Assembly (NCBI GenBank): GCA_035559535.1
Contig: DATMBG010000035.1
Coordinates: forward strand, 1-64,000
Direction of reading: 5' to 3'
Source: Candidatus Limnocylindrales bacterium
GTDB lineage: Bacteria; Moduliflexota; Moduliflexia; Moduliflexales; JAUQPW01
DNA: 64,000 nt
The translations under genes were made by a program, and so were the position numbers. Within the stretch, counting starts at the first letter, position 1; each line of letters starts with the position of its first letter. Of the stretch, positions 1 through 64,000 are shown piece after piece. The notes under the pieces are model-generated. The model was given only the letters and a program-made list of their open reading frames with translations. It did no database searches and had not been told where the DNA came from.

Positions 1-132
1 TATGAGTACAGGGACTATCGGCCGGCGGATCGTGGGAAGAGGTTGCAGATGAATATTCCTTTGATGGGGGATTCGATAGGGGTGGAGTTTGATGAGTTAT
101 TGAACCGGAAAACATCCGATATGAAACGATAA
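1..132 (+). CDS. C-terminal end of a GT-C membrane glycosyltransferase (partial, cut by window edge)
   Basis: An open frame from base 1 to a TAA at 130-132 encodes 43 residues. They align with the C-terminus of the next gene: both share a Y-E-Y-[RK]-D-Y start, an I-P-L-M-G-D-S-I block and a D-[ED]-L-L ending. This is therefore the end of a paralogous GT39/GT83-like transferase lying just left of the window and transcribed the same way, 56 bp before its sister. The catalytic part is not visible, so the function is inferred only from the paralogue. Confidence 0.75.
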   Translation, partial: YEYRDYRPADRGKRLQMNIPLMGDSIGVEFDELLNRKTSDMKR

Positions 133-188
133 AAGCCAATCTACATGGGATTCTCATAGGTCTTCTAAACATTCTGGAGATTTAAGAT

Positions 189-1847
189 ATGAAAGTGAAT
201 TTAACAACTTTCCCTGGAAAACAAAACCGTCTGGCTCGGGTAATTTTTTGTATTGTTGTCCTGTATGTTGGAGTATTTCTTCTATCCACGAAGGGAATAA
301 CCAGCGAGGGGACCGTCTCTTTACAGGGGGATATGCCAAGATATTTGATGAATGGGACCTATTTTTATGACCTGATCAGATATTTCCCCCTGGGCCATAT
401 AACGGAATATACTTACCAATATTATGCCAGATACCCGGCACTCTCTTTGGGGCATCATCCCTTGCTGCCGGGGGCTGCCACGGTCCCTTTTTATTCCCTT
501 TTGGGAATTTCCATCTTTTCCGCAAGATGGAGTACGGTCTTCTTTATGCTCCTGGGCGTTACTTTTTGGTTTTTTCTGATAAGATTCCTCTACGGTGATC
601 AGATCGCTTTTTTTTCCTCTCTCCTATGGGTGACAACTCCCTTTATTGTGAGTTTCTCACGGATCGTCATGTCTGAAATTCCTACCTTAGCACTCATTAT
701 TGCGACAGTATATTTCTTTTTTCGTTACTGTGAACAAGATAAGCCCATATATGCCTTTGCATTTGCCGTTAGTTTTGCTCTCAGTATTTATGCGAAGCAT
801 CTCGCAGGTCTCATGCTTCCTATTTTTATTGTTTATCTATGGTGGTTAAAGGGAGTAAAAAAGCTGCTAAGCAAAGAGATGATCCTTTCAGGGAGTTTCA
901 TTATCCTGTTGCTCGTACCTCTTATTCCCCTGACCCTTAAATTTTCTCAGGCCTCCGTGGCTCTGGTTACCGATCAAACCCTGTTTTCCAGATTGGAGTC
1001 GTTTAATATCCTCTATCACCTTAAAGCCCTCTGGCAGTATCACCTCACACTACCAGTCCTCTTCCTCAGCTTGATTTCTATGGGGGCCGCCATCTATCGA
1101 AAAGACCCCCGGGAGACTTTTTTCTTTTTATGGATAGCAGGTTATTACCTTCAAATTACTTTCATGGGAGTCCATGAACCCAGGTTTTCTATTTACTGGA
1201 TACCGGTTTTTTGTCTTTTTGCCACGACAATCCTGTGTCTCCCGCAAGATCGCCTCTGGAAGATCCTCCTTTCCACCCTGCTTGTCGGAATAGTCGGTTA
1301 TCAATTTGTAGTTGCTTTTAAATCAGAACCTGAATATGCAGAGGGTTATGAAGAGGCTGCAAAATACGTTATTGAAAACAGGAAAGGGGAAAGTGTGTTA
1401 TTCAGTGCCAATGTGGATACCGGATACTTTGTATTTTTTATCAGGAAGCAGGATCCGGATCAAGATTTGATTGTACTTCGGGCCGACAAAATCCTGGCGA
1501 CTTCCAAAATGGATCAGATTGTTGAAGAACGAGTTACCAGCCGGGAGCAGATTTATGAGGTTCTTCAAGACTTCGGCATAGGGTATGTGGTATTGGAAGA
1601 CAAGGAATACGAGTCTCCTTCTTTAGAGTGGTTACGGGAAGAAGTTAAAACCGATCGGTTTATTTTGCATAAAAGAATACCCATCCGTACCAACAGCTAT
1701 AAGTTACAGGACGTTACTCTGGCCATTTATGAATATAAGGACTATACCCCTCCCAAGAAGGGAAAAATGATATCCCTGGACATTCCTCTCATGGGGGATT
1801 CTATTTCAGTCCGGCTGGATGATCTGCTTTGTCATCGACCTCTCTAA
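189..1847 (+). CDS. GT-C family (ArnT/PMT-like) integral-membrane glycosyltransferase
   Basis: A 552-residue protein with a GT-C layout. The first transmembrane helix is at about residues 16-34. A first extracytoplasmic loop follows with an acidic G-D-M-P-R-Y stretch, the usual place of the catalytic Asp. Many hydrophobic helices follow to about 365, and then a soluble C-terminal domain. Such enzymes transfer a sugar from a polyprenyl-phosphate carrier to lipid or protein on the outer face of the inner membrane. Donor and acceptor cannot be read from the sequence. A GGAG lies about 10 bp before the ATG. It is the second member of a tandem pair with the fragment at the window edge. Confidence 0.75.
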   Translation: MKVNLTTFPGKQNRLARVIFCIVVLYVGVFLLSTKGITSEGTVSLQGDMPRYLMNGTYFYDLIRYFPLGHITEYTYQYYARYPALSLGHHPLLPGAATVPFYSLLGISIFSARWSTVFFMLLGVTFWFFLIRFLYGDQIAFFSSLLWVTTPFIVSFSRIVMSEIPTLALIIATVYFFFRYCEQDKPIYAFAFAVSFALSIYAKHLAGLMLPIFIVYLWWLKGVKKLLSKEMILSGSFIILLLVPLIPLTLKFSQASVALVTDQTLFSRLESFNILYHLKALWQYHLTLPVLFLSLISMGAAIYRKDPRETFFFLWIAGYYLQITFMGVHEPRFSIYWIPVFCLFATTILCLPQDRLWKILLSTLLVGIVGYQFVVAFKSEPEYAEGYEEAAKYVIENRKGESVLFSANVDTGYFVFFIRKQDPDQDLIVLRADKILATSKMDQIVEERVTSREQIYEVLQDFGIGYVVLEDKEYESPSLEWLREEVKTDRFILHKRIPIRTNSYKLQDVTLAIYEYKDYTPPKKGKMISLDIPLMGDSISVRLDDLLCHRPL

Positions 1848-2020
1848 AAGATCTTGAAATTCTTTGCGGCGGTATGGAAAGACAGTTAATGTAAAAAAGC
1901 TTGATCCTGGAAACGCGAGTCTCTGGTCCCCCTCACCCTTCACCTACCCCTGCAAGGGGCAGGATGGGCGGCGCCTCTTGCTCCATCACTCAAAATTGGA
2001 TAAATTCCCTTACATTTTTC

Positions 2021-2049
2021 TTGACAGATAATTAACATACGTATATTAA
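2021..2049 (+). promoter_or_regulatory. Sigma70-type promoter for the zinc-ribbon protein gene
   Basis: A perfect TTGACA (2021-2026), a 17-bp spacer and TATTAA (2044-2049). Transcription would start near 2056, leaving a leader of about 235 nt before the ATG at 2292. Confidence 0.55.
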
Positions 2050-2183
2050 TATCACAGCCTTGAAATCCTCCTATTCATGGGGTTCTTTGACACATTGAAA
2101 AATCTCAGTTCAGATTTATCCCGGAATTCAGTGCGTGGCGGGGGATTGATTTGAAATTTACGTTTATTAATTCAGGAAAAAGG

Positions 2184-2279
2184 ATGTTTAAAAAACTACC
2201 CGGGGACTCCTCAGGGGATGCTTTTAGGAAGCCCATTCCAGGAGGGAAGATCCCTCATACAACGGATAGGAATTTTTAG
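2184..2279 (+). CDS. Possible 31-residue leader peptide
   Basis: ATG at 2184 is preceded by AGGA about 7 bases upstream. The frame runs 31 codons to a TAG at 2277-2279, only 12 bases before the next gene's ATG, with that gene's AGGAG directly after the stop. The peptide is basic and Gly/Pro-rich, starting M-F-K-K-L-P-G-D. The placement would allow translational coupling. It could equally be a chance frame, and I know of no homologue. Confidence 0.25.
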   Translation: MFKKLPGDSSGDAFRKPIPGGKIPHTTDRNF

Positions 2280-2291
2280 AGGAGAAGACCT

Positions 2292-3107
2292 ATGTCCAGA
2301 AAAAAGACATTAGCCGATCTAGACGATGAATATTTTAAACTTTTATTTCCAGATTCCCTCTCCCAACGACTGCCTCAACTCTCCCAGATGGAACTCCTGA
2401 TCCATCTTCAGCAAATAGATCGGGAGTTGTATGATTTTCGTCGAGGTCTTCGTATTCTGGATCAGAACATCCTGCAAGCCAGGAATAGACTTCTAAAATT
2501 AAGATTTAAACGGGCGCGAGTCCTCCAAATTCAGCGTAAATTAAAGAAAAAACTCTCCTCCCTCCAGAGTCGAATCCGAGAAGTCAAACATCTTTTAGAA
2601 GACCCTTCCCGGCAGGATCCGGCCTTGTTGATTGCCAAATTAAATACCCTTAAAGCCCATAAGTTAAAATTCAAAGAAGCCTTACATCCCATTGAAGAAA
2701 GGCGAATCCGTTTAAGGGAACGGTTTCGGAAGGTCAAGGATCTCCTTAAAACCTGGCAGGAAGATCGCAAAAAAATGCGACGGATGTTCAAAGAACGCCA
2801 GGGTGGGTTAGAAGCTCAACGGGCAGCCCTTCAAAAATTTGTAGATGCCTCTGTCATGCGATCCTATGAAAAATTACTCCAGCGTTATGACGGTCAGGCT
2901 GTCGTAAGGGTCACAGAGGGAGTTTGCCAGGGTTGCCATACCATGATTCCATCCTGTGTGGTGAGTTCTCTCATTGGAAAACGGATCGTGGTTTGTGAAG
3001 TCTGTCAGCGATTTTTATATTTTATAGCCACACCTTTAGAACCTATTATCGATTTAAATGAGCTGGCCGTCGAAGAGCCTCGAAGGGTAAGGTTTCACGC
3101 ACCCTAA
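2292..3107 (+). CDS. Coiled-coil protein with C-terminal C4 zinc ribbon (DUF164/CT398-like)
   Basis: A 271-residue soluble protein. Residues about 30-195 are a charged, Leu-rich helical coiled-coil hairpin. The C-terminus carries a four-cysteine zinc ribbon, C212-x2-C215 and C235-x2-C238, in the arrangement of the zf-RING_7/C4-type zinc-ribbon family. Family members are widespread, and a nucleic-acid-binding or scaffold role has been suggested for some without a settled biochemical function. The RBS is AGAGGAG, 8-9 bases before the ATG. Confidence 0.8.
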   Translation: MSRKKTLADLDDEYFKLLFPDSLSQRLPQLSQMELLIHLQQIDRELYDFRRGLRILDQNILQARNRLLKLRFKRARVLQIQRKLKKKLSSLQSRIREVKHLLEDPSRQDPALLIAKLNTLKAHKLKFKEALHPIEERRIRLRERFRKVKDLLKTWQEDRKKMRRMFKERQGGLEAQRAALQKFVDASVMRSYEKLLQRYDGQAVVRVTEGVCQGCHTMIPSCVVSSLIGKRIVVCEVCQRFLYFIATPLEPIIDLNELAVEEPRRVRFHAP

Positions 3108-3155
3108 GTTTTTAACCCTTGACAAGGAACCCTAGATCAATCATCCTTAATAAGG

Positions 3156-4724
3156 ATGAGTCAGGAAATGTTTTCGCCCATTAAAATAGAACTTTATAAG
3201 AATCAATTCTGGGCCATCGCCGAGGAGATGGGAGTAACCCTTTGTCGGACCGGGTATTCTCCCAATATTAAAGAGCGTCGGGATTATTCCTGTGCCCTTT
3301 TCGATCATCGGGGGGAGATGATCGCCCAGGCGGATCACATGCCGGTTCATCTGGGGTCTATGCCTTTATCGGTGTTGAGTGCCATTGAAAATTTTGATTT
3401 CTTCCCAGGAGATGTGGTCATTCTCAATGATTCCTATCGGGGAGGAACACATCTGCCGGATATTACCCTGGTCACCCCTATTTTCTTCGAAGACAAATTG
3501 TTCGGATTCTCGGCCAATCGTGCCCATCATGCCGATATCGGTGGGATGAGCCCAGGGTCTATGCCTCTTTCCCAAGAGCTTTTCCAGGAAGGCCTTATTA
3601 TCCCTCCCATCAAGCTTTATGAAAAGGGAGTACTCAATAAAGGAGTTCTAGACCTGATTCTGGCCAATGTTCGAACCCCTCAAGAACGTGAAGGCGATCT
3701 CCGGGCTCAAATTGCAGCCAATGAAATAGGAAAACGTCGAATCTTAGATATGCTCAACAAATACGGCTCCGCCGAAGTAACCGAATACATCAGTCACCTG
3801 AAAGCCTATTCAGAGCGAATGGTTCGAAATCTGATTGCAAAAATGCCCGATGGCGAATATACCTACGAAGATTTTTTAGACGATGACGGTATCACCGAGG
3901 ATCCCGTTAAAATTGCTGTAAAGATCACCATCCAGGGGGATCGGGCGAAGGTAGATTTCTCCGGGTCCTCCCCCCAGGTAAAAGGGTGTTTGAATTGTGT
4001 CTACGCCATTACCGTATCGGCGGTTTTTTATGTTTTTCGGCTATGTGTCAATGCGGATATTGCTTCCAATAGCGGTTGCCTGACCCCTATCGAAATCATA
4101 GCCCCCAGGGGAAGTATTGTCAATGCTGAACCCCCCCACGCCGTAGCAGGTGGAAATGTGGAAACCTCCCAGCGGATTGTCGACGTCCTCCTGGGAGCTC
4201 TATCCCAGGCCCTGCCAGACCGTATCCCTGCGGCCAGTTCCGGAACCATGAATAACCTCACCCTGGGGGGATATGATCCGAAAAGACGGCGCTACTACAC
4301 CTACTATGAAACCATCGCGGGGGGTATGGGGGCACGACCCGATCGAGATGGCCTTGACGGGATTCATACCCACATGACCAATACCATGAATACCCCCATT
4401 GAGGCTCTGGAATATGCTTATCCCTTTCGGGTGACTCGTTACCACATCCGGCGTGGAACCGGGGGGGCAGGACGTTATAAGGGAGGGGATGGAATCCGCC
4501 GGGATATCCAGGTCCTCCAGGAGGCCCACTTTACCATCCTCTCGGATCGAAGGAAGTTTGCCCCTTACGGTCTTCAAGGCGGGGAGCCCGGACAAAAGGG
4601 GGAAAACTACCTGATTCGAGATGACCAGGAAATACCCCTCCCCTCTAAATGCAGCCTAACCCTCAAAGCCAACGATATCGTGAGTATCCGAACCCCGGGT
4701 GGGGGTGGGTTTGGAAGAAAATGA
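3156..4724 (+). CDS. Hydantoinase B/oxoprolinase family protein (HyuB-like), orphan subunit
   Basis: A 522-residue protein typical of HyuB (N-methylhydantoinase B, the B/alpha subunit relative of acetone carboxylase and 5-oxoprolinase). Family signatures include the W-A-I-A-E-E-M-G start region, R-D-Y-S-C-A-L-F-D near residue 45, an H-x-A-D-I-G-G segment near 130 and the glycine-rich C-terminus P-G-G-G-G-F-G. HyuB normally works with an ATP-using HyuA subunit. None is adjacent, so HyuA may be encoded elsewhere. The gene lies 48 bp after the zinc-ribbon gene. The ATG at 3168 also has an AAGGA upstream and would match the usual family N-terminus better. Confidence 0.85.
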   Translation: MSQEMFSPIKIELYKNQFWAIAEEMGVTLCRTGYSPNIKERRDYSCALFDHRGEMIAQADHMPVHLGSMPLSVLSAIENFDFFPGDVVILNDSYRGGTHLPDITLVTPIFFEDKLFGFSANRAHHADIGGMSPGSMPLSQELFQEGLIIPPIKLYEKGVLNKGVLDLILANVRTPQEREGDLRAQIAANEIGKRRILDMLNKYGSAEVTEYISHLKAYSERMVRNLIAKMPDGEYTYEDFLDDDGITEDPVKIAVKITIQGDRAKVDFSGSSPQVKGCLNCVYAITVSAVFYVFRLCVNADIASNSGCLTPIEIIAPRGSIVNAEPPHAVAGGNVETSQRIVDVLLGALSQALPDRIPAASSGTMNNLTLGGYDPKRRRYYTYYETIAGGMGARPDRDGLDGIHTHMTNTMNTPIEALEYAYPFRVTRYHIRRGTGGAGRYKGGDGIRRDIQVLQEAHFTILSDRRKFAPYGLQGGEPGQKGENYLIRDDQEIPLPSKCSLTLKANDIVSIRTPGGGGFGRK

Positions 4725-5214
4725 AGTAGAAAATTTTTACATCCCCCAAATAGCTGAAAATTCCAGAAAAACAGAGGGTTATAAATAACAAGCTCCTCCA
4801 GGCTTCTTAGGTGTCGAAAATTTTTACACCCCTTTATCCCAAATACATCCTTCCCTCTTTAAAGGTTTGTCGGATCTTTTCGTCGAAGAGAGAGGTCCAA
4901 GCTGAAAATATCTCCTGTCGAAATTTTTTACAGCAGGAACTTTGAAGCGAAGTTTCTTCCTCTGCCCCCCCGTGGACGGGGGGAGTCGGGAGGGGGGACC
5001 GGGTGGGGGCGCCTTATCCTGGTGCCTATGCCCAAGTTCTCCCTTCCCATGTCGGGAAGGGAGTCAGGGGGTCAGGTTAGAAAAAATTACCCCCGAAAGA
5101 GAAGGGGAAAAGGGGCCAACGATCCGACCCCTTAAGCCCACATTAAGGCAAAAAAGATCTACTTTCTTCCATATAGATCTTTTTTCTTATTTCTTAGATG
5201 AGAGTCCGGAGGAT
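4725..5214. other. Intergenic region with three short A/T-core repeats, a decayed palindromic element and a terminator
   Basis: Three copies of a motif close to GTCGAAAATTTTTACA lie at 4726-4741, 4813-4828 and 4917-4932. From about 4888 to 5028 there is a decayed relative of the TACGCGCC/GGCGCGTA element: an AAGCTGAAAA block near 4899 and a terminal CTTATCCTGGTGCCTA at 5013-5028. The flank GGGGGTCAGGTTAGAAAAA, near 5065-5085, recurs near 24530. No gene was recognised. Confidence 0.5.
5150..5185 (-). terminator. Intrinsic terminator of the PEP-CTERM gene (symmetrical)
   Basis: A perfect 12-bp inverted repeat, AAAAAAGATCTA (5150-5161) and TAGATCTTTTTT (5174-5185), with a 12-base loop. On either strand the second arm ends in six T. 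It lies 30 bp past the stop of the leftward PEP-CTERM gene. Confidence 0.65.
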
Positions 5215-5820
5215 TTAGCTCAACAACTTTTTCCCCAGGCCTAGCATTCCTGCCAGCCCGCTTGCAACAAGCAGTAAGGTTGCAGGCTCGGGAACAGGCG
5301 CATAGGACACAGAGGTTCCAACCGTATTACTGCTGATTAAATTATATGTGTTAAAACCCGGCGGATCCGTAGACTGAAAGAAAAAGTCTATGCTGGTCGC
5401 AGAGTTAAAATTATTTGTATTCATATTCCAACTCAGGGTTCCATTGGAATTTTGGGTTATAGTAATGTTGTTCGAGCCTACACCGGCTGAATTGGCCCCA
5501 CTGAAACTGAATCCGGCAACTCCGTTCCACCCTGAGGGGACAAAATTTGTGTTAAATTCTGAAACAGAATCAACCCCCGGAGTAACTCCCTCCACGTAGG
5601 TATAAATGCCCGGATTTGGATTATAATAAACCGTGTTGGTGGTACTACCTATGCTATTTCCACTGGAATTGATAAAGCTGCCGGTGATGGGTCCCGCAAA
5701 CAAAGAACCCGGCATAACGGTATCCAGATCAGTAGGCGTAATAGGAACGGCCTCTACGTGATAACTCCCTGCGAGGATAAATAAAGTCAATAAAAGTAAT
5801 ACTGGGAAGATTTTCTTCAT
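5215..5820 (-). CDS. PEP-CTERM sorting-domain protein
   Basis: A 201-residue exported protein. It has a signal peptide (M-K-K-I-F-P-V-L-L-L-L), a Ser/Asn/Gly-rich middle resembling other PEP-CTERM exoproteins, and a C-terminal sorting tail starting V-P-E-P-A-T at residue 176. A hydrophobic stretch follows, and then a weakly basic end (G-K-K). Exosortases process such tails. The chosen start has AGGAG 10 bases upstream; the frame extends ten codons further without a matching RBS. A sigma54-like box lies about 100 bp upstream, as known for PEP-CTERM genes under PrsR control. The specific function is unknown. Confidence 0.88.
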   Translation of the reverse strand: MKKIFPVLLLLTLFILAGSYHVEAVPITPTDLDTVMPGSLFAGPITGSFINSSGNSIGSTTNTVYYNPNPGIYTYVEGVTPGVDSVSEFNTNFVPSGWNGVAGFSFSGANSAGVGSNNITITQNSNGTLSWNMNTNNFNSATSIDFFFQSTDPPGFNTYNLISSNTVGTSVSYAPVPEPATLLLVASGLAGMLGLGKKLLS

Positions 5821-5922
5821 AGAGCTGTATCTCCTCTCAACATGATCCAACTGAAGAAAATAAGACTATATTTTCTAGATTAAGACCATCTACTTAACCA
5901 ACTTCTTATGCTCCTTACCGCT

Positions 5923-5938
5923 ATCAAATTTTGTGCCA
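5923..5938 (-). promoter_or_regulatory. Sigma54-like (-24/-12) promoter for the PEP-CTERM gene
   Basis: Read leftward the site is TGGCACAAAATTTGAT. It matches TGGCACR-N4-TTGCW except for A in place of the C of the -12 GC. It lies about 100 bp upstream of the gene's ATG. Sigma54 control of PEP-CTERM genes is established for other bacteria. The mismatch in the -12 dinucleotide weakens the call. Confidence 0.4.
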
Positions 5939-5978
5939 TTACAGTTGGTAATAAACGTATACTTTATACCCTTATAAG

Positions 5979-7442
5979 TTAAAGATTACCATTCATCTTC
6001 ACCCAGGATAAAATTCTGGGAAAGAGAGGGGAATTCTCTAAATGCAGAGAATACAGACGGACAAAACAGAAGAGCAGGCCGGCTGCCATACCCAGCCATA
6101 TCATTCCACGACATAGTAAAGCAAAGGGTTCTGGTACATGGATCCAGTTACTCCACCAGGCGGTCACACAGAGACCCAGGATGCTGAGGGTGATTAAGTT
6201 CCAGTTATGTTTAAAGGGAGCTATCCGCCGGCAGGCATACAGGACCAGAGCCACCAGTAGAATAAACGAAGCCAGGGTAGCGGTTATGGCTCCCCAGACC
6301 TGGTAGCGAGGAATAAGCCAGAAATTGAATAACAGACAGGCCCCTGCAGCCAAAGCGTTGGCAACGGCAAAAAGATCGGTTCGTTTGGCCAGACGGGCAG
6401 AAATACTTAACGGGGTCGTAGCGGTAAAAAACCAATAAGCAAGGGACAAAACAGGTACATACGGAGCCGCTTTCCAGAAAGAAGGCGCAGCGATCAGACG
6501 GATGATCGGATCGGCAAACAGGCTTACACCGGCACAAATCAAGGCAGAAAGTACCAAAACAAGGGAAGCCCCTTTTTGTAGTTCTTTCTCTGCATTTGAG
6601 CGAGAAGCAACCCGAAACACCCAGGGCCACCAGGCCCAATTCAGTGCATTGAACATTTCACTCCCCAACATCCCCAGTCGATAGGCCAGGGAGTACAGGC
6701 CGATTTCGGTTGTACTGGTATAATGTACCAAAAAGAAACGATCGCTAAAGTGAAGCAGAAATTGAGCCAGAGCGGCAGGTACCAGGGGTAAACCGTATTT
6801 AAAGAGGGGAGGGATCCATCGCCCTTCTAACTTCCACCCCACAGAACTCAGGACATAGAGAATAAGGACGGTACTCCAGAACACGCCATTAATCAAAATG
6901 CTCAAGACCACACCCCATACCCCCTCCTGTAACCAGACCACAAATATAATATTCAGGGTCAATTGAAAGATCAGTTGAAGCAGGGATATAACCGTAAAAC
7001 GCCAGGCTTTCCCTTCGGCTCGAAATAGGGTGAGGGGAAGGGGGATAAGGTTCCCGATCATCATTCCCACCAGGGCCACCCTGACATAGGGGACCTGGTC
7101 TAAGTTTCCAAAAAGAAGATAAGTTAACCCGGGGATTATCGGCTGGAGAAGTAAAATCCCGGCTATTATAACCCCTACCATCAGAATAAGGGTTGTGGAG
7201 ACCAGCGCCTGGCGCTCCCTTTCATCCTTTACTTCATGGTAATGGCGTAAGAGGGCTTCACTCATACCCAAAGCAAGGAGAATACTTAAAATATCCACTA
7301 ACCGCACAATGGTTTCAATCACCCCATAATCTGAAGGCGTCAGCACGCGGGTATATACCGGAATCATCAGGAAACCGACCAAACGACTCAGGATGATTCC
7401 CACGGCGTAAACGGCAGAATTCTTAAATAAAATCTGTAACAT
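5979..7442 (-). CDS. Wzx-type polysaccharide flippase (MOP superfamily)
   Basis: A 487-residue polytopic membrane protein with about 12-14 hydrophobic helices. The N-terminus follows the usual Wzx/RfbX pattern, with a short start, a conserved S-R-L-V-G-F and a Y-T-R-V-L-T-P-x-D-Y-G motif near residues 30-40. It would flip undecaprenyl-linked oligosaccharide units to the periplasm. An AAGGA RBS precedes the ATG. It follows the GT4 gene by 47 bp on the same strand, so the two are probably cotranscribed. Confidence 0.85.
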   Translation of the reverse strand: MLQILFKNSAVYAVGIILSRLVGFLMIPVYTRVLTPSDYGVIETIVRLVDILSILLALGMSEALLRHYHEVKDERERQALVSTTLILMVGVIIAGILLLQPIIPGLTYLLFGNLDQVPYVRVALVGMMIGNLIPLPLTLFRAEGKAWRFTVISLLQLIFQLTLNIIFVVWLQEGVWGVVLSILINGVFWSTVLILYVLSSVGWKLEGRWIPPLFKYGLPLVPAALAQFLLHFSDRFFLVHYTSTTEIGLYSLAYRLGMLGSEMFNALNWAWWPWVFRVASRSNAEKELQKGASLVLVLSALICAGVSLFADPIIRLIAAPSFWKAAPYVPVLSLAYWFFTATTPLSISARLAKRTDLFAVANALAAGACLLFNFWLIPRYQVWGAITATLASFILLVALVLYACRRIAPFKHNWNLITLSILGLCVTAWWSNWIHVPEPFALLCRGMIWLGMAAGLLFCFVRLYSLHLENSPLFPRILSWVKMNGNL

Positions 7443-7489
7443 ACCTTGTCCTTAACGAGGATCAGGTTCTGTGATGGCAGAAGTACCCG

Positions 7490-8713
7490 TTAGAAATAAG
7501 AGACCTGTTCGGTTCTTTTGAGAGGTTTTCGGCAAATGGCTTCAAAGACTTCAACGACTTTTTTAGCTTTACGCGCCCAGCTCTGTTGCCGGGCATAGAG
7601 AACAATTTTCTCGGTATCCCATTTTGTTTTTAACCCCTGCCCAATCCCTGCTGCAATGGCTTCGACCTCCCGTTCAGGGATAAGAAGCCCATAATCGGGT
7701 GCGCAGATAATTTCAGGAATTCCCCCCACCCGGGTCGCTACCACCGGCACCCCACAGGCAAGCGCTTCCAGGCAAACATTGGGACAACCCTCCCGAGAAC
7801 TTACTAAACAAAACAAATCGGCCGCATTGTACCAAACCCGAAGCTCATGGGGTGGTCTAGATCCGGCCAGCAAAACATACCGTTCAAGTCCTTGTTCGGT
7901 TATTCTTTTCTCCAAATAAGCTCTGAAATTTCCCCTCTCAGCCTCTCCCCCCACAATAACCAGGAGAAGATCCTCCCCAAACCTTTTAACCAAACTTCCC
8001 ATGGCCTCTATCAATAAATGAAACCCTTTTAACTCGGTCAACCGGCCTACAGAGAGAAGGATTTTTTTATCTGTGGGGAGATGTAGGGTCTTTCTTGCCA
8101 CCCGTCGGTCCATGGGAAAAAAGGTGGCTAAGTCTACCCCATTGGGGATCACGGTAATGTTCTCTTCAGGAACTCCCAGGCGAACGGTTGCTTCCTTGAG
8201 GGACCTCGAAACGGCAATTACACGATTTGCCCTGGAAAGAGCCTTGTAAATGAGCCGACGGCGTAGAGGATCCTGGGCCAAGACATTGATATCACTACCC
8301 CGAATGGTTACCGTATAAGGCTTATTAAAAGCACGGGACATCAAATAGCCGGCATACCCATCTGGGTAGGCATAATGAACATCCAGAAGATCAAAGGGAA
8401 AATAACGCTGTAGTTTCTTGCACGCAGCATAAGCGCTTAGGAATAACCCCCAACCATCTAACCCCTTGCCTATTTTAGGTATAAAGAAAAAAGGTGGGTG
8501 ATAGACCTGCAACTTGCCTATCCATTCTTTATATCTAACTTCGGAAGAAGGACCGTAACTTCTGGATGGCCGAAGGGATGAAAACCAGGGGATGGGGGCC
8601 ACCACCTCTACCTGACAATACTCGGCAACGGCTTCCATCCGTGCTTTAACAAAAAGTCCATGGAGGGGAGAACCATAACTGGGAAAAAGGGTCGTAAAGG
8701 TAAGAATTCTCAC
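7490..8713 (-). CDS. GT4-family glycosyltransferase
   Basis: A 407-residue GT-B fold enzyme. The N-terminal half starts M-R-I-L-T-F-T-T-L-F-P and has the family's Gly-Leu-F-V-K-A-R loop. The C-terminal half carries N-G-V-D, the S-V-G-R-L linker and the E-G-C-P-N-V-C-L-E-A-L-A-C-G nucleotide-sugar signature. It probably builds a polysaccharide repeat unit on a lipid carrier at the cytoplasmic face. It starts with GTG behind a strong AAAGGAGGT. The flippase follows downstream. Sugar specificity cannot be read. Confidence 0.88.
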   Translation of the reverse strand: MRILTFTTLFPSYGSPLHGLFVKARMEAVAEYCQVEVVAPIPWFSSLRPSRSYGPSSEVRYKEWIGKLQVYHPPFFFIPKIGKGLDGWGLFLSAYAACKKLQRYFPFDLLDVHYAYPDGYAGYLMSRAFNKPYTVTIRGSDINVLAQDPLRRRLIYKALSRANRVIAVSRSLKEATVRLGVPEENITVIPNGVDLATFFPMDRRVARKTLHLPTDKKILLSVGRLTELKGFHLLIEAMGSLVKRFGEDLLLVIVGGEAERGNFRAYLEKRITEQGLERYVLLAGSRPPHELRVWYNAADLFCLVSSREGCPNVCLEALACGVPVVATRVGGIPEIICAPDYGLLIPEREVEAIAAGIGQGLKTKWDTEKIVLYARQQSWARKAKKVVEVFEAICRKPLKRTEQVSYF

Positions 8714-9240
8714 GCTAATACCTCCTTTTATACTGAAAAGATAAAATACTATCCTAAAATGATATTTTTAGCTATTTCCAGCTATTTTAGCCCATTTTAT
8801 TGGATAAGATTTAAAATTTCTTCAAAAACCTTGGATTAAAATTTTGAATCTATTAAGATAAAGTAATATATTTTTATTATTTTTAACTATTTTTTCATTT
8901 AATGTATAATAAAAACTATTATAGCATATTTTATACCATAATCTCAAAAGAGATTTAGTTAGGATATTTAGTATTAAAATAAGAAATAAAATATAAAAAA
9001 GAGTCATATGTTAAAGGATTAATTTGGGATAAACGTAAGCAAAAAGAGGTTTTTAGAAGACTGGATAAAGGAAGAGGTAGGCTTTCAGCCGTAGAGAAAA
9101 CTCACCCCTTGGGGTTTTGGAGAGGCTTCCCTCCTCCAGAGATCCCACAGGGGATACTGGGACGAGCTGCGGGAAGTATTCCGTTCAGATGTAAACTCAC
9201 ACCTTTTTTAGCCAAAAATTCTCAAAAATTCTAATATCCT
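8714..9240. other. AT-rich intergenic island
   Basis: Bases 8740-9020 are strikingly AT-rich compared with the neighbouring genes. The only open frame there is a low-complexity chance translation without an RBS. Around 9099-9120 there is an ACCCC-TT-GGGGT hairpin with A/T flanks. No gene or known RNA was recognised. Leftward promoters for the GT4 and flippase genes should lie here, but no site stands out. Confidence 0.4.
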
Positions 9241-9372
9241 GTTACCTTAATTTTGACCTCCTAGGGTTGCTTTCACCCTCAACTCCCCTCCCTCAGCCCT
9301 TCCCCCTTTCCTCCCCGCATGCGGGGAGGAAAGGGGGAAGGGCTACTTAAAAGTTAAACAAAACTAAAGTAC
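9241..9372. mobile_element. Family I palindromic element (MITE-like), copy 1
   Basis: A 132-bp element starting GTTACCTTAATTTTG and ending CAAAACTAAAGTAC, that is, an imperfect terminal inverted repeat. The inside carries a long G/C palindrome centred on CCCCGCATGCGGGG. Read on the other strand it matches the element at 38265-38380 through both ends. Its right end touches the stop codon (9372-9374) of the giant gene. No transposase gene lies in the window, so any mobility would be non-autonomous. Confidence 0.65.
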
Positions 9373-12300
9373 TAATGGTCCAGGTACCATTTTCCTTCCG
9401 TTGGTCGCCAAACTGCCCGATCTGTTCTGCCATCCCCATCATAATCGGCCGGTACCGGAACATCTCCCTTCCGCCCCAATGGCTCTTTAACAGTAACTTC
9501 ACGGCTTGAGAACTTAATCTCCCATTCCCCTGAAGCCGGCTTAAAGATCCCTATATCTGTGAAGCCGTCCCCATCATAATCCCCAACCACCGGGAGGTCT
9601 CCCATCTGTCCCCAGGAGAGGATGCTAAATCCACCCGTTGATAACTGGATATACCATTTTCCTTCCGTTGGTCGCCAGATGGCCAAGTCGGTAATCTTAT
9701 CTCCATCATAATCGGCCGGTACAGGAATATCCCCACTTTGGCCCCATACTCTGGTGACGACAGCCCCTCCCCGGGAAGGTTTAATCCTCCAAATTCCGGT
9801 GGAAGGCCGGAAGACGGCCAGATCGGTCAGTCCATCTCCATCGTAATCCCCGGAAACGGGAATATCCAAGGCTTTTCCAAACCTTTTCATGAGCGTTCCT
9901 CCTGAAGATTTCTGAATGAACCAGGTTCCCGTGGAGGAGCGAAATACGGCAAAATCCGCTTTTTTATCTCCATCATAATCCCCTGTTACAGGCTGATCCC
10001 CCAAAACCCCCCAGGGTTGAATGAAAGGACTTGTACTTGAACTCAGCAAGAGATACCAATTCCCGTCAAAAGGCCGGAAGACGGCCAGATCTGCTTTGTT
10101 ATCTCCATCGTAATCCGCCGGCATCGGAATATCTCCGGCTATACCCCAACTTTGAGCCGTCTGTAAAGATGGAGAATCTGGGGCGGATGGATTAACCGGG
10201 TTAGAAACTGGAATAAGAGCCTGGGTAATGGTCGGAACGGGTATGGGGGTGGCCGTCGGAACAGGCGTCAGAGTAGCCGTCGGAACCGGAGTGGGGGTAG
10301 ATTTTGGGCGTGGTTTTGATTTAACTTTGGGGGTTGGCGTGGGAGTGGCCGTTGGAATCGGAGTTGGAACGGGAGTGGAAATCGGAGTTGGAACAAGAGG
10401 GGGAGTGGCCGTTGGAATCGGAGTGGAAGTTGGGGTGGAAGGAATGGAATCCGCTTCATAGGCCCCGATATCGATTCCATTACCATTGACCGGGCGTACG
10501 GTAAAACTCTGTTCGGTTACATACTGCCATTGGGGAACCACCGGGGGTATAATGCCGGCATCCACTACAGAGGCCCCAGGAGTCAGATGATAATCTTTAT
10601 TCACCATATCTACAAAACCCGGATTCGTTCCCAAAATGGTATCCGTAAAACCTGTTGGAACCACGGTACCGGTTTGAAACCAGTTGGACTGTCCCTGAAT
10701 GGTTCCCGTGGTATTACCTGAGCTTACTTTGGTACTTCCATAATAAATGTTGTTGATGACCGACGCAGAGGCAGAACCAGTCAGGGTGAAGAGGGGTGTC
10801 GTGTTAGACAAGGCTATGAGGGTATTATTATACATCTGTAAGGTCCCCTGTCGTCCATCATTGCCGAACAGGATCAGCAAGGACTGATTACCGGTACTCC
10901 CCTTCTCAATAATATTTCCGATCACCAGGGCATTCTGCGCTACTCCACCAGCTGAAGGGTTTCCGCTGAAGTCTAACTCATAACCCCCCTGCTGCGCATG
11001 ACTGATGTGATTGTAGGCAACTTCTACAGCAATCCCCTGGGAATCCGGCAATGAACGATCCTTGATGTTTATTCCTCCGATGGCATCGTGAATGTAGTTG
11101 AAGCGAATGTGGGTTCCGATACCCTGCATATAAAAGTTGTGCTCAAAACCATCCACGCCATTATAGGCGACTTCACAACCCTCGATAACTGTATTGGTCG
11201 CAGGGAGATAGGAGAAGATCCCGTTCGGATTGTGATGGATATAGCAATCCCGGAGGGTAATATTAGTCCCCAAGATGTAAACTGCACGGTTGTTTTTATC
11301 GGGTCCCGGCTGGACATTTCGTATTTCGATGTGTTGAAGCTCGATATCATGGCTCGTCGAATCAAACTTCCATAAATAACCGTAAGTATCTACATTGACA
11401 TTGGTGCCGTCCCATACGGCCCGTGTCGGATCTATACCTCTAATAATTACCGGATTTCCAGGTGTACCCGAGTGATTTCCGGTTAAGACAATCCGATCCT
11501 TGTAAATTCCGGTGGAGCGAATCTGCACGATATCTCCTCCGACCAGTTTCTTCGTAGCCAGAAGGGACGATAGGCTGTTATAAACATTCCCAGCTGGTGT
11601 GGCCGTTGCATCAACCGTATAAACGGTACCAGTTGAGGTTCCTAACGTTGTAAAGGTTAGATCTGAAGAAATGGCCAGATTACCTGCAGCGTCCCTAGAT
11701 TTAACTCGATAGTGATACAGGGTATTGGGGATCAGATTGGAGAGAATTTGAGAGTGAGAGAGCGTCAAAGTCGGATTCACAGAGGTGGATTGGCCATAAG
11801 CCGTCATCACGCCGTATTCGACCTGGGTATCGGAAACTTCACTGGTATTCCAGTTGATGGTCACACCAGATGAGGTCAGAGCAGTTAGGGTGATATTAAA
11901 AAGAGTAGGCGGGGTTATATCGGCCGGGGAAGGCGTCGGCGTGGGAGTTGAAGTCGCCGTTGGAGCAGGAGTCGGCGTAGATGTGGGAACAGGAGTGGGG
12001 ACGGGAGAAGAAGTAGCCTGGGCTACGTTGGACATGGCACTCATATTATCGGCCTGATCAAAGGTAAAGATGGCGGCATAGAAAGGAGTTGCAGAAGAAG
12101 GGTTAATAACCAGACTTTGCTGGGTTCCAGGGTTAGGAATCAGATTTGGACCCACGGCTTTTGCGGCCCACCAGTTTGTGACACTGGTATCTGGAGTACT
12201 CGTTTCAGAGATGGGTTTTGTACTCCAGACGATGTGATAACGGGCCAGGTCAGGAACTGCGGGGGCCGTCCAGGTTAATAGAATACTGGAACCGCTAATA

Positions 12301-14894
12301 ACGGCTTTTAGATCGGTAATTGCCGGAGGTGGGGTCGTATCGGGTCGGGGCGTGTTCTTGACAAAAAGATAATACCGTCCCTCAAATTGCCCACTCCAGG
12401 TGGTGAAATTTCCATAGGGCCTGGCTCCTCCGTTTAACCCACCTATCACATACTGCGTGACATGGTTCCAATACTTCTGCTTTCCCGTGTGCCAATAATA
12501 CCAGGCTTCAGGGTCAACCAATGTCAGCCCTGTTCCATCCGATGGAACTGTCCCTGCACTATACGTCCCATAACTTCCGGTATTGGAATCCTTCCGCTTA
12601 CCCGTACGGGCATCATAAAAATAGGAAAAATTTCCATAATGGTAATTCCATTCCATCAATCCCGATAAGTAATTGAATCCCTCGGCATAGGCCTGCCAGT
12701 CTTCGCCGCGAACTTCTTCCAGATAGTCAATAAGGGCCCGAGCCAGGTACCCGGTTTGAAATCCGCCCCCTGTACTTTCTACACTGGATAATTGATCCCC
12801 ATATCCGGGGTCCTGATCGGGTCTGAGAAAATTCCTGATATGGTCCTTGAACCGGGTCAGGATACTGGTATCTCCCGTTGCTTTATAGGCTTGCAGAGCA
12901 TGATTTAAAGAATGACCTAAGGCCCGACTGGATCTATCGGGAACCGGATCCAATCGCTCCAGGGACGTCCTTCTAAATTCGGCGATGAACCGGTACCAGT
13001 CTTTGATCCATGGATTCCCGGTCAAATTATAGGCTTCATCTACATGGTAAAACCATCCATGTTCATTGTCCCGAGCATACCACACTGGACCCCCACTCCC
13101 GCTCAAATAGGGGGCATCCATCCGGGGTACGCTCCACCCATCAAACCTTCTCCAGGCTCCTTCACAATAGGGATTCTCGGTCAATCTTAGAAAATTCCAA
13201 TCTTGATCATGGATATACTGGGCCATCCACTGTTTACGAAGGTTTAACTCCCCGATGGCCCGCTCTTCCAAAGCAAAGTAATCACTGGGATTTTCTGTCA
13301 CGATCCACGCCCCCAATCCATAAGGCCATCCCCCCGTCTGACAGGATCGCTTTCGATACAAGTCCCGATCTCCGAAATTAACCCAGTTAAACTGGTAGGT
13401 AGTATCTCCTACCGTATAAGCATTCAGGGGGTACGTCAGTTGACGTTGATCATTGGTTGAAATCTTCTGGGTATAAGGGATTACACCTCCCAAATCCAGA
13501 GTGACCTGGGTCTGTTGATACCAATTCGTGGGTAATGTAACCACCGGATAATATTGGAAAGTCTTGGCCAGGTTGATCAGTTCAGTAGTGGAACTCGAAG
13601 TTCCGTGGAAGTAGAGCATCGTCTCTTTGTAAACATGTTGCATGTCTTCCAGCCAGTATAAACCGATAGGGCTGATCTGATCTTGGTACCACTGGGCACT
13701 CCATCTCGGAAACAACTGCAAAGAGAGTTTGTTTTGGCCGTCCACTTCCAATCCATTAGGCCACATCTGCCAGAAGTTACGAATCATCGCTGTAACCCCT
13801 CGACTCCCATCACTGACATCTATAAACCCTTCTGGCTGGCTTCCCGAACTCAGTACACCGCCCGTTGCCAGATCATAAATCTTAAAACTGTTGTGGAACT
13901 CTTGAGCCAGATATAAACCATTACCGGCAGATCTCTGATAAACCGAGCCGTTCCCTAACCCAAACCTGACTGTAGGATTGGTAACCAGATTTAATCGTAA
14001 TTCCAGATTCATCTCTTCAAAGTAGAGGGGCCAGGCGTAGGCTTTGTTTTTGGCCGAGTTTTGGAGCTGGTAATCGACTTTGACAAAGGGTTTACCAACA
14101 TAGGCATAGATACGAACGGCAAATCCGTGTTTATGATCGGTGGTGCTGTTATAAATCGTGGGAGCCTCTGCCCGGATAATCACCCGCATCGGACCGGACT
14201 CCTCCACTTGAACGGTGGTACTGGATAGGGAAGAATCCAACTGTATATCTCCGGCCAATCGACCCACGAACTTACCCCCATTCTGAGCGTTGGCCATGAT
14301 GATCTGTTCCGAAGCTTCAAAAACTCCGTTATTATTCTGATCTAACCACAGTTCATTGAAGAGATTAAAACCGGTTTTTTTTACGGTAAACTTAAGAGGA
14401 CCTGTCACCACAGTTATATCGGTAGAAGTTTCTGTGACGCTCAGGCCGGTAGAAGTCGGATTTCCCAGACCATCATCCCTGAGAAAGTAGGAGGCGACTC
14501 CGGTGCCGGGGGAGGTAAAGGGGGGAATAGTGGGTTGGAAATGGATAAGGAGATGGCGGATGCTGTTATCTTTGCCCCACCAGCGATTTAAGACGTTAAA
14601 TTGGGCCGGTACCGTATTGCCCGAAGCATCGATGATACGAAAGATGTTGGGATCCCGATATTGACCGAAGGGAAGAGGAACGACGGCGGTGACAGGATAA
14701 CCATCGGCTCCAACCCCTGCAGTCTCTTTGACGGTTAAGGGAACCTCTAAAGCATAGGTTTGGGTATCAGAAAATAAAAATAAAAGGAATATAATTAAGA
14801 AGACGATCAGATGAGGATTTTGAGAAGATTTGACCCTGGATCCGGGGAAAACCATCCTCTTCTCTATACGACCCCATAGTAGAGTTTTTTTCAT
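9372..14894 (-). CDS. Giant modular extracellular protein: rhamnogalacturonan-lyase-like domain, Fn3, beta-helix, six FG-GAP repeats
   Basis: 1840 residues with a signal segment near 27-48. Residues about 49-850 resemble exo-rhamnogalacturonan lyase/YetA-type proteins, with an N-terminal RIFT-barrel-like L-E-V-P-L-T-V-K-E and a later (alpha/alpha)-barrel-like region. An Fn3-like domain follows (about 855-945), then a Pro/Thr linker (near 975) and a second Fn3-like domain (about 995-1085). Next come a right-handed parallel beta-helix (about 1090-1450) and a second Pro/Thr linker near 1518. Six tandem repeats of about 45 residues end the protein (about 1578-1840), each with a Ca-binding-type D-Y-D-G-D and F-R-P-x-x-G-x-W. 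It is probably a secreted polysaccharide-binding or -cleaving protein. The N-terminal part is paralogous to the gene at 21818-24367. Catalytic residues were not verified. Confidence 0.75.
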   Translation of the reverse strand: MKKTLLWGRIEKRMVFPGSRVKSSQNPHLIVFLIIFLLFLFSDTQTYALEVPLTVKETAGVGADGYPVTAVVPLPFGQYRDPNIFRIIDASGNTVPAQFNVLNRWWGKDNSIRHLLIHFQPTIPPFTSPGTGVASYFLRDDGLGNPTSTGLSVTETSTDITVVTGPLKFTVKKTGFNLFNELWLDQNNNGVFEASEQIIMANAQNGGKFVGRLAGDIQLDSSLSSTTVQVEESGPMRVIIRAEAPTIYNSTTDHKHGFAVRIYAYVGKPFVKVDYQLQNSAKNKAYAWPLYFEEMNLELRLNLVTNPTVRFGLGNGSVYQRSAGNGLYLAQEFHNSFKIYDLATGGVLSSGSQPEGFIDVSDGSRGVTAMIRNFWQMWPNGLEVDGQNKLSLQLFPRWSAQWYQDQISPIGLYWLEDMQHVYKETMLYFHGTSSSTTELINLAKTFQYYPVVTLPTNWYQQTQVTLDLGGVIPYTQKISTNDQRQLTYPLNAYTVGDTTYQFNWVNFGDRDLYRKRSCQTGGWPYGLGAWIVTENPSDYFALEERAIGELNLRKQWMAQYIHDQDWNFLRLTENPYCEGAWRRFDGWSVPRMDAPYLSGSGGPVWYARDNEHGWFYHVDEAYNLTGNPWIKDWYRFIAEFRRTSLERLDPVPDRSSRALGHSLNHALQAYKATGDTSILTRFKDHIRNFLRPDQDPGYGDQLSSVESTGGGFQTGYLARALIDYLEEVRGEDWQAYAEGFNYLSGLMEWNYHYGNFSYFYDARTGKRKDSNTGSYGTYSAGTVPSDGTGLTLVDPEAWYYWHTGKQKYWNHVTQYVIGGLNGGARPYGNFTTWSGQFEGRYYLFVKNTPRPDTTPPPAITDLKAVISGSSILLTWTAPAVPDLARYHIVWSTKPISETSTPDTSVTNWWAAKAVGPNLIPNPGTQQSLVINPSSATPFYAAIFTFDQADNMSAMSNVAQATSSPVPTPVPTSTPTPAPTATSTPTPTPSPADITPPTLFNITLTALTSSGVTINWNTSEVSDTQVEYGVMTAYGQSTSVNPTLTLSHSQILSNLIPNTLYHYRVKSRDAAGNLAISSDLTFTTLGTSTGTVYTVDATATPAGNVYNSLSSLLATKKLVGGDIVQIRSTGIYKDRIVLTGNHSGTPGNPVIIRGIDPTRAVWDGTNVNVDTYGYLWKFDSTSHDIELQHIEIRNVQPGPDKNNRAVYILGTNITLRDCYIHHNPNGIFSYLPATNTVIEGCEVAYNGVDGFEHNFYMQGIGTHIRFNYIHDAIGGINIKDRSLPDSQGIAVEVAYNHISHAQQGGYELDFSGNPSAGGVAQNALVIGNIIEKGSTGNQSLLILFGNDGRQGTLQMYNNTLIALSNTTPLFTLTGSASASVINNIYYGSTKVSSGNTTGTIQGQSNWFQTGTVVPTGFTDTILGTNPGFVDMVNKDYHLTPGASVVDAGIIPPVVPQWQYVTEQSFTVRPVNGNGIDIGAYEADSIPSTPTSTPIPTATPPLVPTPISTPVPTPIPTATPTPTPKVKSKPRPKSTPTPVPTATLTPVPTATPIPVPTITQALIPVSNPVNPSAPDSPSLQTAQSWGIAGDIPMPADYDGDNKADLAVFRPFDGNWYLLLSSSTSPFIQPWGVLGDQPVTGDYDGDKKADFAVFRSSTGTWFIQKSSGGTLMKRFGKALDIPVSGDYDGDGLTDLAVFRPSTGIWRIKPSRGGAVVTRVWGQSGDIPVPADYDGDKITDLAIWRPTEGKWYIQLSTGGFSILSWGQMGDLPVVGDYDGDGFTDIGIFKPASGEWEIKFSSREVTVKEPLGRKGDVPVPADYDGDGRTDRAVWRPTEGKWYLDH

Positions 14895-14911
14895 TGCCTA
14901 CCCTTTCTAAG

Positions 14912-14939
14912 CATGGGCTAGAGAGTTTACTAGCCTATG
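14912..14939 (-). promoter_or_regulatory. Hairpin directly upstream of the giant gene's RBS
   Basis: CATGGGCTAG (14912-14921) and CTAGCCTATG (14930-14939) form a 10-bp stem (one G-T pair) with an 8-base loop. It sits 18 bases before the ATG, so it lies in the untranslated leader and could affect translation. Confidence 0.4.
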
Positions 14940-14989
14940 GATAACCCAATACAGGTTGGAGATCTCCCATAAAGATTAGATAAGCCACG

Positions 14990-15056
14990 AAAAAAGCCCG
15001 GGCGGGACACAGGCTCAGAAGGATTCCCTATTCTCCCTCAGGCAAGAAACGCCCGG
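14990..15056 (-). promoter_or_regulatory. Attenuator-like structured leader with terminator, upstream of giant gene
   Basis: Read leftward, CCGGGCG (15056-15050) pairs with CGCCCGG (15004-14998). GC and a run of six T follow (14995-14990), which is the form of an intrinsic terminator about 100 nt before the ATG. The 45-base loop contains a second small stem and the string AATAGGGAATCC, reminiscent of a cobalamin-riboswitch core. The other conserved parts of that family are missing, so I leave it unassigned. Confidence 0.4.
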
Positions 15057-15314
15057 AGCGGAGAAGCAAGGGATTTCTCTGAAGACTGGTTAAAACTCTT
15101 TTTAAGAATTTACCGGGTAGCACCTTCAGAAACGGAAACCAGATCCTTCTGTTTTGGATTGAGGAAATCAGGAAAGTAGTAAAAAATAAGGTAAAAAGCG
15201 GAAAGACTTAATTCTTGCTTTACGATTTCCTTCGGCAACCCTTCTACCATGGTAAAAATTTACTTTAGGTAGTGGTTTTCCGCCCCGCTCTTTCGAGTGG
15301 TTTAGCTTTATCGG

Positions 15315-15354
15315 GAAATAACCTGGGATACTCCCTTTGAGTATTCGTTATTTC
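15315..15354. repeat. Long imperfect inverted repeat
   Basis: GAAATAAC pairs with GTTATTTC, and GGATACTC with GAGTATTC, with a 3-base bulge and a 5-base loop. This 16-bp hairpin is not followed by a T run, so it is unlikely to be a simple terminator. Confidence 0.5.
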
Positions 15355-15394
15355 AAGAATTCCTTCGATTCCATTGCCTTTCCTCTCCTTAAGG

Positions 15395-15415
15395 GGTCGG
15401 TTTCAAACCGACCCT
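15395..15415. repeat. Perfect 10-bp palindromic hairpin
   Basis: GGGTCGGTTT and AAACCGACCC are separated by a single C. The site could be an operator or the base of a structured RNA; no neighbouring sequence decides it. Confidence 0.45.
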
Positions 15416-16438
15416 TGACTCCACGAAACGCAAATCGGTCTGAGTACTCAACAAATTTATGGACTGTTTGTTCCGGAATCAGAGAAGCAAGGGATTTACC
15501 ATTTCATAGAATAGAACAACTTGATCCAGATACTTCTACGACAGGTAAGAGAGAGGTTGTAAGGGTTGAAAGAAAATGAAACAGCCCAAGGAGGGAAAAA
15601 CCGAGAAGCAAATAAATAATGAAACAGCTTTTGGATAGACGAAAACTTCCAAATTTATAAAATTTGCAAGAAATCAGTTAAATTCTTTTTATAATTAATT
15701 TACAACGTAATTTAGTACGCTGTTTTAAACATCCTTTTGAAGAAGAATGAAGTGGGTCCAGGAGAAAATGGACTAACTTTTCTGGAAAAATTCCATAGTT
15801 TTTGGAACTTTATGATTGACAATCCTGGGCTGGTACCATATCTTCTTTATGGGATTTGTCTGATACCCAGAACCTTTCTACAAAGGCTGAAAACCACGAG
15901 ATACAACTTTTTTGGGAAAGATTCAATTCGTAAAAATTCTTAAAATTCATAAAATTTAAAATCTTCCATCTTATACTTAGAATAAATTATTTATTGTAGA
16001 TAAAAGATATTCCCATGAAACCATTCAGGTAATTGAAGTGAATTTAATAGGACTAAAGATGTAGTATGGTAAGAAAATTGCTTTCTATTTTTTTGGATAC
16101 AGAGTAGGAATCCAGGCCGGTGATTTTATAACCTTACTTAGTTACATTCCTAAGATCCTCTATGAGTTAAGGGCTGCTTTTTCAATGGCTGACGTTTTCT
16201 TCTTATGCAGGTTCTACAGGATAAATAGGGAAAAACTGTAAAACCTGCTAGACAAATAAATCTTTTCCTACTCCTAAAGGGGGTGGTCGTTAGACAAGAG
16301 TGAACTGATAGACTCATTCTCGTGAAATGCTCAAAGGGGTTTATTTCAACCTCTAGGTTAGGGTTTATTTTTCGTTACTTGGAAGTCATGTTCTTATGGA
16401 GTTATACCCGTTAATCCTGAAAAGAAGGGAGGTTTGTA

Positions 16439-18154
16439 ATGAGAAAGAGACGTATAGCTATTCTTGGTTCTCTTATGTTTTTTACCCTCTGTCTTTTTAA
16501 TCTCGTGAATGCTGCAGAGACAACTGAAGTTGGAGGTTCTGAGCAATCCTTTCCTGATTCCCATCTACCTTACTGGTATGTCCCCACGAAATTTGGAACA
16601 ACCGGACTCTATTCCCTCTTTGGAGCTGATACCGTAGGCCATAAAGGTTTTTCTCTAGGAGTATATGGGGATTTTACCCAATCAGCTCTACCCGCAGATC
16701 CTCGAGATCTGGATATTTTTCAGTTAAGGGTTGTTGGGACTTTTGGGATAACTGACCGAATCGAGATTGGTGGGATGGTTCCTTATGTACGGATCAAAGC
16801 AGATTCAGAATTTGGTCTTCCAGAGATCGATGAAAGTGGGATTGGAGATATCAATTTAGTCGGTAAAGTGAGTCTGGTGCTGGATAGGCGAGGCGTACCT
16901 GGAATTGGAGTTTTTGGGAGGGTTTCTTTTCCTTCCGGAGATGAAAATAAAGGTCTGGGAAGTGGGACAACGGATTTTGAATTGGGAGGTATTATCAGCA
17001 AACATGCTGGCCCTCTGACCCTGTATGGAAATGTGAGTTACTTCTTCTCCGGAGAGGGGGATACCGTTACGGCTAACTGCATGGTTCCTCAAAGTGTTGC
17101 GGCAGGGATTTGTACCCAGGGAATTTTTGAAAATGCCGTCTTTTATGGAGGCGGGGTTGAAGTGACGGTAGCCAGAAGTGCCACCAGTCGATTTTCTATC
17201 TTTGGAGAAGCCAAGTTCTTCCATGAAACCCGAAGTGAGAGTGATTCGAAGGAAAGTCCTCTGGACAATGTGGATGATGGAGGAGAAGGACTTGTAGGGA
17301 TTCGTTTGGGTTTCTCCAACGGATTAGCCATTACCGGAGGATGGGGGGGTAAGCTTGCAGGAGATGAACCGGTTCCCGAGGCCCCTGTAAGTCATATTTT
17401 TGGTGGTCTTACCTATACCTTTGCAGCGAAACCTGCTCCGCCACCGGTTCCAACGCCAACACCGACCCCACCACCACCGGCTCCGACACCGGCTCCGCCA
17501 CCTGTCGTACGTAATCAGTGCCCGGAGATCACCACGATGACTGCAAGCCCGGATAAAGTCACCGGAGGTGGAAGTGTTCAAATTCGAGTTGAGGCCCGGG
17601 ATCCCGATGCAGGACCGTCTCCATTGACCTACACCTGGAGTGCTACGGGAGGTCGAATTGAAGGATCCGGCCCAGAGGTTACCTGGATAGCTCCAAGCTG
17701 CCGCGAACTGGGTGCCCCATCTAGAACCTTCGACATTACAGTGAAGGTCAGTGATGGAGATCCGGCCTGCGACATTACACGGACTGTAACAGTTGAAGTA
17801 ACTTGTGAAGAAGTTCTGGAAGGTACCGTTAATTTCGGACCCGGCAGCGCCCGCTTAGATAATATTGCCAAAGCTATCCTGGACAATATTGCAACTTCAC
17901 TCCAGCAATTCCCAGATCAGAGTATTGTTCTCAGGGGTTATTCGGACAACGTAGGCACTGAAGAAGCGAATCGGCGTATATCTCAAAGACGGGCCGAAGC
18001 GGTGAGAGATTATCTGGTCAGACGCCATGGAATTGATCCAGGCCGTATTACCATAGAAGCCCATGGCTCTGAGAACCCCGTTGCATCCAATGAAACTGAA
18101 GAAGGACGACGCCAGAATAGAAGAGTGGAAATCTATAGAGTTCCATTTAAATAA
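16439..18154 (+). CDS. OmpA-family outer-membrane protein with barrel, Pro-rich linker and Ig-like domain
   Basis: 571 residues. A signal peptide ends after V-N-A-A-E near residue 26. A beta-rich domain resembling an outer-membrane barrel covers about 30-330. A Pro/Thr linker follows (333-356), then a PKD/Ig-like domain (about 360-455) with paired Cys. The C-terminal OmpA/MotB peptidoglycan-binding domain (about 460-571) carries the N-R-R-I-S-Q-R-R-A-E-A-V and N-R-R-V-E-I motifs. It would tether the outer membrane to peptidoglycan while presenting a barrel. A GGGAGGT RBS lies 5-6 bases before the ATG. Two hairpins follow the stop. Confidence 0.85.
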   Translation: MRKRRIAILGSLMFFTLCLFNLVNAAETTEVGGSEQSFPDSHLPYWYVPTKFGTTGLYSLFGADTVGHKGFSLGVYGDFTQSALPADPRDLDIFQLRVVGTFGITDRIEIGGMVPYVRIKADSEFGLPEIDESGIGDINLVGKVSLVLDRRGVPGIGVFGRVSFPSGDENKGLGSGTTDFELGGIISKHAGPLTLYGNVSYFFSGEGDTVTANCMVPQSVAAGICTQGIFENAVFYGGGVEVTVARSATSRFSIFGEAKFFHETRSESDSKESPLDNVDDGGEGLVGIRLGFSNGLAITGGWGGKLAGDEPVPEAPVSHIFGGLTYTFAAKPAPPPVPTPTPTPPPPAPTPAPPPVVRNQCPEITTMTASPDKVTGGGSVQIRVEARDPDAGPSPLTYTWSATGGRIEGSGPEVTWIAPSCRELGAPSRTFDITVKVSDGDPACDITRTVTVEVTCEEVLEGTVNFGPGSARLDNIAKAILDNIATSLQQFPDQSIVLRGYSDNVGTEEANRRISQRRAEAVRDYLVRRHGIDPGRITIEAHGSENPVASNETEEGRRQNRRVEIYRVPFK

Positions 18155-18200
18155 ATGAGTTGATTTTCCTCAAACCCTGAAAACAAGCTTCTGATAAAAA

Positions 18201-18237
18201 GAGATTGCCCTATGACTCAATCCATAAGGGCAATCTC
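18201..18237 (+). terminator. Hairpin after the ompA-like gene (first of two)
   Basis: GAGATTGCCC and GGGCAATCTC form a perfect stem, extended by TATG/CATA. No T run follows directly. It may stall RNA polymerase or protect the 3' end. Confidence 0.5.
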
Positions 18238-18256
18238 GCCATAAAAATGTCTGGAA

Positions 18257-18292
18257 TGAAAAACCCGTTTTTCTAAGGAAACGGGTTTTTCA
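18257..18292 (+). terminator. Bidirectional intrinsic terminator after the ompA-like gene
   Basis: TGAAAAACCCGTTT (18257-18270) pairs perfectly with AAACGGGTTTTTCA (18279-18292) around an 8-base loop, with T-rich 3' arms on both strands. Confidence 0.7.
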
Positions 18293-18486
18293 TTAAAAGA
18301 CTATGTTTTGGAAGCAATCCACAGCATGGTAAAGCTTTATAGATACTCTGACAACCTGAGAAACTGAGGTTATTTCCTCTACCGGTTTAAAATCACCGTC
18401 AATACCAGAGTTTAACATCAAAAAATCCAGTACCTAAGGTAAGAATGATAAAGGAAGTGTGAAACAAGTAGGATGGAGATGAGAAG

Positions 18487-20535
18487 ATGGTGGATGGAAA
18501 GAAGCCCCAGGCTCAATTCTCATCCTTAGTCTGGATTATGGAGCGATATAAGGATCATCTCATCGGGATTGTGAAAGCAGTTTCTTCAAGGAAGAAAATA
18601 GCTTTCCCAGAGGGGAAGGTTTTAATTTTTTTATGGACTTTTCTAGGTTTTTTTATCCCCAACATCTGGGCGGAAGAAGAATGGATTGTAAGGGGTCCCT
18701 ATGGGGGAGATATTAAGACCGTTGCCTTAAACTTCCATGACCCTCAAGTCCTTTATGCGGGAACCAATGATGGAAAAATTTATAAAAGTGAAGATAAGGG
18801 ACTTTCCTGGACGGAGTTAAAGCCCGGACTGGGAGAAAGTGGCCTGGTCATTGAAGCTATTGTTCCACACCCGGAACATCCAGAAACCCTCTATGTGGGC
18901 ACGCGGGGTCTCTGGAATAAAGGAGGTTTATTTAAAAGTACCGATGGAGGACAATCCTGGAGCCGGGTTAGCAGCCTGGAGCCTGTAAGTGTTCGAACTC
19001 TGAAATTTGACCCACAGAACCCGGAGATCCTGTATGCGGGAACTTTAAACGGGGTATATAAGAGCCAGGATGGAGGGCTTACCTGGGAGAGGAAGAGCCA
19101 GGGACTCGAACATATTGAAATCGAATCCCTGGTTATTCATCCCATTGATACCCATATTCTGTATGCCGGAAGTTGGAGACGGGTTTATAAGAGCCTGGAT
19201 GCCGGAGAGACCTGGCACAAGGTCACAGTTGGCATGGATCTAGATTCAGATGTTTTTGCTTTAATCATGGATCCCGGGGATCCGGATGTTATTTATGCGG
19301 CAACCTGTAATGGAATCTTTAAAACCGTTAACGGGGGAAATCAATGGGTTAAGTTTACAAAGAGGCATGGGTTGGCAAACATTCGAACCCAGGCCCTTGT
19401 CCTGGATTACCGAAATCCAAATATCTTATATGCCGGTACGGTAGGGGGTATTTTCAAAAGTATCAATGGAGGAATAAACTGGACCCCTATAACCGATAAA
19501 TCTATTATTGTAGAATCCCTGGTTATGGATCCCGAAGACCCTAACCGTATTTATGCGGGAATCGAAGACGGGGGGATTTTAATAACAGAGGATGGTGGAA
19601 AAAGTTGGCTACGTGCAGCCACGGGAATCACCCATACCTATATAAAAACCATCGTTCAGGATCCAAAAAACCCCAAAACCTTATATGTGGGGGTACCCTA
19701 TGATAGAAGTTTTGGAGGCATCTTCAAAAGTGAAGATGGAGGAATTACCTGGATCCGTTCCAACAATGGGTTATTGGATACCAATGTTGAGGCACTGGTG
19801 ATAGATCCCCGTGTACCGGGACTTCTTTATGCAGGAACCCATAACGGGGTCTTTAAAACCCTCAACGGTGGAGCCAGCTGGCAGAAAAAAAGTAAGGGAT
19901 TGCGTAATCTCAAAATTCTTTCTCTCCTGCAAGATCCTGTAAACTTGAATAGGCTATATGCCGGAACCGGGGCGGGAGTCTTTAAAACAACCAATGGGGG
20001 AACTACCTGGACGCCAGCCGGATTAAGTTCCTCTCGTGTTTACTCCCTGGCCCTGGATCCTATCAATGAAAATATTCTCTATGCTGGAACAGATAACGGC
20101 ATCTATCGAACAGATCCAGAGGGGACGGGATGGATCAAACTAACCGATGGCCTCATAGATATGCCGGTTTTGGTTTTAACTGTTAAGCCCGATGAGCCCA
20201 ACGTGGTATTTGCCGGTACCCGGAAAGGTCTCTTTAAAAGTACAGATGGTGGAACTACGTGGGAGAAAAGTCAATCTAAATTAGATGTCCTGGAAATCGG
20301 ATCCATAACCGTGGATCCTTTTAACCCAAATCTGATCTATGTGGGAAGTATGAATGGAAGTGGAGTATATAAAAGTTCTGATGGGGGATCAACCTGGGAA
20401 CAAATAGACCAAAACAATCTTAAGGTTCATGTCCGGTCGATTCTCACAGATCTTCAAAACCCCAGCCGATTATATGTAGGAACTTCCGCAGGTCTGTATC
20501 AATATATTCCCCAAACTTCCCATGCGAAAAAGTAA
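18487..20535 (+). CDS. Secreted BNR/sortilin-like beta-propeller protein
   Basis: 682 residues made of about a dozen repeats of roughly 45 residues. Each has Y-A-G-T followed by a G-[IV]-[FY]-K-[ST] strand and an S-x-D-G-G-x-[ST]-W Asp-box, the pattern of BNR/Vps10-type propellers. A hydrophobic export segment lies near residues 40-60 and ends before A-E-E-E-W. The first 40 residues are unusually long and charged for a signal peptide. A second ATG at 18538 would shorten it but lacks an RBS, while the first has GGAGATGAG. Ligand or substrate is unknown. The gene overlaps the deacetylase downstream by 14 bp. Confidence 0.8.
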   Translation: MVDGKKPQAQFSSLVWIMERYKDHLIGIVKAVSSRKKIAFPEGKVLIFLWTFLGFFIPNIWAEEEWIVRGPYGGDIKTVALNFHDPQVLYAGTNDGKIYKSEDKGLSWTELKPGLGESGLVIEAIVPHPEHPETLYVGTRGLWNKGGLFKSTDGGQSWSRVSSLEPVSVRTLKFDPQNPEILYAGTLNGVYKSQDGGLTWERKSQGLEHIEIESLVIHPIDTHILYAGSWRRVYKSLDAGETWHKVTVGMDLDSDVFALIMDPGDPDVIYAATCNGIFKTVNGGNQWVKFTKRHGLANIRTQALVLDYRNPNILYAGTVGGIFKSINGGINWTPITDKSIIVESLVMDPEDPNRIYAGIEDGGILITEDGGKSWLRAATGITHTYIKTIVQDPKNPKTLYVGVPYDRSFGGIFKSEDGGITWIRSNNGLLDTNVEALVIDPRVPGLLYAGTHNGVFKTLNGGASWQKKSKGLRNLKILSLLQDPVNLNRLYAGTGAGVFKTTNGGTTWTPAGLSSSRVYSLALDPINENILYAGTDNGIYRTDPEGTGWIKLTDGLIDMPVLVLTVKPDEPNVVFAGTRKGLFKSTDGGTTWEKSQSKLDVLEIGSITVDPFNPNLIYVGSMNGSGVYKSSDGGSTWEQIDQNNLKVHVRSILTDLQNPSRLYVGTSAGLYQYIPQTSHAKK

Positions 20536-21391
20536 AACATTCTTTATGAAAGTTCTTCCGATTAATGCATTAACCTTTGATGTTGAGGATTATTATCAAG
20601 TTGAAGCTTTCAGCCGCTTTATCCATTTCGATACCTGGGATCAATATGAAAGTCGGGTTACAGCAAATACCAACAAGATCTTAGAAATACTGGCCGAGAG
20701 CCGGGTTAAAGCGACTTTTTTTGTTTTGGGCTGGATTGCAGAACGATTTCCCCAAATCGTAAAACTGATCAGTACCGAAGGGCATGAAGTTGCCTGCCAT
20801 GGATATGCCCATAAAGTTATTTATAAGCAGACCAGACAAGAATTTGAAGAGGATGTATCCAAATCTATTCAAATTTTGGAGGATATCTCGGGTACCAAGG
20901 TGGTAGGCTACCGGGCTCCTACTTATTCCATCATCAGAGAAACCCTTTGGGCCCTTGAAGTCCTCCTCAAAAATGGAATCCAGTACGATTCCAGCATCTT
21001 TCCCATTAAACATGATCGTTATGGAATTCCCGACGCCGGGCGATTTCCTTATGTAATCGACAAGGGAAGATTGGGAAGCCTCATCGAATTTCCCCCCTCT
21101 ACCCTCAGTTTTTGGGGTACCAATATACCTATCGCCGGAGGGGGCTACTTGCGTCTTTATCCCTATTTTTTCCTTCGTTGGGGCCTCCGCAAAATAAATC
21201 AAGAAGGTCAACCGGTGATGGTATATTTGCACCCCTGGGAGTTAGATCCCGACCAACCCAGGATAAATCAGGTCGGCCATTTGACTCGATTTCGTCATTA
21301 CGTCAATCTGGATAAGACGGAGAAGAAACTCCGAGCTCTGATGAGGGATTTTCGGTTTGCACCGGCTAAAGAAGTCCTGGGAATCCCGTAA
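20522..21391 (+). CDS. XrtA-system polysaccharide deacetylase (NodB homology, DUF3473-like)
   Basis: 289 residues, or 281 from the ATG at 20546. NodB motifs are visible: T-F-D-V-E-D-Y-Y, F-V-L-G-W, the metal-binding H-G-Y-A-H and the R-A-P-T-Y-S motif. The H-P-W-E-L-D and R-F-R-H-Y end is typical of the deacetylase linked with exosortase-A polysaccharide loci. It would remove N-acetyl groups from amino sugars of the exported polysaccharide. Its start lies inside the BNR gene. Neither start has a clear RBS, so translation is probably coupled. The second start aligns better with the family's N-terminus. Confidence 0.9.
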   Translation: MRKSKTFFMKVLPINALTFDVEDYYQVEAFSRFIHFDTWDQYESRVTANTNKILEILAESRVKATFFVLGWIAERFPQIVKLISTEGHEVACHGYAHKVIYKQTRQEFEEDVSKSIQILEDISGTKVVGYRAPTYSIIRETLWALEVLLKNGIQYDSSIFPIKHDRYGIPDAGRFPYVIDKGRLGSLIEFPPSTLSFWGTNIPIAGGGYLRLYPYFFLRWGLRKINQEGQPVMVYLHPWELDPDQPRINQVGHLTRFRHYVNLDKTEKKLRALMRDFRFAPAKEVLGIP

Positions 21392-21817
21392 ATACCCGAT
21401 TATATGCCATATTAATTCCCCATGTGTAGGGGTGATCCCCCAGGCATCAAGTTAAGGATTAGACCTGGGGGCTAGACATCCCTCTAACCCCCTACACACC
21501 AGGATAAGAAGGTTAGCTCCGGCAGGACGACCTGTTTAACCGGTCGCTCCTCTATATCCCCCTTTCCCCCGCATGCGGGGGAAAGGGGGATATAGAGGAA
21601 AGGGGAGCTTCCTTCGGAGCTTGAAAAAATTCTGAATGATTGAATTCCCCCGATTTGTATCCGTTTGTATCCGGGACTACCCATGGTTCGTCCCTGACGG
21701 GGCTTTTCAGCTTAAGCTGGCACCTATGCCTCTGTGCCCCCTCAAGGGAGGGGGGAAGAGAGGTTCAGACCGAAAAGCGGGAAGGGGACCCAGGGGAGGG
21801 TCTGAGAGCAGGAAATC
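21392..21817. other. Convergent intergenic region filled by a family II element
   Basis: The spacer lies between the 3' ends of the deacetylase gene and the leftward second lyase-like gene. Most of it is the element at 21493-21726. Its left flank matches sequence beside the lone element ends near 5013 and 24506. No gene was recognised. Confidence 0.55.
21493..21726. mobile_element. Family II structured palindromic element, copy A
   Basis: Terminal inverted repeats TACACACCAGGATAAG and CTTAAGCTGGCACCTA bound 234 bp. The inside shares with copies B and C a CCTGTTTAAC hairpin, GAGCTTGAAAAA and a CTGACGGGGCTTTTCAG block. This copy is longer because of an inserted GCATGC-centred G/C palindrome (about 21540-21600) and a local duplication of TTTGTATCCG. 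Confidence 0.65.
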
Positions 21818-24367
21818 TTAATGGCGGGGAGGTAGCCCTTGCCGGTCCGGACTTCTCAGTTGAGTCAGTCCCATGTAGATCTGCCCAAATCTCAGATGAA
21901 ATCCGGCATTTTTAGCAGGGGTTGCCAGGGTTGTGGTGTAATAATGCGTTCCGTCATCAAAAACGTGCTTGAGAGTCTCCCGGGCCATATCCCAGTACTC
22001 TTTTCGACCTGTTAACAGATAACCATAGGCAAAACCGTCTGTCGTGGTTTGAAGATTGGGGGACGGCTCCATTTTTTGAGGATCTTTAGCACTCCAGATG
22101 AAAGCGATACGAGAAGAGTCTTGGTAAAAAGGTCCATCAGGAACCGGGGTTTTTAAAAAGTCCAGGAGTTTAATTAAACTATTTTCTGCTTCTTGATCGG
22201 GTTCTCCTAAAGCCCGTTTGGTCAAGGCATAACGACCTATGCCTTCCGTTGCATATCCCAATTGCCAGGGAAGAGTTTCCCCCTCTCCTCCGAAATATGC
22301 TCCAACTTTAGCCGGTACCAACTTTCGGGTTATCTTCCAGCGGATAACATCCCGGGCCAGACGTAAATAGTCTTTATTTCCGGTTACCTCATAAAGATCC
22401 ATCAAAGCCTGTACAATCTGTCCAGGGTTTCTGGGTTCATCGGCATAGGCCAGATCCCCGGGTTTATGAATGGGATCTGTTTCAAGGTTTTTGAGCCACT
22501 GGCCCACCTCTTGGGCACTTTCCAGAGCCAGCTCATCCCCGGTCAATACATAATACGTTAGAAGGCCCCTTATCCAAAAATGACTGGTTTGTGGTTCCCT
22601 GGAATGATCCATAATACCACTGGCATCATGCTTATGGATTCCATGATTCGCCCAGAACAGGTCTCTATCGGTGTGATACTGGTCGATATCGATCAGGTGG
22701 CGAACCATATATTCTCCGTTTTCAAAAAATCGGATATCATGATCTTTCATGCGAAGGTACTGAAGTAACAGGATATAGGAAAAATCAAATTCATTGTTTC
22801 CCCAGTAGCGAACATCCTTCCAACCGGCCCGGTAGTGATCCCCAAAATTGAGCCATCCGTACTCATCCTTATCTTCCCGCTCCCGGTAAATATCCCCCAT
22901 ATTGGCATGGGGTCCTTTATACGCTATAACCGACCGGGCTGCCTCTTCATATTGAGGGAAACGCTTCTCATCTTCAACCGACATATAACCCAAAGCCATA
23001 CTCGCCTGATACCAGGTATTTGGAGCCAGGGCTCTGAGGGGATTCTGGAAGGATCGGAGGATTCTTTCGGATTGAGCCTTATCCGCAGGACCGGAATGAA
23101 AATAATAGAAGAGCTCGTGGGTTTTATATCGACCCCCTTCAAATCGATGGGGTTTTGCCCACCTTGTAGGAAAAAGCTCCACAATTACAGAACCAGAGTC
23201 CTCCAGCTCAATCCCTTTAGGAAAATTCTGCCAGAAGTGGCGTAGGCTTACCGTAAGTCCCCAGGTTGCATTGCTGAGATCACCCCATCCAGAGGAACGA
23301 TACCCGGAGCTTATCTCCTGATCGTTCTTGTAAATCTTATACCCCCGGAAGGAAGTGGACCAAAAAGGGCTTCCGTCCTTGGAAGGCCCCCAGTGGGGTC
23401 CCCCACTGGAATCCTGGTAAAGGGTCACCCTCTCCCCCGCACCTAATTTTGCCTGTACCCGCTTATCACCACCCAATATAAAGCTCTTATTACCCGTCAG
23501 ATTTGTCTTTACCTTGAGGGCCAGGCCTTCAAACTCGTGGAAAACTCCAGGACCTCCTTCATGATAATTCCTGGCCGTAAATCTATCGGGATTCTTGAGG
23601 GTATAAAATACTCTGAGATAACTCTTATCGTTATAGGCATGGATTCGAACCGTATAATCCAGATAAGAGAGTTGGTCTTTGTAGACTCCATTTTCAGTAT
23701 GGGAGTTGTGTCGGCCATCGATTCGAATCACTACCCGCATCGGACCCTTTTCTTCGACCACCACTTGAGGAGCTTCATCTGAAGAAGAAAGGTAAAGGGT
23801 CTTGTTGTCTTTTTTGGTTATAATGACTCCCGCATCCAGTTGATCCAACAGAAGGGGATCTTCCTTCCCATCCCCATCTATATCCATAAAAACCTGGTCG
23901 AAGAGATTAAATTTCTTCTTGCTGATCCTTAACTGCAAAGCTCCGGTAGCCACCGTCAGGATATCTTTAGTTTCTGTAACCTTTAAATGGGAAAGGGGAA
24001 AATTTTCTGATGGATCGCCCCCATCTTGCAAAGAATAAAGGGTTTCTTTACCCGATTTGACCGTAGCCTGAAAATCTGCCAAAACCCACTTGATGCTTCC
24101 ATCAGGCCATCGAGACAAAACCCTGAACTGGGAAGGGATCTCTTTCCCCTTCCCATCCTTTATTCTTAAAGTCTGTTCTTTCATAACCACTCCCTGGGGG
24201 AGCGGAATTCCTGTAGTCACCGGATCGTTGATACGATCAACACCGGCATACTCTTTAACTTTTAACGGAACCTCTAAAGCCCGGGCGGTTTTTAAGGAAA
24301 AGGAAAAGAACAAAACTATCATGCCCAGACAGCCGAGAATTCGATGAAATATTTTAATTTTTTGCAT
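21818..24367 (-). CDS. Exo-rhamnogalacturonan-lyase-like secreted protein (YetA/PcRGLX type)
   Basis: 849 residues. A signal peptide of about 30 residues ends near A-R-A. The L-E-V-P-L-K-V-K-E-Y-A-G N-terminal RIFT-barrel-like domain is close to the start of the giant protein at 9372-14894, and the two align over most of this length. The rest resembles the (alpha/alpha) and beta-sandwich parts of that lyase family, with W-x-N-F-G-D and Y-Y-x-L-T-G motifs. It is probably a polysaccharide lyase or polysaccharide-binding relative acting outside the cytoplasm. Substrate and catalytic residues were not established. The start codon has only a weak RBS. Confidence 0.75.
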   Translation of the reverse strand: MQKIKIFHRILGCLGMIVLFFSFSLKTARALEVPLKVKEYAGVDRINDPVTTGIPLPQGVVMKEQTLRIKDGKGKEIPSQFRVLSRWPDGSIKWVLADFQATVKSGKETLYSLQDGGDPSENFPLSHLKVTETKDILTVATGALQLRISKKKFNLFDQVFMDIDGDGKEDPLLLDQLDAGVIITKKDNKTLYLSSSDEAPQVVVEEKGPMRVVIRIDGRHNSHTENGVYKDQLSYLDYTVRIHAYNDKSYLRVFYTLKNPDRFTARNYHEGGPGVFHEFEGLALKVKTNLTGNKSFILGGDKRVQAKLGAGERVTLYQDSSGGPHWGPSKDGSPFWSTSFRGYKIYKNDQEISSGYRSSGWGDLSNATWGLTVSLRHFWQNFPKGIELEDSGSVIVELFPTRWAKPHRFEGGRYKTHELFYYFHSGPADKAQSERILRSFQNPLRALAPNTWYQASMALGYMSVEDEKRFPQYEEAARSVIAYKGPHANMGDIYREREDKDEYGWLNFGDHYRAGWKDVRYWGNNEFDFSYILLLQYLRMKDHDIRFFENGEYMVRHLIDIDQYHTDRDLFWANHGIHKHDASGIMDHSREPQTSHFWIRGLLTYYVLTGDELALESAQEVGQWLKNLETDPIHKPGDLAYADEPRNPGQIVQALMDLYEVTGNKDYLRLARDVIRWKITRKLVPAKVGAYFGGEGETLPWQLGYATEGIGRYALTKRALGEPDQEAENSLIKLLDFLKTPVPDGPFYQDSSRIAFIWSAKDPQKMEPSPNLQTTTDGFAYGYLLTGRKEYWDMARETLKHVFDDGTHYYTTTLATPAKNAGFHLRFGQIYMGLTQLRSPDRQGLPPRH

Positions 24368-24619
24368 ATCCGATCGGCCACACGCAATCTAGGGCCCTCC
24401 CTGTAATCCTCTACCCTCACCCCCCCGTTCCCCCTTCCCGACCCCACTCCTTCCCTCCCCGCATGCGAGGAGGGAGAGAGGGAAGGGTGAGGTATGGATC
24501 TCCCTCTTATCCCGGTGTCTATGGGAGTTAGGGGGTTAGGTTAGAAAAACCTATTCCTGAAAAGGGTTAAAGAGAGGGGGGACCTAAATGGTTATCATGC
24601 ATTGCCCCCATTTATTTGT
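24368..24619. repeat. Intergenic palindromic repeat remnants
   Basis: C-rich sequence with a GCATGC-centred G/C palindrome (about 24445-24487), an isolated family II end CTTATCCCGGTGTCTA (24506-24521) and the flank GGGGGTTAGGTTAGAAAAA that recurs near 5065. Probably the remains of one or two elements. Confidence 0.5.
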
Positions 24620-25735
24620 TTACAACTTCATTTCATATACCTTTTCGTAAGCTTCAAACATCCACTTCTTTTCAAAAAACCTCCTGCAGTGAATCCGGTT
24701 CTGCTCCCCGAGGTAGGCTCTTAGGGGTGCCTCTTTCAAGAGCTTTTCTAACATTCTTCTAAAGAAATCTTCATCGGATCGGGGACCGATATAAGCTCTG
24801 TTTTCTGGAGATACCATATCCTTTATATCTCCCACATCGGTTCCCACAACAGGGCATCCTGCGGCCATAGCTTCCAGGACGGAGATAGGCATCTGCTCTG
24901 TATCAGATGAAATGGCAAAAATGTCAAACAGGCTTAAAACTTCAGCCGGATCTTCCCTGTGGCCCAGTAACCTGACCTTTTCCTGCAGTTTATTTTCTTC
25001 GATATACCTGACCAGGTGAGGATACTCAGGGCCGTCTCCCACAATGAGGAGTTTAGCCTGGAATTCAGGAGCCAGCCGGGAGAAGACCCTCAAAAGACGC
25101 AGGAGATTCTTTTCTTTCCGTAACCTTGCCACCGTCCCGATGACCAGACTATTTCGACAAAATTCCCATTCCGACCCTTTTCTGGAAAGGACCTGTTTTG
25201 AATACTTTTCGCAATCTATGCCGTTGGGAATATAAACCACGGATTTCTCACTCAACCTCCAGGTCTGGAGTGCTACGCGATATAAAGTCTTAGAAGGAAC
25301 AATGATTTTATAAGCGTGGGATAGGAAAAAACGCCGGATCCAGATTCTCCAGGGTTTTTGGGTTATCAACTCATCCGGTCCAAAACCATCCTCCGTATGG
25401 GCCTGGGGGCAAATGGGGAAAAAATGATTGACCAGGCTCCATTCTATAGCTCCCCAGTTGTAGGTGAGTAACAAATCCGGCTGAATCTCCTGTAACAGCC
25501 TTCTAAACAGAAAAAGATTCTTTAACTCTTCTTTCTTGTGGATCCGGAGGGGAATCCATCGGATATTAAGGCCTTCTTTTAGTCTTTCCCGACAGGCATA
25601 ATTTCCATCCATGGCTATAAGGGTATGCCGATACCTGGAGCCAAAATGGTTGATAAGTTCACAGGTTCGTACCTGGGGACCTCCCATTCCGAAGGTAGAA
25701 AAAACATGTAGGAGATGTCGGGGTGGAGAGGCCAT
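24620..25735 (-). CDS. GT4-family glycosyltransferase of the EPS operon
   Basis: 371 residues with GT-B architecture. The N-terminus has F-G-M-G-G-P-Q, typical of GT4 enzymes acting on lipid-linked sugars. I-P-N-G-I-D, G-T-V-A-R-L-R-K-E-K-N and the P-I-S-V-L-E-A-M-A-A-G-C-P signature follow. It likely adds a sugar to the repeat unit of the polysaccharide made by the upstream genes. It starts 10 bp after the oxidoreductase-epimerase fusion, so it belongs to the same transcription unit. Confidence 0.87.
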   Translation of the reverse strand: MASPPRHLLHVFSTFGMGGPQVRTCELINHFGSRYRHTLIAMDGNYACRERLKEGLNIRWIPLRIHKKEELKNLFLFRRLLQEIQPDLLLTYNWGAIEWSLVNHFFPICPQAHTEDGFGPDELITQKPWRIWIRRFFLSHAYKIIVPSKTLYRVALQTWRLSEKSVVYIPNGIDCEKYSKQVLSRKGSEWEFCRNSLVIGTVARLRKEKNLLRLLRVFSRLAPEFQAKLLIVGDGPEYPHLVRYIEENKLQEKVRLLGHREDPAEVLSLFDIFAISSDTEQMPISVLEAMAAGCPVVGTDVGDIKDMVSPENRAYIGPRSDEDFFRRMLEKLLKEAPLRAYLGEQNRIHCRRFFEKKWMFEAYEKVYEMKL

Positions 25736-25744
25736 GACGGTATT

Positions 25745-27895
25745 TCAGTGCGATTGGATTTCGCTCTCCACGGGAGATTTTTTCTTATGAACTTCAAGTC
25801 CCCGTTGGATAAACTCATCCCGATCTGCCACGGGCGTCCACTTCAAATCTTTCTTAATAGCCGAACAGTCAAATTGTGAAACCAATCCCCTGGACTTTAA
25901 ATCTCTATAGCTTGGAAAGGTCGCATCGGTTCGGCCGATGATTTTTTTAATGGCCCACTTCCCCATTTCAATTACCTGTAACTTTAAGGGGGATCGGGGA
26001 TAGTATTGTAGGGGTCGATCCAGTATTCTAGCTAATTCCCCAATATATTCCCTGGCAGAAAGACGGACATCCCCGACCACGTTATAAGATTTACCGATTA
26101 CAGTGTCTGCTTTCATGGCTAAAAAGATGGCTTCGGCGACATCTTCCACCAAAACCAAGGGGAGCGGATTTTTTCCATCATTCCAGCCGATGCAATACGT
26201 ATCCTGATTAAACTGCCCTAACCCGCTATGGAAAGGGGATCTTCCTTCTCCGATAACAATTCCCGGCCTTAGAATACAAACCGGTAAATCCTTCTCCTTG
26301 TGTAATTCCCACAGGAGCTTTTCACAGGCTGCTTTTCCTCTGGCATACAGTGCACGGTTCTCGATATGGGGATCCAGGTCTGCCGGGTCCGTTATGATTT
26401 TCTTATCCCCCAGGTATAATGCAGCGATGGAACCCAGGTAGATCAAACGCTTAACCCCATGTTGTAAACAAGCTTCGGCGATATTTCGAGTTCCATAGAC
26501 CATGGATTTCCGAATCTCTTCCCAGGAGTCTCCCCCTCCCCCCTGGGCCAGATGAACCACAATAGGGACATCTTTAATCGCCCGGCTGACCTCTTCTAAA
26601 TTTTCCATATCCCCCGATATCACCTCTACCCGGGGATCCTGAAATAAGGAAGGCAGTAAGCAGGTATTCCTTGCCAGTACCCGGATCTTTAAATTGGCAG
26701 CTAAAAGCCGTTTCACCAGATGATAACCGATAAAACCGGTCCCCCCAATCACTAAGACATCGCAGGAGATGTTCGGAGTTTTAGGGGGCCGGGAACTTTC
26801 TAAAATCGAGTTGGGTTCCCCGGTTTGAGATTCCTGTAAGGCAACGCCCTCGCTGATCCTTTCACACATTTCGACCACATAGGATCCAAATGACCCGTCG
26901 ATAAAAGGTTCATCCTGATCAACCCCCTGGTAAAAAGCCCGGATACTATTCTGAATACTTAGGAAAAAGGGATCCGATCGTGGCAGGATCTGTAGGGTGG
27001 ATAAAATATATTTCCCTAAATTGGCCAGGCTTTGTTGACCCATATCCTTAATCAACCTTTGTGCGTTTTGAAAGCTATCATAGAATTCAGGCCATCGGGT
27101 CTTGCTTTGAATAAAAAATCGATTATTCATTAAATCAACCTGAACAAGTCCATCTTCACAGATGGCTATGATTCCAGAGGTGGTAAACTCCTGTCCGACG
27201 GAGAGAAATACCTGGGCAACAGCTTTTTCACAGATCATAGAGATCTGCCAGGTATCATAAAACAGTTTTCCCGGGCTTAGTTCCTGTCGACCGGAAGCCA
27301 GAGTACTAACCTGCCACATCTTTCCGGCCAGATCATAAATTTGAGAAAGGGGATGAACCCCCTGTTCCAGGATGATATTCTGGGGTAGCTGAAACATCCA
27401 GTGACCGAACTGCCGGGCGGAAAGTTGCCTTAAAGGAACGTTCATAAACGAAACAATATAATGGAGATTTCCCAGGGTGCGGTCCTGTAACTTTTTTTTC
27501 ATGGCCAGATAGGCCGGATGAAAGAGCGCATTATAATTGACACCCAGATAAGCACCGCCTGCTTTGGCGGCTTCCATTAAAGCCCGGCATTCTTCGGAAG
27601 AAGTCGCCATAGGCTTTTCTAAAAAGACATGGATCCCGGCCTTCAGTAAAGGTACTGCTACCTTCTTATGGAAAGGGGGTGGAACCAGGACATGGGCAAA
27701 ATTACAACATTTGCTTGCTATAAGTTCGTCCAGGGATCGAAATACTCTGGGGATAGACTCTTTTTTCGCCAGGAGTTCAGCTTTCTCTCTATGGGTATCA
27801 TAAACCCCGACAATGCGAGTATGGGATAAACCTCTTAGAGCTTCAACATGAAATGAGGAAATATAGCCGGCACCGATAATTCCAACGTCATGCAT
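25745..27895 (-). CDS. Fusion: Gfo/Idh/MocA oxidoreductase + NAD-dependent sugar epimerase/dehydratase
   Basis: 716 residues joining two Rossmann enzymes. Residues 1 to about 350 are Gfo/Idh/MocA-like, with nucleotide motif G-I-I-G-A-G-Y-I and the E-K-P-M-A loop. Residues about 378-690 are an extended SDR: G-G-T-G-F-I-G at the start, Y-A-R-G-K as the Y-x3-K catalytic pair, and R-P-G-I-V-I-G. Together they could perform successive steps on a nucleotide sugar for the polysaccharide. A linker of about 25 residues separates them. It follows the O-ligase gene by 10 bp. No internal frameshift is apparent. The substrate is unknown. Confidence 0.88.
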   Translation of the reverse strand: MHDVGIIGAGYISSFHVEALRGLSHTRIVGVYDTHREKAELLAKKESIPRVFRSLDELIASKCCNFAHVLVPPPFHKKVAVPLLKAGIHVFLEKPMATSSEECRALMEAAKAGGAYLGVNYNALFHPAYLAMKKKLQDRTLGNLHYIVSFMNVPLRQLSARQFGHWMFQLPQNIILEQGVHPLSQIYDLAGKMWQVSTLASGRQELSPGKLFYDTWQISMICEKAVAQVFLSVGQEFTTSGIIAICEDGLVQVDLMNNRFFIQSKTRWPEFYDSFQNAQRLIKDMGQQSLANLGKYILSTLQILPRSDPFFLSIQNSIRAFYQGVDQDEPFIDGSFGSYVVEMCERISEGVALQESQTGEPNSILESSRPPKTPNISCDVLVIGGTGFIGYHLVKRLLAANLKIRVLARNTCLLPSLFQDPRVEVISGDMENLEEVSRAIKDVPIVVHLAQGGGGDSWEEIRKSMVYGTRNIAEACLQHGVKRLIYLGSIAALYLGDKKIITDPADLDPHIENRALYARGKAACEKLLWELHKEKDLPVCILRPGIVIGEGRSPFHSGLGQFNQDTYCIGWNDGKNPLPLVLVEDVAEAIFLAMKADTVIGKSYNVVGDVRLSAREYIGELARILDRPLQYYPRSPLKLQVIEMGKWAIKKIIGRTDATFPSYRDLKSRGLVSQFDCSAIKKDLKWTPVADRDEFIQRGLEVHKKKSPVESEIQSH

Positions 27896-27905
27896 ACTTT
27901 TCCGC

Positions 27906-29300
27906 TCAAACGGTTACCTTCTCAGTAGGCTGGAGCTTTTTACCAACTCCCCTACCATAAGGAATCCTGTTTTGTTCCTGTTGCTGGGTTCCTAAGAAAT
28001 GCTCACAGGCAAGTATTTGTAGACAGACCGTCAAAGCCATGATGTGATACGTCAGGTCGAAGTAAACCCTATCCAGAAAGGTTCCTCCTATGAGGAAGGC
28101 GATCAAAGATATCTCAAACATATGGGAGTAATGAATCATCCAGCTCAAATCAGAGGGTTGATCCGGAAGGGAATTTGAACCATAAGGCTTAAGAGGGTCT
28201 CTGGGTTTCCAGGCTCTATCTTCCTGCTTCCGGTTTCTTATTCTGGCGAGTTTTCTTACTTTCCATAGGGTAAGAAACGTGGTGCCCAGTAAAAGCAAGT
28301 AAATGCCAAGACCGGGATAGCCGGTATCAATAAGGATCTGGAGATAAGAGTTATGGGTTACGATGGATCCTTCAGAAACGGAGAGAAAATTCCGGACTCC
28401 AACTCCCAGGAAAGGGTACTTTCCGGAGAGTTCAATAGCTTCCCGCCAGGCATTTAGCCGACCTTGAACAGAGGCATCTCTTTCATCTTCCTGGGCAAAA
28501 ATAGTGCTGATATGTTCCATATAGGTAGCCGGGGCAAAGAGGAGAAATAAGTAAAGGATAATGGGCGCAGCGATCAGAGCCCAGGCTTTTCTCTTAGACT
28601 TTAGAATGCAGAGTCCAAGGCTGGCCGTTAAGGCAAGAAAACCTCCCCGGGAGTAAGTAAAAATCACGGTAGCCACTGTAAAAGGAACGAAAAAAATCCA
28701 CAGGAATTTGGAGTATCTGTTTTTTTCCTCCTTGGCCAGGAAAACCAGAAAAGGAATGGCCATATTTAAAGCCAGAGCAAAATCATTATTATCCCCGATT
28801 AACCCTCCAACTCCCGATCTAAATCGGACTTCTCCTCCATGGGTAAGTCCAAAAAGACCATTTTTAAGCCCTAAAAATCCAAAGGAAAAGGCGATCACCA
28901 GGATAGACCATCGAAGACGCTCCCGGGTATTGACAAGCCCAGTGGTAATAAAGCAGATTAAAAGGATTTTGGAGAACTGGATATAAGTCCCCATAGATCG
29001 GGAAGGATCCAGGGCAAAGACTACAGATAAAGAAACCCAAATCCAAAGCAAAATTAAGATAACGTTAATGGGACTTTTCTTAAAAAACTTGAGCTCTTTG
29101 TTAAGAACCATCCCCACCAGGGTAGCTAAAGCCACGTAATAAGACAGTCGATACTGGCTTGCAAATCCCCAGGCCAGATCCTGAGGTCGCATATAAGCCA
29201 ACCAGCTAAATGCCAGCAAACCCAGAAAGGGATAAAGTAAAGCCACAGGAATGGTAGAAAAAGTAACCGCTAAAACTAATAAGTCTCGAAGACTGCCCAT
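27906..29300 (-). CDS. Putative O-glycosylation/O-antigen ligase, exosortase-A-associated type
   Basis: 464-residue polytopic protein of the Wzy/WaaL-like group. The N-terminus (L-R-D-L-L-V-L-A-V-T-F, then Y-P-F-L-G-L-L-A-F-S-W-L-A-Y-M-R-P-Q) is the pattern of the DUF5935-containing ligase linked with XrtA/PEP-CTERM loci. The later R-L-N-A-W-R-E-A and G-V-G-V-R-N-F fit the periplasmic loop of O-antigen ligases. It would polymerise the polysaccharide or attach it to lipid or protein on the periplasmic side. It lies within the EPS operon. Confidence 0.88.
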   Translation of the reverse strand: MGSLRDLLVLAVTFSTIPVALLYPFLGLLAFSWLAYMRPQDLAWGFASQYRLSYYVALATLVGMVLNKELKFFKKSPINVILILLWIWVSLSVVFALDPSRSMGTYIQFSKILLICFITTGLVNTRERLRWSILVIAFSFGFLGLKNGLFGLTHGGEVRFRSGVGGLIGDNNDFALALNMAIPFLVFLAKEEKNRYSKFLWIFFVPFTVATVIFTYSRGGFLALTASLGLCILKSKRKAWALIAAPIILYLFLLFAPATYMEHISTIFAQEDERDASVQGRLNAWREAIELSGKYPFLGVGVRNFLSVSEGSIVTHNSYLQILIDTGYPGLGIYLLLLGTTFLTLWKVRKLARIRNRKQEDRAWKPRDPLKPYGSNSLPDQPSDLSWMIHYSHMFEISLIAFLIGGTFLDRVYFDLTYHIMALTVCLQILACEHFLGTQQQEQNRIPYGRGVGKKLQPTEKVTV

Positions 29301-29400
29301 GTGTCCGTTGCCTTTTTGCAGAAAAACTTTAGAACTGGCTTTTCTGTTTAGAAATTAAAGCCTGCCCGAGAAGGGTTCTTACAAAATAACCCATAGCCTG

Positions 29401-31104
29401 CTAAACCCGTTTTTTGGTTTTCAGGATTTTGTCTAATCCACAGAAGATCCCCAAAATGAGAATGCCTTCAACCCAATAGGCAGAAACAGGACTTTTAAAC
29501 AGTTCGGTAAAAACATCTCGAAAGGCACCGAAAGAAAAGCCTGTATTTCTCCTCTCCAATTCGTGCCAGGTATATAAGACCGGGATTAAAGAGGTTCGAA
29601 CCAAGATTTCAAGGAAACTAACAATAGCTCTTTGTTTCTTTACTACGCGTCGGCGAATGATCTGTAAAGTCCCCATAAGGAGGGAGTATATCCAGAGTGT
29701 TAGGGACTCAAATCGATAAAGAAACAAGAATCCTTGGAGGATACTGCCCACACTGGAATAGATAAAGGGTGAAATCAGGTTGCCAAGGAATTTACCGGGG
29801 AGGGGAAACCGTAAATCTCCGGGTTTTACAAAACTTAAAAACCAGGCTTGAACAAAGGTCCCGATCCACAAAACCAGATTGGTTAGGTCATTCACATACC
29901 AAAAAAAACTGGTTACATTAATTTTTAGTAAGGAGACCAGTAACGGAAAATAGCCACTCCTGAGGATGAGTTCATGAAGGAGTTTGGATCCCGAATAATC
30001 TTCGAACCGGTTTTCTTCGTAAACAGATTTAAAAATATCCTTTGGGGTCGGATCTTCAGAAATTATTTGGGTTTTTGGTAACTCTGGTCCTGTAGAAGTC
30101 TGTACTCCCTCCCCAGGTCCTGCACTTTGACCTTGCTTAACCGTCTCAATGGTCTTACAAACCCATTCCAGCTTGCTGGCCATGTCGTCCAGCCTCTTCT
30201 CCAGGCAAGACATCAGCGATAGGACTTCTACGCTGGATGTCAGGGGCTGTGGAACAGGTTGAGGGGTTATCTCTTTCTCTTCTTCTTGAGGGACACTTTG
30301 GGAGGTTTTGAGTTCCTGGATTACCTCGGCAATAATGGCTTCATCGATTTGCTTCCTCTCACTCACAAATCCGGTCAGCAGGGCTGCATCACAGATAATG
30401 TTGATCATTCGGGGAATTCCTCGAGAGAACTCGGTGATTTTATCAATTGCTTCCGAAGAAAATAAGGCCCTATTTTGATTTCCGGCCACCTGTAAACGGT
30501 ATTGGATATAACTTTCAACATCCTTTCTATCCATTCCGGTCATATGATAGGTGACGGTAATTCGCTGAGCTAATTGTCGAAGTTGAGGTAATCTCAATTT
30601 ACGCCCTAATTCAGGTTGACCGGCCAGGATAATTTGAAGGAGCTTCTCCTTACTGGTCTCCAGGTTAGAAAGGAGTCGGATTTCTTCGAGTAAAGCGCTG
30701 CTGAGGTTTTGGGCTTCGTCTATGATAAGTAAAACGTAATTTCCAAGACTGTGTTGTTGGATCAAGAACTTATTGAGAATCTCCAGTAATTCTGTTTTAG
30801 AATTCCCCTGAACCGGCAGGCCGAAATCCCGAACAATCATTTCCAGAAGTTGTAGGAAGGTTACCTTGGTATTATTCACCTTAGCCACTTTGGTGGTATC
30901 TTTTAAGTTATTTAAAAGAACCTGGATAACAGTTGTTTTACCCGAGCCCACCTCTCCGGTAATGGTAATAAAACCTTGTCGATCTTCCAATCCATAGGTA
31001 AGATAGGCCAAAGCTTGTTTGTGGACCGAGCTGGGATAGAAAAAATCGGTATCCGGTGTAAGTCGGAAAGGTTTTTCTCTGAAACCATAAAACTGTGTAT
31101 ACAT
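29401..31104 (-). CDS. XrtA-associated ExeA/MSHA-type AAA ATPase with long membrane C-terminus
   Basis: 567 residues. Residues 1-270 are an ExeA-like AAA ATPase with the F-Y-G-F-x-E-K-P-F start, Walker A G50-E-V-G-S-G-K-T57, Walker B ending I-I-D-E (127-130), and the R-Q-L-A-Q-R-I arginine region. This matches the ATPase found in exosortase-A EPS loci, usually much shorter (about 300-350 residues). After an acidic/Pro-rich linker and a short coiled-coil (about 290-335), the last 180 residues hold several hydrophobic segments I did not recognise. The gene lies between the tyrosine kinase and the ligase, and is probably coupled to polysaccharide assembly or export. Confidence 0.85.
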   Translation of the reverse strand: MYTQFYGFREKPFRLTPDTDFFYPSSVHKQALAYLTYGLEDRQGFITITGEVGSGKTTVIQVLLNNLKDTTKVAKVNNTKVTFLQLLEMIVRDFGLPVQGNSKTELLEILNKFLIQQHSLGNYVLLIIDEAQNLSSALLEEIRLLSNLETSKEKLLQIILAGQPELGRKLRLPQLRQLAQRITVTYHMTGMDRKDVESYIQYRLQVAGNQNRALFSSEAIDKITEFSRGIPRMINIICDAALLTGFVSERKQIDEAIIAEVIQELKTSQSVPQEEEKEITPQPVPQPLTSSVEVLSLMSCLEKRLDDMASKLEWVCKTIETVKQGQSAGPGEGVQTSTGPELPKTQIISEDPTPKDIFKSVYEENRFEDYSGSKLLHELILRSGYFPLLVSLLKINVTSFFWYVNDLTNLVLWIGTFVQAWFLSFVKPGDLRFPLPGKFLGNLISPFIYSSVGSILQGFLFLYRFESLTLWIYSLLMGTLQIIRRRVVKKQRAIVSFLEILVRTSLIPVLYTWHELERRNTGFSFGAFRDVFTELFKSPVSAYWVEGILILGIFCGLDKILKTKKRV

Positions 31105-31230
31105 GGCTTCTCAATCCGTTGTTAGTTGTCTGCTATAGCCATAAATTCTATGGCATCAGGTTAAATAACTCTCCGGGTTTCGGTTTAGAGAACTTCAAGA
31201 ACCCGGTTCGATAACGAACAACGGATAGAA

Positions 31231-32025
31231 TTAATAATGATAGTAGTAATTGGAAGAAACCTGATGGACATTATTCAGCACAATTCCTAAAACATTCATT
31301 CCCTCCAGAAGCTTCAAGGCGTTTACGACATCTTCTCGAGCGGTTCGACCTGCCTGAACCACCAGGATAACGCCATCCATTTGAGTTCCCAGGATGTTAG
31401 GATCGGTCGTGGGTAATAACGGAGTGGTATCGAAGATCACATAACGATCTTCATATCGGTTTTTAATCTCTTTAATGAGGTTATGCATCTTCTGGGATGC
31501 AAGCAATTCTGCAGGGTTTGGAGGGAGATTTCCTGCCGGAAGAATGGTTAATTTGTTAATCTCGGTTTTTATAAGAATTTTAGATAGATCCAGGTGTCTG
31601 GTTAAATAATCCGATAAACCGTATTTGGGCTCAATCCCCAGAAGTTTATGAAGAGAAGACTTACGAAGATCGCCATCTACCAGGAGAACCGTTTCCTGAA
31701 GCCCCTGGGCAATGGTAATGGCTAAATTAAGGGCCGTAAGGGTTTTCCCCTCCCCGGCAACTGCACTGGTAACCATGAGGGTATTTTGAAAATCAGGTTT
31801 TGTAAGCTGAAGAATCCGGGTACGTAATTTTTTATATTGCTCTGCTGCCGGAGATTGGGGAGCTGTCAAGGTGATCAGGCGATGACGGATTAACAGGGGT
31901 TTTTCTAACCCCTTTTTAGGGGGGGGAATGACCTTAAGGGAATCGGGATCTGTAAGGGTTTCAGAAACCCGTTGAAGCTGTCTCTCCTGAGCCGCCTTTT
32001 TTAAAGCCTCTTCAATCTTACTCAT
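31231..32025 (-). CDS. CpsD/CapB-type tyrosine autokinase (EPS chain-length control)
   Basis: 264 residues from the ATG that begins M-S-K-I-E-E-A-L-K-K-A, the standard N-terminus for the XrtA-linked kinase. The frame extends 17 codons further to a GTG, with poorer support. BY-kinase motifs are visible: Walker A S-A-V-A-G-E-G-K-T, Walker A' L-L-V-D-G-D-L-R-K, Walker B V-I-F-D-T-T-P, and a tyrosine-rich tail (Y-Y-Y-H-Y). With the Wzz protein upstream it would set polysaccharide chain length through cycles of autophosphorylation. Confidence 0.9.
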   Translation of the reverse strand: MSKIEEALKKAAQERQLQRVSETLTDPDSLKVIPPPKKGLEKPLLIRHRLITLTAPQSPAAEQYKKLRTRILQLTKPDFQNTLMVTSAVAGEGKTLTALNLAITIAQGLQETVLLVDGDLRKSSLHKLLGIEPKYGLSDYLTRHLDLSKILIKTEINKLTILPAGNLPPNPAELLASQKMHNLIKEIKNRYEDRYVIFDTTPLLPTTDPNILGTQMDGVILVVQAGRTAREDVVNALKLLEGMNVLGIVLNNVHQVSSNYYYHY

Positions 32026-32078
32026 ACCTAGAGTCCTGGTTTTAAAAGCTCGTAGAAGCGAACTGAACGTCTCCACCT

Positions 32079-33740
32079 CTACCTGCGGGTCGTTGTATAT
32101 ATGTCTTGAAACTTATTGACAAGGACCTGGAAGTAAGAAGGATTTTCTTTTAAAGCTTGCCAGGTTAAAATACCTCCGGTTATCAATAAATAAAGACCGC
32201 AGAGTGAGGCTATTAATCGGGTGGATCTTTTCCTACGTTTTATATCCTCTTCGGTGCGAATATTAGGAATTTCAACCAATACCGGCATTCCAAGATAGAG
32301 TTCTATCTCCTTTTGATCATCGAAGGGTTGATATTTATACTCAACCAGGAAAACCGTACCCAACCCTACACCGATTCCTCCTAGAAATCCCATTAAAAGG
32401 ATCCAAAGTTTATTAGGCTTAACAGGACGTAGAGGAAGAACAGGGGGTTCGATGACGGTAAAAGTGGTCCCCTTGTCTTTAACCTCCAATTCCCGGGAAA
32501 TACGCGCCTCCTCTAACCGACGGAGTAGCATTTGATAAATATTCTCGTTGACGTTATAGTCCCTGGTGAGTCGAATAAATTCTTGCTCCAGCTTGGGAAT
32601 GCTTTTGACTTTTAATTCGGCCTCTTCAATTTTACTCTGGAGTTGATCTCGCCGTTTTTCCAACGACTTGATCTGTATTTCCACCGCAGTAAGCTCCTTT
32701 CGAAGGTTTTCATAAACCGGATTGACCATCGAAGAACCTTCTGGATTTTTGATTACGATCGGTTTTGAGCTGGCCAGTTGTTTTTTGAGCATTTCGATTT
32801 CATTCTTGGTTTGAATAACATCGGGATGTTGGTCGGTGTATTGGGTTCGCAGGCCGGCCAGTTGGGATTCCAGTTCTTTAAGTTTCGTCTCGACGGGATT
32901 TGCAAGGATGGTCTTATTATTCGTGGTAGGGGGTTCCTTCTCCAACTGATTTTTTAATAGCGACATTTTCAAATTGGCTTCCTTAAGGGCTATTTCAACT
33001 TCTGTCAGAGCATTTTGATATTGTTCCAGCTTCGCCATATGACTGTTTTGGGCACCGGCTCCTAATAATTCTCCCACCGGGCTCCCCGCCTGGACTTCTC
33101 CGGTCCCGCCATCCTTCAAAACCGTCGGAATTTTATATCGTAAATCCTTGAGATTGGCTTCTTTAAACTCCCGAAGGGTTTTTTCGGAATCCTCCAGCTT
33201 CTTCTTATAAATCTGGAGTTGTTCGTTGATAAAATCAAAAGCCGCGTAAGCTTCGGAGCGCTTGGCGTTGAGATTTTCCTCGATGTATAGACCCGTTAAG
33301 GTACTGACTAAATCCCTCACCTGAACCGGATTTTGACCCTCATAACTTACGCTGAATAAATCATTTCCTTTAACGGTAACGGTTAAATTTTTTTGGATTT
33401 CTTTAATCAAGTCCTCAAACTCCACGGGGTTCTGAACGGACAGATCAAGCCCTAGTTTTTTAATGACCTTTTCAATGAGAGGGCGACTGAGTATCCCCTG
33501 ACGGAGGGTTCTCAACCGTTCTTCCATTTCTGAAGCAACCCCTAATCCTTTGGTTAACGGATTAATCACCTGGTCCCTTTCTATCAGAATGGTGGTGCTG
33601 GACCGATAGACCTCAGGTAAAATAAAACTCGCCACCGTAGCACCACACAGTACAAAGAAAAAAGGGAGGAAAAAGAACCAGGTTCGTCGGGAGAGAACCT
33701 GACGATAATATTGCAAATTGAATTGAAGGAACTTTTCCAT
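32079..33740 (-). CDS. Wzz/GumC-type polysaccharide chain-length determinant (XrtA-associated)
   Basis: 553 residues. The N-terminal transmembrane helix is at about 20-40 and the second near 465-485, the classic co-polymerase layout. Between them lies a long periplasmic coiled-coil region (about 140-430), rich in Glu/Lys/Leu heptads, and the C-terminal helix follows a Pro-rich segment. It anchors the cytoplasmic tyrosine kinase encoded next. The gene is the second of the EPS operon. Confidence 0.9.
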   Translation of the reverse strand: MEKFLQFNLQYYRQVLSRRTWFFFLPFFFVLCGATVASFILPEVYRSSTTILIERDQVINPLTKGLGVASEMEERLRTLRQGILSRPLIEKVIKKLGLDLSVQNPVEFEDLIKEIQKNLTVTVKGNDLFSVSYEGQNPVQVRDLVSTLTGLYIEENLNAKRSEAYAAFDFINEQLQIYKKKLEDSEKTLREFKEANLKDLRYKIPTVLKDGGTGEVQAGSPVGELLGAGAQNSHMAKLEQYQNALTEVEIALKEANLKMSLLKNQLEKEPPTTNNKTILANPVETKLKELESQLAGLRTQYTDQHPDVIQTKNEIEMLKKQLASSKPIVIKNPEGSSMVNPVYENLRKELTAVEIQIKSLEKRRDQLQSKIEEAELKVKSIPKLEQEFIRLTRDYNVNENIYQMLLRRLEEARISRELEVKDKGTTFTVIEPPVLPLRPVKPNKLWILLMGFLGGIGVGLGTVFLVEYKYQPFDDQKEIELYLGMPVLVEIPNIRTEEDIKRRKRSTRLIASLCGLYLLITGGILTWQALKENPSYFQVLVNKFQDIYTTTRR

Positions 33741-33890
33741 ACCTAGATCTTCCCTATCTAGACGACGAAATCCTGTACTGCACTAAAGAGAGAACGAAGG
33801 GCGGATTCGCTCCGGCGAGATGGATTTCGTTTTATGACATATAAAAAGATCATTTAATATAAAATATAACTTTTTTATAATTTAACTAAC

Positions 33891-35327
33891 TTATTTTGCT
33901 CCTTTTGCAAGAATAATGACACTCATAGTCTTAAGAAGAATGACCAAATCCAGAAAAAGGGAAAGATTTTTTATGTAAAAAAGGTCATATTGAAGCTTTT
34001 CCAGAGCATCCTCTTTGGAGGAACCATAGGGAAAGTTCACCTGAGCCCAACCGGTCAATCCGGGCTTGACGGTTAGACGAACCGGATAGTAAGGAATTTC
34101 TTTTTTAAGGGTTTCTACGAAATGAGGCCTTTCGGGTCGTGGTCCCACAAAACTCATATCCCCTTTGAGGATATTAAGGAGTTGAGGGAGTTCATCGATT
34201 CGAAACTTTCGTATCACCCAACCGACTCGGGTAATGCGGGGATCTTTATCGGTAGCCCAAACAGGGCCGGTTTTAGCTTCGGCGTCGACGGTCATGGAAC
34301 GAAATTTATAAACCTGAAAAGTTTTTTCCCCTTTTCCTACCCGCTCCTGGGTAAAAATTATGGGCCCTGGACTCTCTAATTTAATTAAAATGGCCGTAAC
34401 AGCCATGAGAGGTGCGGCCAGGATGAGTCCCAGAGCGGATATAACCACATCGAGGACCCGTTTGAGAACTTCGTTGGTTTTGGATTTGTTAAATCCCTGA
34501 CAAAATATTAACCAACTGGGTCGGAGTCCTTGCACCAGGATTTTGCCCGTTAGCTGCTCATAAAAATCAATGGCTTCATAGACTTTTATTCCATTTAGCT
34601 TACAATTTAAAAGAATTTGTAATGGAAAGACCATTCTGCGTTCGGCTAGAGCTACGGTAATCAGATCTATGCGGTTGTTCTTAACAATCTGATCAAACTC
34701 ACCCAAAGTTCCTATAAGGGGAACCGTCCAGAATTTATTATCCCCTTTTCCCCATACTTTCACGGTATCTTCGGGATTTGAATACCTTCCGGCCATGCAT
34801 TCATCGATAAATCCTACCAGGCAATAACCTAAATCCGGATTCGAAAGGATTTCCCGGGCTACGGCTTCACCGATTTGGGAAGAGCCTACAATCAAAACCC
34901 GCTGACGGATTCCAGGGATTTTGAAAGTATGGTTATAAATCAACCACCAGGAGCTAACCAGAACCATGGCCAGCAGGGTAGCCAAGGCTAAAATCCATCG
35001 GCCATGGGTCAAAGATGGGATAAAATAATAACTTCCTCCCATCACCGCTGCCGTAATCAGGATAGAGATAAAAATACTCAACACCAAACTTAAAGAGTTA
35101 GGCTTTATCCGGAGATTATAGAGATCGAAGAGATAAAAAATGAACTGACCTAAACCCGTAAAAATAAGAAGGCTGGGTAAAATGGGTTGTTGATAAATAA
35201 TCGGCCAGAGGGAGATTTGATATCTTATCCAGATGGCTCCATAAAACGAAATCATCAGTGCAAGGGTATTACCCAGGAAAAGAATTAAAAATCCAGCCCT
35301 TGCTGCAGGGGTTTTCTGTAACTCCAT
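33891..35327 (-). CDS. Undecaprenyl-phosphate priming sugar-phosphotransferase (EPS initiation)
   Basis: 478 residues. There are four to five N-terminal transmembrane helices, a Rossmann-like CoA-binding-type domain (V-L-I-V-G-S-S-Q-I-G-E) and the C-terminal bacterial sugar-transferase domain. The latter shows K-R-V-L-D-V-V, V-Y-K-F-R-S-M, R-K-F-R-I-D-E-L-P-Q-L, V-G-P-R-P-E and K-P-G-L-T-G-W-A-Q-V. It loads the first sugar-phosphate onto undecaprenyl phosphate. GGAGGT lies 9 bases before this ATG; the frame continues 15 codons upstream but those lie over the RBS. It is the first gene of the EPS operon. Confidence 0.93.
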   Translation of the reverse strand: MELQKTPAARAGFLILFLGNTLALMISFYGAIWIRYQISLWPIIYQQPILPSLLIFTGLGQFIFYLFDLYNLRIKPNSLSLVLSIFISILITAAVMGGSYYFIPSLTHGRWILALATLLAMVLVSSWWLIYNHTFKIPGIRQRVLIVGSSQIGEAVAREILSNPDLGYCLVGFIDECMAGRYSNPEDTVKVWGKGDNKFWTVPLIGTLGEFDQIVKNNRIDLITVALAERRMVFPLQILLNCKLNGIKVYEAIDFYEQLTGKILVQGLRPSWLIFCQGFNKSKTNEVLKRVLDVVISALGLILAAPLMAVTAILIKLESPGPIIFTQERVGKGEKTFQVYKFRSMTVDAEAKTGPVWATDKDPRITRVGWVIRKFRIDELPQLLNILKGDMSFVGPRPERPHFVETLKKEIPYYPVRLTVKPGLTGWAQVNFPYGSSKEDALEKLQYDLFYIKNLSLFLDLVILLKTMSVIILAKGAK

Positions 35328-35634
35328 TTTTTCTGTACCTCCAGGTCTAGCAGGTCTGGCTGGTCTACACAAAAAGTGCCTAAATTCTTGGAGAAAGCAA
35401 CTTTTTCAGTTCTCATTTCTCCCTCTGGCATAGACCTTTCCTACCCGACCGAAAGCCAATCTGTTCAGAGTCCATGGGTTTTAATCTTCTTAGAAGAAAG
35501 GACTAGATATTTTTAAGATAAAATTTACTAAAAAATACCTCTAATGTAAAAAGATGTATTAAAAAGACAAAAGTTGCAAAAGATTCTACTACCTGAGTGA
35601 CAACGATTCTGAAGGAGGTATCCCCCCGCCCCCA

Positions 35635-35793
35635 TACGCGGCAAGATAAGAATGTTGGCCCCAACGGGCAACCTGCTTAACAGGATACAGCTCGGGAGCT
35701 TGAAAAAATTCTAAATCTCTGAATCTCCGATTTGCTTCGGAGGCTACCGACCATTCGCCTCTGACGGGGCTTTTCAGCTTAACCTGACGCGTA
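35635..35793. mobile_element. Family II structured palindromic element, copy B
   Basis: 159 bp, bounded by TACGCGGCAAGATAAG and CTTAACCTGACGCGTA, an imperfect inverted repeat. Internal CCTG/CAGG and CTCCGA/TCGGAG stems are present, and GAGCTTGAAAAA pairs with the block ending CTTTTCAGCTT. It is the same length as copy C. Confidence 0.7.
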
Positions 35794-36053
35794 TGCTCCC
35801 TGTTCTCCCATCCAAGATGGTTAAAGAAGGAATAAATTTACCTTAAAATTATAATTATCTATCTATAAGTATAAATTATTCTAAATTAAGTCAACTGTAA
35901 AATAGGCAAATTATATGCCAATTTTGTATAAAATAAGTAAAAATTGAAAGCTGTCGATTTTGGTAGACGGGAAAAAGGGGAATTCAAGGGCAGGGCGATT
36001 TTAACAGTTGCCTTCAAGACGGAAATAACTTCAGCTTCGGAAAGAAAGAAGAA

Positions 36054-36088
36054 AGCTAAAAAGGGGTTTTTCCTGACCCTTTTTAGCT
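36054..36088 (-). terminator. Intrinsic terminator of the thiamine operon
   Basis: AGCTAAAAAGGG and CCCTTTTTAGCT form a 12-13 bp stem about 50 bp past the thiY stop. On the leftward strand the last arm is T-rich. Confidence 0.65.
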
Positions 36089-36137
36089 AAAAAATATCCA
36101 AACCGGTAGGAGCCATCCCCGGAATGGCCCTTAAACT

Positions 36138-37151
36138 TTAAGGTAAAAATTCATTGGTAAACATGCCGGAAACCTTTGTTTTTTGCTTAATTAATCCCAT
36201 ATCCATCATAAAATCCTGAAGCTCTTGCCATTTGGCTTCCGTTTGCCAGCCAACCTTAGGAACACTGTTTTTCATAAGGGGAATCAATGCTACCAAAGAT
36301 CTCTGAGCCAAATCCTTTCTAAGATCTGGATTTTGTTTAAGTAAAATCCCAAGTGCCTCGTCTGGATGGGTCATGGTAAAATCTAACCCCTTCCAGGCTG
36401 CCCGCATAAAACGTCGAATGAGATCGGGGTTTTCTTGAATAAGTTTTTCATTGGTCAACAAAACAGATTCATAAAAATCGGGAACCCCATAATCCTGAAG
36501 TTTAATCATATTCACTTCAAATCCTTCCAGCTCAATTTGAATTTTTTCCCAAACCGAGTAGGTCCCGATAACGGCATCGATCTGTTTGGTCAATAAAGGT
36601 TGAACCAGATTAAATCCTACGTCCACAACGGTGTAATCACTTCCTTTACGCAGTCCCATCCCCCCCAGAATTTTTTCCAGGTAGGCATCATCGGAGGGAA
36701 TAAGAGGGGAACCGATCTTTTTACCCTTTAAATCGGATGGCTTTGTAATACCCGATTCCTTTAAGGAAAGAATTACATTCAAGGGGTGTTGAACAATAGC
36801 TGCAATGGAAACAACGGGAAGACCCTCTGATCGCCCCAGAATCGTATCAATCTGATAACTCAACCCGAAATGATCCTGGCCGGCTGCCACCAACTTGATG
36901 GTATCTTCTGGATTAGAAGGAACATAAAGATTTACGTCTAGATTTTCATCGGCGAAATATCCTTTTTCCTTTGCAACGAACAGAAAGGTATGCAAAGACC
37001 AGGGAGTCCAATCCAGACGCAAAGAAACTTTGGCTCGTTGCTCATTGTCTTTTTCTGCTCCCTGAAGTCCAACAGGTCCGATAAAAACGGTTAAAGTGCA
37101 TAGACTTGCCAGGAAAACAAAAAAAATTTGCCTTTTAGATAAATATCGCAT
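36138..37151 (-). CDS. thiY: ABC transporter substrate-binding protein, NMT1/THI5-like (pyrimidine precursor uptake)
   Basis: 337 residues. A signal peptide of about 30 residues precedes a periplasmic domain of the NMT1/THI5 type: V-S-L-R-L-D-W-T-P-W-S-L-H, then A-K-E-K-G-Y-F, a D-x-F-G-L-S-Y-Q segment and G-K-K-I-G-S-P. ThiY relatives bind formylaminopyrimidine, a breakdown product of thiamine. The gene ends the riboswitch-controlled operon, which also contains the permease and ATPase. AAAGGAC lies before the ATG. A related sulfonate- or nitrate-type specificity is the alternative, but the context argues against it. Confidence 0.85.
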   Translation of the reverse strand: MRYLSKRQIFFVFLASLCTLTVFIGPVGLQGAEKDNEQRAKVSLRLDWTPWSLHTFLFVAKEKGYFADENLDVNLYVPSNPEDTIKLVAAGQDHFGLSYQIDTILGRSEGLPVVSIAAIVQHPLNVILSLKESGITKPSDLKGKKIGSPLIPSDDAYLEKILGGMGLRKGSDYTVVDVGFNLVQPLLTKQIDAVIGTYSVWEKIQIELEGFEVNMIKLQDYGVPDFYESVLLTNEKLIQENPDLIRRFMRAAWKGLDFTMTHPDEALGILLKQNPDLRKDLAQRSLVALIPLMKNSVPKVGWQTEAKWQELQDFMMDMGLIKQKTKVSGMFTNEFLP

Positions 37152-37156
37152 CGTCC

Positions 37157-37217
37157 TTTTATCCTGGGCCTGTTGCCCGTAGTCCAGAGTCTACCTCCAC
37201 AAACAACGGACAACAAG
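37157..37217. repeat. Intergenic inverted repeat, GTTGTCCGTTGT family
   Basis: CTGTTGCCCGTAGTCC faces CAAACAACGGACAACAAG in inverted orientation. Similar GAACAACGG/CCGTTGTTC pairs recur at 31111-31227, 42062-42180 and 44085-44143, and a related pair lies at 50314-50396. Confidence 0.5.
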
Positions 37218-37229
37218 CGGCAGGTCCTC

Positions 37230-38237
37230 TTAAGCAAAATGATCCCAGCTTTTAGCTTCTAACGGCAAGACGGTCCCATCCCTGCCGATTAATTTGTTAC
37301 CTTTCCCGGGCACCTGGATCTTTCCGATCGAGGTTACTTCTATGGAAATCTCTTTATGCAGGGTGGAGACGATCCTTTCCACTTTCTCTTCAGGTGCTGT
37401 GAATAAAAGCTGATAATCTTCTCCTCCGTATAAAGCCCAATCCAGAGGATCTTTGTGATTTTCTTCAGCTAACCTCCTCACGATATCGGAGATAGGAACT
37501 TTATCCATCCAGATCTCAACGCTTACCCGACTGACTTCACAGATTCGCTGAATATCTCCGGCCAGGCCATCACTTATATCGATCATAGCGGTAATGCATT
37601 GAAGGCCTGCCAGGACTTGACCGGCCCGGATTTGGGGCTCAGGAGTCAAATAAGCTTCTATCAAAGGTTCCACGTTTATATTTCCGGGTTCAACATTTCC
37701 CAGAAGGATTTGAAGCCCGGCTGCGGCTTTCCCTAGAGTTCCTGTAACCAAAACTATATCCCCGGGTTTTGCCCCCGATCGCAAAAGAACCCGTTCAGGA
37801 ACTACCGTCCCTAACAGGGTTACATCGATAAAGATTTCTTTCGAAGACCGGGCTAGATTCCCTCCTACGATACAGGCGCCAAAACGACCGAAGGATTCCT
37901 TCATGCCCTTATAAAGTTCCTCAACAAATTCCACCGTTGTATGGATGGGCAAAGCCAGAGAAATAAGGGCATAGCGGGGACTCCCCCCCATGGCAGCAAT
38001 ATCGCTTAAGTTGATGGCGGCTACCCGTTTCCCCAACTGATAAGGAGTAATTTTCTCCTTCAAGAAGTGTCTTCCTTCAATTTGCACATCACAGGTCGCC
38101 AGCAGAAGTTGATCTCCTGAGACGTTGAGAACTGCCGTATCGTCTCCAATTCCGATAACTTCTCCAGGTCCTTTATTTCCAATGATCTGTTTAATTCGTT
38201 GGATTAAACCAAATTCTCCAAGTTCGGTAATGAGCAT
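37230..38237 (-). CDS. thiL: Thiamine-monophosphate kinase
   Basis: 335 residues, the usual length. It starts L-G-E-F-G-L-I and has the metal/ATP motif G-D-D-T-A-V-L near residue 40. The conserved K-R-V-A-A-I-N-L-S-D-I-A-A-M-G-G segment, G-G-N-L-A-R-S and I-D-I-S-D-G-L-A follow. It phosphorylates thiamine phosphate to thiamine diphosphate, the final step of the pathway encoded upstream. It is separated from thiE-1 by a composite of repeat elements. Confidence 0.93.
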   Translation of the reverse strand: MLITELGEFGLIQRIKQIIGNKGPGEVIGIGDDTAVLNVSGDQLLLATCDVQIEGRHFLKEKITPYQLGKRVAAINLSDIAAMGGSPRYALISLALPIHTTVEFVEELYKGMKESFGRFGACIVGGNLARSSKEIFIDVTLLGTVVPERVLLRSGAKPGDIVLVTGTLGKAAAGLQILLGNVEPGNINVEPLIEAYLTPEPQIRAGQVLAGLQCITAMIDISDGLAGDIQRICEVSRVSVEIWMDKVPISDIVRRLAEENHKDPLDWALYGGEDYQLLFTAPEEKVERIVSTLHKEISIEVTSIGKIQVPGKGNKLIGRDGTVLPLEAKSWDHFA

Positions 38238-38591
38238 GTTTGAAAGAGAGTGGAGTAGTGCTTTGTTACTTTAATTTTGCTTAATGTTTAAGTGACCCTC
38301 ACCCCTGGCCCCTCTCCCACGCTGCGGGAGAGGGGAGTTGGGGAGTGAAAGCAGCCCTATGAGGTCAAAATTAAGGTAACAGTGTAGTAGTACTCTGTTT
38401 ACTTAGTTTTGTTTAACGTTTAAGTGGTCCTCACCCCCCGGCTTCCCTACGTGCCAGGATAAGAAAAATAGACCCAGCGGGGCAACCTGTTTCACAGGCC
38501 GCTGCTACAGAGCCTGAAAAAATGAAGAAACCCCCCTTCCCGACTTACGTCGGGGGCTACCCAGGGTTCACCCCTGACGGGGTTTTTCAGC
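38238..38591. other. thiE-1/thiL spacer made of two repeat families
   Basis: A complete family I element (38265-38380), a half copy of family I (38397-38440) and a complete family II element (38448-38606) are packed end to end inside the thi operon. No gene or promoter is visible besides these. Confidence 0.6.
38265..38380. mobile_element. Family I palindromic element (MITE-like), copy 2
   Basis: 116 bp from GTTACTTTAATTTTGC to TCAAAATTAAGGTAAC, which are terminal inverted repeats. The shared core GGGAGTTG...GGTGAAAGC is seen when aligned with the reverse complement of copy 1. A further half copy begins at 38397 with GTTTACTTAGTTTTG. Confidence 0.7.
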
Positions 38592-38606
38592 TTAACCCGG
38601 CGCGTA
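38448..38606. mobile_element. Family II structured palindromic element, copy C
   Basis: 159 bp bounded by TACGTGCCAGGATAAG and CTTAACCCGGCGCGTA. An AGCGG/CCGCT plus CCTGT/ACAGG nested stem, a CCCGA/TCGGG stem and a GCCTGAAAAA/TTTTTCAGC pairing are present. Its right terminus contains the stop codon and last four codons of thiE-1. Confidence 0.72.
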
Positions 38607-39299
38607 TGTCCCCGGTCCCTTTCCTGAAGCTTCGGGAGAGGGGATTTTGATTGCTTTGAGCCCTTTGATTCCACGGATCTTAGCCAGCAAGCTCCGGGTT
38701 GCTTCTTTAATATCCTCCGCACCGACGACGGCAGAAACCACCGCCACCCCATCTGCACCGGCTCGCAGCACTTCTTCCACATTTCCATAATTAATTCCCC
38801 CGATGGCCACCACAGGAATTTTAACATGGGCTTTAATTTCGGCTAAAAGACGCGTGCCTATGGGAGCTCCTGCATCACTTTTTGTAGAGGTGGCAAAGAT
38901 AGATCCTACCCCCAGATAACTGGCTCCTTCTTCTTCAGCCCGGAGGGCTTCTTCCAGGGTTCCTGCCGAAGCACCGATAATGGCATGGGGGCCAAGGATT
39001 TTTCTGGCCAGATGAACCGGCATATCTTCCGGACCTACATGAACGCCATCGGCCTCTACGGCCAGGGCAATATCAACCCGATCGTTGATAATCAGAACAA
39101 CGCCCTTTTCCCGGGTTAAGCGTCGAAGTTGTTGGCCGATATCGATCAATTGACGAGAATTAGCTTCCTTATCCCGAAGCTGAATGACCGGAGCCCCTCC
39201 TTCTATGGCTTCCCGAACCACATCCAGATGCGAGCGGCCTTTGGCTAATCTCTTATCAGTTAACACATGTAAATCCATCTTCTGTAAACTCGGGTTCAT
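38592..39299 (-). CDS. thiE: Thiamine-phosphate synthase (copy 1)
   Basis: 235 residues with the TIM-barrel ThiE motifs: V-I-Q-L-R-D-K-E, I-I-N-D-R-V-D-I-A, D-G-V-H-V-G, the V-G-S-I-F-A-T-S-T-K diphosphate loop and A-I-G-G-I. It joins hydroxymethylpyrimidine diphosphate with thiazole phosphate. The last four residues (Y-A-P-G) and the TAA stop lie within the terminal repeat of family II element C, and the Ser/Pro/Lys-rich tail before them is also longer than usual. It has typical ThiE loops, unlike copy 2. Confidence 0.9.
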   Translation of the reverse strand: MNPSLQKMDLHVLTDKRLAKGRSHLDVVREAIEGGAPVIQLRDKEANSRQLIDIGQQLRRLTREKGVVLIINDRVDIALAVEADGVHVGPEDMPVHLARKILGPHAIIGASAGTLEEALRAEEEGASYLGVGSIFATSTKSDAGAPIGTRLLAEIKAHVKIPVVAIGGINYGNVEEVLRAGADGVAVVSAVVGAEDIKEATRSLLAKIRGIKGLKAIKIPSPEASGKGPGTYAPG

Positions 39300-39330
39300 A
39301 GACCTGGGGCAGAAATCGACAGGCCGGTCG

Positions 39331-40140
39331 TTATCTCCACGGTTCCAGGCTTACCGTCCTCCCCTCCTTATGTTTTACCCGCCAGGGTAAGCAGATTCTT
39401 TCCAGAACTGTAACCAAAGCAAAAAGTCCCACACCTAAAATAGAAAGAACTACGATAGCTGCAAAGAGAAGGTCGGTACGGAGCTGGGCATTGGATCTCT
39501 TCATGAGAAATCCCAGACCGACATCCGATCCCACCCATTCTCCAAAAACGGCTCCAATGACGCTTACGGCTATGGCTACCCGTATCCCTGAGAAAATAAA
39601 AGGGAGGGCAGCAGGAAATCGAATCTTACGGAATAACTGCCAGGAAGTCGCTTTCAAAGTTTGCATCAGATTAAGTAACTCCACATCTACCGATCTTAAT
39701 CCATCCACCGTATTCACGACTAAGGGAAAAAACGCAATAATAGCGGCCATAACCACCTTGGGTATCAGCCCGTACCCAAACCAGATGATCAGCAGGGGGG
39801 CTATGGCAAAAACGGGGATGGTTTGAGAGGCAATGATGAGGGGATAGAGAACTTTCTCCAGAACCCGGGAATAGACAATGGCAATGGCAAGGGCGAGACC
39901 GATTACAAAAGCCAGGAAAAAACCTGCCATTATTTCCCCTAGCGTAATCCAGGTATGCTGTAACAACATATCTGAAGATTCCCCCATCACTTTGAGAATT
40001 CTGGTGGGGGAGGGGAGAATATAGGGAGGGATTTTAAAGATTTTTACGTAAGCCTCCCAACTTACCAGCAGTAAAGCGAAGAGGGTCCCTGGAGCCAGAT
40101 AAGAAATCAAAAACTTTCTCACCAACATCTCTTCTTTCAC
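39331..40140 (-). CDS. thiX: ABC transporter permease for thiamine pyrimidine precursor
   Basis: 269 residues with about six transmembrane helices and the binding-protein-dependent permease EAA-type loop near residues 140-190 (F-P-L-V-V-N-T-V-D-G-L-R-S). It is like SsuC/TauC/ThiX. The gene lies between two thiE copies in the riboswitch operon, so transport of a pyrimidine precursor with ThiY and ThiZ is the best reading. The frame starts with GTG at 40140; an ATG four codons later is an equal candidate. Confidence 0.85.
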   Translation of the reverse strand: MKEEMLVRKFLISYLAPGTLFALLLVSWEAYVKIFKIPPYILPSPTRILKVMGESSDMLLQHTWITLGEIMAGFFLAFVIGLALAIAIVYSRVLEKVLYPLIIASQTIPVFAIAPLLIIWFGYGLIPKVVMAAIIAFFPLVVNTVDGLRSVDVELLNLMQTLKATSWQLFRKIRFPAALPFIFSGIRVAIAVSVIGAVFGEWVGSDVGLGFLMKRSNAQLRTDLLFAAIVVLSILGVGLFALVTVLERICLPWRVKHKEGRTVSLEPWR

Positions 40141-40171
40141 CTATTAAATGGATACAAATCCTATAACTCCC

Positions 40172-40819
40172 CTAGGATTTTGCAATTTCGCGCCGTTGCG
40201 ATAAAACAACCTCGGTTAATTCTTTAGCCGCCTGGTAGACATCCGATGCACAGAGTATGGCAGAGATAACACTAATCCCATCGGCTCCGGCCAGCAGAAC
40301 TTCTCGGACAGAGTCTTTCTTAATTCCTCCCAATCCGAGAATAGGAACAGAAATAAACTTTCGCACCTCTTTTAAGGCCTCGAGACCCACAGGTTTTCCA
40401 TAGGGAGCCTTGGAGGGAGTAAAGAAAAGAGGGCCAAAAGTAATAAAATCGACACCTGAGTCTTGAGCCTGTAGAGCTTCTTGAAGATTATGGGTCGAAA
40501 CGCCCAGCAGTTTGTTTCCTATCAAACGCCGAACCACATGGGGAGGCAGACTTTGCTGCCCCAGATGAACTCCATCGGCCTCTATGGCCAGGGCCACATC
40601 CACTCGATCATTAATAAAGAGCTTTACACCGGCCATCTCGGTTAATTTTCGAACCTCCTGGGCCAGAGTATATAACTCCCTGGCAGACAGATCCTTTTCC
40701 CTCAACTGAATAGCTCGAACCCCTCCCCGAATAGCCTCCTCCAATACAGTAAGTAGATTCCTCCCCAGGGTCTGATGCCGGTCTGTGATTAAGTATAGAG
40801 ATAGCTCAGGGATCTTCAT
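40172..40819 (-). CDS. Thiamine-phosphate synthase family protein (copy 2; ThiE/TenI-like)
   Basis: 215 residues, a TIM barrel with I-Q-L-R-E-K-D, F-I-N-D-R-V-D, D-G-V-H-L-G-Q and F-G-P-L-F-F-T-P-S-K. The phosphate loop differs from copy 1 in P-S-K for T-K, so it may be a second synthase or a TenI-type thiazole isomerase that aids ThiG. The ATG stands 6 bases downstream of the octamer hairpin satellite and has no ordinary RBS. It lies between thiG and thiX. Confidence 0.8.
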   Translation of the reverse strand: MKIPELSLYLITDRHQTLGRNLLTVLEEAIRGGVRAIQLREKDLSARELYTLAQEVRKLTEMAGVKLFINDRVDVALAIEADGVHLGQQSLPPHVVRRLIGNKLLGVSTHNLQEALQAQDSGVDFITFGPLFFTPSKAPYGKPVGLEALKEVRKFISVPILGLGGIKKDSVREVLLAGADGISVISAILCASDVYQAAKELTEVVLSQRREIAKS

Positions 40820-40825
40820 TTAAGG

Positions 40826-40935
40826 ATGGAGGTATGGGAGTGTGGGAGTATAGAAGTGTAGGAGGATTCCCCCACACTCCCATACCCCCATACCCCCACA
40901 CCCCCATACCTCCACACTCCCACACTCCCATACCT
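40826..40935. repeat. Octamer hairpin satellite between thiE-2 and thiG
   Basis: Period-8 units of the form GGGAGTGT/GGGGGTAT on one arm face CCCAYACY units on the other (about eight units on the longer arm), giving a potential stem of about 38 bp or more. The same units occur at 41728-41803 and one-armed at 62781-62806. Confidence 0.65.
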
Positions 40936-40938
40936 CCA

Positions 40939-41718
40939 TTATTCTAGCATCCCTTCCAGAGGGCTGCTGGCGGTAGCATACAATTTCTTGGGGATTCTAC
41001 CGGCCAGATAAGCCAGACGGCCCGCCCGAACTGCGTAATTCATGGCTTCTGCCATTTTAACTGGATCCTTGGCCTCTGCGATCCCTGTATTCATGAGTAC
41101 TCCGTCCACACCTAACTCCATGGCAATAGCTGCATCTGAAGCAGTTCCTACTCCGGCATCTACAATGACAGGTACAGAGACCATTTCCAGGATAATTTTG
41201 ATATTATAAGGATTACGAATTCCCAATCCGGACCCGATCGGCGCTCCAAGGGGCATTACAGCCGCAGCACCGGCATCCTCAAGTTTCTTAGCCATGACCG
41301 GATCATCGTTGGTGTAAGGGAGAACCACAAAACCTTCTTTAGCCAGGGTTTCCGTTGCCTTCAGAAGACCTATATTATCGGGAAATAAGGTTTTTTGGTC
41401 TCCAATAACCTCCAATTTAATGAGATTGGAAAAGCCGGCCTCTCTGGCAAGTCGAGCGGTACGAATGGCTTCTTCCGCCGTATAGCAACCGGCCGTATTC
41501 GGCAACAGGGTGTACTTTTTCAAATCAATATAATCCAGCAGAGAAGGTTGAGATTTATCGAACAGATTAACCCGCCTTACGGCCACCGTCACAATTTCTG
41601 CGCCGGACTTTTCAAGGGCTTCCCTCATAATCTCAAAAGAGGGATACTTTCCCGTTCCAACAATGAGACGGGATCTATAAGCTTTACCTGCAATAATCAG
41701 ATGATCGTTTTCTAACAT
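40939..41718 (-). CDS. thiG: Thiazole synthase
   Basis: 259 residues from the ATG that begins [12 protein letters not shown]. The open frame continues upstream through the octamer satellite as Pro/His/Thr-rich sequence, which is not ThiG-like. The Schiff-base lysine region [16 protein letters not shown] and the G-V-G-T-A-S-D-A phosphate loop are present. With ThiS thiocarboxylate and the ThiO product it makes thiazole phosphate. Satellite repeats flank it on both sides. Confidence 0.93.
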
Positions 41719-41727
41719 ATAAAAATA

Positions 41728-41850
41728 GATGGTATGGGGGTGTGGAGGTGTGGGAGTAGGGAAGTAGGGGAATATAGGAAAACATACTCCCATACCCCCA
41801 CACTCCCAGTACGGGCGACCGGCCGGTCGCCCCTACACACCCCCATACTT
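41728..41850. repeat. Octamer satellite with embedded 20-bp perfect palindrome, upstream of thiG
   Basis: GGTATGGGGGTGTGG units face CCCATACCCCCACACTCCC units. They are followed by GGGCGACC-GGCCGGTCGCCC, a perfect 20-base palindrome at about 41813-41832, and more CCCCCATAC. The thiS-thiG spacer thus consists almost wholly of repeats. Confidence 0.6.
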
Positions 41851-41858
41851 TCCTTTAT

Positions 41859-42059
41859 TTATCCTCCCCCGACAAATTGAACCAGCTCCAATTTATCTCC
41901 TTCCTTAAGGGTCTGGTGTTCGTAGGCGCTTTTAGGTACAATTTGCAAATTATGTTCGACGGCAACGACGCGTTTATCCACCTGAAGATATTGGAGCAGT
42001 TGGAGAATCGTGATATCGGATGGAACTTCTCGTTCCTCTCCGTTAATAATCACTTTCAT
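41859..42059 (-). CDS. thiS: Sulfur carrier protein ThiS
   Basis: 66 residues of ubiquitin-like type ending in the functional di-glycine (Q-F-V-G-G-G). It starts M-K-V-I-I-N-G-E and has the I-L-Q-L-L core. Its C-terminus is adenylated and thiocarboxylated to deliver sulfur to ThiG. The activating ThiF is not in the window. Its ATG overlaps the thiZ stop (ATGA), suggesting coupled translation. Confidence 0.92.
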   Translation of the reverse strand: MKVIINGEEREVPSDITILQLLQYLQVDKRVVAVEHNLQIVPKSAYEHQTLKEGDKLELVQFVGGG

Positions 42060-42964
42060 AACCGTTTATCCGTTGTAGATTGTCTTGTGGTTCGTTGTGG
42101 ACTATCCGTCAGGGGTTGCTGGGGAGGGTTCGAAACGGAGTCAGGCAACCCTACGGATGATGGACAACGGACGACAGACATTTCTTCAAAGGCCTTTAGA
42201 CTTTCCTCTTGGATAAGGTCCATCAGGATACGTTTTATACCCACGAAAGGAGCTGAGGTAACCAGATGGGGATCCCGGGGTCTGGGAAGGGGAACGGAAA
42301 GTTCTGCTTTAATCGTTCCTGGTCTGGCCGTCATTACATAAATTCGGTCGGATAAAAAGATCGCCTCTTCGATATCGTGGGTTACAAAGAGGATGGTTTT
42401 TCGGAATTCTTCCCAGACTTTCAACAAGAACTGCTGCATGATAGATCGGGTCATGGCGTCCAAAGCTCCGAAGGGCTCATCCAACAACATGATATCTTTT
42501 TTAAAGAGGATTGTACGCATGAGAGCGGCTCGTTGTCGCATGCCACCCGACAAGGAATCCGGGTAATTTTTCTCAAACCCTGCCAGTCCGAAATTTGGAA
42601 AGAGGGCCAGGGCTTCTTTCCGGGCCATGCTTTTTTTTATCCCTTGAATCTCAAGACCCAGAATGACATTATCCAAAATGGTTCTCCAGGGTAACAAGAG
42701 ATCCTTCTGGGGCATATAGGCTGAAAAGCCGCGTCTATCTTCCCTGCGTTCTCCGTCCAGATAAATTTCACCCTCTTCATCGGGTTGGAGGAGACCAGCG
42801 ATAATGTTAAAGAGGGTACTTTTTCCGCATCCACTGGGACCTACTAAACTAACAAATTCACCTTCCCTTACGTACAGGTTAACCTTTTGGAGCGCTGTAA
42901 CCGGACCTGGAGAGAAGGTTTTACTCACGTTAACCACCTGAACTTTAAAGGGCGCCTTCCTCAT
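42056..42964 (-). CDS. thiZ: ABC transporter ATP-binding protein for thiamine pyrimidine precursor
   Basis: 302 residues. Walker A G-P-S-G-C-G-K-S-T, a Q-loop region (M-P-Q-K-D-L-L), signature L-S-G-G-M-R-Q-R and Walker B I-M-L-L-D-E-P are all present, as in the nitrate/sulfonate/taurine group. The last 40 or so residues (Ser/Thr/Gln/Arg-rich) are unlike that family and are encoded by GTTGTCCGTTGT-type repeat DNA. The start overlaps the thiO stop by 4 bases. Confidence 0.87.
   Translation of the reverse strand: MRKAPFKVQVVNVSKTFSPGPVTALQKVNLYVREGEFVSLVGPSGCGKSTLFNIIAGLLQPDEEGEIYLDGERREDRRGFSAYMPQKDLLLPWRTILDNVILGLEIQGIKKSMARKEALALFPNFGLAGFEKNYPDSLSGGMRQRAALMRTILFKKDIMLLDEPFGALDAMTRSIMQQFLLKVWEEFRKTILFVTHDIEEAIFLSDRIYVMTARPGTIKAELSVPLPRPRDPHLVTSAPFVGIKRILMDLIQEESLKAFEEMSVVRCPSSVGLPDSVSNPPQQPLTDSPQRTTRQSTTDKRL
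42062..42180. repeat. GTTGTCCGTTGT-family inverted repeat inside the 3' end of thiZ
   Basis: TATCCGTTGTAGATTGTC and the inverted GATGGACAACGGACGACAG enclose about 80 bases. The segment is in frame with thiZ and supplies its unusual C-terminal tail. Confidence 0.5.
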
Positions 42965-44076
42965 ATCGCAAACCGTTTTGGGCTAAAAGGCTCCAGAGAG
43001 AGGGAAGTTTTCCCATCTACAATGAGTTCCTGAATGAGCTTTCCGGTTATAGGAGTTAAAAGGATTCCCTGCCGAAAATGACCTGTGGCTACAATCACAT
43101 TTTCCATTTCAGGGATAGGCCCCAAAATGGGAAGTAAATCCCGGCAGTAGGGTCGTAACCCGGCCCAGGTTCTTGTCAGGGGTTTACTGGCCAGGGAGGG
43201 AACCATCTCAAGAGCCGCACGGATCAATGTTTCTACACCTTCCAAAGTAACCTGTTTATCATATCCTACAAATTCCACCGTAGCGCCGATCAGCAAATCT
43301 CCTCCCAGGCGAGGAACCAGATAAACCTTTCGAGAGGAGACAACATGATGAAGGAGAGGAGGAAAAACCGTTGTTGCTACCATCTGTCCTTTAGCCGGTT
43401 CGACCGGAAGGGGATAGGTTAAAAGAGAGCCTATCTGATTAGACCAACACCCGGTTGCAATAACTATGGTATGGCCTCGAATGATTTCATCATAAGCCTG
43501 AACTCCGGTGATCCGAGAATTCTCCTTGAGAACGGCCGTGACCGGTTTCCCTACCATGAACTCGGCTCCAAGCTGGAGGGCACCTCGGGCCAAAGCTTCT
43601 ACCAGTCGAGGATTATTTACATGACAATCCTTTGAAAAGAAGAGAGCTCCACGTATTGTTTTAGATAAAGCAGGTTCTCTTTCCAATACTTCTTCAGAAG
43701 TAAGAAGTTCTGTAGCCAGTCCCACCTCTTTTTGAAAGGGATGGAGGTACCGACCTTCCTTTTCATCATCTTCATCCAAAAAAAGTTCCAATGTTCCGTA
43801 GTGTAGCAACTCGATATCAACACCTGTAAGGTCTTTCAGCTCTTCAGATAAGGTGGAATAAAGCTGATAGCTTGCGATACTGAGATCAAAGTACGGTCGA
43901 TGACCGGCAGGATCATATCGTGGGGATAGCATTCCTGCTGCTGCAGAGGATGCCTCGCATCCGGGTTGTGTTTTTTCAATCACAACCACCTTGACTTTTG
44001 ATTTAGCCAACTGATAGGCGATACAGCATCCAATAGCTCCCGCTCCTATAACGATAACATCGGTTGTCTTAGACAA
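42961..44076 (-). CDS. thiO: Glycine oxidase of thiazole synthesis
   Basis: 371-residue FAD-dependent amine oxidase. N-terminal V-I-G-A-G-A-I-G dinucleotide motif, then E-A-S-S-A-A-A-G-M-L-S-P, G-A-T-V-E-F-V-G and a C-terminal T-G-H-F-R-Q-G-I-L-L, as in ThiO. It converts glycine to the iminoacetate needed by ThiG using oxygen, and replaces the radical-SAM ThiH. It starts with TTG behind AGGGA. Confidence 0.9.
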   Translation of the reverse strand: MSKTTDVIVIGAGAIGCCIAYQLAKSKVKVVVIEKTQPGCEASSAAAGMLSPRYDPAGHRPYFDLSIASYQLYSTLSEELKDLTGVDIELLHYGTLELFLDEDDEKEGRYLHPFQKEVGLATELLTSEEVLEREPALSKTIRGALFFSKDCHVNNPRLVEALARGALQLGAEFMVGKPVTAVLKENSRITGVQAYDEIIRGHTIVIATGCWSNQIGSLLTYPLPVEPAKGQMVATTVFPPLLHHVVSSRKVYLVPRLGGDLLIGATVEFVGYDKQVTLEGVETLIRAALEMVPSLASKPLTRTWAGLRPYCRDLLPILGPIPEMENVIVATGHFRQGILLTPITGKLIQELIVDGKTSLSLEPFSPKRFAI

Positions 44077-44143
44077 TTTAATCCCTGTGTCGTTGCCCGT
44101 TGTCCGTGGTTTATACTGTCAACCATGAACAACGGCCTACAGA

Positions 44144-44944
44144 CTATTTATACTGAATCCAGGCCAGATGATTGGTAGGCCCGTGTCCTTTTCCAATATC
44201 CAGAGAATAACGAATCGCCAGTGTTACATACTCTTTCGCTATCCGAACGGCTTCTTTTACGTCCTTACCTTTAGCCAATTCTGCCGTGATAGCAGCCGAG
44301 AAAGTACAACCGGTTCCATGGATATTTCGGGTTTGAATACGCTCCGCTCTATAGTAAGAGAATTCCTGTCCATCATAGAAAACATCCACCGCTTCTCCAT
44401 TTCGATGGCCCCCTTTTACGATTACATTTCGGACCCCCTTCTCCCGGATGATCCGGGCTGCTTTCTCCATATCTTCCAGGGAAGTAATCTTCATATCGGC
44501 TAATACCTCGGCTTCTGGAATATTAGGGGTTACAATCAAGGCAAGGGGGATCAATTGATTTTGTAAAGCTTCCCGGGCACTGGGTTGCAAAAGCGGGTCT
44601 CCACTTGCGGCCACCATAACCGGATCTACGACCAATCGATCTATGCCATATTCGACCACTTTACTACAAACCATTTCAATGATCTCCCGGTTAGAGAGCA
44701 TCCCGGTTTTGGCTGCATCGATTCCAATATCTGTGGCTATGGAGTCCAGTTGGGCTCCCACGAACTGCGGAGGAATATCCAGGATTCCTTGAACACCCAG
44801 GGTATTCTGGGCTGTGAGGGCGGTAATGGCCGTCATTCCGTAAACTCCCAGTGCCGTAAAAGTTTTAAGATCGGCCTGAATCCCGGCACCTCCGCCCGAA
44901 TCAGATCCTGCGATGGTTAAAGCTGTCTTAAGTTTTAGCGACAT
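44144..44944 (-). CDS. thiD: Hydroxymethylpyrimidine/phosphomethylpyrimidine kinase
   Basis: 266 residues, ribokinase-like. It has T-I-A-G-S-D-S-G-G-G-A-G-I-Q-A-D-L near the start, the V-D-P-V-M-V-A motif and N-I-H-G-T-G-C-T-F-S with the catalytic Cys/anion hole. It phosphorylates the pyrimidine precursor twice. First gene of the operon. Its ATG lies only a few bases after the T-run of the riboswitch terminator, and a G-rich SD-like string lies in that terminator's stem. Confidence 0.93.
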   Translation of the reverse strand: MSLKLKTALTIAGSDSGGGAGIQADLKTFTALGVYGMTAITALTAQNTLGVQGILDIPPQFVGAQLDSIATDIGIDAAKTGMLSNREIIEMVCSKVVEYGIDRLVVDPVMVAASGDPLLQPSAREALQNQLIPLALIVTPNIPEAEVLADMKITSLEDMEKAARIIREKGVRNVIVKGGHRNGEAVDVFYDGQEFSYYRAERIQTRNIHGTGCTFSAAITAELAKGKDVKEAVRIAKEYVTLAIRYSLDIGKGHGPTNHLAWIQYK

Positions 44945-44982
44945 AAATAAAAAAGCCGTACCCCCTGGAAGGGAATACGGCT
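44945..44982 (-). terminator. Expression-platform terminator of the TPP riboswitch
   Basis: Read leftward, AGCCGTATTCCC pairs with GGGGTACGGCT around a short loop, followed by six T and the thiD ATG. This is consistent with transcription termination, or RBS sequestration, when thiamine diphosphate is bound. Confidence 0.75.
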
Positions 44983-45069
44983 AAATTTTTTAAAAAGAAA
45001 AGGTAGACTACTTCCTTATCAATCGTTAAGGTATACGTCCACGCGTTTCTCTATCTATAAAATCTTAAC

Positions 45070-45171
45070 CGCTTCCCTACGCTGGTATTACCCAGATCAG
45101 GTTCAGAGGGTTTCCGGTTCCCAGGGAATTTCCCTTAAGAACCGAGTTCTCAGCCTTAAAAACTCCCCTAG
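45070..45171 (-). ncRNA. TPP riboswitch (THI element)
   Basis: Read leftward it shows the conserved parts in order: CTAGGGGAG, GGCTGAGAA, a variable stem, ACCCTCTGAACCTGATCTGG and GTAATACCAGCGTAGGGAAG. These are the P2/P4 signature strings of the TPP aptamer. It sits between a good promoter and thiD and so controls the ten-gene thi operon. Confidence 0.95.
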
Positions 45172-45183
45172 CGATTTAATTTA

Positions 45184-45212
45184 AATATACCTCTTTAAAG
45201 AAAAGCTGTCAA
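45184..45212 (-). promoter_or_regulatory. Sigma70-type promoter of the thi operon
   Basis: Read leftward: TTGACA (45212-45207), 17-bp spacer, TATATT (45189-45184). Transcription would start about 6-10 bases before the riboswitch. Confidence 0.75.
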
Positions 45213-45252
45213 TCATTTAAATAATTACTTTCTTTTCCAGGCAAAATCCCCG

Positions 45253-45969
45253 TTATAGACTTATAAAACTTCCTTCCCCATGAGCATCCAATCGAAGGAA
45301 TTTCCGTTGGGTCTTCCAATCCGGGAGAATATAAAGAAGTTTCCTGGAATCTTCCCTATCCAGGGCGAGGACTTTTTCCATGTGGAAATGACCCAAGATG
45401 ATTCCGTCGTAGCCTTGATTAAAAAGGGACCTGGCGTATTCTTTACAAATCTCCATAGGAAAGTAGGATTTATGTTTTTGATTGGTTTTCCTGAATTTTT
45501 TTTCCAGATAATGGGCCAGGGACAGGCCTATTCGGGAAGGTAAAAGCGTAAAACCTTTATAAAAGATACGATTCCTCGAAAGGGTCCGCCAAAGCCGATA
45601 GGGTCTATCTCGATAATTCAGCAAATCTCCATGGGAAAGATAAAACCTTTTTCCTCCGATCTGTTCTTCCAGGAAAGAGGAACTTACTTCTGTGAAAGGG
45701 GAGCCCCGATAGCTTTCCGAGAGGTAATAATCTCGATTCCCCTCCACATATTTGACGGTCACACCGGAAGCCGCGAGTTGTTGGAGGCCCCGGAGGATGG
45801 GTTCCTGATAAGGCAGGGCCATTTTTTTTGGACCCAACCACAGGTTAAAGAGATCTCCGAGAATATAGAGGGTTTGGGTAGATCCTTTAAGATGGTTGAG
45901 AAAGGTCAGGAAATCTTTGATTTCATCCGGGTCACCCTGGATATGGGCATCCGAGACACAAACGATCAT
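45253..45969 (-). CDS. lpxH: UDP-2,3-diacylglucosamine diphosphatase (LpxH-like metallophosphoesterase)
   Basis: 238 residues with the calcineurin-like phosphoesterase motifs of LpxH: V-S-D-A-H, G-D-L-F-N-L-W, G-N-R-D, S-H-G-D and G-H-F-H. It would cleave UDP-diacylglucosamine to lipid X in lipid A synthesis at the inner membrane. Its start overlaps the dacB stop by 4 bases. Other members of this family act on unrelated substrates, so the exact reaction is inferred. Confidence 0.8.
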   Translation of the reverse strand: MIVCVSDAHIQGDPDEIKDFLTFLNHLKGSTQTLYILGDLFNLWLGPKKMALPYQEPILRGLQQLAASGVTVKYVEGNRDYYLSESYRGSPFTEVSSSFLEEQIGGKRFYLSHGDLLNYRDRPYRLWRTLSRNRIFYKGFTLLPSRIGLSLAHYLEKKFRKTNQKHKSYFPMEICKEYARSLFNQGYDGIILGHFHMEKVLALDREDSRKLLYILPDWKTQRKFLRLDAHGEGSFISL

Positions 45970-47441
45970 ATTCCTTGTCTCTTTGCATAGGTAGCCTGTT
46001 GAAACTCTGTTAAGAGGAGTCCGATTTGATTCTGGATCTGTTTAATGGGATAAGTTCCCGTGTTAAATCCGTTAATCATGATCGAGAAAGTCAGGACCTC
46101 ATTATCTCGGGTCAGTGCATAACCGGAAAGACAGGAAACATCTTTTAACGCGCCTGTTTTAGCCCGGAGTCTCCGCTCGGCGGCAGTATCTCGTAGCCGT
46201 CGTTTCATGGTTCCATCGACTCCAGCCACGGCTAAAGAAGATAAAAACTCCGATTTAACCTCGAAGTTATTGTACATATATCGGAGGAGTTTAACGATTT
46301 GTGCCGGGGAAACTCGATTTTCCCGGGATAAGCCGGAGCCATTTTCTAGAAAATAGCTATCGGGGGGAATGCCGATTTCCTCCTTGAGAAATTCACGGAT
46401 AACTTCAATTCCCTTTTCGGTACTGCCCGGTGCCCCTTTAACTTCCGCACCTAGGGTTTTTAATATCTGCTCGGCTACGAAATTATCGCTTACTTTATTG
46501 GAATCATTGAGGATAACCGATAAGGGTTTGGATTGATGGAGAACCAGGAGTTGAGCTTTAGCTGGGACCGTTCCTTTTCGGACGATCCCCTGGATCTTGA
46601 CTCCTAAATTTTCAAGGACTTCCTTAAAAATGGCTGCCGTATAAAGAGCCGGTTCCCGGACCTGGATTTGAGAATACAATCCTCGGGACTTTTTTGAAAT
46701 TTTACCTGTTACTACGAGTTCCCCATCCCCATCCTCTTGATTATAATAGGTGGTAATGCCGCCGCGGGTTGCAAGGGTCAGCGCACGATTGGTAACCCGA
46801 AGGTAAGAAACCGGGGGATCCGTCATAACAAAGGGAGGTAATCCCGGTTTAGGTCCCGGTCGGATAAAAAGTTTTATGGTATTCTCATTGACGGACAGGG
46901 CGCTGACTCCCACAGAAGCCGGAGAAGTAAAATTCTCCCAGCCTTTAACAATGATCTGGTCATCAAAAAACGAATCATCGGCGATGATATCCCCCTCAAC
47001 CGTACTAACGCCTTCATTGACCATATCCTTGGCCATGACCCACAGATCTTGTGAAGAAAGATCGGGATCTCCAAAGCCTTTAATATAAAGATCTCCTATG
47101 GTCCCATTATGAGGGGCTTTATCCGTGTAGATGGCGGTTTTAAAGGTGTATTCCGGCTTAAGGACCGATAAAGCCACGGCTGAAGTAATCAGTTTGGTAT
47201 TAGAGGCGGGATTTAAAAGTTGATCCATCCCGGACTGATAAATCACCTCTCCTGAATCTTGAAAAACGATTTGAATTCCTACAGAAGCTTTTTCCAGGAT
47301 CTTATTATGTAAGATCTTATCGATATTTTCCCTGAGTTCCTTCAAAGAATCGGGTATTTCTGATTTCCCATCAATTTGTGAATCAAATAAACCGATATAG
47401 ATCACTAAAACAACCGGTAGAATAAGAAAAAATTTCCACAT
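45966..47441 (-). CDS. dacB: D-alanyl-D-alanine carboxypeptidase/endopeptidase (PBP4, S13 family)
   Basis: 491 residues. An N-terminal export segment (about 1-22) precedes the penicilloyl-serine transferase motifs: S-N-T-K (SxxK), S-D-N (SxN) and K-T-G, with G-S-G-L-S-R following. It trims and opens peptidoglycan cross-links in the periplasm. An inverted purine-rich repeat (47452-47523) separates it from cutA. Confidence 0.9.
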   Translation of the reverse strand: MWKFFLILPVVLVIYIGLFDSQIDGKSEIPDSLKELRENIDKILHNKILEKASVGIQIVFQDSGEVIYQSGMDQLLNPASNTKLITSAVALSVLKPEYTFKTAIYTDKAPHNGTIGDLYIKGFGDPDLSSQDLWVMAKDMVNEGVSTVEGDIIADDSFFDDQIIVKGWENFTSPASVGVSALSVNENTIKLFIRPGPKPGLPPFVMTDPPVSYLRVTNRALTLATRGGITTYYNQEDGDGELVVTGKISKKSRGLYSQIQVREPALYTAAIFKEVLENLGVKIQGIVRKGTVPAKAQLLVLHQSKPLSVILNDSNKVSDNFVAEQILKTLGAEVKGAPGSTEKGIEVIREFLKEEIGIPPDSYFLENGSGLSRENRVSPAQIVKLLRYMYNNFEVKSEFLSSLAVAGVDGTMKRRLRDTAAERRLRAKTGALKDVSCLSGYALTRDNEVLTFSIMINGFNTGTYPIKQIQNQIGLLLTEFQQATYAKRQGI

Positions 47442-47451
47442 GGGAAAGAAA

Positions 47452-47523
47452 CAAAGCGAAAGGTGAAAAGACGAAGGCGAAAGGTAAAATTGAGGGTTTC
47501 CTTTCGCCTTTTCCCTTTCGCTT
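47452..47523. repeat. GCGAAAGG inverted repeat, possible terminator
   Basis: AAAGCGAAAGGTGAAAAG and AGGCGAAAGG face CCTTTCGCCTTTTCCC and TTTCGCTTTTTCC. The core stem AAGGCGAAAGG/CCTTTCGCCTT has 11 perfect pairs. Confidence 0.5.
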
Positions 47524-47530
47524 TTTCCTT

Positions 47531-47851
47531 TTAAAGCGTTGTCTCAGTTAAGATCCAGTTCAAGTAACTTTCTGAACCGTGTTGAACAGGTAAAGCGATA
47601 ATCTCCGGTACTTGATAACTGTGAAGCTCCTGGACACGTTGTTTAATACGTTCAAAGAGAGATCTTTGCGTCTTCAGAAGGATCAGCACTTCTTCTTCCT
47701 GGCTCAGTTTATTTTGCCAATGGAAGATAGATTGTACATGGGGAATTAGATTAGCACAGGCCGCCAATCGTTCCTCCACCAGGGTTGTACCTATATTTTT
47801 AGCTTCTTCTAAAGACGAGGCCGTAATCAAAACCACTATATACTCTGACAT
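47531..47851 (-). CDS. cutA: CutA1 divalent-cation tolerance protein
   Basis: 106 residues, the normal length. It has the conserved A-A-C-A-N-L-I-P, the S-I-F-H-W-Q-N-K-L and E-E-E-V-L-I-L-L-K-T motifs, and H-S-Y-Q-V-P-E-I. CutA1 forms stable trimers and is linked with metal tolerance, though its exact role is unsettled. It lies between fabH and dacB on the same strand. Confidence 0.92.
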   Translation of the reverse strand: MSEYIVVLITASSLEEAKNIGTTLVEERLAACANLIPHVQSIFHWQNKLSQEEEVLILLKTQRSLFERIKQRVQELHSYQVPEIIALPVQHGSESYLNWILTETTL

Positions 47852-47910
47852 TTTCTAGAGGATAAAGGATGAAGGAACGAAGGGGTATTTTACCTTCACC
47901 CTTCAGAAAG

Positions 47911-48894
47911 CTACCAGCGAATGACGGTGGAAGCCCAGGTTACTCCCCCACCAAAGGCGACCGAGAGAATGATATCTCCCTTTTTGACTTTTCCGGCCCG
48001 AATCGTTTCATCCAGAGCAATGGGAATGGTTGCTGAAGAAGCGTTACCATATTTATGAATGGTAACGACCACTTTCTCCATGGGTAAATTGAGGCGTTTT
48101 GCAGTGGCTTCAATGATACGAAGGTTTGCTTGATGGGGGATCAGCAGATCTACATCTTCCGGCCTGAGTCCATTATGTTTTAAGGCAATCAGACAGGCTT
48201 CTTCCATGGAGCGGATGGCGACTTTAAAAAGTTCATTACCGGACATTTTAACATAATGCATCCGTTTATCCACCGTTTCATGACTGGCCGGATGGAGGGA
48301 ACCTCCTCCTGGTATGTAAAGATATTTAGCAAACTGTCCATCTGCAAAGAGGTGGGTCGACAAAACCACCTGACTGGGTTCTGAAGATGCCTGAAGGACA
48401 GCAGCTCCAGCCCCATCGGAGAAGATAACACAGGTACTTCGATCGGTCCAGTCGATGACTTTAGATAAGACTTCAGCACCCACGATGAGGATGGTTTTAT
48501 AGCTACCGGTTTTAATGTATTGCTCGGCAATGGACAAGGCGTATATAAAGCCACTACAGGCTGCTGCAATATCAAAGGCGGCAGCCCGCTTTGCACCCAA
48601 CATCTCCTGGAGGAAGCAGGCCGTAGAAGGGAGCTGCATATCCGGAGAAATAGTTCCCACAATGATTAAATCAAGATCCTGGGCTTCTATCCCTGCACTG
48701 CGAATCGCTTTTTTTGATGCATCAAAGGCCAGAGCAGAAAGGGGAACATCTTCTTTAACCACACGCCTTTCCTTGATTCCGGTTCGCGTGGTTATCCATT
48801 CATCACTGGTATCTACTAACTTTTCTAAGTCAAAGTTGGTGATAACTTTTTCCGGTACATAGGAACCGGTACCGATAATCTTAGGATAAATCAT
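47911..48894 (-). CDS. fabH: 3-oxoacyl-ACP synthase III
   Basis: 327 residues, normal length. The catalytic triad is present: Cys in A-A-A-C-S-G-F, His in P-H-Q-A-N-L-R and Asn in K-Y-G-N-A-S-S. It condenses acetyl-CoA with malonyl-ACP to start fatty-acid synthesis. The start overlaps the plsX stop by 4 bases, as is common for this pair. Confidence 0.95.
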   Translation of the reverse strand: MIYPKIIGTGSYVPEKVITNFDLEKLVDTSDEWITTRTGIKERRVVKEDVPLSALAFDASKKAIRSAGIEAQDLDLIIVGTISPDMQLPSTACFLQEMLGAKRAAAFDIAAACSGFIYALSIAEQYIKTGSYKTILIVGAEVLSKVIDWTDRSTCVIFSDGAGAAVLQASSEPSQVVLSTHLFADGQFAKYLYIPGGGSLHPASHETVDKRMHYVKMSGNELFKVAIRSMEEACLIALKHNGLRPEDVDLLIPHQANLRIIEATAKRLNLPMEKVVVTIHKYGNASSATIPIALDETIRAGKVKKGDIILSVAFGGGVTWASTVIRW

Positions 48895-50051
48895 GAGGGC
48901 TTATTCTCCTTTTTTTCTTTTTCTTCAGGATTTTTTTCGTTTACAAGCTTATGCCATTCTTCTTTCATCTCCCGTTTTTCATCACTTTCATCGGGACGAT
49001 GGGAATCTTTAAAGGATTTTTTAACCTTAATTCTTCTCCGGATCGGTTCCGGATAATTAAACTGATATTTTGTAATCGTTTCCGTAATGTGGGCTTTGAT
49101 CTGCTGGTGGATAGATTCCCCAGCCACCCGGATGGCATTTTTAATGGCCTTGGCCTTTGAACTTCCATGGGCCTTAATCAAAACCCCATTGATCCCGAGT
49201 AAAGGGGCTCCTCCGTATTCGGCGTAATCCATTTTTCTTTTCAGACGGAGGATCTCCGGTTTAATGAGCAGGTAGCCCAGTTTAGTTCTCAGGCTCTTGG
49301 AAAATTCTTCTTTTAAGACAACACCCATGGTTTCTGCAAAACTTTCGGTTACTTTTAAAACGATATTACCCACAAATCCATCACAGACCACCACATCTAC
49401 TTTACCATTAAAAATGTCCCGTCCTTCCACATTTCCGATAAAGTTAAGCTCTGTTCGCCGAAGAGCTTCAAAGACTTCCTTGGTTAGTTCATTTCCCTTA
49501 GAAGATTCTTCACCGATACTCAGAAGGCCGATTCGGGGTTTTTCCACGTTGATGATATCTTTCGCGTAGACGTGTCCCATCACTGCAAACTGAAGGATGT
49601 GTCGAGGTTTAGAATCCACGTTGGCCCCCACATCTAGAAGGATTGTAGCACGGTTAAGATTAGGGATAACGGCGGCAATAGCAGGTCTTTCCACGCCTTC
49701 TAAGGTACCACAAACGACCTTTGCAATAGCCATGGAGGCCCCGGTATTTCCGGCACTTACGACGGCATCTACAATCCCATCCCGGATCAGGTTCACAGCT
49801 ACCCGGATTGAAGAATCCGGTTTTCGCCTGAGAGCTACGGCTGGTAAATCGTGCATATCCACCACTTGAGAGGCATGTCGCACTTCTATATCCAAACCCC
49901 GGGTATCATACTTTTCCAACTCCCGTCGAACCACCTCCTCAATGCCTACCAGGACCAAACTCATTCCATATTCACGAGCCGCCTGCACCGCACCCTCTAC
50001 AATAGCATGGGGTGCGTGATCCCCTCCCATGGCATCAACAGCAATTTTCAT
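48891..50051 (-). CDS. plsX: Phosphate acyltransferase PlsX
   Basis: 386 residues. It begins M-K-I-A-V-D-A-M-G-G-D-H-A-P, and S-A-G-N-T-G-A and G-A-N-V-D family motifs follow. It makes acyl-phosphate for glycerolipid synthesis. The last 50 or so residues are a charged Lys/Glu extension longer than usual. It lies between rpmF and fabH. Confidence 0.94.
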   Translation of the reverse strand: MKIAVDAMGGDHAPHAIVEGAVQAAREYGMSLVLVGIEEVVRRELEKYDTRGLDIEVRHASQVVDMHDLPAVALRRKPDSSIRVAVNLIRDGIVDAVVSAGNTGASMAIAKVVCGTLEGVERPAIAAVIPNLNRATILLDVGANVDSKPRHILQFAVMGHVYAKDIINVEKPRIGLLSIGEESSKGNELTKEVFEALRRTELNFIGNVEGRDIFNGKVDVVVCDGFVGNIVLKVTESFAETMGVVLKEEFSKSLRTKLGYLLIKPEILRLKRKMDYAEYGGAPLLGINGVLIKAHGSSKAKAIKNAIRVAGESIHQQIKAHITETITKYQFNYPEPIRRRIKVKKSFKDSHRPDESDEKREMKEEWHKLVNEKNPEEKEKKENKPS

Positions 50052-50120
50052 TCTCGTCAGGCTAAGGATTCCGGATCAAGGAATTTAAGATTTCCGATCC
50101 TCGATTCCAGATCCCCGGTT

Positions 50121-50306
50121 TTACTCCTCTTCCTTGGGCTGGATAACGGTTTTACCTCGGTAAGAGCCGCAATGGGGACAGGCCCGATGCGGTAATTTAG
50201 GTTCTCCACATTCTGAACAAGCAGATAAAGTCGGAGCTTTTAAATGGTGATGGGATTTTCTTTTATTCTTACGTGATTTTGACGATCTTCTCTTGGGAAC
50301 TCCCAT
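50121..50306 (-). CDS. rpmF: Ribosomal protein bL32
   Basis: 61 residues, basic, starting M-G-V-P-K-R-R-S-S-K, with the paired C-x2-C zinc motifs C-S-E-C and C-P-H-C. It forms part of the 50S subunit. Downstream of the DUF177 gene, as in many bacteria. Confidence 0.96.
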   Translation of the reverse strand: MGVPKRRSSKSRKNKRKSHHHLKAPTLSACSECGEPKLPHRACPHCGSYRGKTVIQPKEEE

Positions 50307-50313
50307 TTTTAAA

Positions 50314-50396
50314 GTCCTAAGCAGGGGACGGTGGGCAGGGGGCCGTACATAGATCTTCCTCCGCCGGCGGCCTACTACCTACGGTCCACTGCTTAA
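50314..50396. repeat. Intergenic imperfect inverted repeat, GTGGACCGTAGGTAG type
   Basis: TAAGCAGGGGACGGTGGGC faces the inverted TAAGCAGTGGACCGTAGGT with 16 of 21 bases shared, between rpmF and the DUF177 gene. Confidence 0.4.
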
Positions 50397-50911
50397 TTCT
50401 CTAACAATTTGGCCAGGACCGCTAATCTTGGATCTATGTTATCTTCCCGGCAAGAGCACCTCCGAAAATTTAAATTCTGCCCACACTGGGGGCAAAGACC
50501 TGCACAATCGGCTTTACAAAAAACCTGGATGGGAATGGCCAGAATGAGTTGCTCTCGAATGATCTCGGTAAGATTTAAGGTATCTTCGGAATAATAACTC
50601 ACCAGTAGATCCTCGGCTTCTAACTCGACCTCCTCCCGGGTTTCCATCCACTTCGCATCTCGATATATGGCATGAAAATACTTTTGAACAGGGAATATTT
50701 TGGACTCCAAACATCGGCAACATTCCAACTGAAGTTCTGCCGGTATGTAACCATACACCTCGATGTCCAACCCAACCCTGCTCACCCGAATCTTAGCTTG
50801 AGTGGAAGAGTGGAGGACAAATCCATCGTTTTGTGAATCAAACTCCCAGGGGTGCAGTTCCAGTTCGAAGTCCGAAGGTGATGCTTGAATTTCATCGATT
50901 CGAATAATCAT
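50393..50911 (-). CDS. yceD: DUF177/YceD family protein
   Basis: 172 residues with the four-cysteine C-terminal pattern C-A-G-L-C-P-x-C-G-x-N-L and an earlier C-C-R-C-L. DUF177 proteins are usually encoded beside rpmF and have been tied to 23S rRNA stability in E. coli and plants. The first gene of this leftward cluster, behind a sigma70-type promoter. Confidence 0.88.
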   Translation of the reverse strand: MIIRIDEIQASPSDFELELHPWEFDSQNDGFVLHSSTQAKIRVSRVGLDIEVYGYIPAELQLECCRCLESKIFPVQKYFHAIYRDAKWMETREEVELEAEDLLVSYYSEDTLNLTEIIREQLILAIPIQVFCKADCAGLCPQCGQNLNFRRCSCREDNIDPRLAVLAKLLEN

Positions 50912-51008
50912 ACCTCTTATGCTGATGGATCTCAGAGGAACTAAGGACCTGTCAGTTTAAAAACCTCATTAAAAACCTCAGAGGATCCATTCTACAAAAA
51001 GCTCATTT

Positions 51009-51038
51009 ATGCTAATGAATGTCTCTCCTCCTTGTCAA
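51009..51038 (-). promoter_or_regulatory. Sigma70-type promoter of the yceD-rpmF-plsX-fabH cluster
   Basis: Read leftward: TTGACA (51038-51033), 18-bp spacer, TAGCAT (51014-51009). It lies about 95 bp upstream of the yceD ATG. Confidence 0.6.
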
Positions 51039-51128
51039 GAGGAAATTTACCAAAGTAGGGGTGCCCCCCCGTCCGCCCGTTAAGGTAAAAACATTATCCC
51101 CTAAGCTCCAGAGGAATGTTCTACTCGT

Positions 51129-52433
51129 TTAGTTATTTTTCGATGAGGTGGGAAGGGTTACCGTCGTAATTCCGGCAGCCTTGATCTCTTCCACAGCTCG
51201 ATTTAAAGCCGTCTCCGGGTCTATCTCTTTTTTCAAGGCGGACATCACATACTTTTCAATAATCGAAGAAGCTGTACGATAATTCATAACCCGAGGAGGA
51301 GGAACGGTACTTAAAAGTTCCCTCCGTTTAAGATCCAGTAAAGGATCTAATTGCTGGGCCTTTGTATCCGTTAACAAAGAGATCCAGATGGGTGTCTCCT
51401 GTGGAAACCCTTTCTGGACCAGAGGACTCGTCAAGAATCGAATATATTTCCAGGCTCGCTTGGGATCTGAAGTATTTGCAGCAATGGCCAATCCTTGAAA
51501 TGCGCCCACCGAAACCGAGTTAAACTCGTACTGTTTTTTCTGCTGAACCCTCCTGGAGACGGGTAACAATCCAACCTCTGCCACATTACTCACCTTAGAA
51601 AGACTGCTATCTTTGATGATGGCAGCCTGAAAAACCCAGTTGGTATTAAAAGCACAATTTCCGGTAATAAATTCATCTTTGGTCTCCAGAACTCCAGAAG
51701 TCAACGAAGTGGGGTTTATCCATTTATTCTCTACCGCCTGAATCATAAACTTGAGGGCTTCCAGTCCACCTCCTCTATGAAAAACAGGCTCTCCTGAAGG
51801 GCTAAAAAGAGTATCTCCAAAAGCTCCAACCAACCAGATATACTCATCTATCAACCCCTTGTTAACTCCCCAGGCATCGTGCCAGGGATATTCCACAGTA
51901 CCCCGCGTCTTCAGAACCCTCATCTGGTTCGCCATTTCTTCCAACGTGTCAGGAGGCTTATCAAATCCCGCTTCTGCCAGCATGGCTTTGTTATAAAATA
52001 AGAGTTGAAAGTTACTGAGATGCGGCATGGCCCACAGCTTCTCATTAAAGGTAAAGGCCGTAAGGGTAGAAGGAACCAGATCACTTTTAAACCCCTTTAT
52101 GAACTCCTGAAGGGGTAGAATCGCTCCCCTACTGATAAGCTCCGGTATCCAGGTGGCATCGACGGCGATCACATCATAGGTGGGCTGGGGTTGTGAAGTA
52201 CTTTTGTTGATTTCTTCGAGTTGCTTTTCATAGGGGATATAATTGATACTAACTGAAATGTCCGAAATCTCGGAGAAAAGCTGAGAGAGCCGCTCATAAT
52301 CCTTAGGTTGATACCCCGAGTGGGCTATCAAGGCTACATTCAATGAAGACTCCTGGGTAGCTGCTCGGGTCTGTAAAAACCCCCATAAACTGATCCCTAC
52401 AATAACTATACTATATAAGAAATATCGTCGCAT
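51129..52433 (-). CDS. Orphan extracellular solute-binding protein (family 1, sugar type)
   Basis: 434 residues. A signal peptide of about 25 residues is followed by a mature chain like sugar-binding lipoproteins of ABC importers: Y-D-V-I-A-V-D-A-T-W-I-P, then A-M-P-H-L-S-N-F-Q-L-L-F-Y-N-K and the S-P-L-V-Q-K-G-F C-terminal half. No permease or ATPase is adjacent. GAGAGGAA lies before the ATG. The ligand cannot be read. Confidence 0.8.
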   Translation of the reverse strand: MRRYFLYSIVIVGISLWGFLQTRAATQESSLNVALIAHSGYQPKDYERLSQLFSEISDISVSINYIPYEKQLEEINKSTSQPQPTYDVIAVDATWIPELISRGAILPLQEFIKGFKSDLVPSTLTAFTFNEKLWAMPHLSNFQLLFYNKAMLAEAGFDKPPDTLEEMANQMRVLKTRGTVEYPWHDAWGVNKGLIDEYIWLVGAFGDTLFSPSGEPVFHRGGGLEALKFMIQAVENKWINPTSLTSGVLETKDEFITGNCAFNTNWVFQAAIIKDSSLSKVSNVAEVGLLPVSRRVQQKKQYEFNSVSVGAFQGLAIAANTSDPKRAWKYIRFLTSPLVQKGFPQETPIWISLLTDTKAQQLDPLLDLKRRELLSTVPPPRVMNYRTASSIIEKYVMSALKKEIDPETALNRAVEEIKAAGITTVTLPTSSKNN

Positions 52434-52594
52434 GGTATTCCTCTCGAAGAATATGGGTTGATGGAGCTTCCTCTACTTCTTACCTAATCCTTCCATAAGA
52501 TAAGTTCTGATTTTTAAATCTTCAACCTTAGTCCTTGTTTTCCATACCTTTTATTAAAAAGGATCCCAAAGTCCTGTCTATCAAAAAGGGCTGG

Positions 52595-55054
52595 TTAAGG
52601 AGATTCTTCCCGATCTTGAGAATCCCTCAAACCCGAAGACTGATCGACAATGGGATAATACAGGCTGTAAAAATATTTGATGTTATGATATCTGGGATGA
52701 GAAGGTTTGGCTAAAAGGGTTTTTTCTAATTCTTTGTCCTTGATAAGCCCAATTTTAGCCACATAGGCCCGATCCCTGGCATTAAGGACCTGTTGGGTAT
52801 AGGTTGGGTATTTATCTTCTGTAAACGGACCCAGGTTCGGAGAGCAGATCACCTCTTCATTGCTGGCAAAGGTGAGAGTATAGGCAATCCAATAATCGGT
52901 ATCAATATATCGGATATGTCGATCCTTCAAGATCGAGAGGAAGGTTTGTAACCCTCGTCCGTCCACGGCAGAGTTCTTATGAATATGGAAAATTCCAAGA
53001 AGGTTAACCCCCAAGACCACGGCGATCAAGAAAACGAACAAAACCAAAGATACCCGCTTGATCCGCAAGAGGAACAAAGCCAGAAAGATGGGAAGTGTTG
53101 AGTAAAGGGGTAGAAGATATCGGGGGACTCGGGAAAGGGTTCCAAAATTGCTACTGCAGAACAGCCCTATTGTCACGAGGGTTAAAACCAGGGGAATCTC
53201 TAATCGCTCTGGATTCTTCCCGGCTGAAGGAGTTATCGGATCTGATCTGTTTTCAGGAGATTTGAAGACCGGTGAAAAAGAAAGGGAACGATCCCACCGC
53301 CACAGAGCATATCCTAAAGATAAAACATAAACTCCGATGACCAGGTAAGCAAAATCGCCTGCGATATTGGTCATGGCATATTGAGTATGGGTCCCTACCA
53401 GGATCGGCAAGGCCTGGGTAAGAAAGTCATGAAAATGGGTGGGAAATTGAAGCCATTGGGATTCCCAGGAACTTTTTTCCCCATCAGTTAAGAAAGTATA
53501 GGTCTCCCATTGATTTTGTACGTTCCATAACAGGAGTGGAAAAACCCCCACCAGGGCAAAGAGGAGAAATACGGCGAACGATTTTCTCAAAACAAACAAT
53601 CTGTCTTTGAGGAACCAAAAGAAGATAAAAGTCAGGACATAGGAGATGATCTGAGGATTCGTCCAAAATCCGACTCCGGCTAAAAAACCGGCCAGGCCGT
53701 ACCATCTTAAAGGATAAGATGTCCAGACGTCTTTTGAATATAAGAGCTTGGCAAGAATGACTAACAGGGCCGTTCCGAAAGCCAGAAGCTCCATGTAGGC
53801 AGCTCCTGCGTAAATACTTCTCAAGGCCAGGAATCCCGGTGAAACGGCCAGGAGAAGGGCGGTCAAGAGAGCAGTTTTGGTATCTGCAATCTTGCGGGTA
53901 AAAAGGAACATAAGCAGGAGAAAGACAAGGAAAAAGAGAACCGATATGAGTTTAAGCCCTATCACCGAGACACCGGAAAAATAGAAAACAGCAGCGGCCA
54001 AATGGGCTTTCAGGCTTCCCATGTAAGGAAGTTCATAGTAGAGAATAGGTCGTTCTCCCCGGGTCAGAATATGTTTGGCCATAAGTCCTTCAATGGCCTC
54101 ATCGGAGTCGAGGGTTCCCAAAGGGTATTCCAGCAGGTACAGTCGAACGACCAGGGCCAACACGAAGATCAGGATAAATAGAAAAGGAGTCAAATAGGCC
54201 TCCCGAAGTTCTCTACTTTTTAGAAAAGCCCGGGTATAATACAGGCCTACCCCTAACCAAAGGATTTTAATAGCCAGAATCATATTTTCCGTTCCCTGTT
54301 CCCGTTGATAGGCTTTTAAATCAGGTTTTTCAGGGTAGAAATATCGGCTTGGTATGATTTTCATCCAATGAAAAGGTCTGGGACCTGCCCAATAAAGATG
54401 AAGAAGATGGGCCTTGTCATATTGAAAATAAGAAACTTTGAGGGCGTGAAATCCTTCCTCTAACCGAAGAACTCCGGATTTTGCTCTGGCATTATGATAG
54501 CCACTGTTATCGATGATGAGTTGGTCATCAATGAACAGGGCGGAACCATCATCGGAGCGTAGCGTGAAGGTATACTCATCTGTTCGAGGAATTCGGATAT
54601 ATCCGGTCCAGGTGATAAAATAATTTTCCCTGGAAAACTCGTCCAGGGCATGGTTGGGAAAATTGATATCCGGATCTATCCGTTTAAATAACGGCTCTTC
54701 CTGCATGCTTTCCCTTGAGTAATAGCTTCCCATCAGTCCATGGGTCAGAGAGTTTTTTTCTTTAACAAGAAAAACTATAGGGACCGATAGGGTGAAGAGC
54801 AGGATGAGGACTACATGGCTTATGGAGCTTTTAAAATTAAACCAAAAAGAGCTTTTCTTCCAGGGGTTTGCAACCGATAACCAGACTAACCCCAGGCCTA
54901 TGAGAATCACCAGTAGCTTTTCCACTTCGGGAATCTGAAAAGAAAACGAGCGAACCCGAAGAGAACCACCTTTACGAAACCAGGACAGTTCCAATAAAAT
55001 GAAACAAACTATCCAGAGGATTTCAACGAGAAATTTAAAGGCTCGAGTCAGCAT
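52595..55054 (-). CDS. GT-C glycosyltransferase with an inserted PA14 domain
   Basis: 819 residues. Three N-terminal hydrophobic helices precede an extracytoplasmic PA14-type beta-sandwich (about 110-245), recognisable by G-x-Y-x-x-x-x, F-S-R-E-N-Y-F-I-T-W-T-G-Y-I and the D-D-G-S-A-L-F-I-D-D motif. A second set of about ten helices with GT-C features follows, including a D-S-D-E-A-I loop like the catalytic first-loop acid of PMT/ArnT enzymes. PA14 domains usually bind sugars. The enzyme may grip a polysaccharide acceptor while transferring sugar from a polyprenyl donor. Confidence 0.85.
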   Translation of the reverse strand: MLTRAFKFLVEILWIVCFILLELSWFRKGGSLRVRSFSFQIPEVEKLLVILIGLGLVWLSVANPWKKSSFWFNFKSSISHVVLILLFTLSVPIVFLVKEKNSLTHGLMGSYYSRESMQEEPLFKRIDPDINFPNHALDEFSRENYFITWTGYIRIPRTDEYTFTLRSDDGSALFIDDQLIIDNSGYHNARAKSGVLRLEEGFHALKVSYFQYDKAHLLHLYWAGPRPFHWMKIIPSRYFYPEKPDLKAYQREQGTENMILAIKILWLGVGLYYTRAFLKSRELREAYLTPFLFILIFVLALVVRLYLLEYPLGTLDSDEAIEGLMAKHILTRGERPILYYELPYMGSLKAHLAAAVFYFSGVSVIGLKLISVLFFLVFLLLMFLFTRKIADTKTALLTALLLAVSPGFLALRSIYAGAAYMELLAFGTALLVILAKLLYSKDVWTSYPLRWYGLAGFLAGVGFWTNPQIISYVLTFIFFWFLKDRLFVLRKSFAVFLLFALVGVFPLLLWNVQNQWETYTFLTDGEKSSWESQWLQFPTHFHDFLTQALPILVGTHTQYAMTNIAGDFAYLVIGVYVLSLGYALWRWDRSLSFSPVFKSPENRSDPITPSAGKNPERLEIPLVLTLVTIGLFCSSNFGTLSRVPRYLLPLYSTLPIFLALFLLRIKRVSLVLFVFLIAVVLGVNLLGIFHIHKNSAVDGRGLQTFLSILKDRHIRYIDTDYWIAYTLTFASNEEVICSPNLGPFTEDKYPTYTQQVLNARDRAYVAKIGLIKDKELEKTLLAKPSHPRYHNIKYFYSLYYPIVDQSSGLRDSQDREESP

Positions 55055-55186
55055 GATCGGGTCCTGATTTGTAGTTAAACAGGTCTGGTGTCAGTGCGAG
55101 GGAGATAATTTCCTGTCCCATGGATCACCCGGTTCCTTCATTCCTCGCCATGACGGATTACTTTATGAAATGCAAGTTATCTTAGC

Positions 55187-56071
55187 TTACCGAAAGCAGA
55201 GGAAAATCATAATCAAGAAAAGGACTAAAGAATAAATACAAAAAAGAGGTTCTGTAAAAATTCTCTCGGGTTCCTTGACCAGGGGACTACTTTTTAAAGT
55301 CAGGATAAAGAACCAAAGGATAAAAATCAAAAAAAAGGGGAGGGTGAAGAAGAGTGCTCTCTGGAATTGGAGGGCCAGGTAGACATATCCCAGCATGGTC
55401 AGACCCGCATAGAATATCATAACACCCAGCAGAGATCCTTTGGAATAATATTTATAAGCCCGTCGATAAAAGACGGCCTGGGATCCCAGGAAAAGGAGCT
55501 CCGCTAACCGCTTAGCCGTCATCAAAAATGCTCCGAAGACCCATAACCACAGAATGAGAGAAAAAGGGGGGAGTATGCGTTCAGAAGTCACAGAAAACCA
55601 GCCAATTAAAAGCCGGATCGGATTATTGATGGACTCAGAGAGGACATCGATATAGGGAATCTCTTTGGCGCGAAGGGGTCTCAGGTTATAAATCATTCCG
55701 GCCAGAAAGAGGCCTATTAAGGAGAATTGAAAGTAAGGATTAAAAAAATAGAAGGCCAGCGATAAGGAAACCAGAAGGAGTCCCAGGGTAAGAATGACCA
55801 GTGTCTGAATGTCCACCAGACCACTGGGAATAGGTCGGAATCGCTTCACCGGATGTTGAAGATCGTAAGAAGCATCGAGGATTTCATTGATAGCGTAGTT
55901 GACCGAGGAAACCAAACAGGCCAACAACAATCCTGTCAGGATTTTAGAGAGAAGATCCCAGGGAAGTTCCCGATTGAAGTAAGAAAGTGCAGCCAGGCTA
56001 CCTGTGAGTGTAAAAAGATTTTTAAACCAATGATCTAATCGAAAGGCCTTCAGATAATAGCGATATTTCAT
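55187..56071 (-). CDS. UbiA-family polyprenyl-phosphate phosphoribosyltransferase-like protein
   Basis: 294 residues with about eight transmembrane helices. The first Asp-rich motif reads N-E-I-L-D-A-S-Y-D-L-Q-H-P and is followed by K-R-F-R-P-I-P-S-G, as in decaprenyl-phosphate phosphoribosyltransferases rather than ubiquinone enzymes. It would join phosphoribosyl diphosphate and a polyprenyl phosphate to give a lipid-linked pentose donor. The start overlaps the deacetylase stop by 4 bases, so the pair are coupled. Confidence 0.82.
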   Translation of the reverse strand: MKYRYYLKAFRLDHWFKNLFTLTGSLAALSYFNRELPWDLLSKILTGLLLACLVSSVNYAINEILDASYDLQHPVKRFRPIPSGLVDIQTLVILTLGLLLVSLSLAFYFFNPYFQFSLIGLFLAGMIYNLRPLRAKEIPYIDVLSESINNPIRLLIGWFSVTSERILPPFSLILWLWVFGAFLMTAKRLAELLFLGSQAVFYRRAYKYYSKGSLLGVMIFYAGLTMLGYVYLALQFQRALFFTLPFFLIFILWFFILTLKSSPLVKEPERIFTEPLFCIYSLVLFLIMIFLCFR

Positions 56072-56946
56072 CGAATTTGCTCTAATTTCAAATAGTTGGT
56101 CAGTTCGATATTCAACCGGGCTATCATCTCTTTAACCTTTGGACTTGTCAAGCTTTTTAATTCATCTTTTCTCCGATAAGTTGGATCGACAACCTGTTGA
56201 TAGAGTTCTTCATCTTCATAACCGGGATGACACATCACTTCGGTTATTCCTTCCTTAACTTGAGGTAAAAAGGTCAGCCAGGTTTCTTCTGTAAAACAGC
56301 CACTATGGTATATGCCGTAGAAATAGGTAGAGGTTTTTAAACCGGCCTTGAGGATTTTTTTTCGGGCCATTCCGGCAGCCAGGCGTAGGGCCTCGGTTTT
56401 TATCCATGGGGAGAGAACCCATCTTTTCTCTTTAACCCGCATCTCTTCCGAACATCGGATATAGGAAACCCGATATTTTTGTGCAAGATGGAGGACCAGG
56501 GAAATCAAACTCGGATGTAAATGGATATGGAGATGGGCATCAAGGTGTGAGATTTTAAGTCCCGTATCCAAGAATTTCTCGATCTGGGCCTGGAGTTCTT
56601 GTTGGATATCCCTTCGTCGAATTTTTCCCAGGCTCAGATAATAAAAAAAGGAAATGTAGCCTGGATAAAAATTTCCTTCTTCATCTACCAAAGTTGGTAT
56701 TTGCCGGGGGGGTAGGAGAGATTTTCCAGCGGCTAAGGTCAAATGAATTCCTACGGCCAGTTCGGGATTTTCTTTAGCTTTTTGAACGGCATCTTCAAAG
56801 GCATCTCCGGAAACCATCAGGCTGGCCCCGGTGATAAGACCTCTTTGAAATCCCTCTACAATTCCGGAGTTGACTCCTTTTGTCAAACCAAAATCATCGG
56901 CTATAACGACGAGATATTTTTTGTTTTTATCCAACGAATTCACCAT
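56068..56946 (-). CDS. hpnK: ChbG/HpnK-type (YdjC-like) carbohydrate deacetylase
   Basis: 292 residues from the ATG at 56946. The family signature V-I-A-D-D-F-G-L-T-x-G-V-N occurs early, and G-I-H-L-T-L, D-A-H-L-H-I-H-L-H-P and C-H-P-G-Y carry the metal ligands. HpnK relatives occur with hopanoid genes and others act on chito-oligosaccharides; the substrate here is unknown. The frame extends to 56994, but a TTGTCA-17-TATAAT promoter lies in between, so the shorter start is required if that promoter is used. Confidence 0.85.
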   Translation of the reverse strand: MVNSLDKNKKYLVVIADDFGLTKGVNSGIVEGFQRGLITGASLMVSGDAFEDAVQKAKENPELAVGIHLTLAAGKSLLPPRQIPTLVDEEGNFYPGYISFFYYLSLGKIRRRDIQQELQAQIEKFLDTGLKISHLDAHLHIHLHPSLISLVLHLAQKYRVSYIRCSEEMRVKEKRWVLSPWIKTEALRLAAGMARKKILKAGLKTSTYFYGIYHSGCFTEETWLTFLPQVKEGITEVMCHPGYEDEELYQQVVDPTYRRKDELKSLTSPKVKEMIARLNIELTNYLKLEQIR

Positions 56947-56959
56947 AAACTTTAAATTA

Positions 56960-56988
56960 ATTATAGGACTTTTATTCACCCTTGACAA
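56960..56988 (-). promoter_or_regulatory. Promoter of hpnK, back-to-back with tmRNA promoter
   Basis: Read leftward: TTGTCA (56988-56983), 17-bp spacer, TATAAT (56965-56960). The -10 is a perfect consensus. The start point would be only about 7 bases before the ATG at 56946, giving a very short leader without an RBS. Confidence 0.65.
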
Positions 56989-57010
56989 TCCCAATCCAGA
57001 GCCTTACTTT
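56982..57010 (+). promoter_or_regulatory. Promoter of the tmRNA gene
   Basis: TTGACA (56982-56987), 17-bp spacer, TACTTT (57005-57010), with the RNA 5' end near 57018-57020. Its -35 bases overlap those of the leftward hpnK promoter. Confidence 0.75.
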
Positions 57011-57019
57011 AAAACATAG

Positions 57020-57379
57020 GGGGGCGACAGGTTTCGACGGGGTTAGTTGAGGCATCAGCGGCATGTCGAGGTCCTGTTATCTCGTAAAACAAGCAGGAAA
57101 AAAACAACTGCTGACACTTATTCTACGCAGGAATACGCTTTAGCTGCCTAGTGCAGCTAACGCTCCTTCACCCAGGCCTGCAGGAGTGAAGCGGGCGTAA
57201 TAAAGCAGGCTGGCTTATCTTCTCGGTTCGGAGGAAGGTAAGCGAAAACGCATCCGAACTGGCATCTTCCAAGTCCTGCCGATGGGACCCGGAGGATGTG
57301 AGAAAAAAAACATCGGCTAAGCATGTAGAGGCTGATCGCCGAATAATCTCGGACGCGGGTTCGATTCCCGCCGCCTCCA
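57020..57379 (+). ncRNA. ssrA: Transfer-messenger RNA (tmRNA)
   Basis: 5' end GGGGGCGACAGGTTTCGACGG and 3' end GGTTCGATTCCCGCCGCCTCCA form the alanyl-tRNA-like acceptor (GGGGGCG with CGCCTCC, one G-T pair) and T arm. The reading frame ends ...Y-A-L-A-A-stop at 57149-57151. The tag most likely begins A-D-T-Y-S-T-Q-E-Y, with resume codon GCT at about 57110. CCA is not encoded. A strong terminator follows. It rescues stalled ribosomes with SmpB. Confidence 0.95.
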
Positions 57380-57393
57380 TTAATTTCTCTCAT

Positions 57394-57427
57394 AAAAAGC
57401 CCAACCGATAAGCCGGTTGGGCTTTTT
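57394..57427 (+). terminator. Intrinsic terminator of tmRNA
   Basis: AAAAAGCCCAACC pairs with GGTTGGGCTTTTT (13 bp) around an 8-base loop, 15 bases past the tmRNA 3' end. Confidence 0.85.
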
Positions 57428-57489
57428 ATTTTCTGAGAAAGGTAACTCTACCCAAAGGTATCGGCCTAAGGGGGTCGGTTGTTTTTTCA

Positions 57490-57517
57490 TTGACCTAATC
57501 TTCAGAGGGAGTATACT
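57490..57517 (+). promoter_or_regulatory. Promoter of the unknown secreted-protein gene
   Basis: TTGACC (57490-57495), 16-bp spacer, TATACT (57512-57517). Initiation near 57524 would fall inside the first of two RBS sequences, AAGGAGG at about 57519-57525. Confidence 0.5.
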
Positions 57518-57576
57518 GTAAGGAGGAAGGGCGTTTGTTAAAAGACTGGATTTTTCAAAAAGGAGGTAAATCAACG

Positions 57577-58533
57577 TTGTATATCTTTTTTAGGTGGATC
57601 ATTTCCACACTGATCATTTTGATCTTAACCATCCCAAATCCCGGATTGATTTGGGCAAAATCGAAGATAGAAGCAGTTCCCCTTTCCGAAGCCATTGCAA
57701 AGAAATGGGTAAAGGCGCAACTTACGGGGATTAATGAAGCACCTCAGGTGGGGAGACAGGCTGGTGAAAGTATCATGCTCCGGGTTCAAAATGTTTCGCA
57801 GCGACCTTTAGAGTTAATCATCCCACGAGGGATGGTACTACAAACCGAAGTTCGGGGTGTAACCGATATGGTGGTAAACCGCGTTGTAGGCATTCCCAAA
57901 GGGCTTAAAGAGATCATCCCGACTTCTCAGATTATTTTAGAGGATTCAGAACCGAAAGAATATATCTTAGAGGCCTACTCACTGGATTTCGGTCAAGATC
58001 CTCCTACTTTCAGTGATCCCTTTACTCTGGATGGTCCGGTGCATCCTTCCATTCAAAAGCTTCTGGAGACGCTACCACAACTTCCGGCGGAAAAACGATC
58101 CACGGAAGCCGTGCAGGTGGCGATATGGAAGCTGACCAATCCCGAATCCGAGCCGGATTTCCGGAAGGCAGGTTTTCCGGTTAAACAGGAAGATTTGAGT
58201 AATGCGCAATTTATTTTAGCCGCAGCAGGATTAGAGAATGTTCGGGTCGAGGGATATAAAAAGAACGTAGTTGTGGAAGGATTTATTTATTGTCTGCTGC
58301 CTACTGCCAATAATGAGCTAACCATGGAGCCGGGATCTTGTCCGGGAGGAGATCATCTTCATGTACTAAGAACTCAGGATGGTAAAGTTATTACCCTACA
58401 AACTTCTAAGGAAATTACCGATCAGATCGCAAAGCTATCTCAGAAAGAGAAAGCCCATGCGGTTGTTACAGGTAAATCGGTAGGTCGACTCATTATTGAT
58501 CCGGAATCCGTTACCGGCGTTGAGGATCATTAA
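57577..58533 (+). CDS. Unrecognised exported protein
   Basis: 318 residues from the TTG at 57577. AGGAGGT lies 9 bases upstream, and the protein then starts directly with a normal signal peptide (Y-I-F-F-R-W-I-I-S, cleaved near I-W-A-K). A TTG at 57535 in the same frame also follows AAGGAGG and gives 14 more residues, so either is possible. The mature part has a beta-rich half containing I-M-L-R-V-Q-N-V-S-Q-R-P-L and a helical S-T-E-A-V-Q-V-A-I-W-K-L segment. I did not recognise the family. An FMN reductase gene follows 12 bp downstream. Confidence 0.7.
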   Translation: MYIFFRWIISTLIILILTIPNPGLIWAKSKIEAVPLSEAIAKKWVKAQLTGINEAPQVGRQAGESIMLRVQNVSQRPLELIIPRGMVLQTEVRGVTDMVVNRVVGIPKGLKEIIPTSQIILEDSEPKEYILEAYSLDFGQDPPTFSDPFTLDGPVHPSIQKLLETLPQLPAEKRSTEAVQVAIWKLTNPESEPDFRKAGFPVKQEDLSNAQFILAAAGLENVRVEGYKKNVVVEGFIYCLLPTANNELTMEPGSCPGGDHLHVLRTQDGKVITLQTSKEITDQIAKLSQKEKAHAVVTGKSVGRLIIDPESVTGVEDH

Positions 58534-58545
58534 GGAGATGACAAC

Positions 58546-59121
58546 ATGAGCGGGCGTGGTGAAAAGATCAAAGTTGTTGGATTAGGTGGAAGTTTAGGGA
58601 AAAAATCATTAACTTTGGCGGTTCTGAATATCTCGCTGCAAGGTGCCAAACAAGTAGGCGCCGAAGTAGAATTGCTGGATCTCCGGGAACTCTCCCTGCC
58701 TTTTTACAATCCGGAGATAAAGCTGGAGGAGTACCCGGAAAATGTCTCCCGATTCTTGAACAAGGTTCGAGAGGCCGATGGGATGATCTGGGCTTCTCCG
58801 GCCTATCACGGGACCGTTAGTGGGGCCATGAAAAATGCCCTGGATTTTTTAGAATTTCTGGCCAAGGATCAGCCGCCTTATCTTACCGATAAAGTGGTCG
58901 GTCTTATTACGACCTCTGGTGGGAGTCTGGCCGGTGTTAATGCTATCAATGCACTTAACCATATCTGTCAGGCTCTCCGAGCCTGGGTTGTTCCTCTGAT
59001 GATCCCGGTGGTCCAGGCCTGGAAGTTTTTCGATGAAGAGGGACGGATTACAGACCCTCTCCTGGAAGAGCGATTGACTTTGTTGGGAGTTGAACTGGTT
59101 AAGAAGTTGAAACATTGCTGA
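58546..59121 (+). CDS. NADPH-dependent FMN reductase
   Basis: 191 residues, flavodoxin-like fold. It starts V-V-G-L-G-G-S-L-G-K-K-S and has the flavin-binding P-A-Y-H-G-T-V-S-G-A-M-K-N-A-L-D-F-L motif near residues 85-102. It supplies reduced flavin or reduces quinone-like substrates with NADPH. AAGGAG lies 8 bases before the ATG. The unknown exported-protein gene precedes it on the same strand. Confidence 0.9.
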   Translation: MSGRGEKIKVVGLGGSLGKKSLTLAVLNISLQGAKQVGAEVELLDLRELSLPFYNPEIKLEEYPENVSRFLNKVREADGMIWASPAYHGTVSGAMKNALDFLEFLAKDQPPYLTDKVVGLITTSGGSLAGVNAINALNHICQALRAWVVPLMIPVVQAWKFFDEEGRITDPLLEERLTLLGVELVKKLKHC

Positions 59122-59435
59122 AGGGGAAATTAGCGGATCTGCTCCAAGGCCTCCAATCCCGAATCATCCCCTCTCACCAACGGTAAGGGGAACGAATAAA
59201 CAGGAAGGGGATAAAACTTTAAGCGTTACCGACCATTTTAAAAATATTTTTCACATCTGTTGAAATAAAAAAATAAGCTGGATTGTTGAAAATTCATTTG
59301 TTGGTGCTGTTTTGACCCTGTTTTTCTTGACAAAGAAAGGGAACAGTCCTATAATTTAGCTGGAAATAAAATTGCATCTCTTTATTTGAGGTATAAGGAT
59401 TTTCCCCGACTTTGCTCAAGAAAAGGAACTCGTGA
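59122..59435. other. Intergenic region before cdsA with decayed repeat and strong promoter
   Basis: The first 110 bases carry C/G-rich partly palindromic sequence. The rest is AT-rich and ends in a consensus promoter (59327-59355) and a 74-nt leader. Confidence 0.5.
59327..59355 (+). promoter_or_regulatory. Consensus sigma70-type promoter for cdsA-dxr
   Basis: TTGACA (59327-59332), 17-bp spacer and TATAAT (59350-59355), all at consensus. Transcription starts near 59362. Confidence 0.8.
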
Positions 59436-60242
59436 TTGCACCGGAAACGTGTTTTATCTAGCATTGTTTTAGTACCCCTACTGATTCTGTTGATTCGGTA
59501 TGGAGGAATCACAAGTTTTTGGCTGGTAGTAAGTCTGGCTATCGTTCTGGGAACTTATGAATTTTATCGTATGGTCGAAGTAAGGCAGTTAACCTGTTAT
59601 AAGATCCCGGGAATGATACTGAGTTGGGTGGTTTCCTGTTCCTTTCTGTTCCAAAATATCACGCTGATTAGTTTTACATGGGCTTTTGCCTCTATGGTGG
59701 TAGTTGTGTATGCCTTATTTTCACCATACCCCCTATCCACTTCTATTATATCTGTATCTACAACCGTATTCGGAATTACTTATATAAGCTGGTTACTGAG
59801 TCATCTGGTGCTGTTACGAGGATTAGAAGGTGGGCAATGGCTTATATTTTACTTACTCCTGATCATCTGGGCCGGGGATACCGCTGCTTTTTATATCGGA
59901 TCTTATATAGGAAAGCATAAACTGGCCCCGGTGATAAGCCCAAAAAAAACGGTAGAGGGGGCCATTGGAGGATTAGGGATCAGTATGATAGCCTCCTTAA
60001 TAGCCAAGAATTGGTTACTGCCTTCTTGGGATTATAAACAAGCCCTCGTGGTAGGGGGGCTATTGGCCGTAATGGGACAGCTTGGAGATTTAGGGAAATC
60101 TATATTCAAGCGAGATGCAGGCCTCAAAGACTCGGGGAATATCATACCAGGCCACGGAGGGATCTTAGATCGTGTGGATGGTCTTTTATTCAGTACGCCG
60201 GTTTTATATTATTATGTGGTAGGGTTTGGAGGAGCCTCATGA
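59436..60242 (+). CDS. cdsA: Phosphatidate cytidylyltransferase
   Basis: 268 residues, about eight transmembrane helices. The CdsA signature lies in the C-terminal third: K-T-V-E-G-A-I-G-G, then G-D-L-G-K-S-I-F-K-R-D-A-G-L-K-D-S, P-G-H-G-G-I-L-D-R-V-D-G. It makes CDP-diacylglycerol. It starts with TTG behind AAAAGGA. The usual upstream uppS is not present, and dxr overlaps its stop by 4 bases. Confidence 0.94.
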   Translation: MHRKRVLSSIVLVPLLILLIRYGGITSFWLVVSLAIVLGTYEFYRMVEVRQLTCYKIPGMILSWVVSCSFLFQNITLISFTWAFASMVVVVYALFSPYPLSTSIISVSTTVFGITYISWLLSHLVLLRGLEGGQWLIFYLLLIIWAGDTAAFYIGSYIGKHKLAPVISPKKTVEGAIGGLGISMIASLIAKNWLLPSWDYKQALVVGGLLAVMGQLGDLGKSIFKRDAGLKDSGNIIPGHGGILDRVDGLLFSTPVLYYYVVGFGGAS

Positions 60243-61399
60243 AAAAAAATATATCTATTCTTGGATCAACAGGCTCTGTAGGTAGGAATACGTTGGAAAT
60301 CGTAGAAAATTTCCCGGAAAATTTTCAAGTCTGGGGCCTGGCAGCCCACAAAAATATCGATCTTTTAGAAAAACAAATTAAAAAGTTTAAACCTCGAATT
60401 GCTTCCCTATCTGATCCGGCACTGGCCCGCCAGTTGAAGGAAAGATGCCGGGGATATGACGTAGAAATTTTATCCGGAGAAGCGGGGGCAGTCCGGGTGG
60501 CGACGATTCCTGAAGTTGATCTGGTAGTGTCGGCTATGGTAGGGGCTGCAGGCTTGATTCCTACCTTTGCAGCCATCTCCCATGGAAAAGATATTGCCCT
60601 GGCCAATAAAGAGACTTTAGTCACGGCCGGAGAGATTATTACCCATGAGGCCAGGCGAAAGGATGTACGAATTGTACCGGTAGATAGCGAACATAGCGCT
60701 ATTTTACAGGCCATGCAGGGGCATGACCCCTCAACGGTGAAGTGCTTGATTCTGACAGCCTCAGGAGGCCCGTTCAAAAATCACTCACTTTCTGAGTTGC
60801 AGAACGTAACCCTGGAAGAAGCTTTACAACATCCAACCTGGAATATGGGTCAGAAGATAACCATCGATTCTGCAACGCTGATGAACAAGGGATTGGAGGT
60901 TATAGAAGCCAGATGGTTATTTAATATCCCCTTATCCAGGATCAAAATTGTCATCCATCCCCAGAGTATTGTTCATTCGATGGTGGAATATATCGATGGA
61001 TCCGTCATCGCCCAATTAGGCATCCCGGATATGAAAATACCCATATCTTATGCCCTGGCATACCCGGAACGCCTGCCTTTGAATCTCCCATCGTTAGAAT
61101 TGACCAAGCTTGGAAACCTGAGCTTTCAAGAACCGGATTTTGATCGGTTTCCCTGTCTCCGGTATGCTTATCAGGCGGGGGAGGAAGGAGGTTCTCTACC
61201 CATTGTGGTAAATGCTTCTAATGAAGTCGCCGTTGAGTTTTTCTTAAAAAAGAAAATTCGATTTGTGGATATCCAGGCGACGATTGGAAGAGTCATGGAA
61301 GAACACTCCCCACGTAAAGTGTCGGCTATTGAAGAGGTTTTAGAAATAGATCAATGGGCCAGACGGGAAGCCGAGAAAGTGATTAATCAGGAAAGATGA
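60239..61399 (+). CDS. dxr: 1-Deoxy-D-xylulose-5-phosphate reductoisomerase
   Basis: 386 residues, normal length. NADPH motif G-S-T-G-S-V-G-R-N-T near the start, A-N-K-E-T-L, the active-site V-D-S-E-H-S-A and M-N-K-G-L-E-V-I-E-A. It catalyses the first committed step of the MEP isoprenoid pathway. GGAGG precedes the ATG. It forms an overlapping pair with cdsA. Confidence 0.96.
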   Translation: MKKNISILGSTGSVGRNTLEIVENFPENFQVWGLAAHKNIDLLEKQIKKFKPRIASLSDPALARQLKERCRGYDVEILSGEAGAVRVATIPEVDLVVSAMVGAAGLIPTFAAISHGKDIALANKETLVTAGEIITHEARRKDVRIVPVDSEHSAILQAMQGHDPSTVKCLILTASGGPFKNHSLSELQNVTLEEALQHPTWNMGQKITIDSATLMNKGLEVIEARWLFNIPLSRIKIVIHPQSIVHSMVEYIDGSVIAQLGIPDMKIPISYALAYPERLPLNLPSLELTKLGNLSFQEPDFDRFPCLRYAYQAGEEGGSLPIVVNASNEVAVEFFLKKKIRFVDIQATIGRVMEEHSPRKVSAIEEVLEIDQWARREAEKVINQER

Positions 61400-61477
61400 A
61401 GGAGGAAGGAAGAAGGATAAATTACCTTAATATCCCCTTTATCCTTCCTCCTTTATCCTTTAAAAGAGGAATTACCT

Positions 61478-62773
61478 TTGTTAACCTATATTTTATCCTT
61501 TGCCTTTGTATTAGGAGTTTTAGTCCTTGTTCACGAATTTGGACATTTTATAGCGGCCAAGAAAGCAGGAGTTAGAGTAGAAGTTTTCTCTGTAGGATTT
61601 GGGCCTCGCCTGTTTGGGTTTAAACTGGGAGAGACCGATTATCGGGTTTCTGCATTTCCCTTGGGGGGATACGTTAAATTACCCGGAGAAAATCCCGATG
61701 AAGCCACCGGAGCCCCCTGGGAGTTAAGTTCCAAGTCGGCCCCTCAACGTCTCTTAGTTTTTGCTGCCGGAGCTCTCATGAACATCCTGACGGCAATCTT
61801 TCTTCTTTCCCTGGTTTTTTTCATCGGGGTTCAAGTTCCTAAGTATTTGGATGATCCCCCGGTCGTAGGTTGGGTGGATAAAGATTCCCCGGCCGAGAAG
61901 AGTGGCTTCCAGGTAGGTGATCGGATTCTACGGGTTAACGGAAAAGAGATCTCTACCTGGGAAGATGCCTATAGCTACTTTTTGACTTCTGCAGATATTT
62001 CCTCCCAGGTGGAAGTGGAACGAGACGGAAAAGTGGTGGTCCTTCATGCAACCCCGGAATCTATAAAAAAACTGGGAGCCGGTTATATCGGTCTACAACC
62101 TCCCATGGAACCTGTTGTAGGAGGAATCCAAAAGGGTTTCCCGGCAGATAAAGAGGGGCTTCAGGAGGGAGATCGAATTGTCGCAATAAATGGTACACCC
62201 ATTTATCATTGGCTGGCCATGGCAGAAATCGTCCATAATAGTCCGGGTAAGGAACTGGAGATTACGATTTTAAGAAACGGTCAAGAGATTAAAAAGAAGA
62301 TGATCCCTCAGGTCCAGGATGGAAAGGGGTATCTGGGAATCACGGCAAAACCTCAAACGGTCTTTAAAAAGTATGGTCCTATGGAATCACTCAAAAAAGG
62401 CCTTGCAAGGACCTGGGAAATTACGGTTATGACCTTTGAGCTCCTGGGCCGATTAATTAAACGAGAAGCTTCTACAGGTGCCATCGGAGGCCCTATTATG
62501 ATCGCCCAGATGTCAGGCCAGGCCGCTAAAGCAGGAATGTCAGAACTCCTGGGTTTGATGGGCGTGTTAAGTCTTAACCTGGGAATCCTTAATTTACTCC
62601 CAATACCTGTATTAGATGGAGGCCATATTCTCTTCCTGGTGATCGAACTGATCCTGGGCCGACCTCTCAGTCTTAAAAAGCGAGAACTCGCTCAAAAAAT
62701 AGGCCTCGCCATTTTAATTCCTTTGATGATTCTGGTATTCCACAATGACATCATGAGGTTACTGGCCAAATAG
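61478..62773 (+). CDS. rseP: RIP metalloprotease (RseP/site-2 protease family)
   Basis: 431 residues, integral membrane. H-E-F-G-H zinc motif near residue 18-22, two PDZ domains (about 120-290) and the N-L-L-P-I-P-V-L-D-G-G-H motif that supplies the third ligand. It cleaves anti-sigma factors or signal peptides inside the membrane. It starts with TTG behind AGAGGA. An imperfect GGAGGAAGGATAAA inverted repeat (61400-61460) lies between it and dxr. Confidence 0.94.
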   Translation: MLTYILSFAFVLGVLVLVHEFGHFIAAKKAGVRVEVFSVGFGPRLFGFKLGETDYRVSAFPLGGYVKLPGENPDEATGAPWELSSKSAPQRLLVFAAGALMNILTAIFLLSLVFFIGVQVPKYLDDPPVVGWVDKDSPAEKSGFQVGDRILRVNGKEISTWEDAYSYFLTSADISSQVEVERDGKVVVLHATPESIKKLGAGYIGLQPPMEPVVGGIQKGFPADKEGLQEGDRIVAINGTPIYHWLAMAEIVHNSPGKELEITILRNGQEIKKKMIPQVQDGKGYLGITAKPQTVFKKYGPMESLKKGLARTWEITVMTFELLGRLIKREASTGAIGGPIMIAQMSGQAAKAGMSELLGLMGVLSLNLGILNLLPIPVLDGGHILFLVIELILGRPLSLKKRELAQKIGLAILIPLMILVFHNDIMRLLAK

Positions 62774-62780
62774 GAAGAGA

Positions 62781-62806
62781 ATAGGAGTGTGTGGGGGTGT
62801 GGGGAT
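62781..62806 (+). repeat. One-armed octamer satellite serving as glpX upstream region
   Basis: GAGTGTGTGGGGGTGTGGGG directly precedes the glpX ATG. It consists of the same octamer-like units as the hairpins at 40826 and 41728. It also provides the only SD-like (GGGGG) sequence for glpX. Confidence 0.5.
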
Positions 62807-63772
62807 ATGGAACGTAATTTAGCTTTAGAATTTGTTCGGGTCACCGAAGCCGCTGCATTAGCCAGCTCCAGATGGATGGGCAGAGGGAATGAAAAAGCTG
62901 CCGATCAAGCGGCTATAGAGGCCATGAGACGGGCCTTTAATTTTGTGGAAATTAACGGTACCGTGGTTATCGGAGAGGGGGAACAGGACGAGGTGCCCAT
63001 GCTTTATACAGGTGAAAAAGTCGGCACCGGTCATCCCCCGGAGACCGATATTGCCCTGGATGCCTTAGAGGGGACGACTATCACGGCACTTGGAGGCTAC
63101 AATGCCTTATCAATTATCGCAGCAGCCGGTAAAGGATGTATTCTATCTGTTCCCGATATTTATATGGAAAAAATTGCCGTAGGCCCTCGGGCTAAAGGAG
63201 TTATCAATATCGAGGCTTCCCCGACCCAAAATTTGAAAGCCGTGGCACAGGCCCTGGATTGCCCTCTAGAAGACCTGACGGTGGTGATCCTCGATAGACC
63301 CCGTCATGAAGCTTTAATCAGGGAAATTCGAAGCAATGGAGCCAGAATCCGGTTAATTCCCGATGGAGATGTCTCGGGGGCTATTGCAACCGCCATGGAA
63401 GGCTCCGGTATCGACATTCTGATGGGAATCGGTGGCGCTCCCGAAGGCGTTTTAGCCGCTGCCGCTCTTAAATGTTTGGGAGGGGATATGCAAGGTCGTC
63501 TAGTTTTTCGAAACGATCTGGATAAGGAACGCGCCCGGGAAGCCGGAATTGAAGATACCGATAAGATCTTTACCCTTGAAGATATGGTCCGGGGAGAAGA
63601 GGTAATGTTTGCAGCTACCGGTGTAACCGATGGGGATATGCTTAAAGGAGTTCGCCGTCTCAAGGAAGGAGCCGAGACGTACTCCGTCGTTATGAGATCC
63701 CCAACCCATACGATTCGGTTTATCCAGGCCATCCATTGTGCGGCTACCATTAAAGCAAAAATTGGGCTATAA
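62807..63772 (+). CDS. glpX: Fructose-1,6-bisphosphatase class II
   Basis: 321 residues from the ATG that begins M-E-R-N-L-A-L-E-F; six upstream codons come from satellite repeat. Family motifs include G-E-G-E-Q-D-E-V-P-M-L, the metal site (here D-A-L-E-G-T-T where D-P-x-E-G-T is usual), and G-I-G-G-A-P-E-G-V-L-A-A. It hydrolyses fructose 1,6-bisphosphate in gluconeogenesis. It lies 33 bp after rseP. Confidence 0.94.
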   Translation: MERNLALEFVRVTEAAALASSRWMGRGNEKAADQAAIEAMRRAFNFVEINGTVVIGEGEQDEVPMLYTGEKVGTGHPPETDIALDALEGTTITALGGYNALSIIAAAGKGCILSVPDIYMEKIAVGPRAKGVINIEASPTQNLKAVAQALDCPLEDLTVVILDRPRHEALIREIRSNGARIRLIPDGDVSGAIATAMEGSGIDILMGIGGAPEGVLAAAALKCLGGDMQGRLVFRNDLDKERAREAGIEDTDKIFTLEDMVRGEEVMFAATGVTDGDMLKGVRRLKEGAETYSVVMRSPTHTIRFIQAIHCAATIKAKIGL

Positions 63773-63793
63773 CTATAAATAAAATCCACAGCC

Positions 63794-64000
63794 TTACAAC
63801 CCCTCGAACTTCCTTAACACCAGGGCAGAATTTTTCGATCCGAATCCGATACAGTTACAAACCGAAGTTCGAATCTCGGCTTTTCTTCCAACGTTGGGAA
63901 CATAGTCCAGATCACATTCCGAATCGGGGTTTTCATAATTTATGGTAGGGTGAATAAAATGATTCACCATACTCAACAGCGTTGCCACGACCCCGGCCGC
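63794..64000 (-). CDS. fabF: 3-oxoacyl-ACP synthase II, C-terminal part (cut by window edge)
   Basis: The leftward frame is open to the window edge and ends with TAA or a similar stop at 63794-63796. The 68 codons give A-A-G-V-V-A-T-L-L-S, H-P-T-I-N-Y-E, the D-L-D-Y-V-P-N motif and S-x-x-F-G-F/G-F-G-S-K-N, which is the C-terminal end of FabF-type beta-ketoacyl synthases. The catalytic Cys/His lie beyond the window. A related KAS-family enzyme of another pathway is possible. Confidence 0.82.
   Translation of the reverse strand, partial: AAGVVATLLSMVNHFIHPTINYENPDSECDLDYVPNVGRKAEIRTSVCNCIGFGSKNSALVLRKFEGL

Follow-up and report, generated by a model that had tools for sequence, protein, structure and literature searches.

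ERIC/IRU, BOX and similar MITEs are imperfect palindromes of 100-200 bp that lie between genes in dozens of copies, and variants of the ERIC/IRU and BOX type have additional blocks at constant internal positions. In the IS4 family, the IS231 subgroup has ends of the form CAT-------AA--TAA---, and its direct repeats are 10-12 bp long (De Palmenaer et al. 2008, Table 1, PMC2266710). It is found almost exclusively in the Bacillus cereus group, and non-autonomous derivatives are known for it, MIC231 cassettes among others (PMC2266710; PMC6542083). REPs are smaller, 20-40 bp, and those of the GTAG class carry a GTAG tag before the palindrome (PMC3733652).

Like the ERIC/IRU and BOX type, the repeat described here is an intergenic imperfect palindrome in the 100-200 bp range, occurs in dozens of copies and has variants with such blocks, but it differs from that type in its sequence and ends and in having an assignable duplication length and end signature. 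It resembles the IS231 subgroup in its ends (CAT......A...TAA) and in its duplication (11 bp), and it is non-autonomous, like the IS231 derivatives. Unlike these, it is an element of ~163 bp with neither gene nor passenger that sits in G-run targets on one strand, its host lineage lies outside the B. cereus group, and no transposase was found with it. On the minus strand, one of its internal hairpins bears the tag of GTAG REPs (PMC3733652), whereas its terminal inverted repeats, 11-bp duplication, unit size and lack of a Y1 transposase set it apart from REPs and RAYTs. We consider it probable that the family as a whole is a decaying MITE with IS4/IS231-type ends, and highly probable that it is a MITE moved by some DDE transposase. 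The kind of element is already known; what is new is a family that appears to be restricted to one genus. A striking structured repeat is thereby accounted for as a derivative of a transposon, and the range of IS231-type ends widens to a lineage that is poorly sampled.

The repeat unit and its distribution

The window comprises bases 1-64000 of contig C35 from a 5.6 Mb draft genome (G000). An earlier note on this DNA described three copies with inverted ends, B (35635-35793) and C (38448-38606), both of 159 bp, and A (21493-21726), of 234 bp and lengthened by an insertion. These lengths and ends are borne out, and copy A indeed contains a 62-bp palindromic insert. The 159 bp of B and C lie between TAC and GTA; the true unit extends two bases further on either side and runs C[A/C]TACG...CGTATG.

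21491-21728, plus strand: copy A, full unit, long form with the 62-bp hairpin insert
21553-21614, plus strand: insert of copy A, TATATCCCCCTTTCCCCCGCATGCGGGGGAAAGGGGGATATA...CTTCCTT, at the tip of a CTCC/GGAG hairpin; missing in the orthologue of A (L032)
35633-35795, plus strand: copy B, full unit, beginning with CATACG and ending with CGTATG
38446-38608, plus strand: copy C, full unit between a thiE-like and a thiL-like gene, without counterpart in the sister species
38592-38594, minus strand: stop codon of the thiE-like gene (38592-39299, minus strand), supplied by the right end of copy C

The family unit can be written C[A/C]TACGCGCCAGGATAAGAAGG...CTTAACCTGGCGCGTATG (~163 bp), with termini, from the flank analysis below, of C[A/C]TACGCGCCAGGATAAG and its inverse. 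Collection of copies by blastn, a check that the note had proposed, yielded 40 places in the window's genome. The end motif GCGCCAGGWTAAG, allowing at most one mismatch, had 154 matches there and 144 in the same-genus genome G001 (the sister species), against 7 and 9 respectively for a reversed-pattern control; half of the 154 gives an estimate of ~75 copies. In stretches picked for holding such ends, 57 merged loci were obtained from 1.2 Mb of G000 and 38 from 0.74 Mb of G001, at E <= 1e-5. Full copies have the inverted ends and are mostly 144-165 bp long, the longer copies having additional blocks at set positions inside the element. The copies are decayed, with 25 substitutions from the consensus in B and 27 in C. 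Short, non-coding and multi-copy, with terminal inverted repeats and a target duplication, the family has the properties of a MITE.

The full element was found in two of 59 genomes searched, the window's and G001, with no full-element match in the other 57, and as far as these genomes show the family would be genus-restricted. Exact public-record matches to part of the repeat came only from the MAG 'bacterium isolate JZ-2.bins.100.201901', which is the same-genus genome G001, and the viral contigs searched gave no match to the repeat.

Although ORFs (crudely predicted for these counts) cover 81% of the DNA, 81 of 85 copies are intergenic, with an ORF overlap of less than a quarter. Between tandem gene pairs, 16 copies run the same way as the genes and 21 opposite, that is, with no orientation bias. 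Copy C lies in a thiamine gene cluster, between the thiE-like (Pfam TMP-TENI) and thiL-like (Pfam AIRS) genes. The spacer stretch that holds it is 407 bp long in the window, against 42 bp in G001, and the C-terminus of the thiE-like protein is altered by the copy relative to G001. Elsewhere in the window lie a tmRNA (57020-57382), a TPP riboswitch (45057-45179) and a c-di-GMP-I riboswitch (15231-15316). At two pairs of loci (L033 and L114, L037 and L121), a copy is present at about the same place in both species in opposite orientation, through either independent insertion or inversion.

Target duplications, ends and the putative transposase

For 47 full copies, with element boundaries set at C[A/C]TACG...CGTATG, the two flanks were compared with re-paired ones. 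Similarity between the two sides was direct, and inverted similarity was in deficit. A unit extending outward past these ends was discarded, inverted similarity beyond them being depleted (z about -3). The direct match peaks at 11 bp, with 245 of 517 matches (0.47 against 0.31 in re-paired flanks, z = 5.7), and drops off on either side (z = 1.4 at 9, 3.2 at 13); the value of 5.7 is somewhat inflated, as the ends were picked after several registers had been scanned, a few of the 47 copies are orthologous pairs, and re-pairing takes out the G/C-rich bias of the flanks only in part. Nine copies match at 9-10 of the 11 positions where 0.83 are expected. Flank pairs such as GAGGCAAGGGG/GGGGCAAGGGG, GGGTTAGGGAA/GGGTTAGGGAG and CCCTCGCTCCC/TCCTCGCTCCC illustrate the duplication. 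A TA dinucleotide duplication in the style of IS630/Tc1, which would suit ends that begin with TA, was dropped since the 11-bp register is far stronger. The corresponding positions in the window are as follows.

35622-35632, no strand: left target-duplication position of B, eroded, CCCCCCGCCCC, matching the right position at 6/11
35796-35806, no strand: right target-duplication position of B, CTCCCTGTTCT
38435-38445, no strand: left 11-bp target duplication of C, CCCCCGGCTTC, matching the right copy at 7/11
38609-38619, no strand: right 11-bp target duplication of C, TCCCCGGTCCC

By our own count copy B matches at 6/11 and copy A at 5/11, and as single copies the eroded A and B are weak evidence. 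Among the flanking 11-mers, 64 of 94 are G-run/G-run or C-run/C-run and 9 are mixed, giving a target pattern of GGG-N5-GGG on one strand. The target of IS231A is GGG-N5-CCC, unlike the same-strand G runs of this family.

One locus offers a comparison of occupied and empty states. The element at L107 is flanked by CCCTCGTTTTC and CCCTCGTTTCT, whereas the sister species (L152) has a single CCCTCTCGTTCCCC and no element, with sequence that is diverged yet alignable on both sides of the join. L152 is apparently the unfilled site of this element, precise loss in the sister species being a possible alternative. The locus of copy C was rejected as a clean unfilled site, as the whole spacer differs from that of the sister species, and for copy B the comparison stops where the sister contig ends at the orthologous locus.

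The consensus end CATACGCGCCAGGATAAG agrees with the IS231 signature at seven of its eight fixed positions, position 12 being G rather than A. A random 18-mer would reach 7/8 with a probability of ~4e-4, by our own arithmetic and uncorrected for the number of IS subgroups open to comparison. The 11-bp peak falls within the 10-12 bp of the IS231 subgroup, and the ends of a second repeat family in the same genome, CATAGGCATCAAGCTAAG, agree at all eight positions by our own count. A match to a known IS end was one of the results that the note had set against its own reading, and this is what we see in part: the ends and the duplication length fit a subgroup signature.

No IS4-family transposase (a DDE enzyme with a Y-R-E-K motif; PF01609, NF033592) was detected in the window's draft genome, and no full-size element with the family's ends in its 1.2 Mb of sampled DNA. 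IS4-type transposases were matched in G001, as fragments, and in relatives at order level, and none had such ends where flanks were available; G001 and the window's genome are both incomplete. Metagenome binning often loses IS copies, so the absence of a transposase is weak evidence.

The end signature and the duplication length point to a putative transposase of IS4-family type. It is unlikely that a DDE transposase of another family, also making duplications of ~11 bp, moved this MITE and that the IS231-like ends arose by convergence. The missing transposase, an end match that at 7/8 is suggestive but short of proof, and a target pattern unlike that of IS231 would fit such an origin; against it, the signature occurs at the right spacing in two separate repeat families of the window's genome, and the duplication length is that of IS231.

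To account for what is observed (inverted ends, 11-bp duplications, one site that appears unfilled, a presence restricted to the lineage, and decay of the copies), we propose the following history. A DDE transposase, presumably of IS4-family type and supplied in trans from a source that may now be lost, unassembled or unbinned, would have attached to the inverted ends and placed the unit in targets with G or C runs (GGG-N5-GGG on one strand), each insertion creating an 11-bp duplication. The inserted copies would then have decayed where they stood. Their internal hairpins are probably a legacy of the founding sequence, since modified by replication errors templated on the palindrome, and not something that selection on a fold has maintained.

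The fold and its variation

The feature that had drawn attention to the repeat was the third internal stem of copies B and C.

35725-35742, plus strand: third stem of B, CTCCGA-TTTGCT-TCGGAG in the sequence (arms 35725-35730 and 35737-35742)
38538-38555, plus strand: third stem of C, TCCCGA-CTTACG-TCGGGG in the sequence (arms 38538-38543 and 38550-38555)

Both stems, their 6-base loops and one compensatory pair, T-A to C-G, are as the earlier note described. The outermost pair is C-G in B and T.G in C, which pairs in RNA and is a mismatch in DNA. That this retained pairing reflects selection on the fold does not follow. Palindromes decay and can be re-templated by template switching, and a single compensatory pair between two copies is therefore no evidence for a selected fold.

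Across the family, matching changes are no commoner than chance. The covariance check called for in the note was carried out on 31 copies with 500 shuffles. Pairs with double changes numbered 12, where shuffles gave 9.5 +- 2.1 and 82/500 of them reached 12, and the covariation score was reached by 76/500. The proportion of paired cells was 88.0% against 87.6%, reached by 25/500, a weak excess that relatedness of the copies can give. The RNAalifold covariation term, at -0.21, was about zero. The consensus strand folds at -86.2 kcal/mol (z = -8.65) into a long imperfect palindrome crowned by hairpins, and much of this fold is lost in B (-50.1, z = -2.3) and C (-63.4, z = -3.7). Random placement of each copy's substitutions gave nearly equal energy, the actual copies being slightly better (mean z -0.56), although this null ignores uneven substitution along the element; there may thus be slight constraint on the fold. 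The three lowest placement values belong to L081, L059 and L042, all of which have an inverted third-stem loop (GCAA/ACAA, not TTGC).

It is accordingly very improbable that the repeat is a structured RNA or cis-regulatory element under selection on its fold. The strongly folding consensus, the small energy advantage of the copies and the compensatory pair would favour this, but covariation does not exceed that in shuffles, the best placement values are those of copies with the inverted loop, the folds of B and C are degraded, orientation to genes is random and Rfam gave no match for the repeat at gathering threshold.

The inverted loop occurs in about 11 of ~54 classifiable copies, and the orthologous pair L112/L166 differs by this inversion, as do L083 and L059. 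Polymerase template switching between inverted repeats leaves arm homogenisation and spacer inversion as its marks (PMC8604942), and compensatory changes can also arise by it (PMC8794818). This suggests template switching as the source of the loop inversions, and it may likewise have made the third-stem difference between B and C.

The note had also considered a substrate of a REP-type transposase. A transposase substrate is supported; the REP type is not, since full-length inverted ends with 11-bp target duplications are the behaviour of a DDE transposon. Spread of a REP/BIME-like element by a RAYT (a Y1 HuH transposase) acting on single-strand hairpins is largely refuted and scarcely credible: the minus strand of the third stem does read GGTAG-CCCCCGAC-GCAA-GTCGGGGG, with a GTAG tag ahead of the palindrome, but the RAYT/TnpA_REP domain (PF01797) is absent from the window's genome while being found in 5 of 14 control genomes, the mobile unit is the whole 163 bp, and the GTAG hairpins listed outside the family have a different palindrome. 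A dispersed GTAG REP matching the third stem was dropped on the same grounds, the listed outside hits being GTAGGGGC..GCCCCTAC.

Hairpin inserts and neighbouring repeat families

Several copies in the window's genome, like copy A, carry a hairpin of ~60 bp (..CCCCCGCATGCGGGGG..ATATAGAGGAAAGGGGGGCTTCCTT) at one tip, CTCCTC^CGGAG. Inserts with the tail ATATAGAGGAAAGGGGGGCTTCCTT occur at this tip in L063, L071, L083, L090 and L112 among those listed, and also in a few contexts outside family copies, apparently in other hairpins. None was seen in the 0.74 Mb of G001, and three orthologous pairs are long in G000 and short in G001 (A/L032, L112/L166 and L083/L160). Insertion, gene conversion or parallel loss could give this difference; for copy A we favour insertion because ortholog-specific bases (AACCGG) ~10 bp away are kept, which would speak against simple gene conversion. 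That a second process, besides ordinary MITE movement, adds small hairpins at the tips of hairpins already present seems doubtful; if true, it would represent a hairpin-tip-specific insertion mechanism.

Several MITE-like families lie side by side in the intergenic DNA of this poorly sampled lineage. The second family, ~159 bp long with the IS231-type ends CATACGCATCAAGCTAAG, is present at L071:7870-8028 and at ~21437-21470 of the window, where its end adjoins copy A. Within 250 bp of 41 of the 85 copies there is a piece of another searched repeat type, with the same type on both sides in three; nesting in other repeats is therefore seen in cases and is not a rule. One such case is L170 in G001, where a copy of the present element is nested in a third family (ends near GTAACTGTAACAATTTAGTAGGTG / CACCTACTAAATTG; around 9555-9760, compared with L118). 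The whole 306-bp insertion, bordered on both sides by the 8-bp direct repeat TTTGTTCT, is missing in G000, and L118 is apparently a clean unfilled site of the third family. A dispersed palindrome, GTAGGGGCRCAAGGCCTTGYGCCCCTAC, unrelated to the present family, was also observed in L071, L077, L068 and L069.
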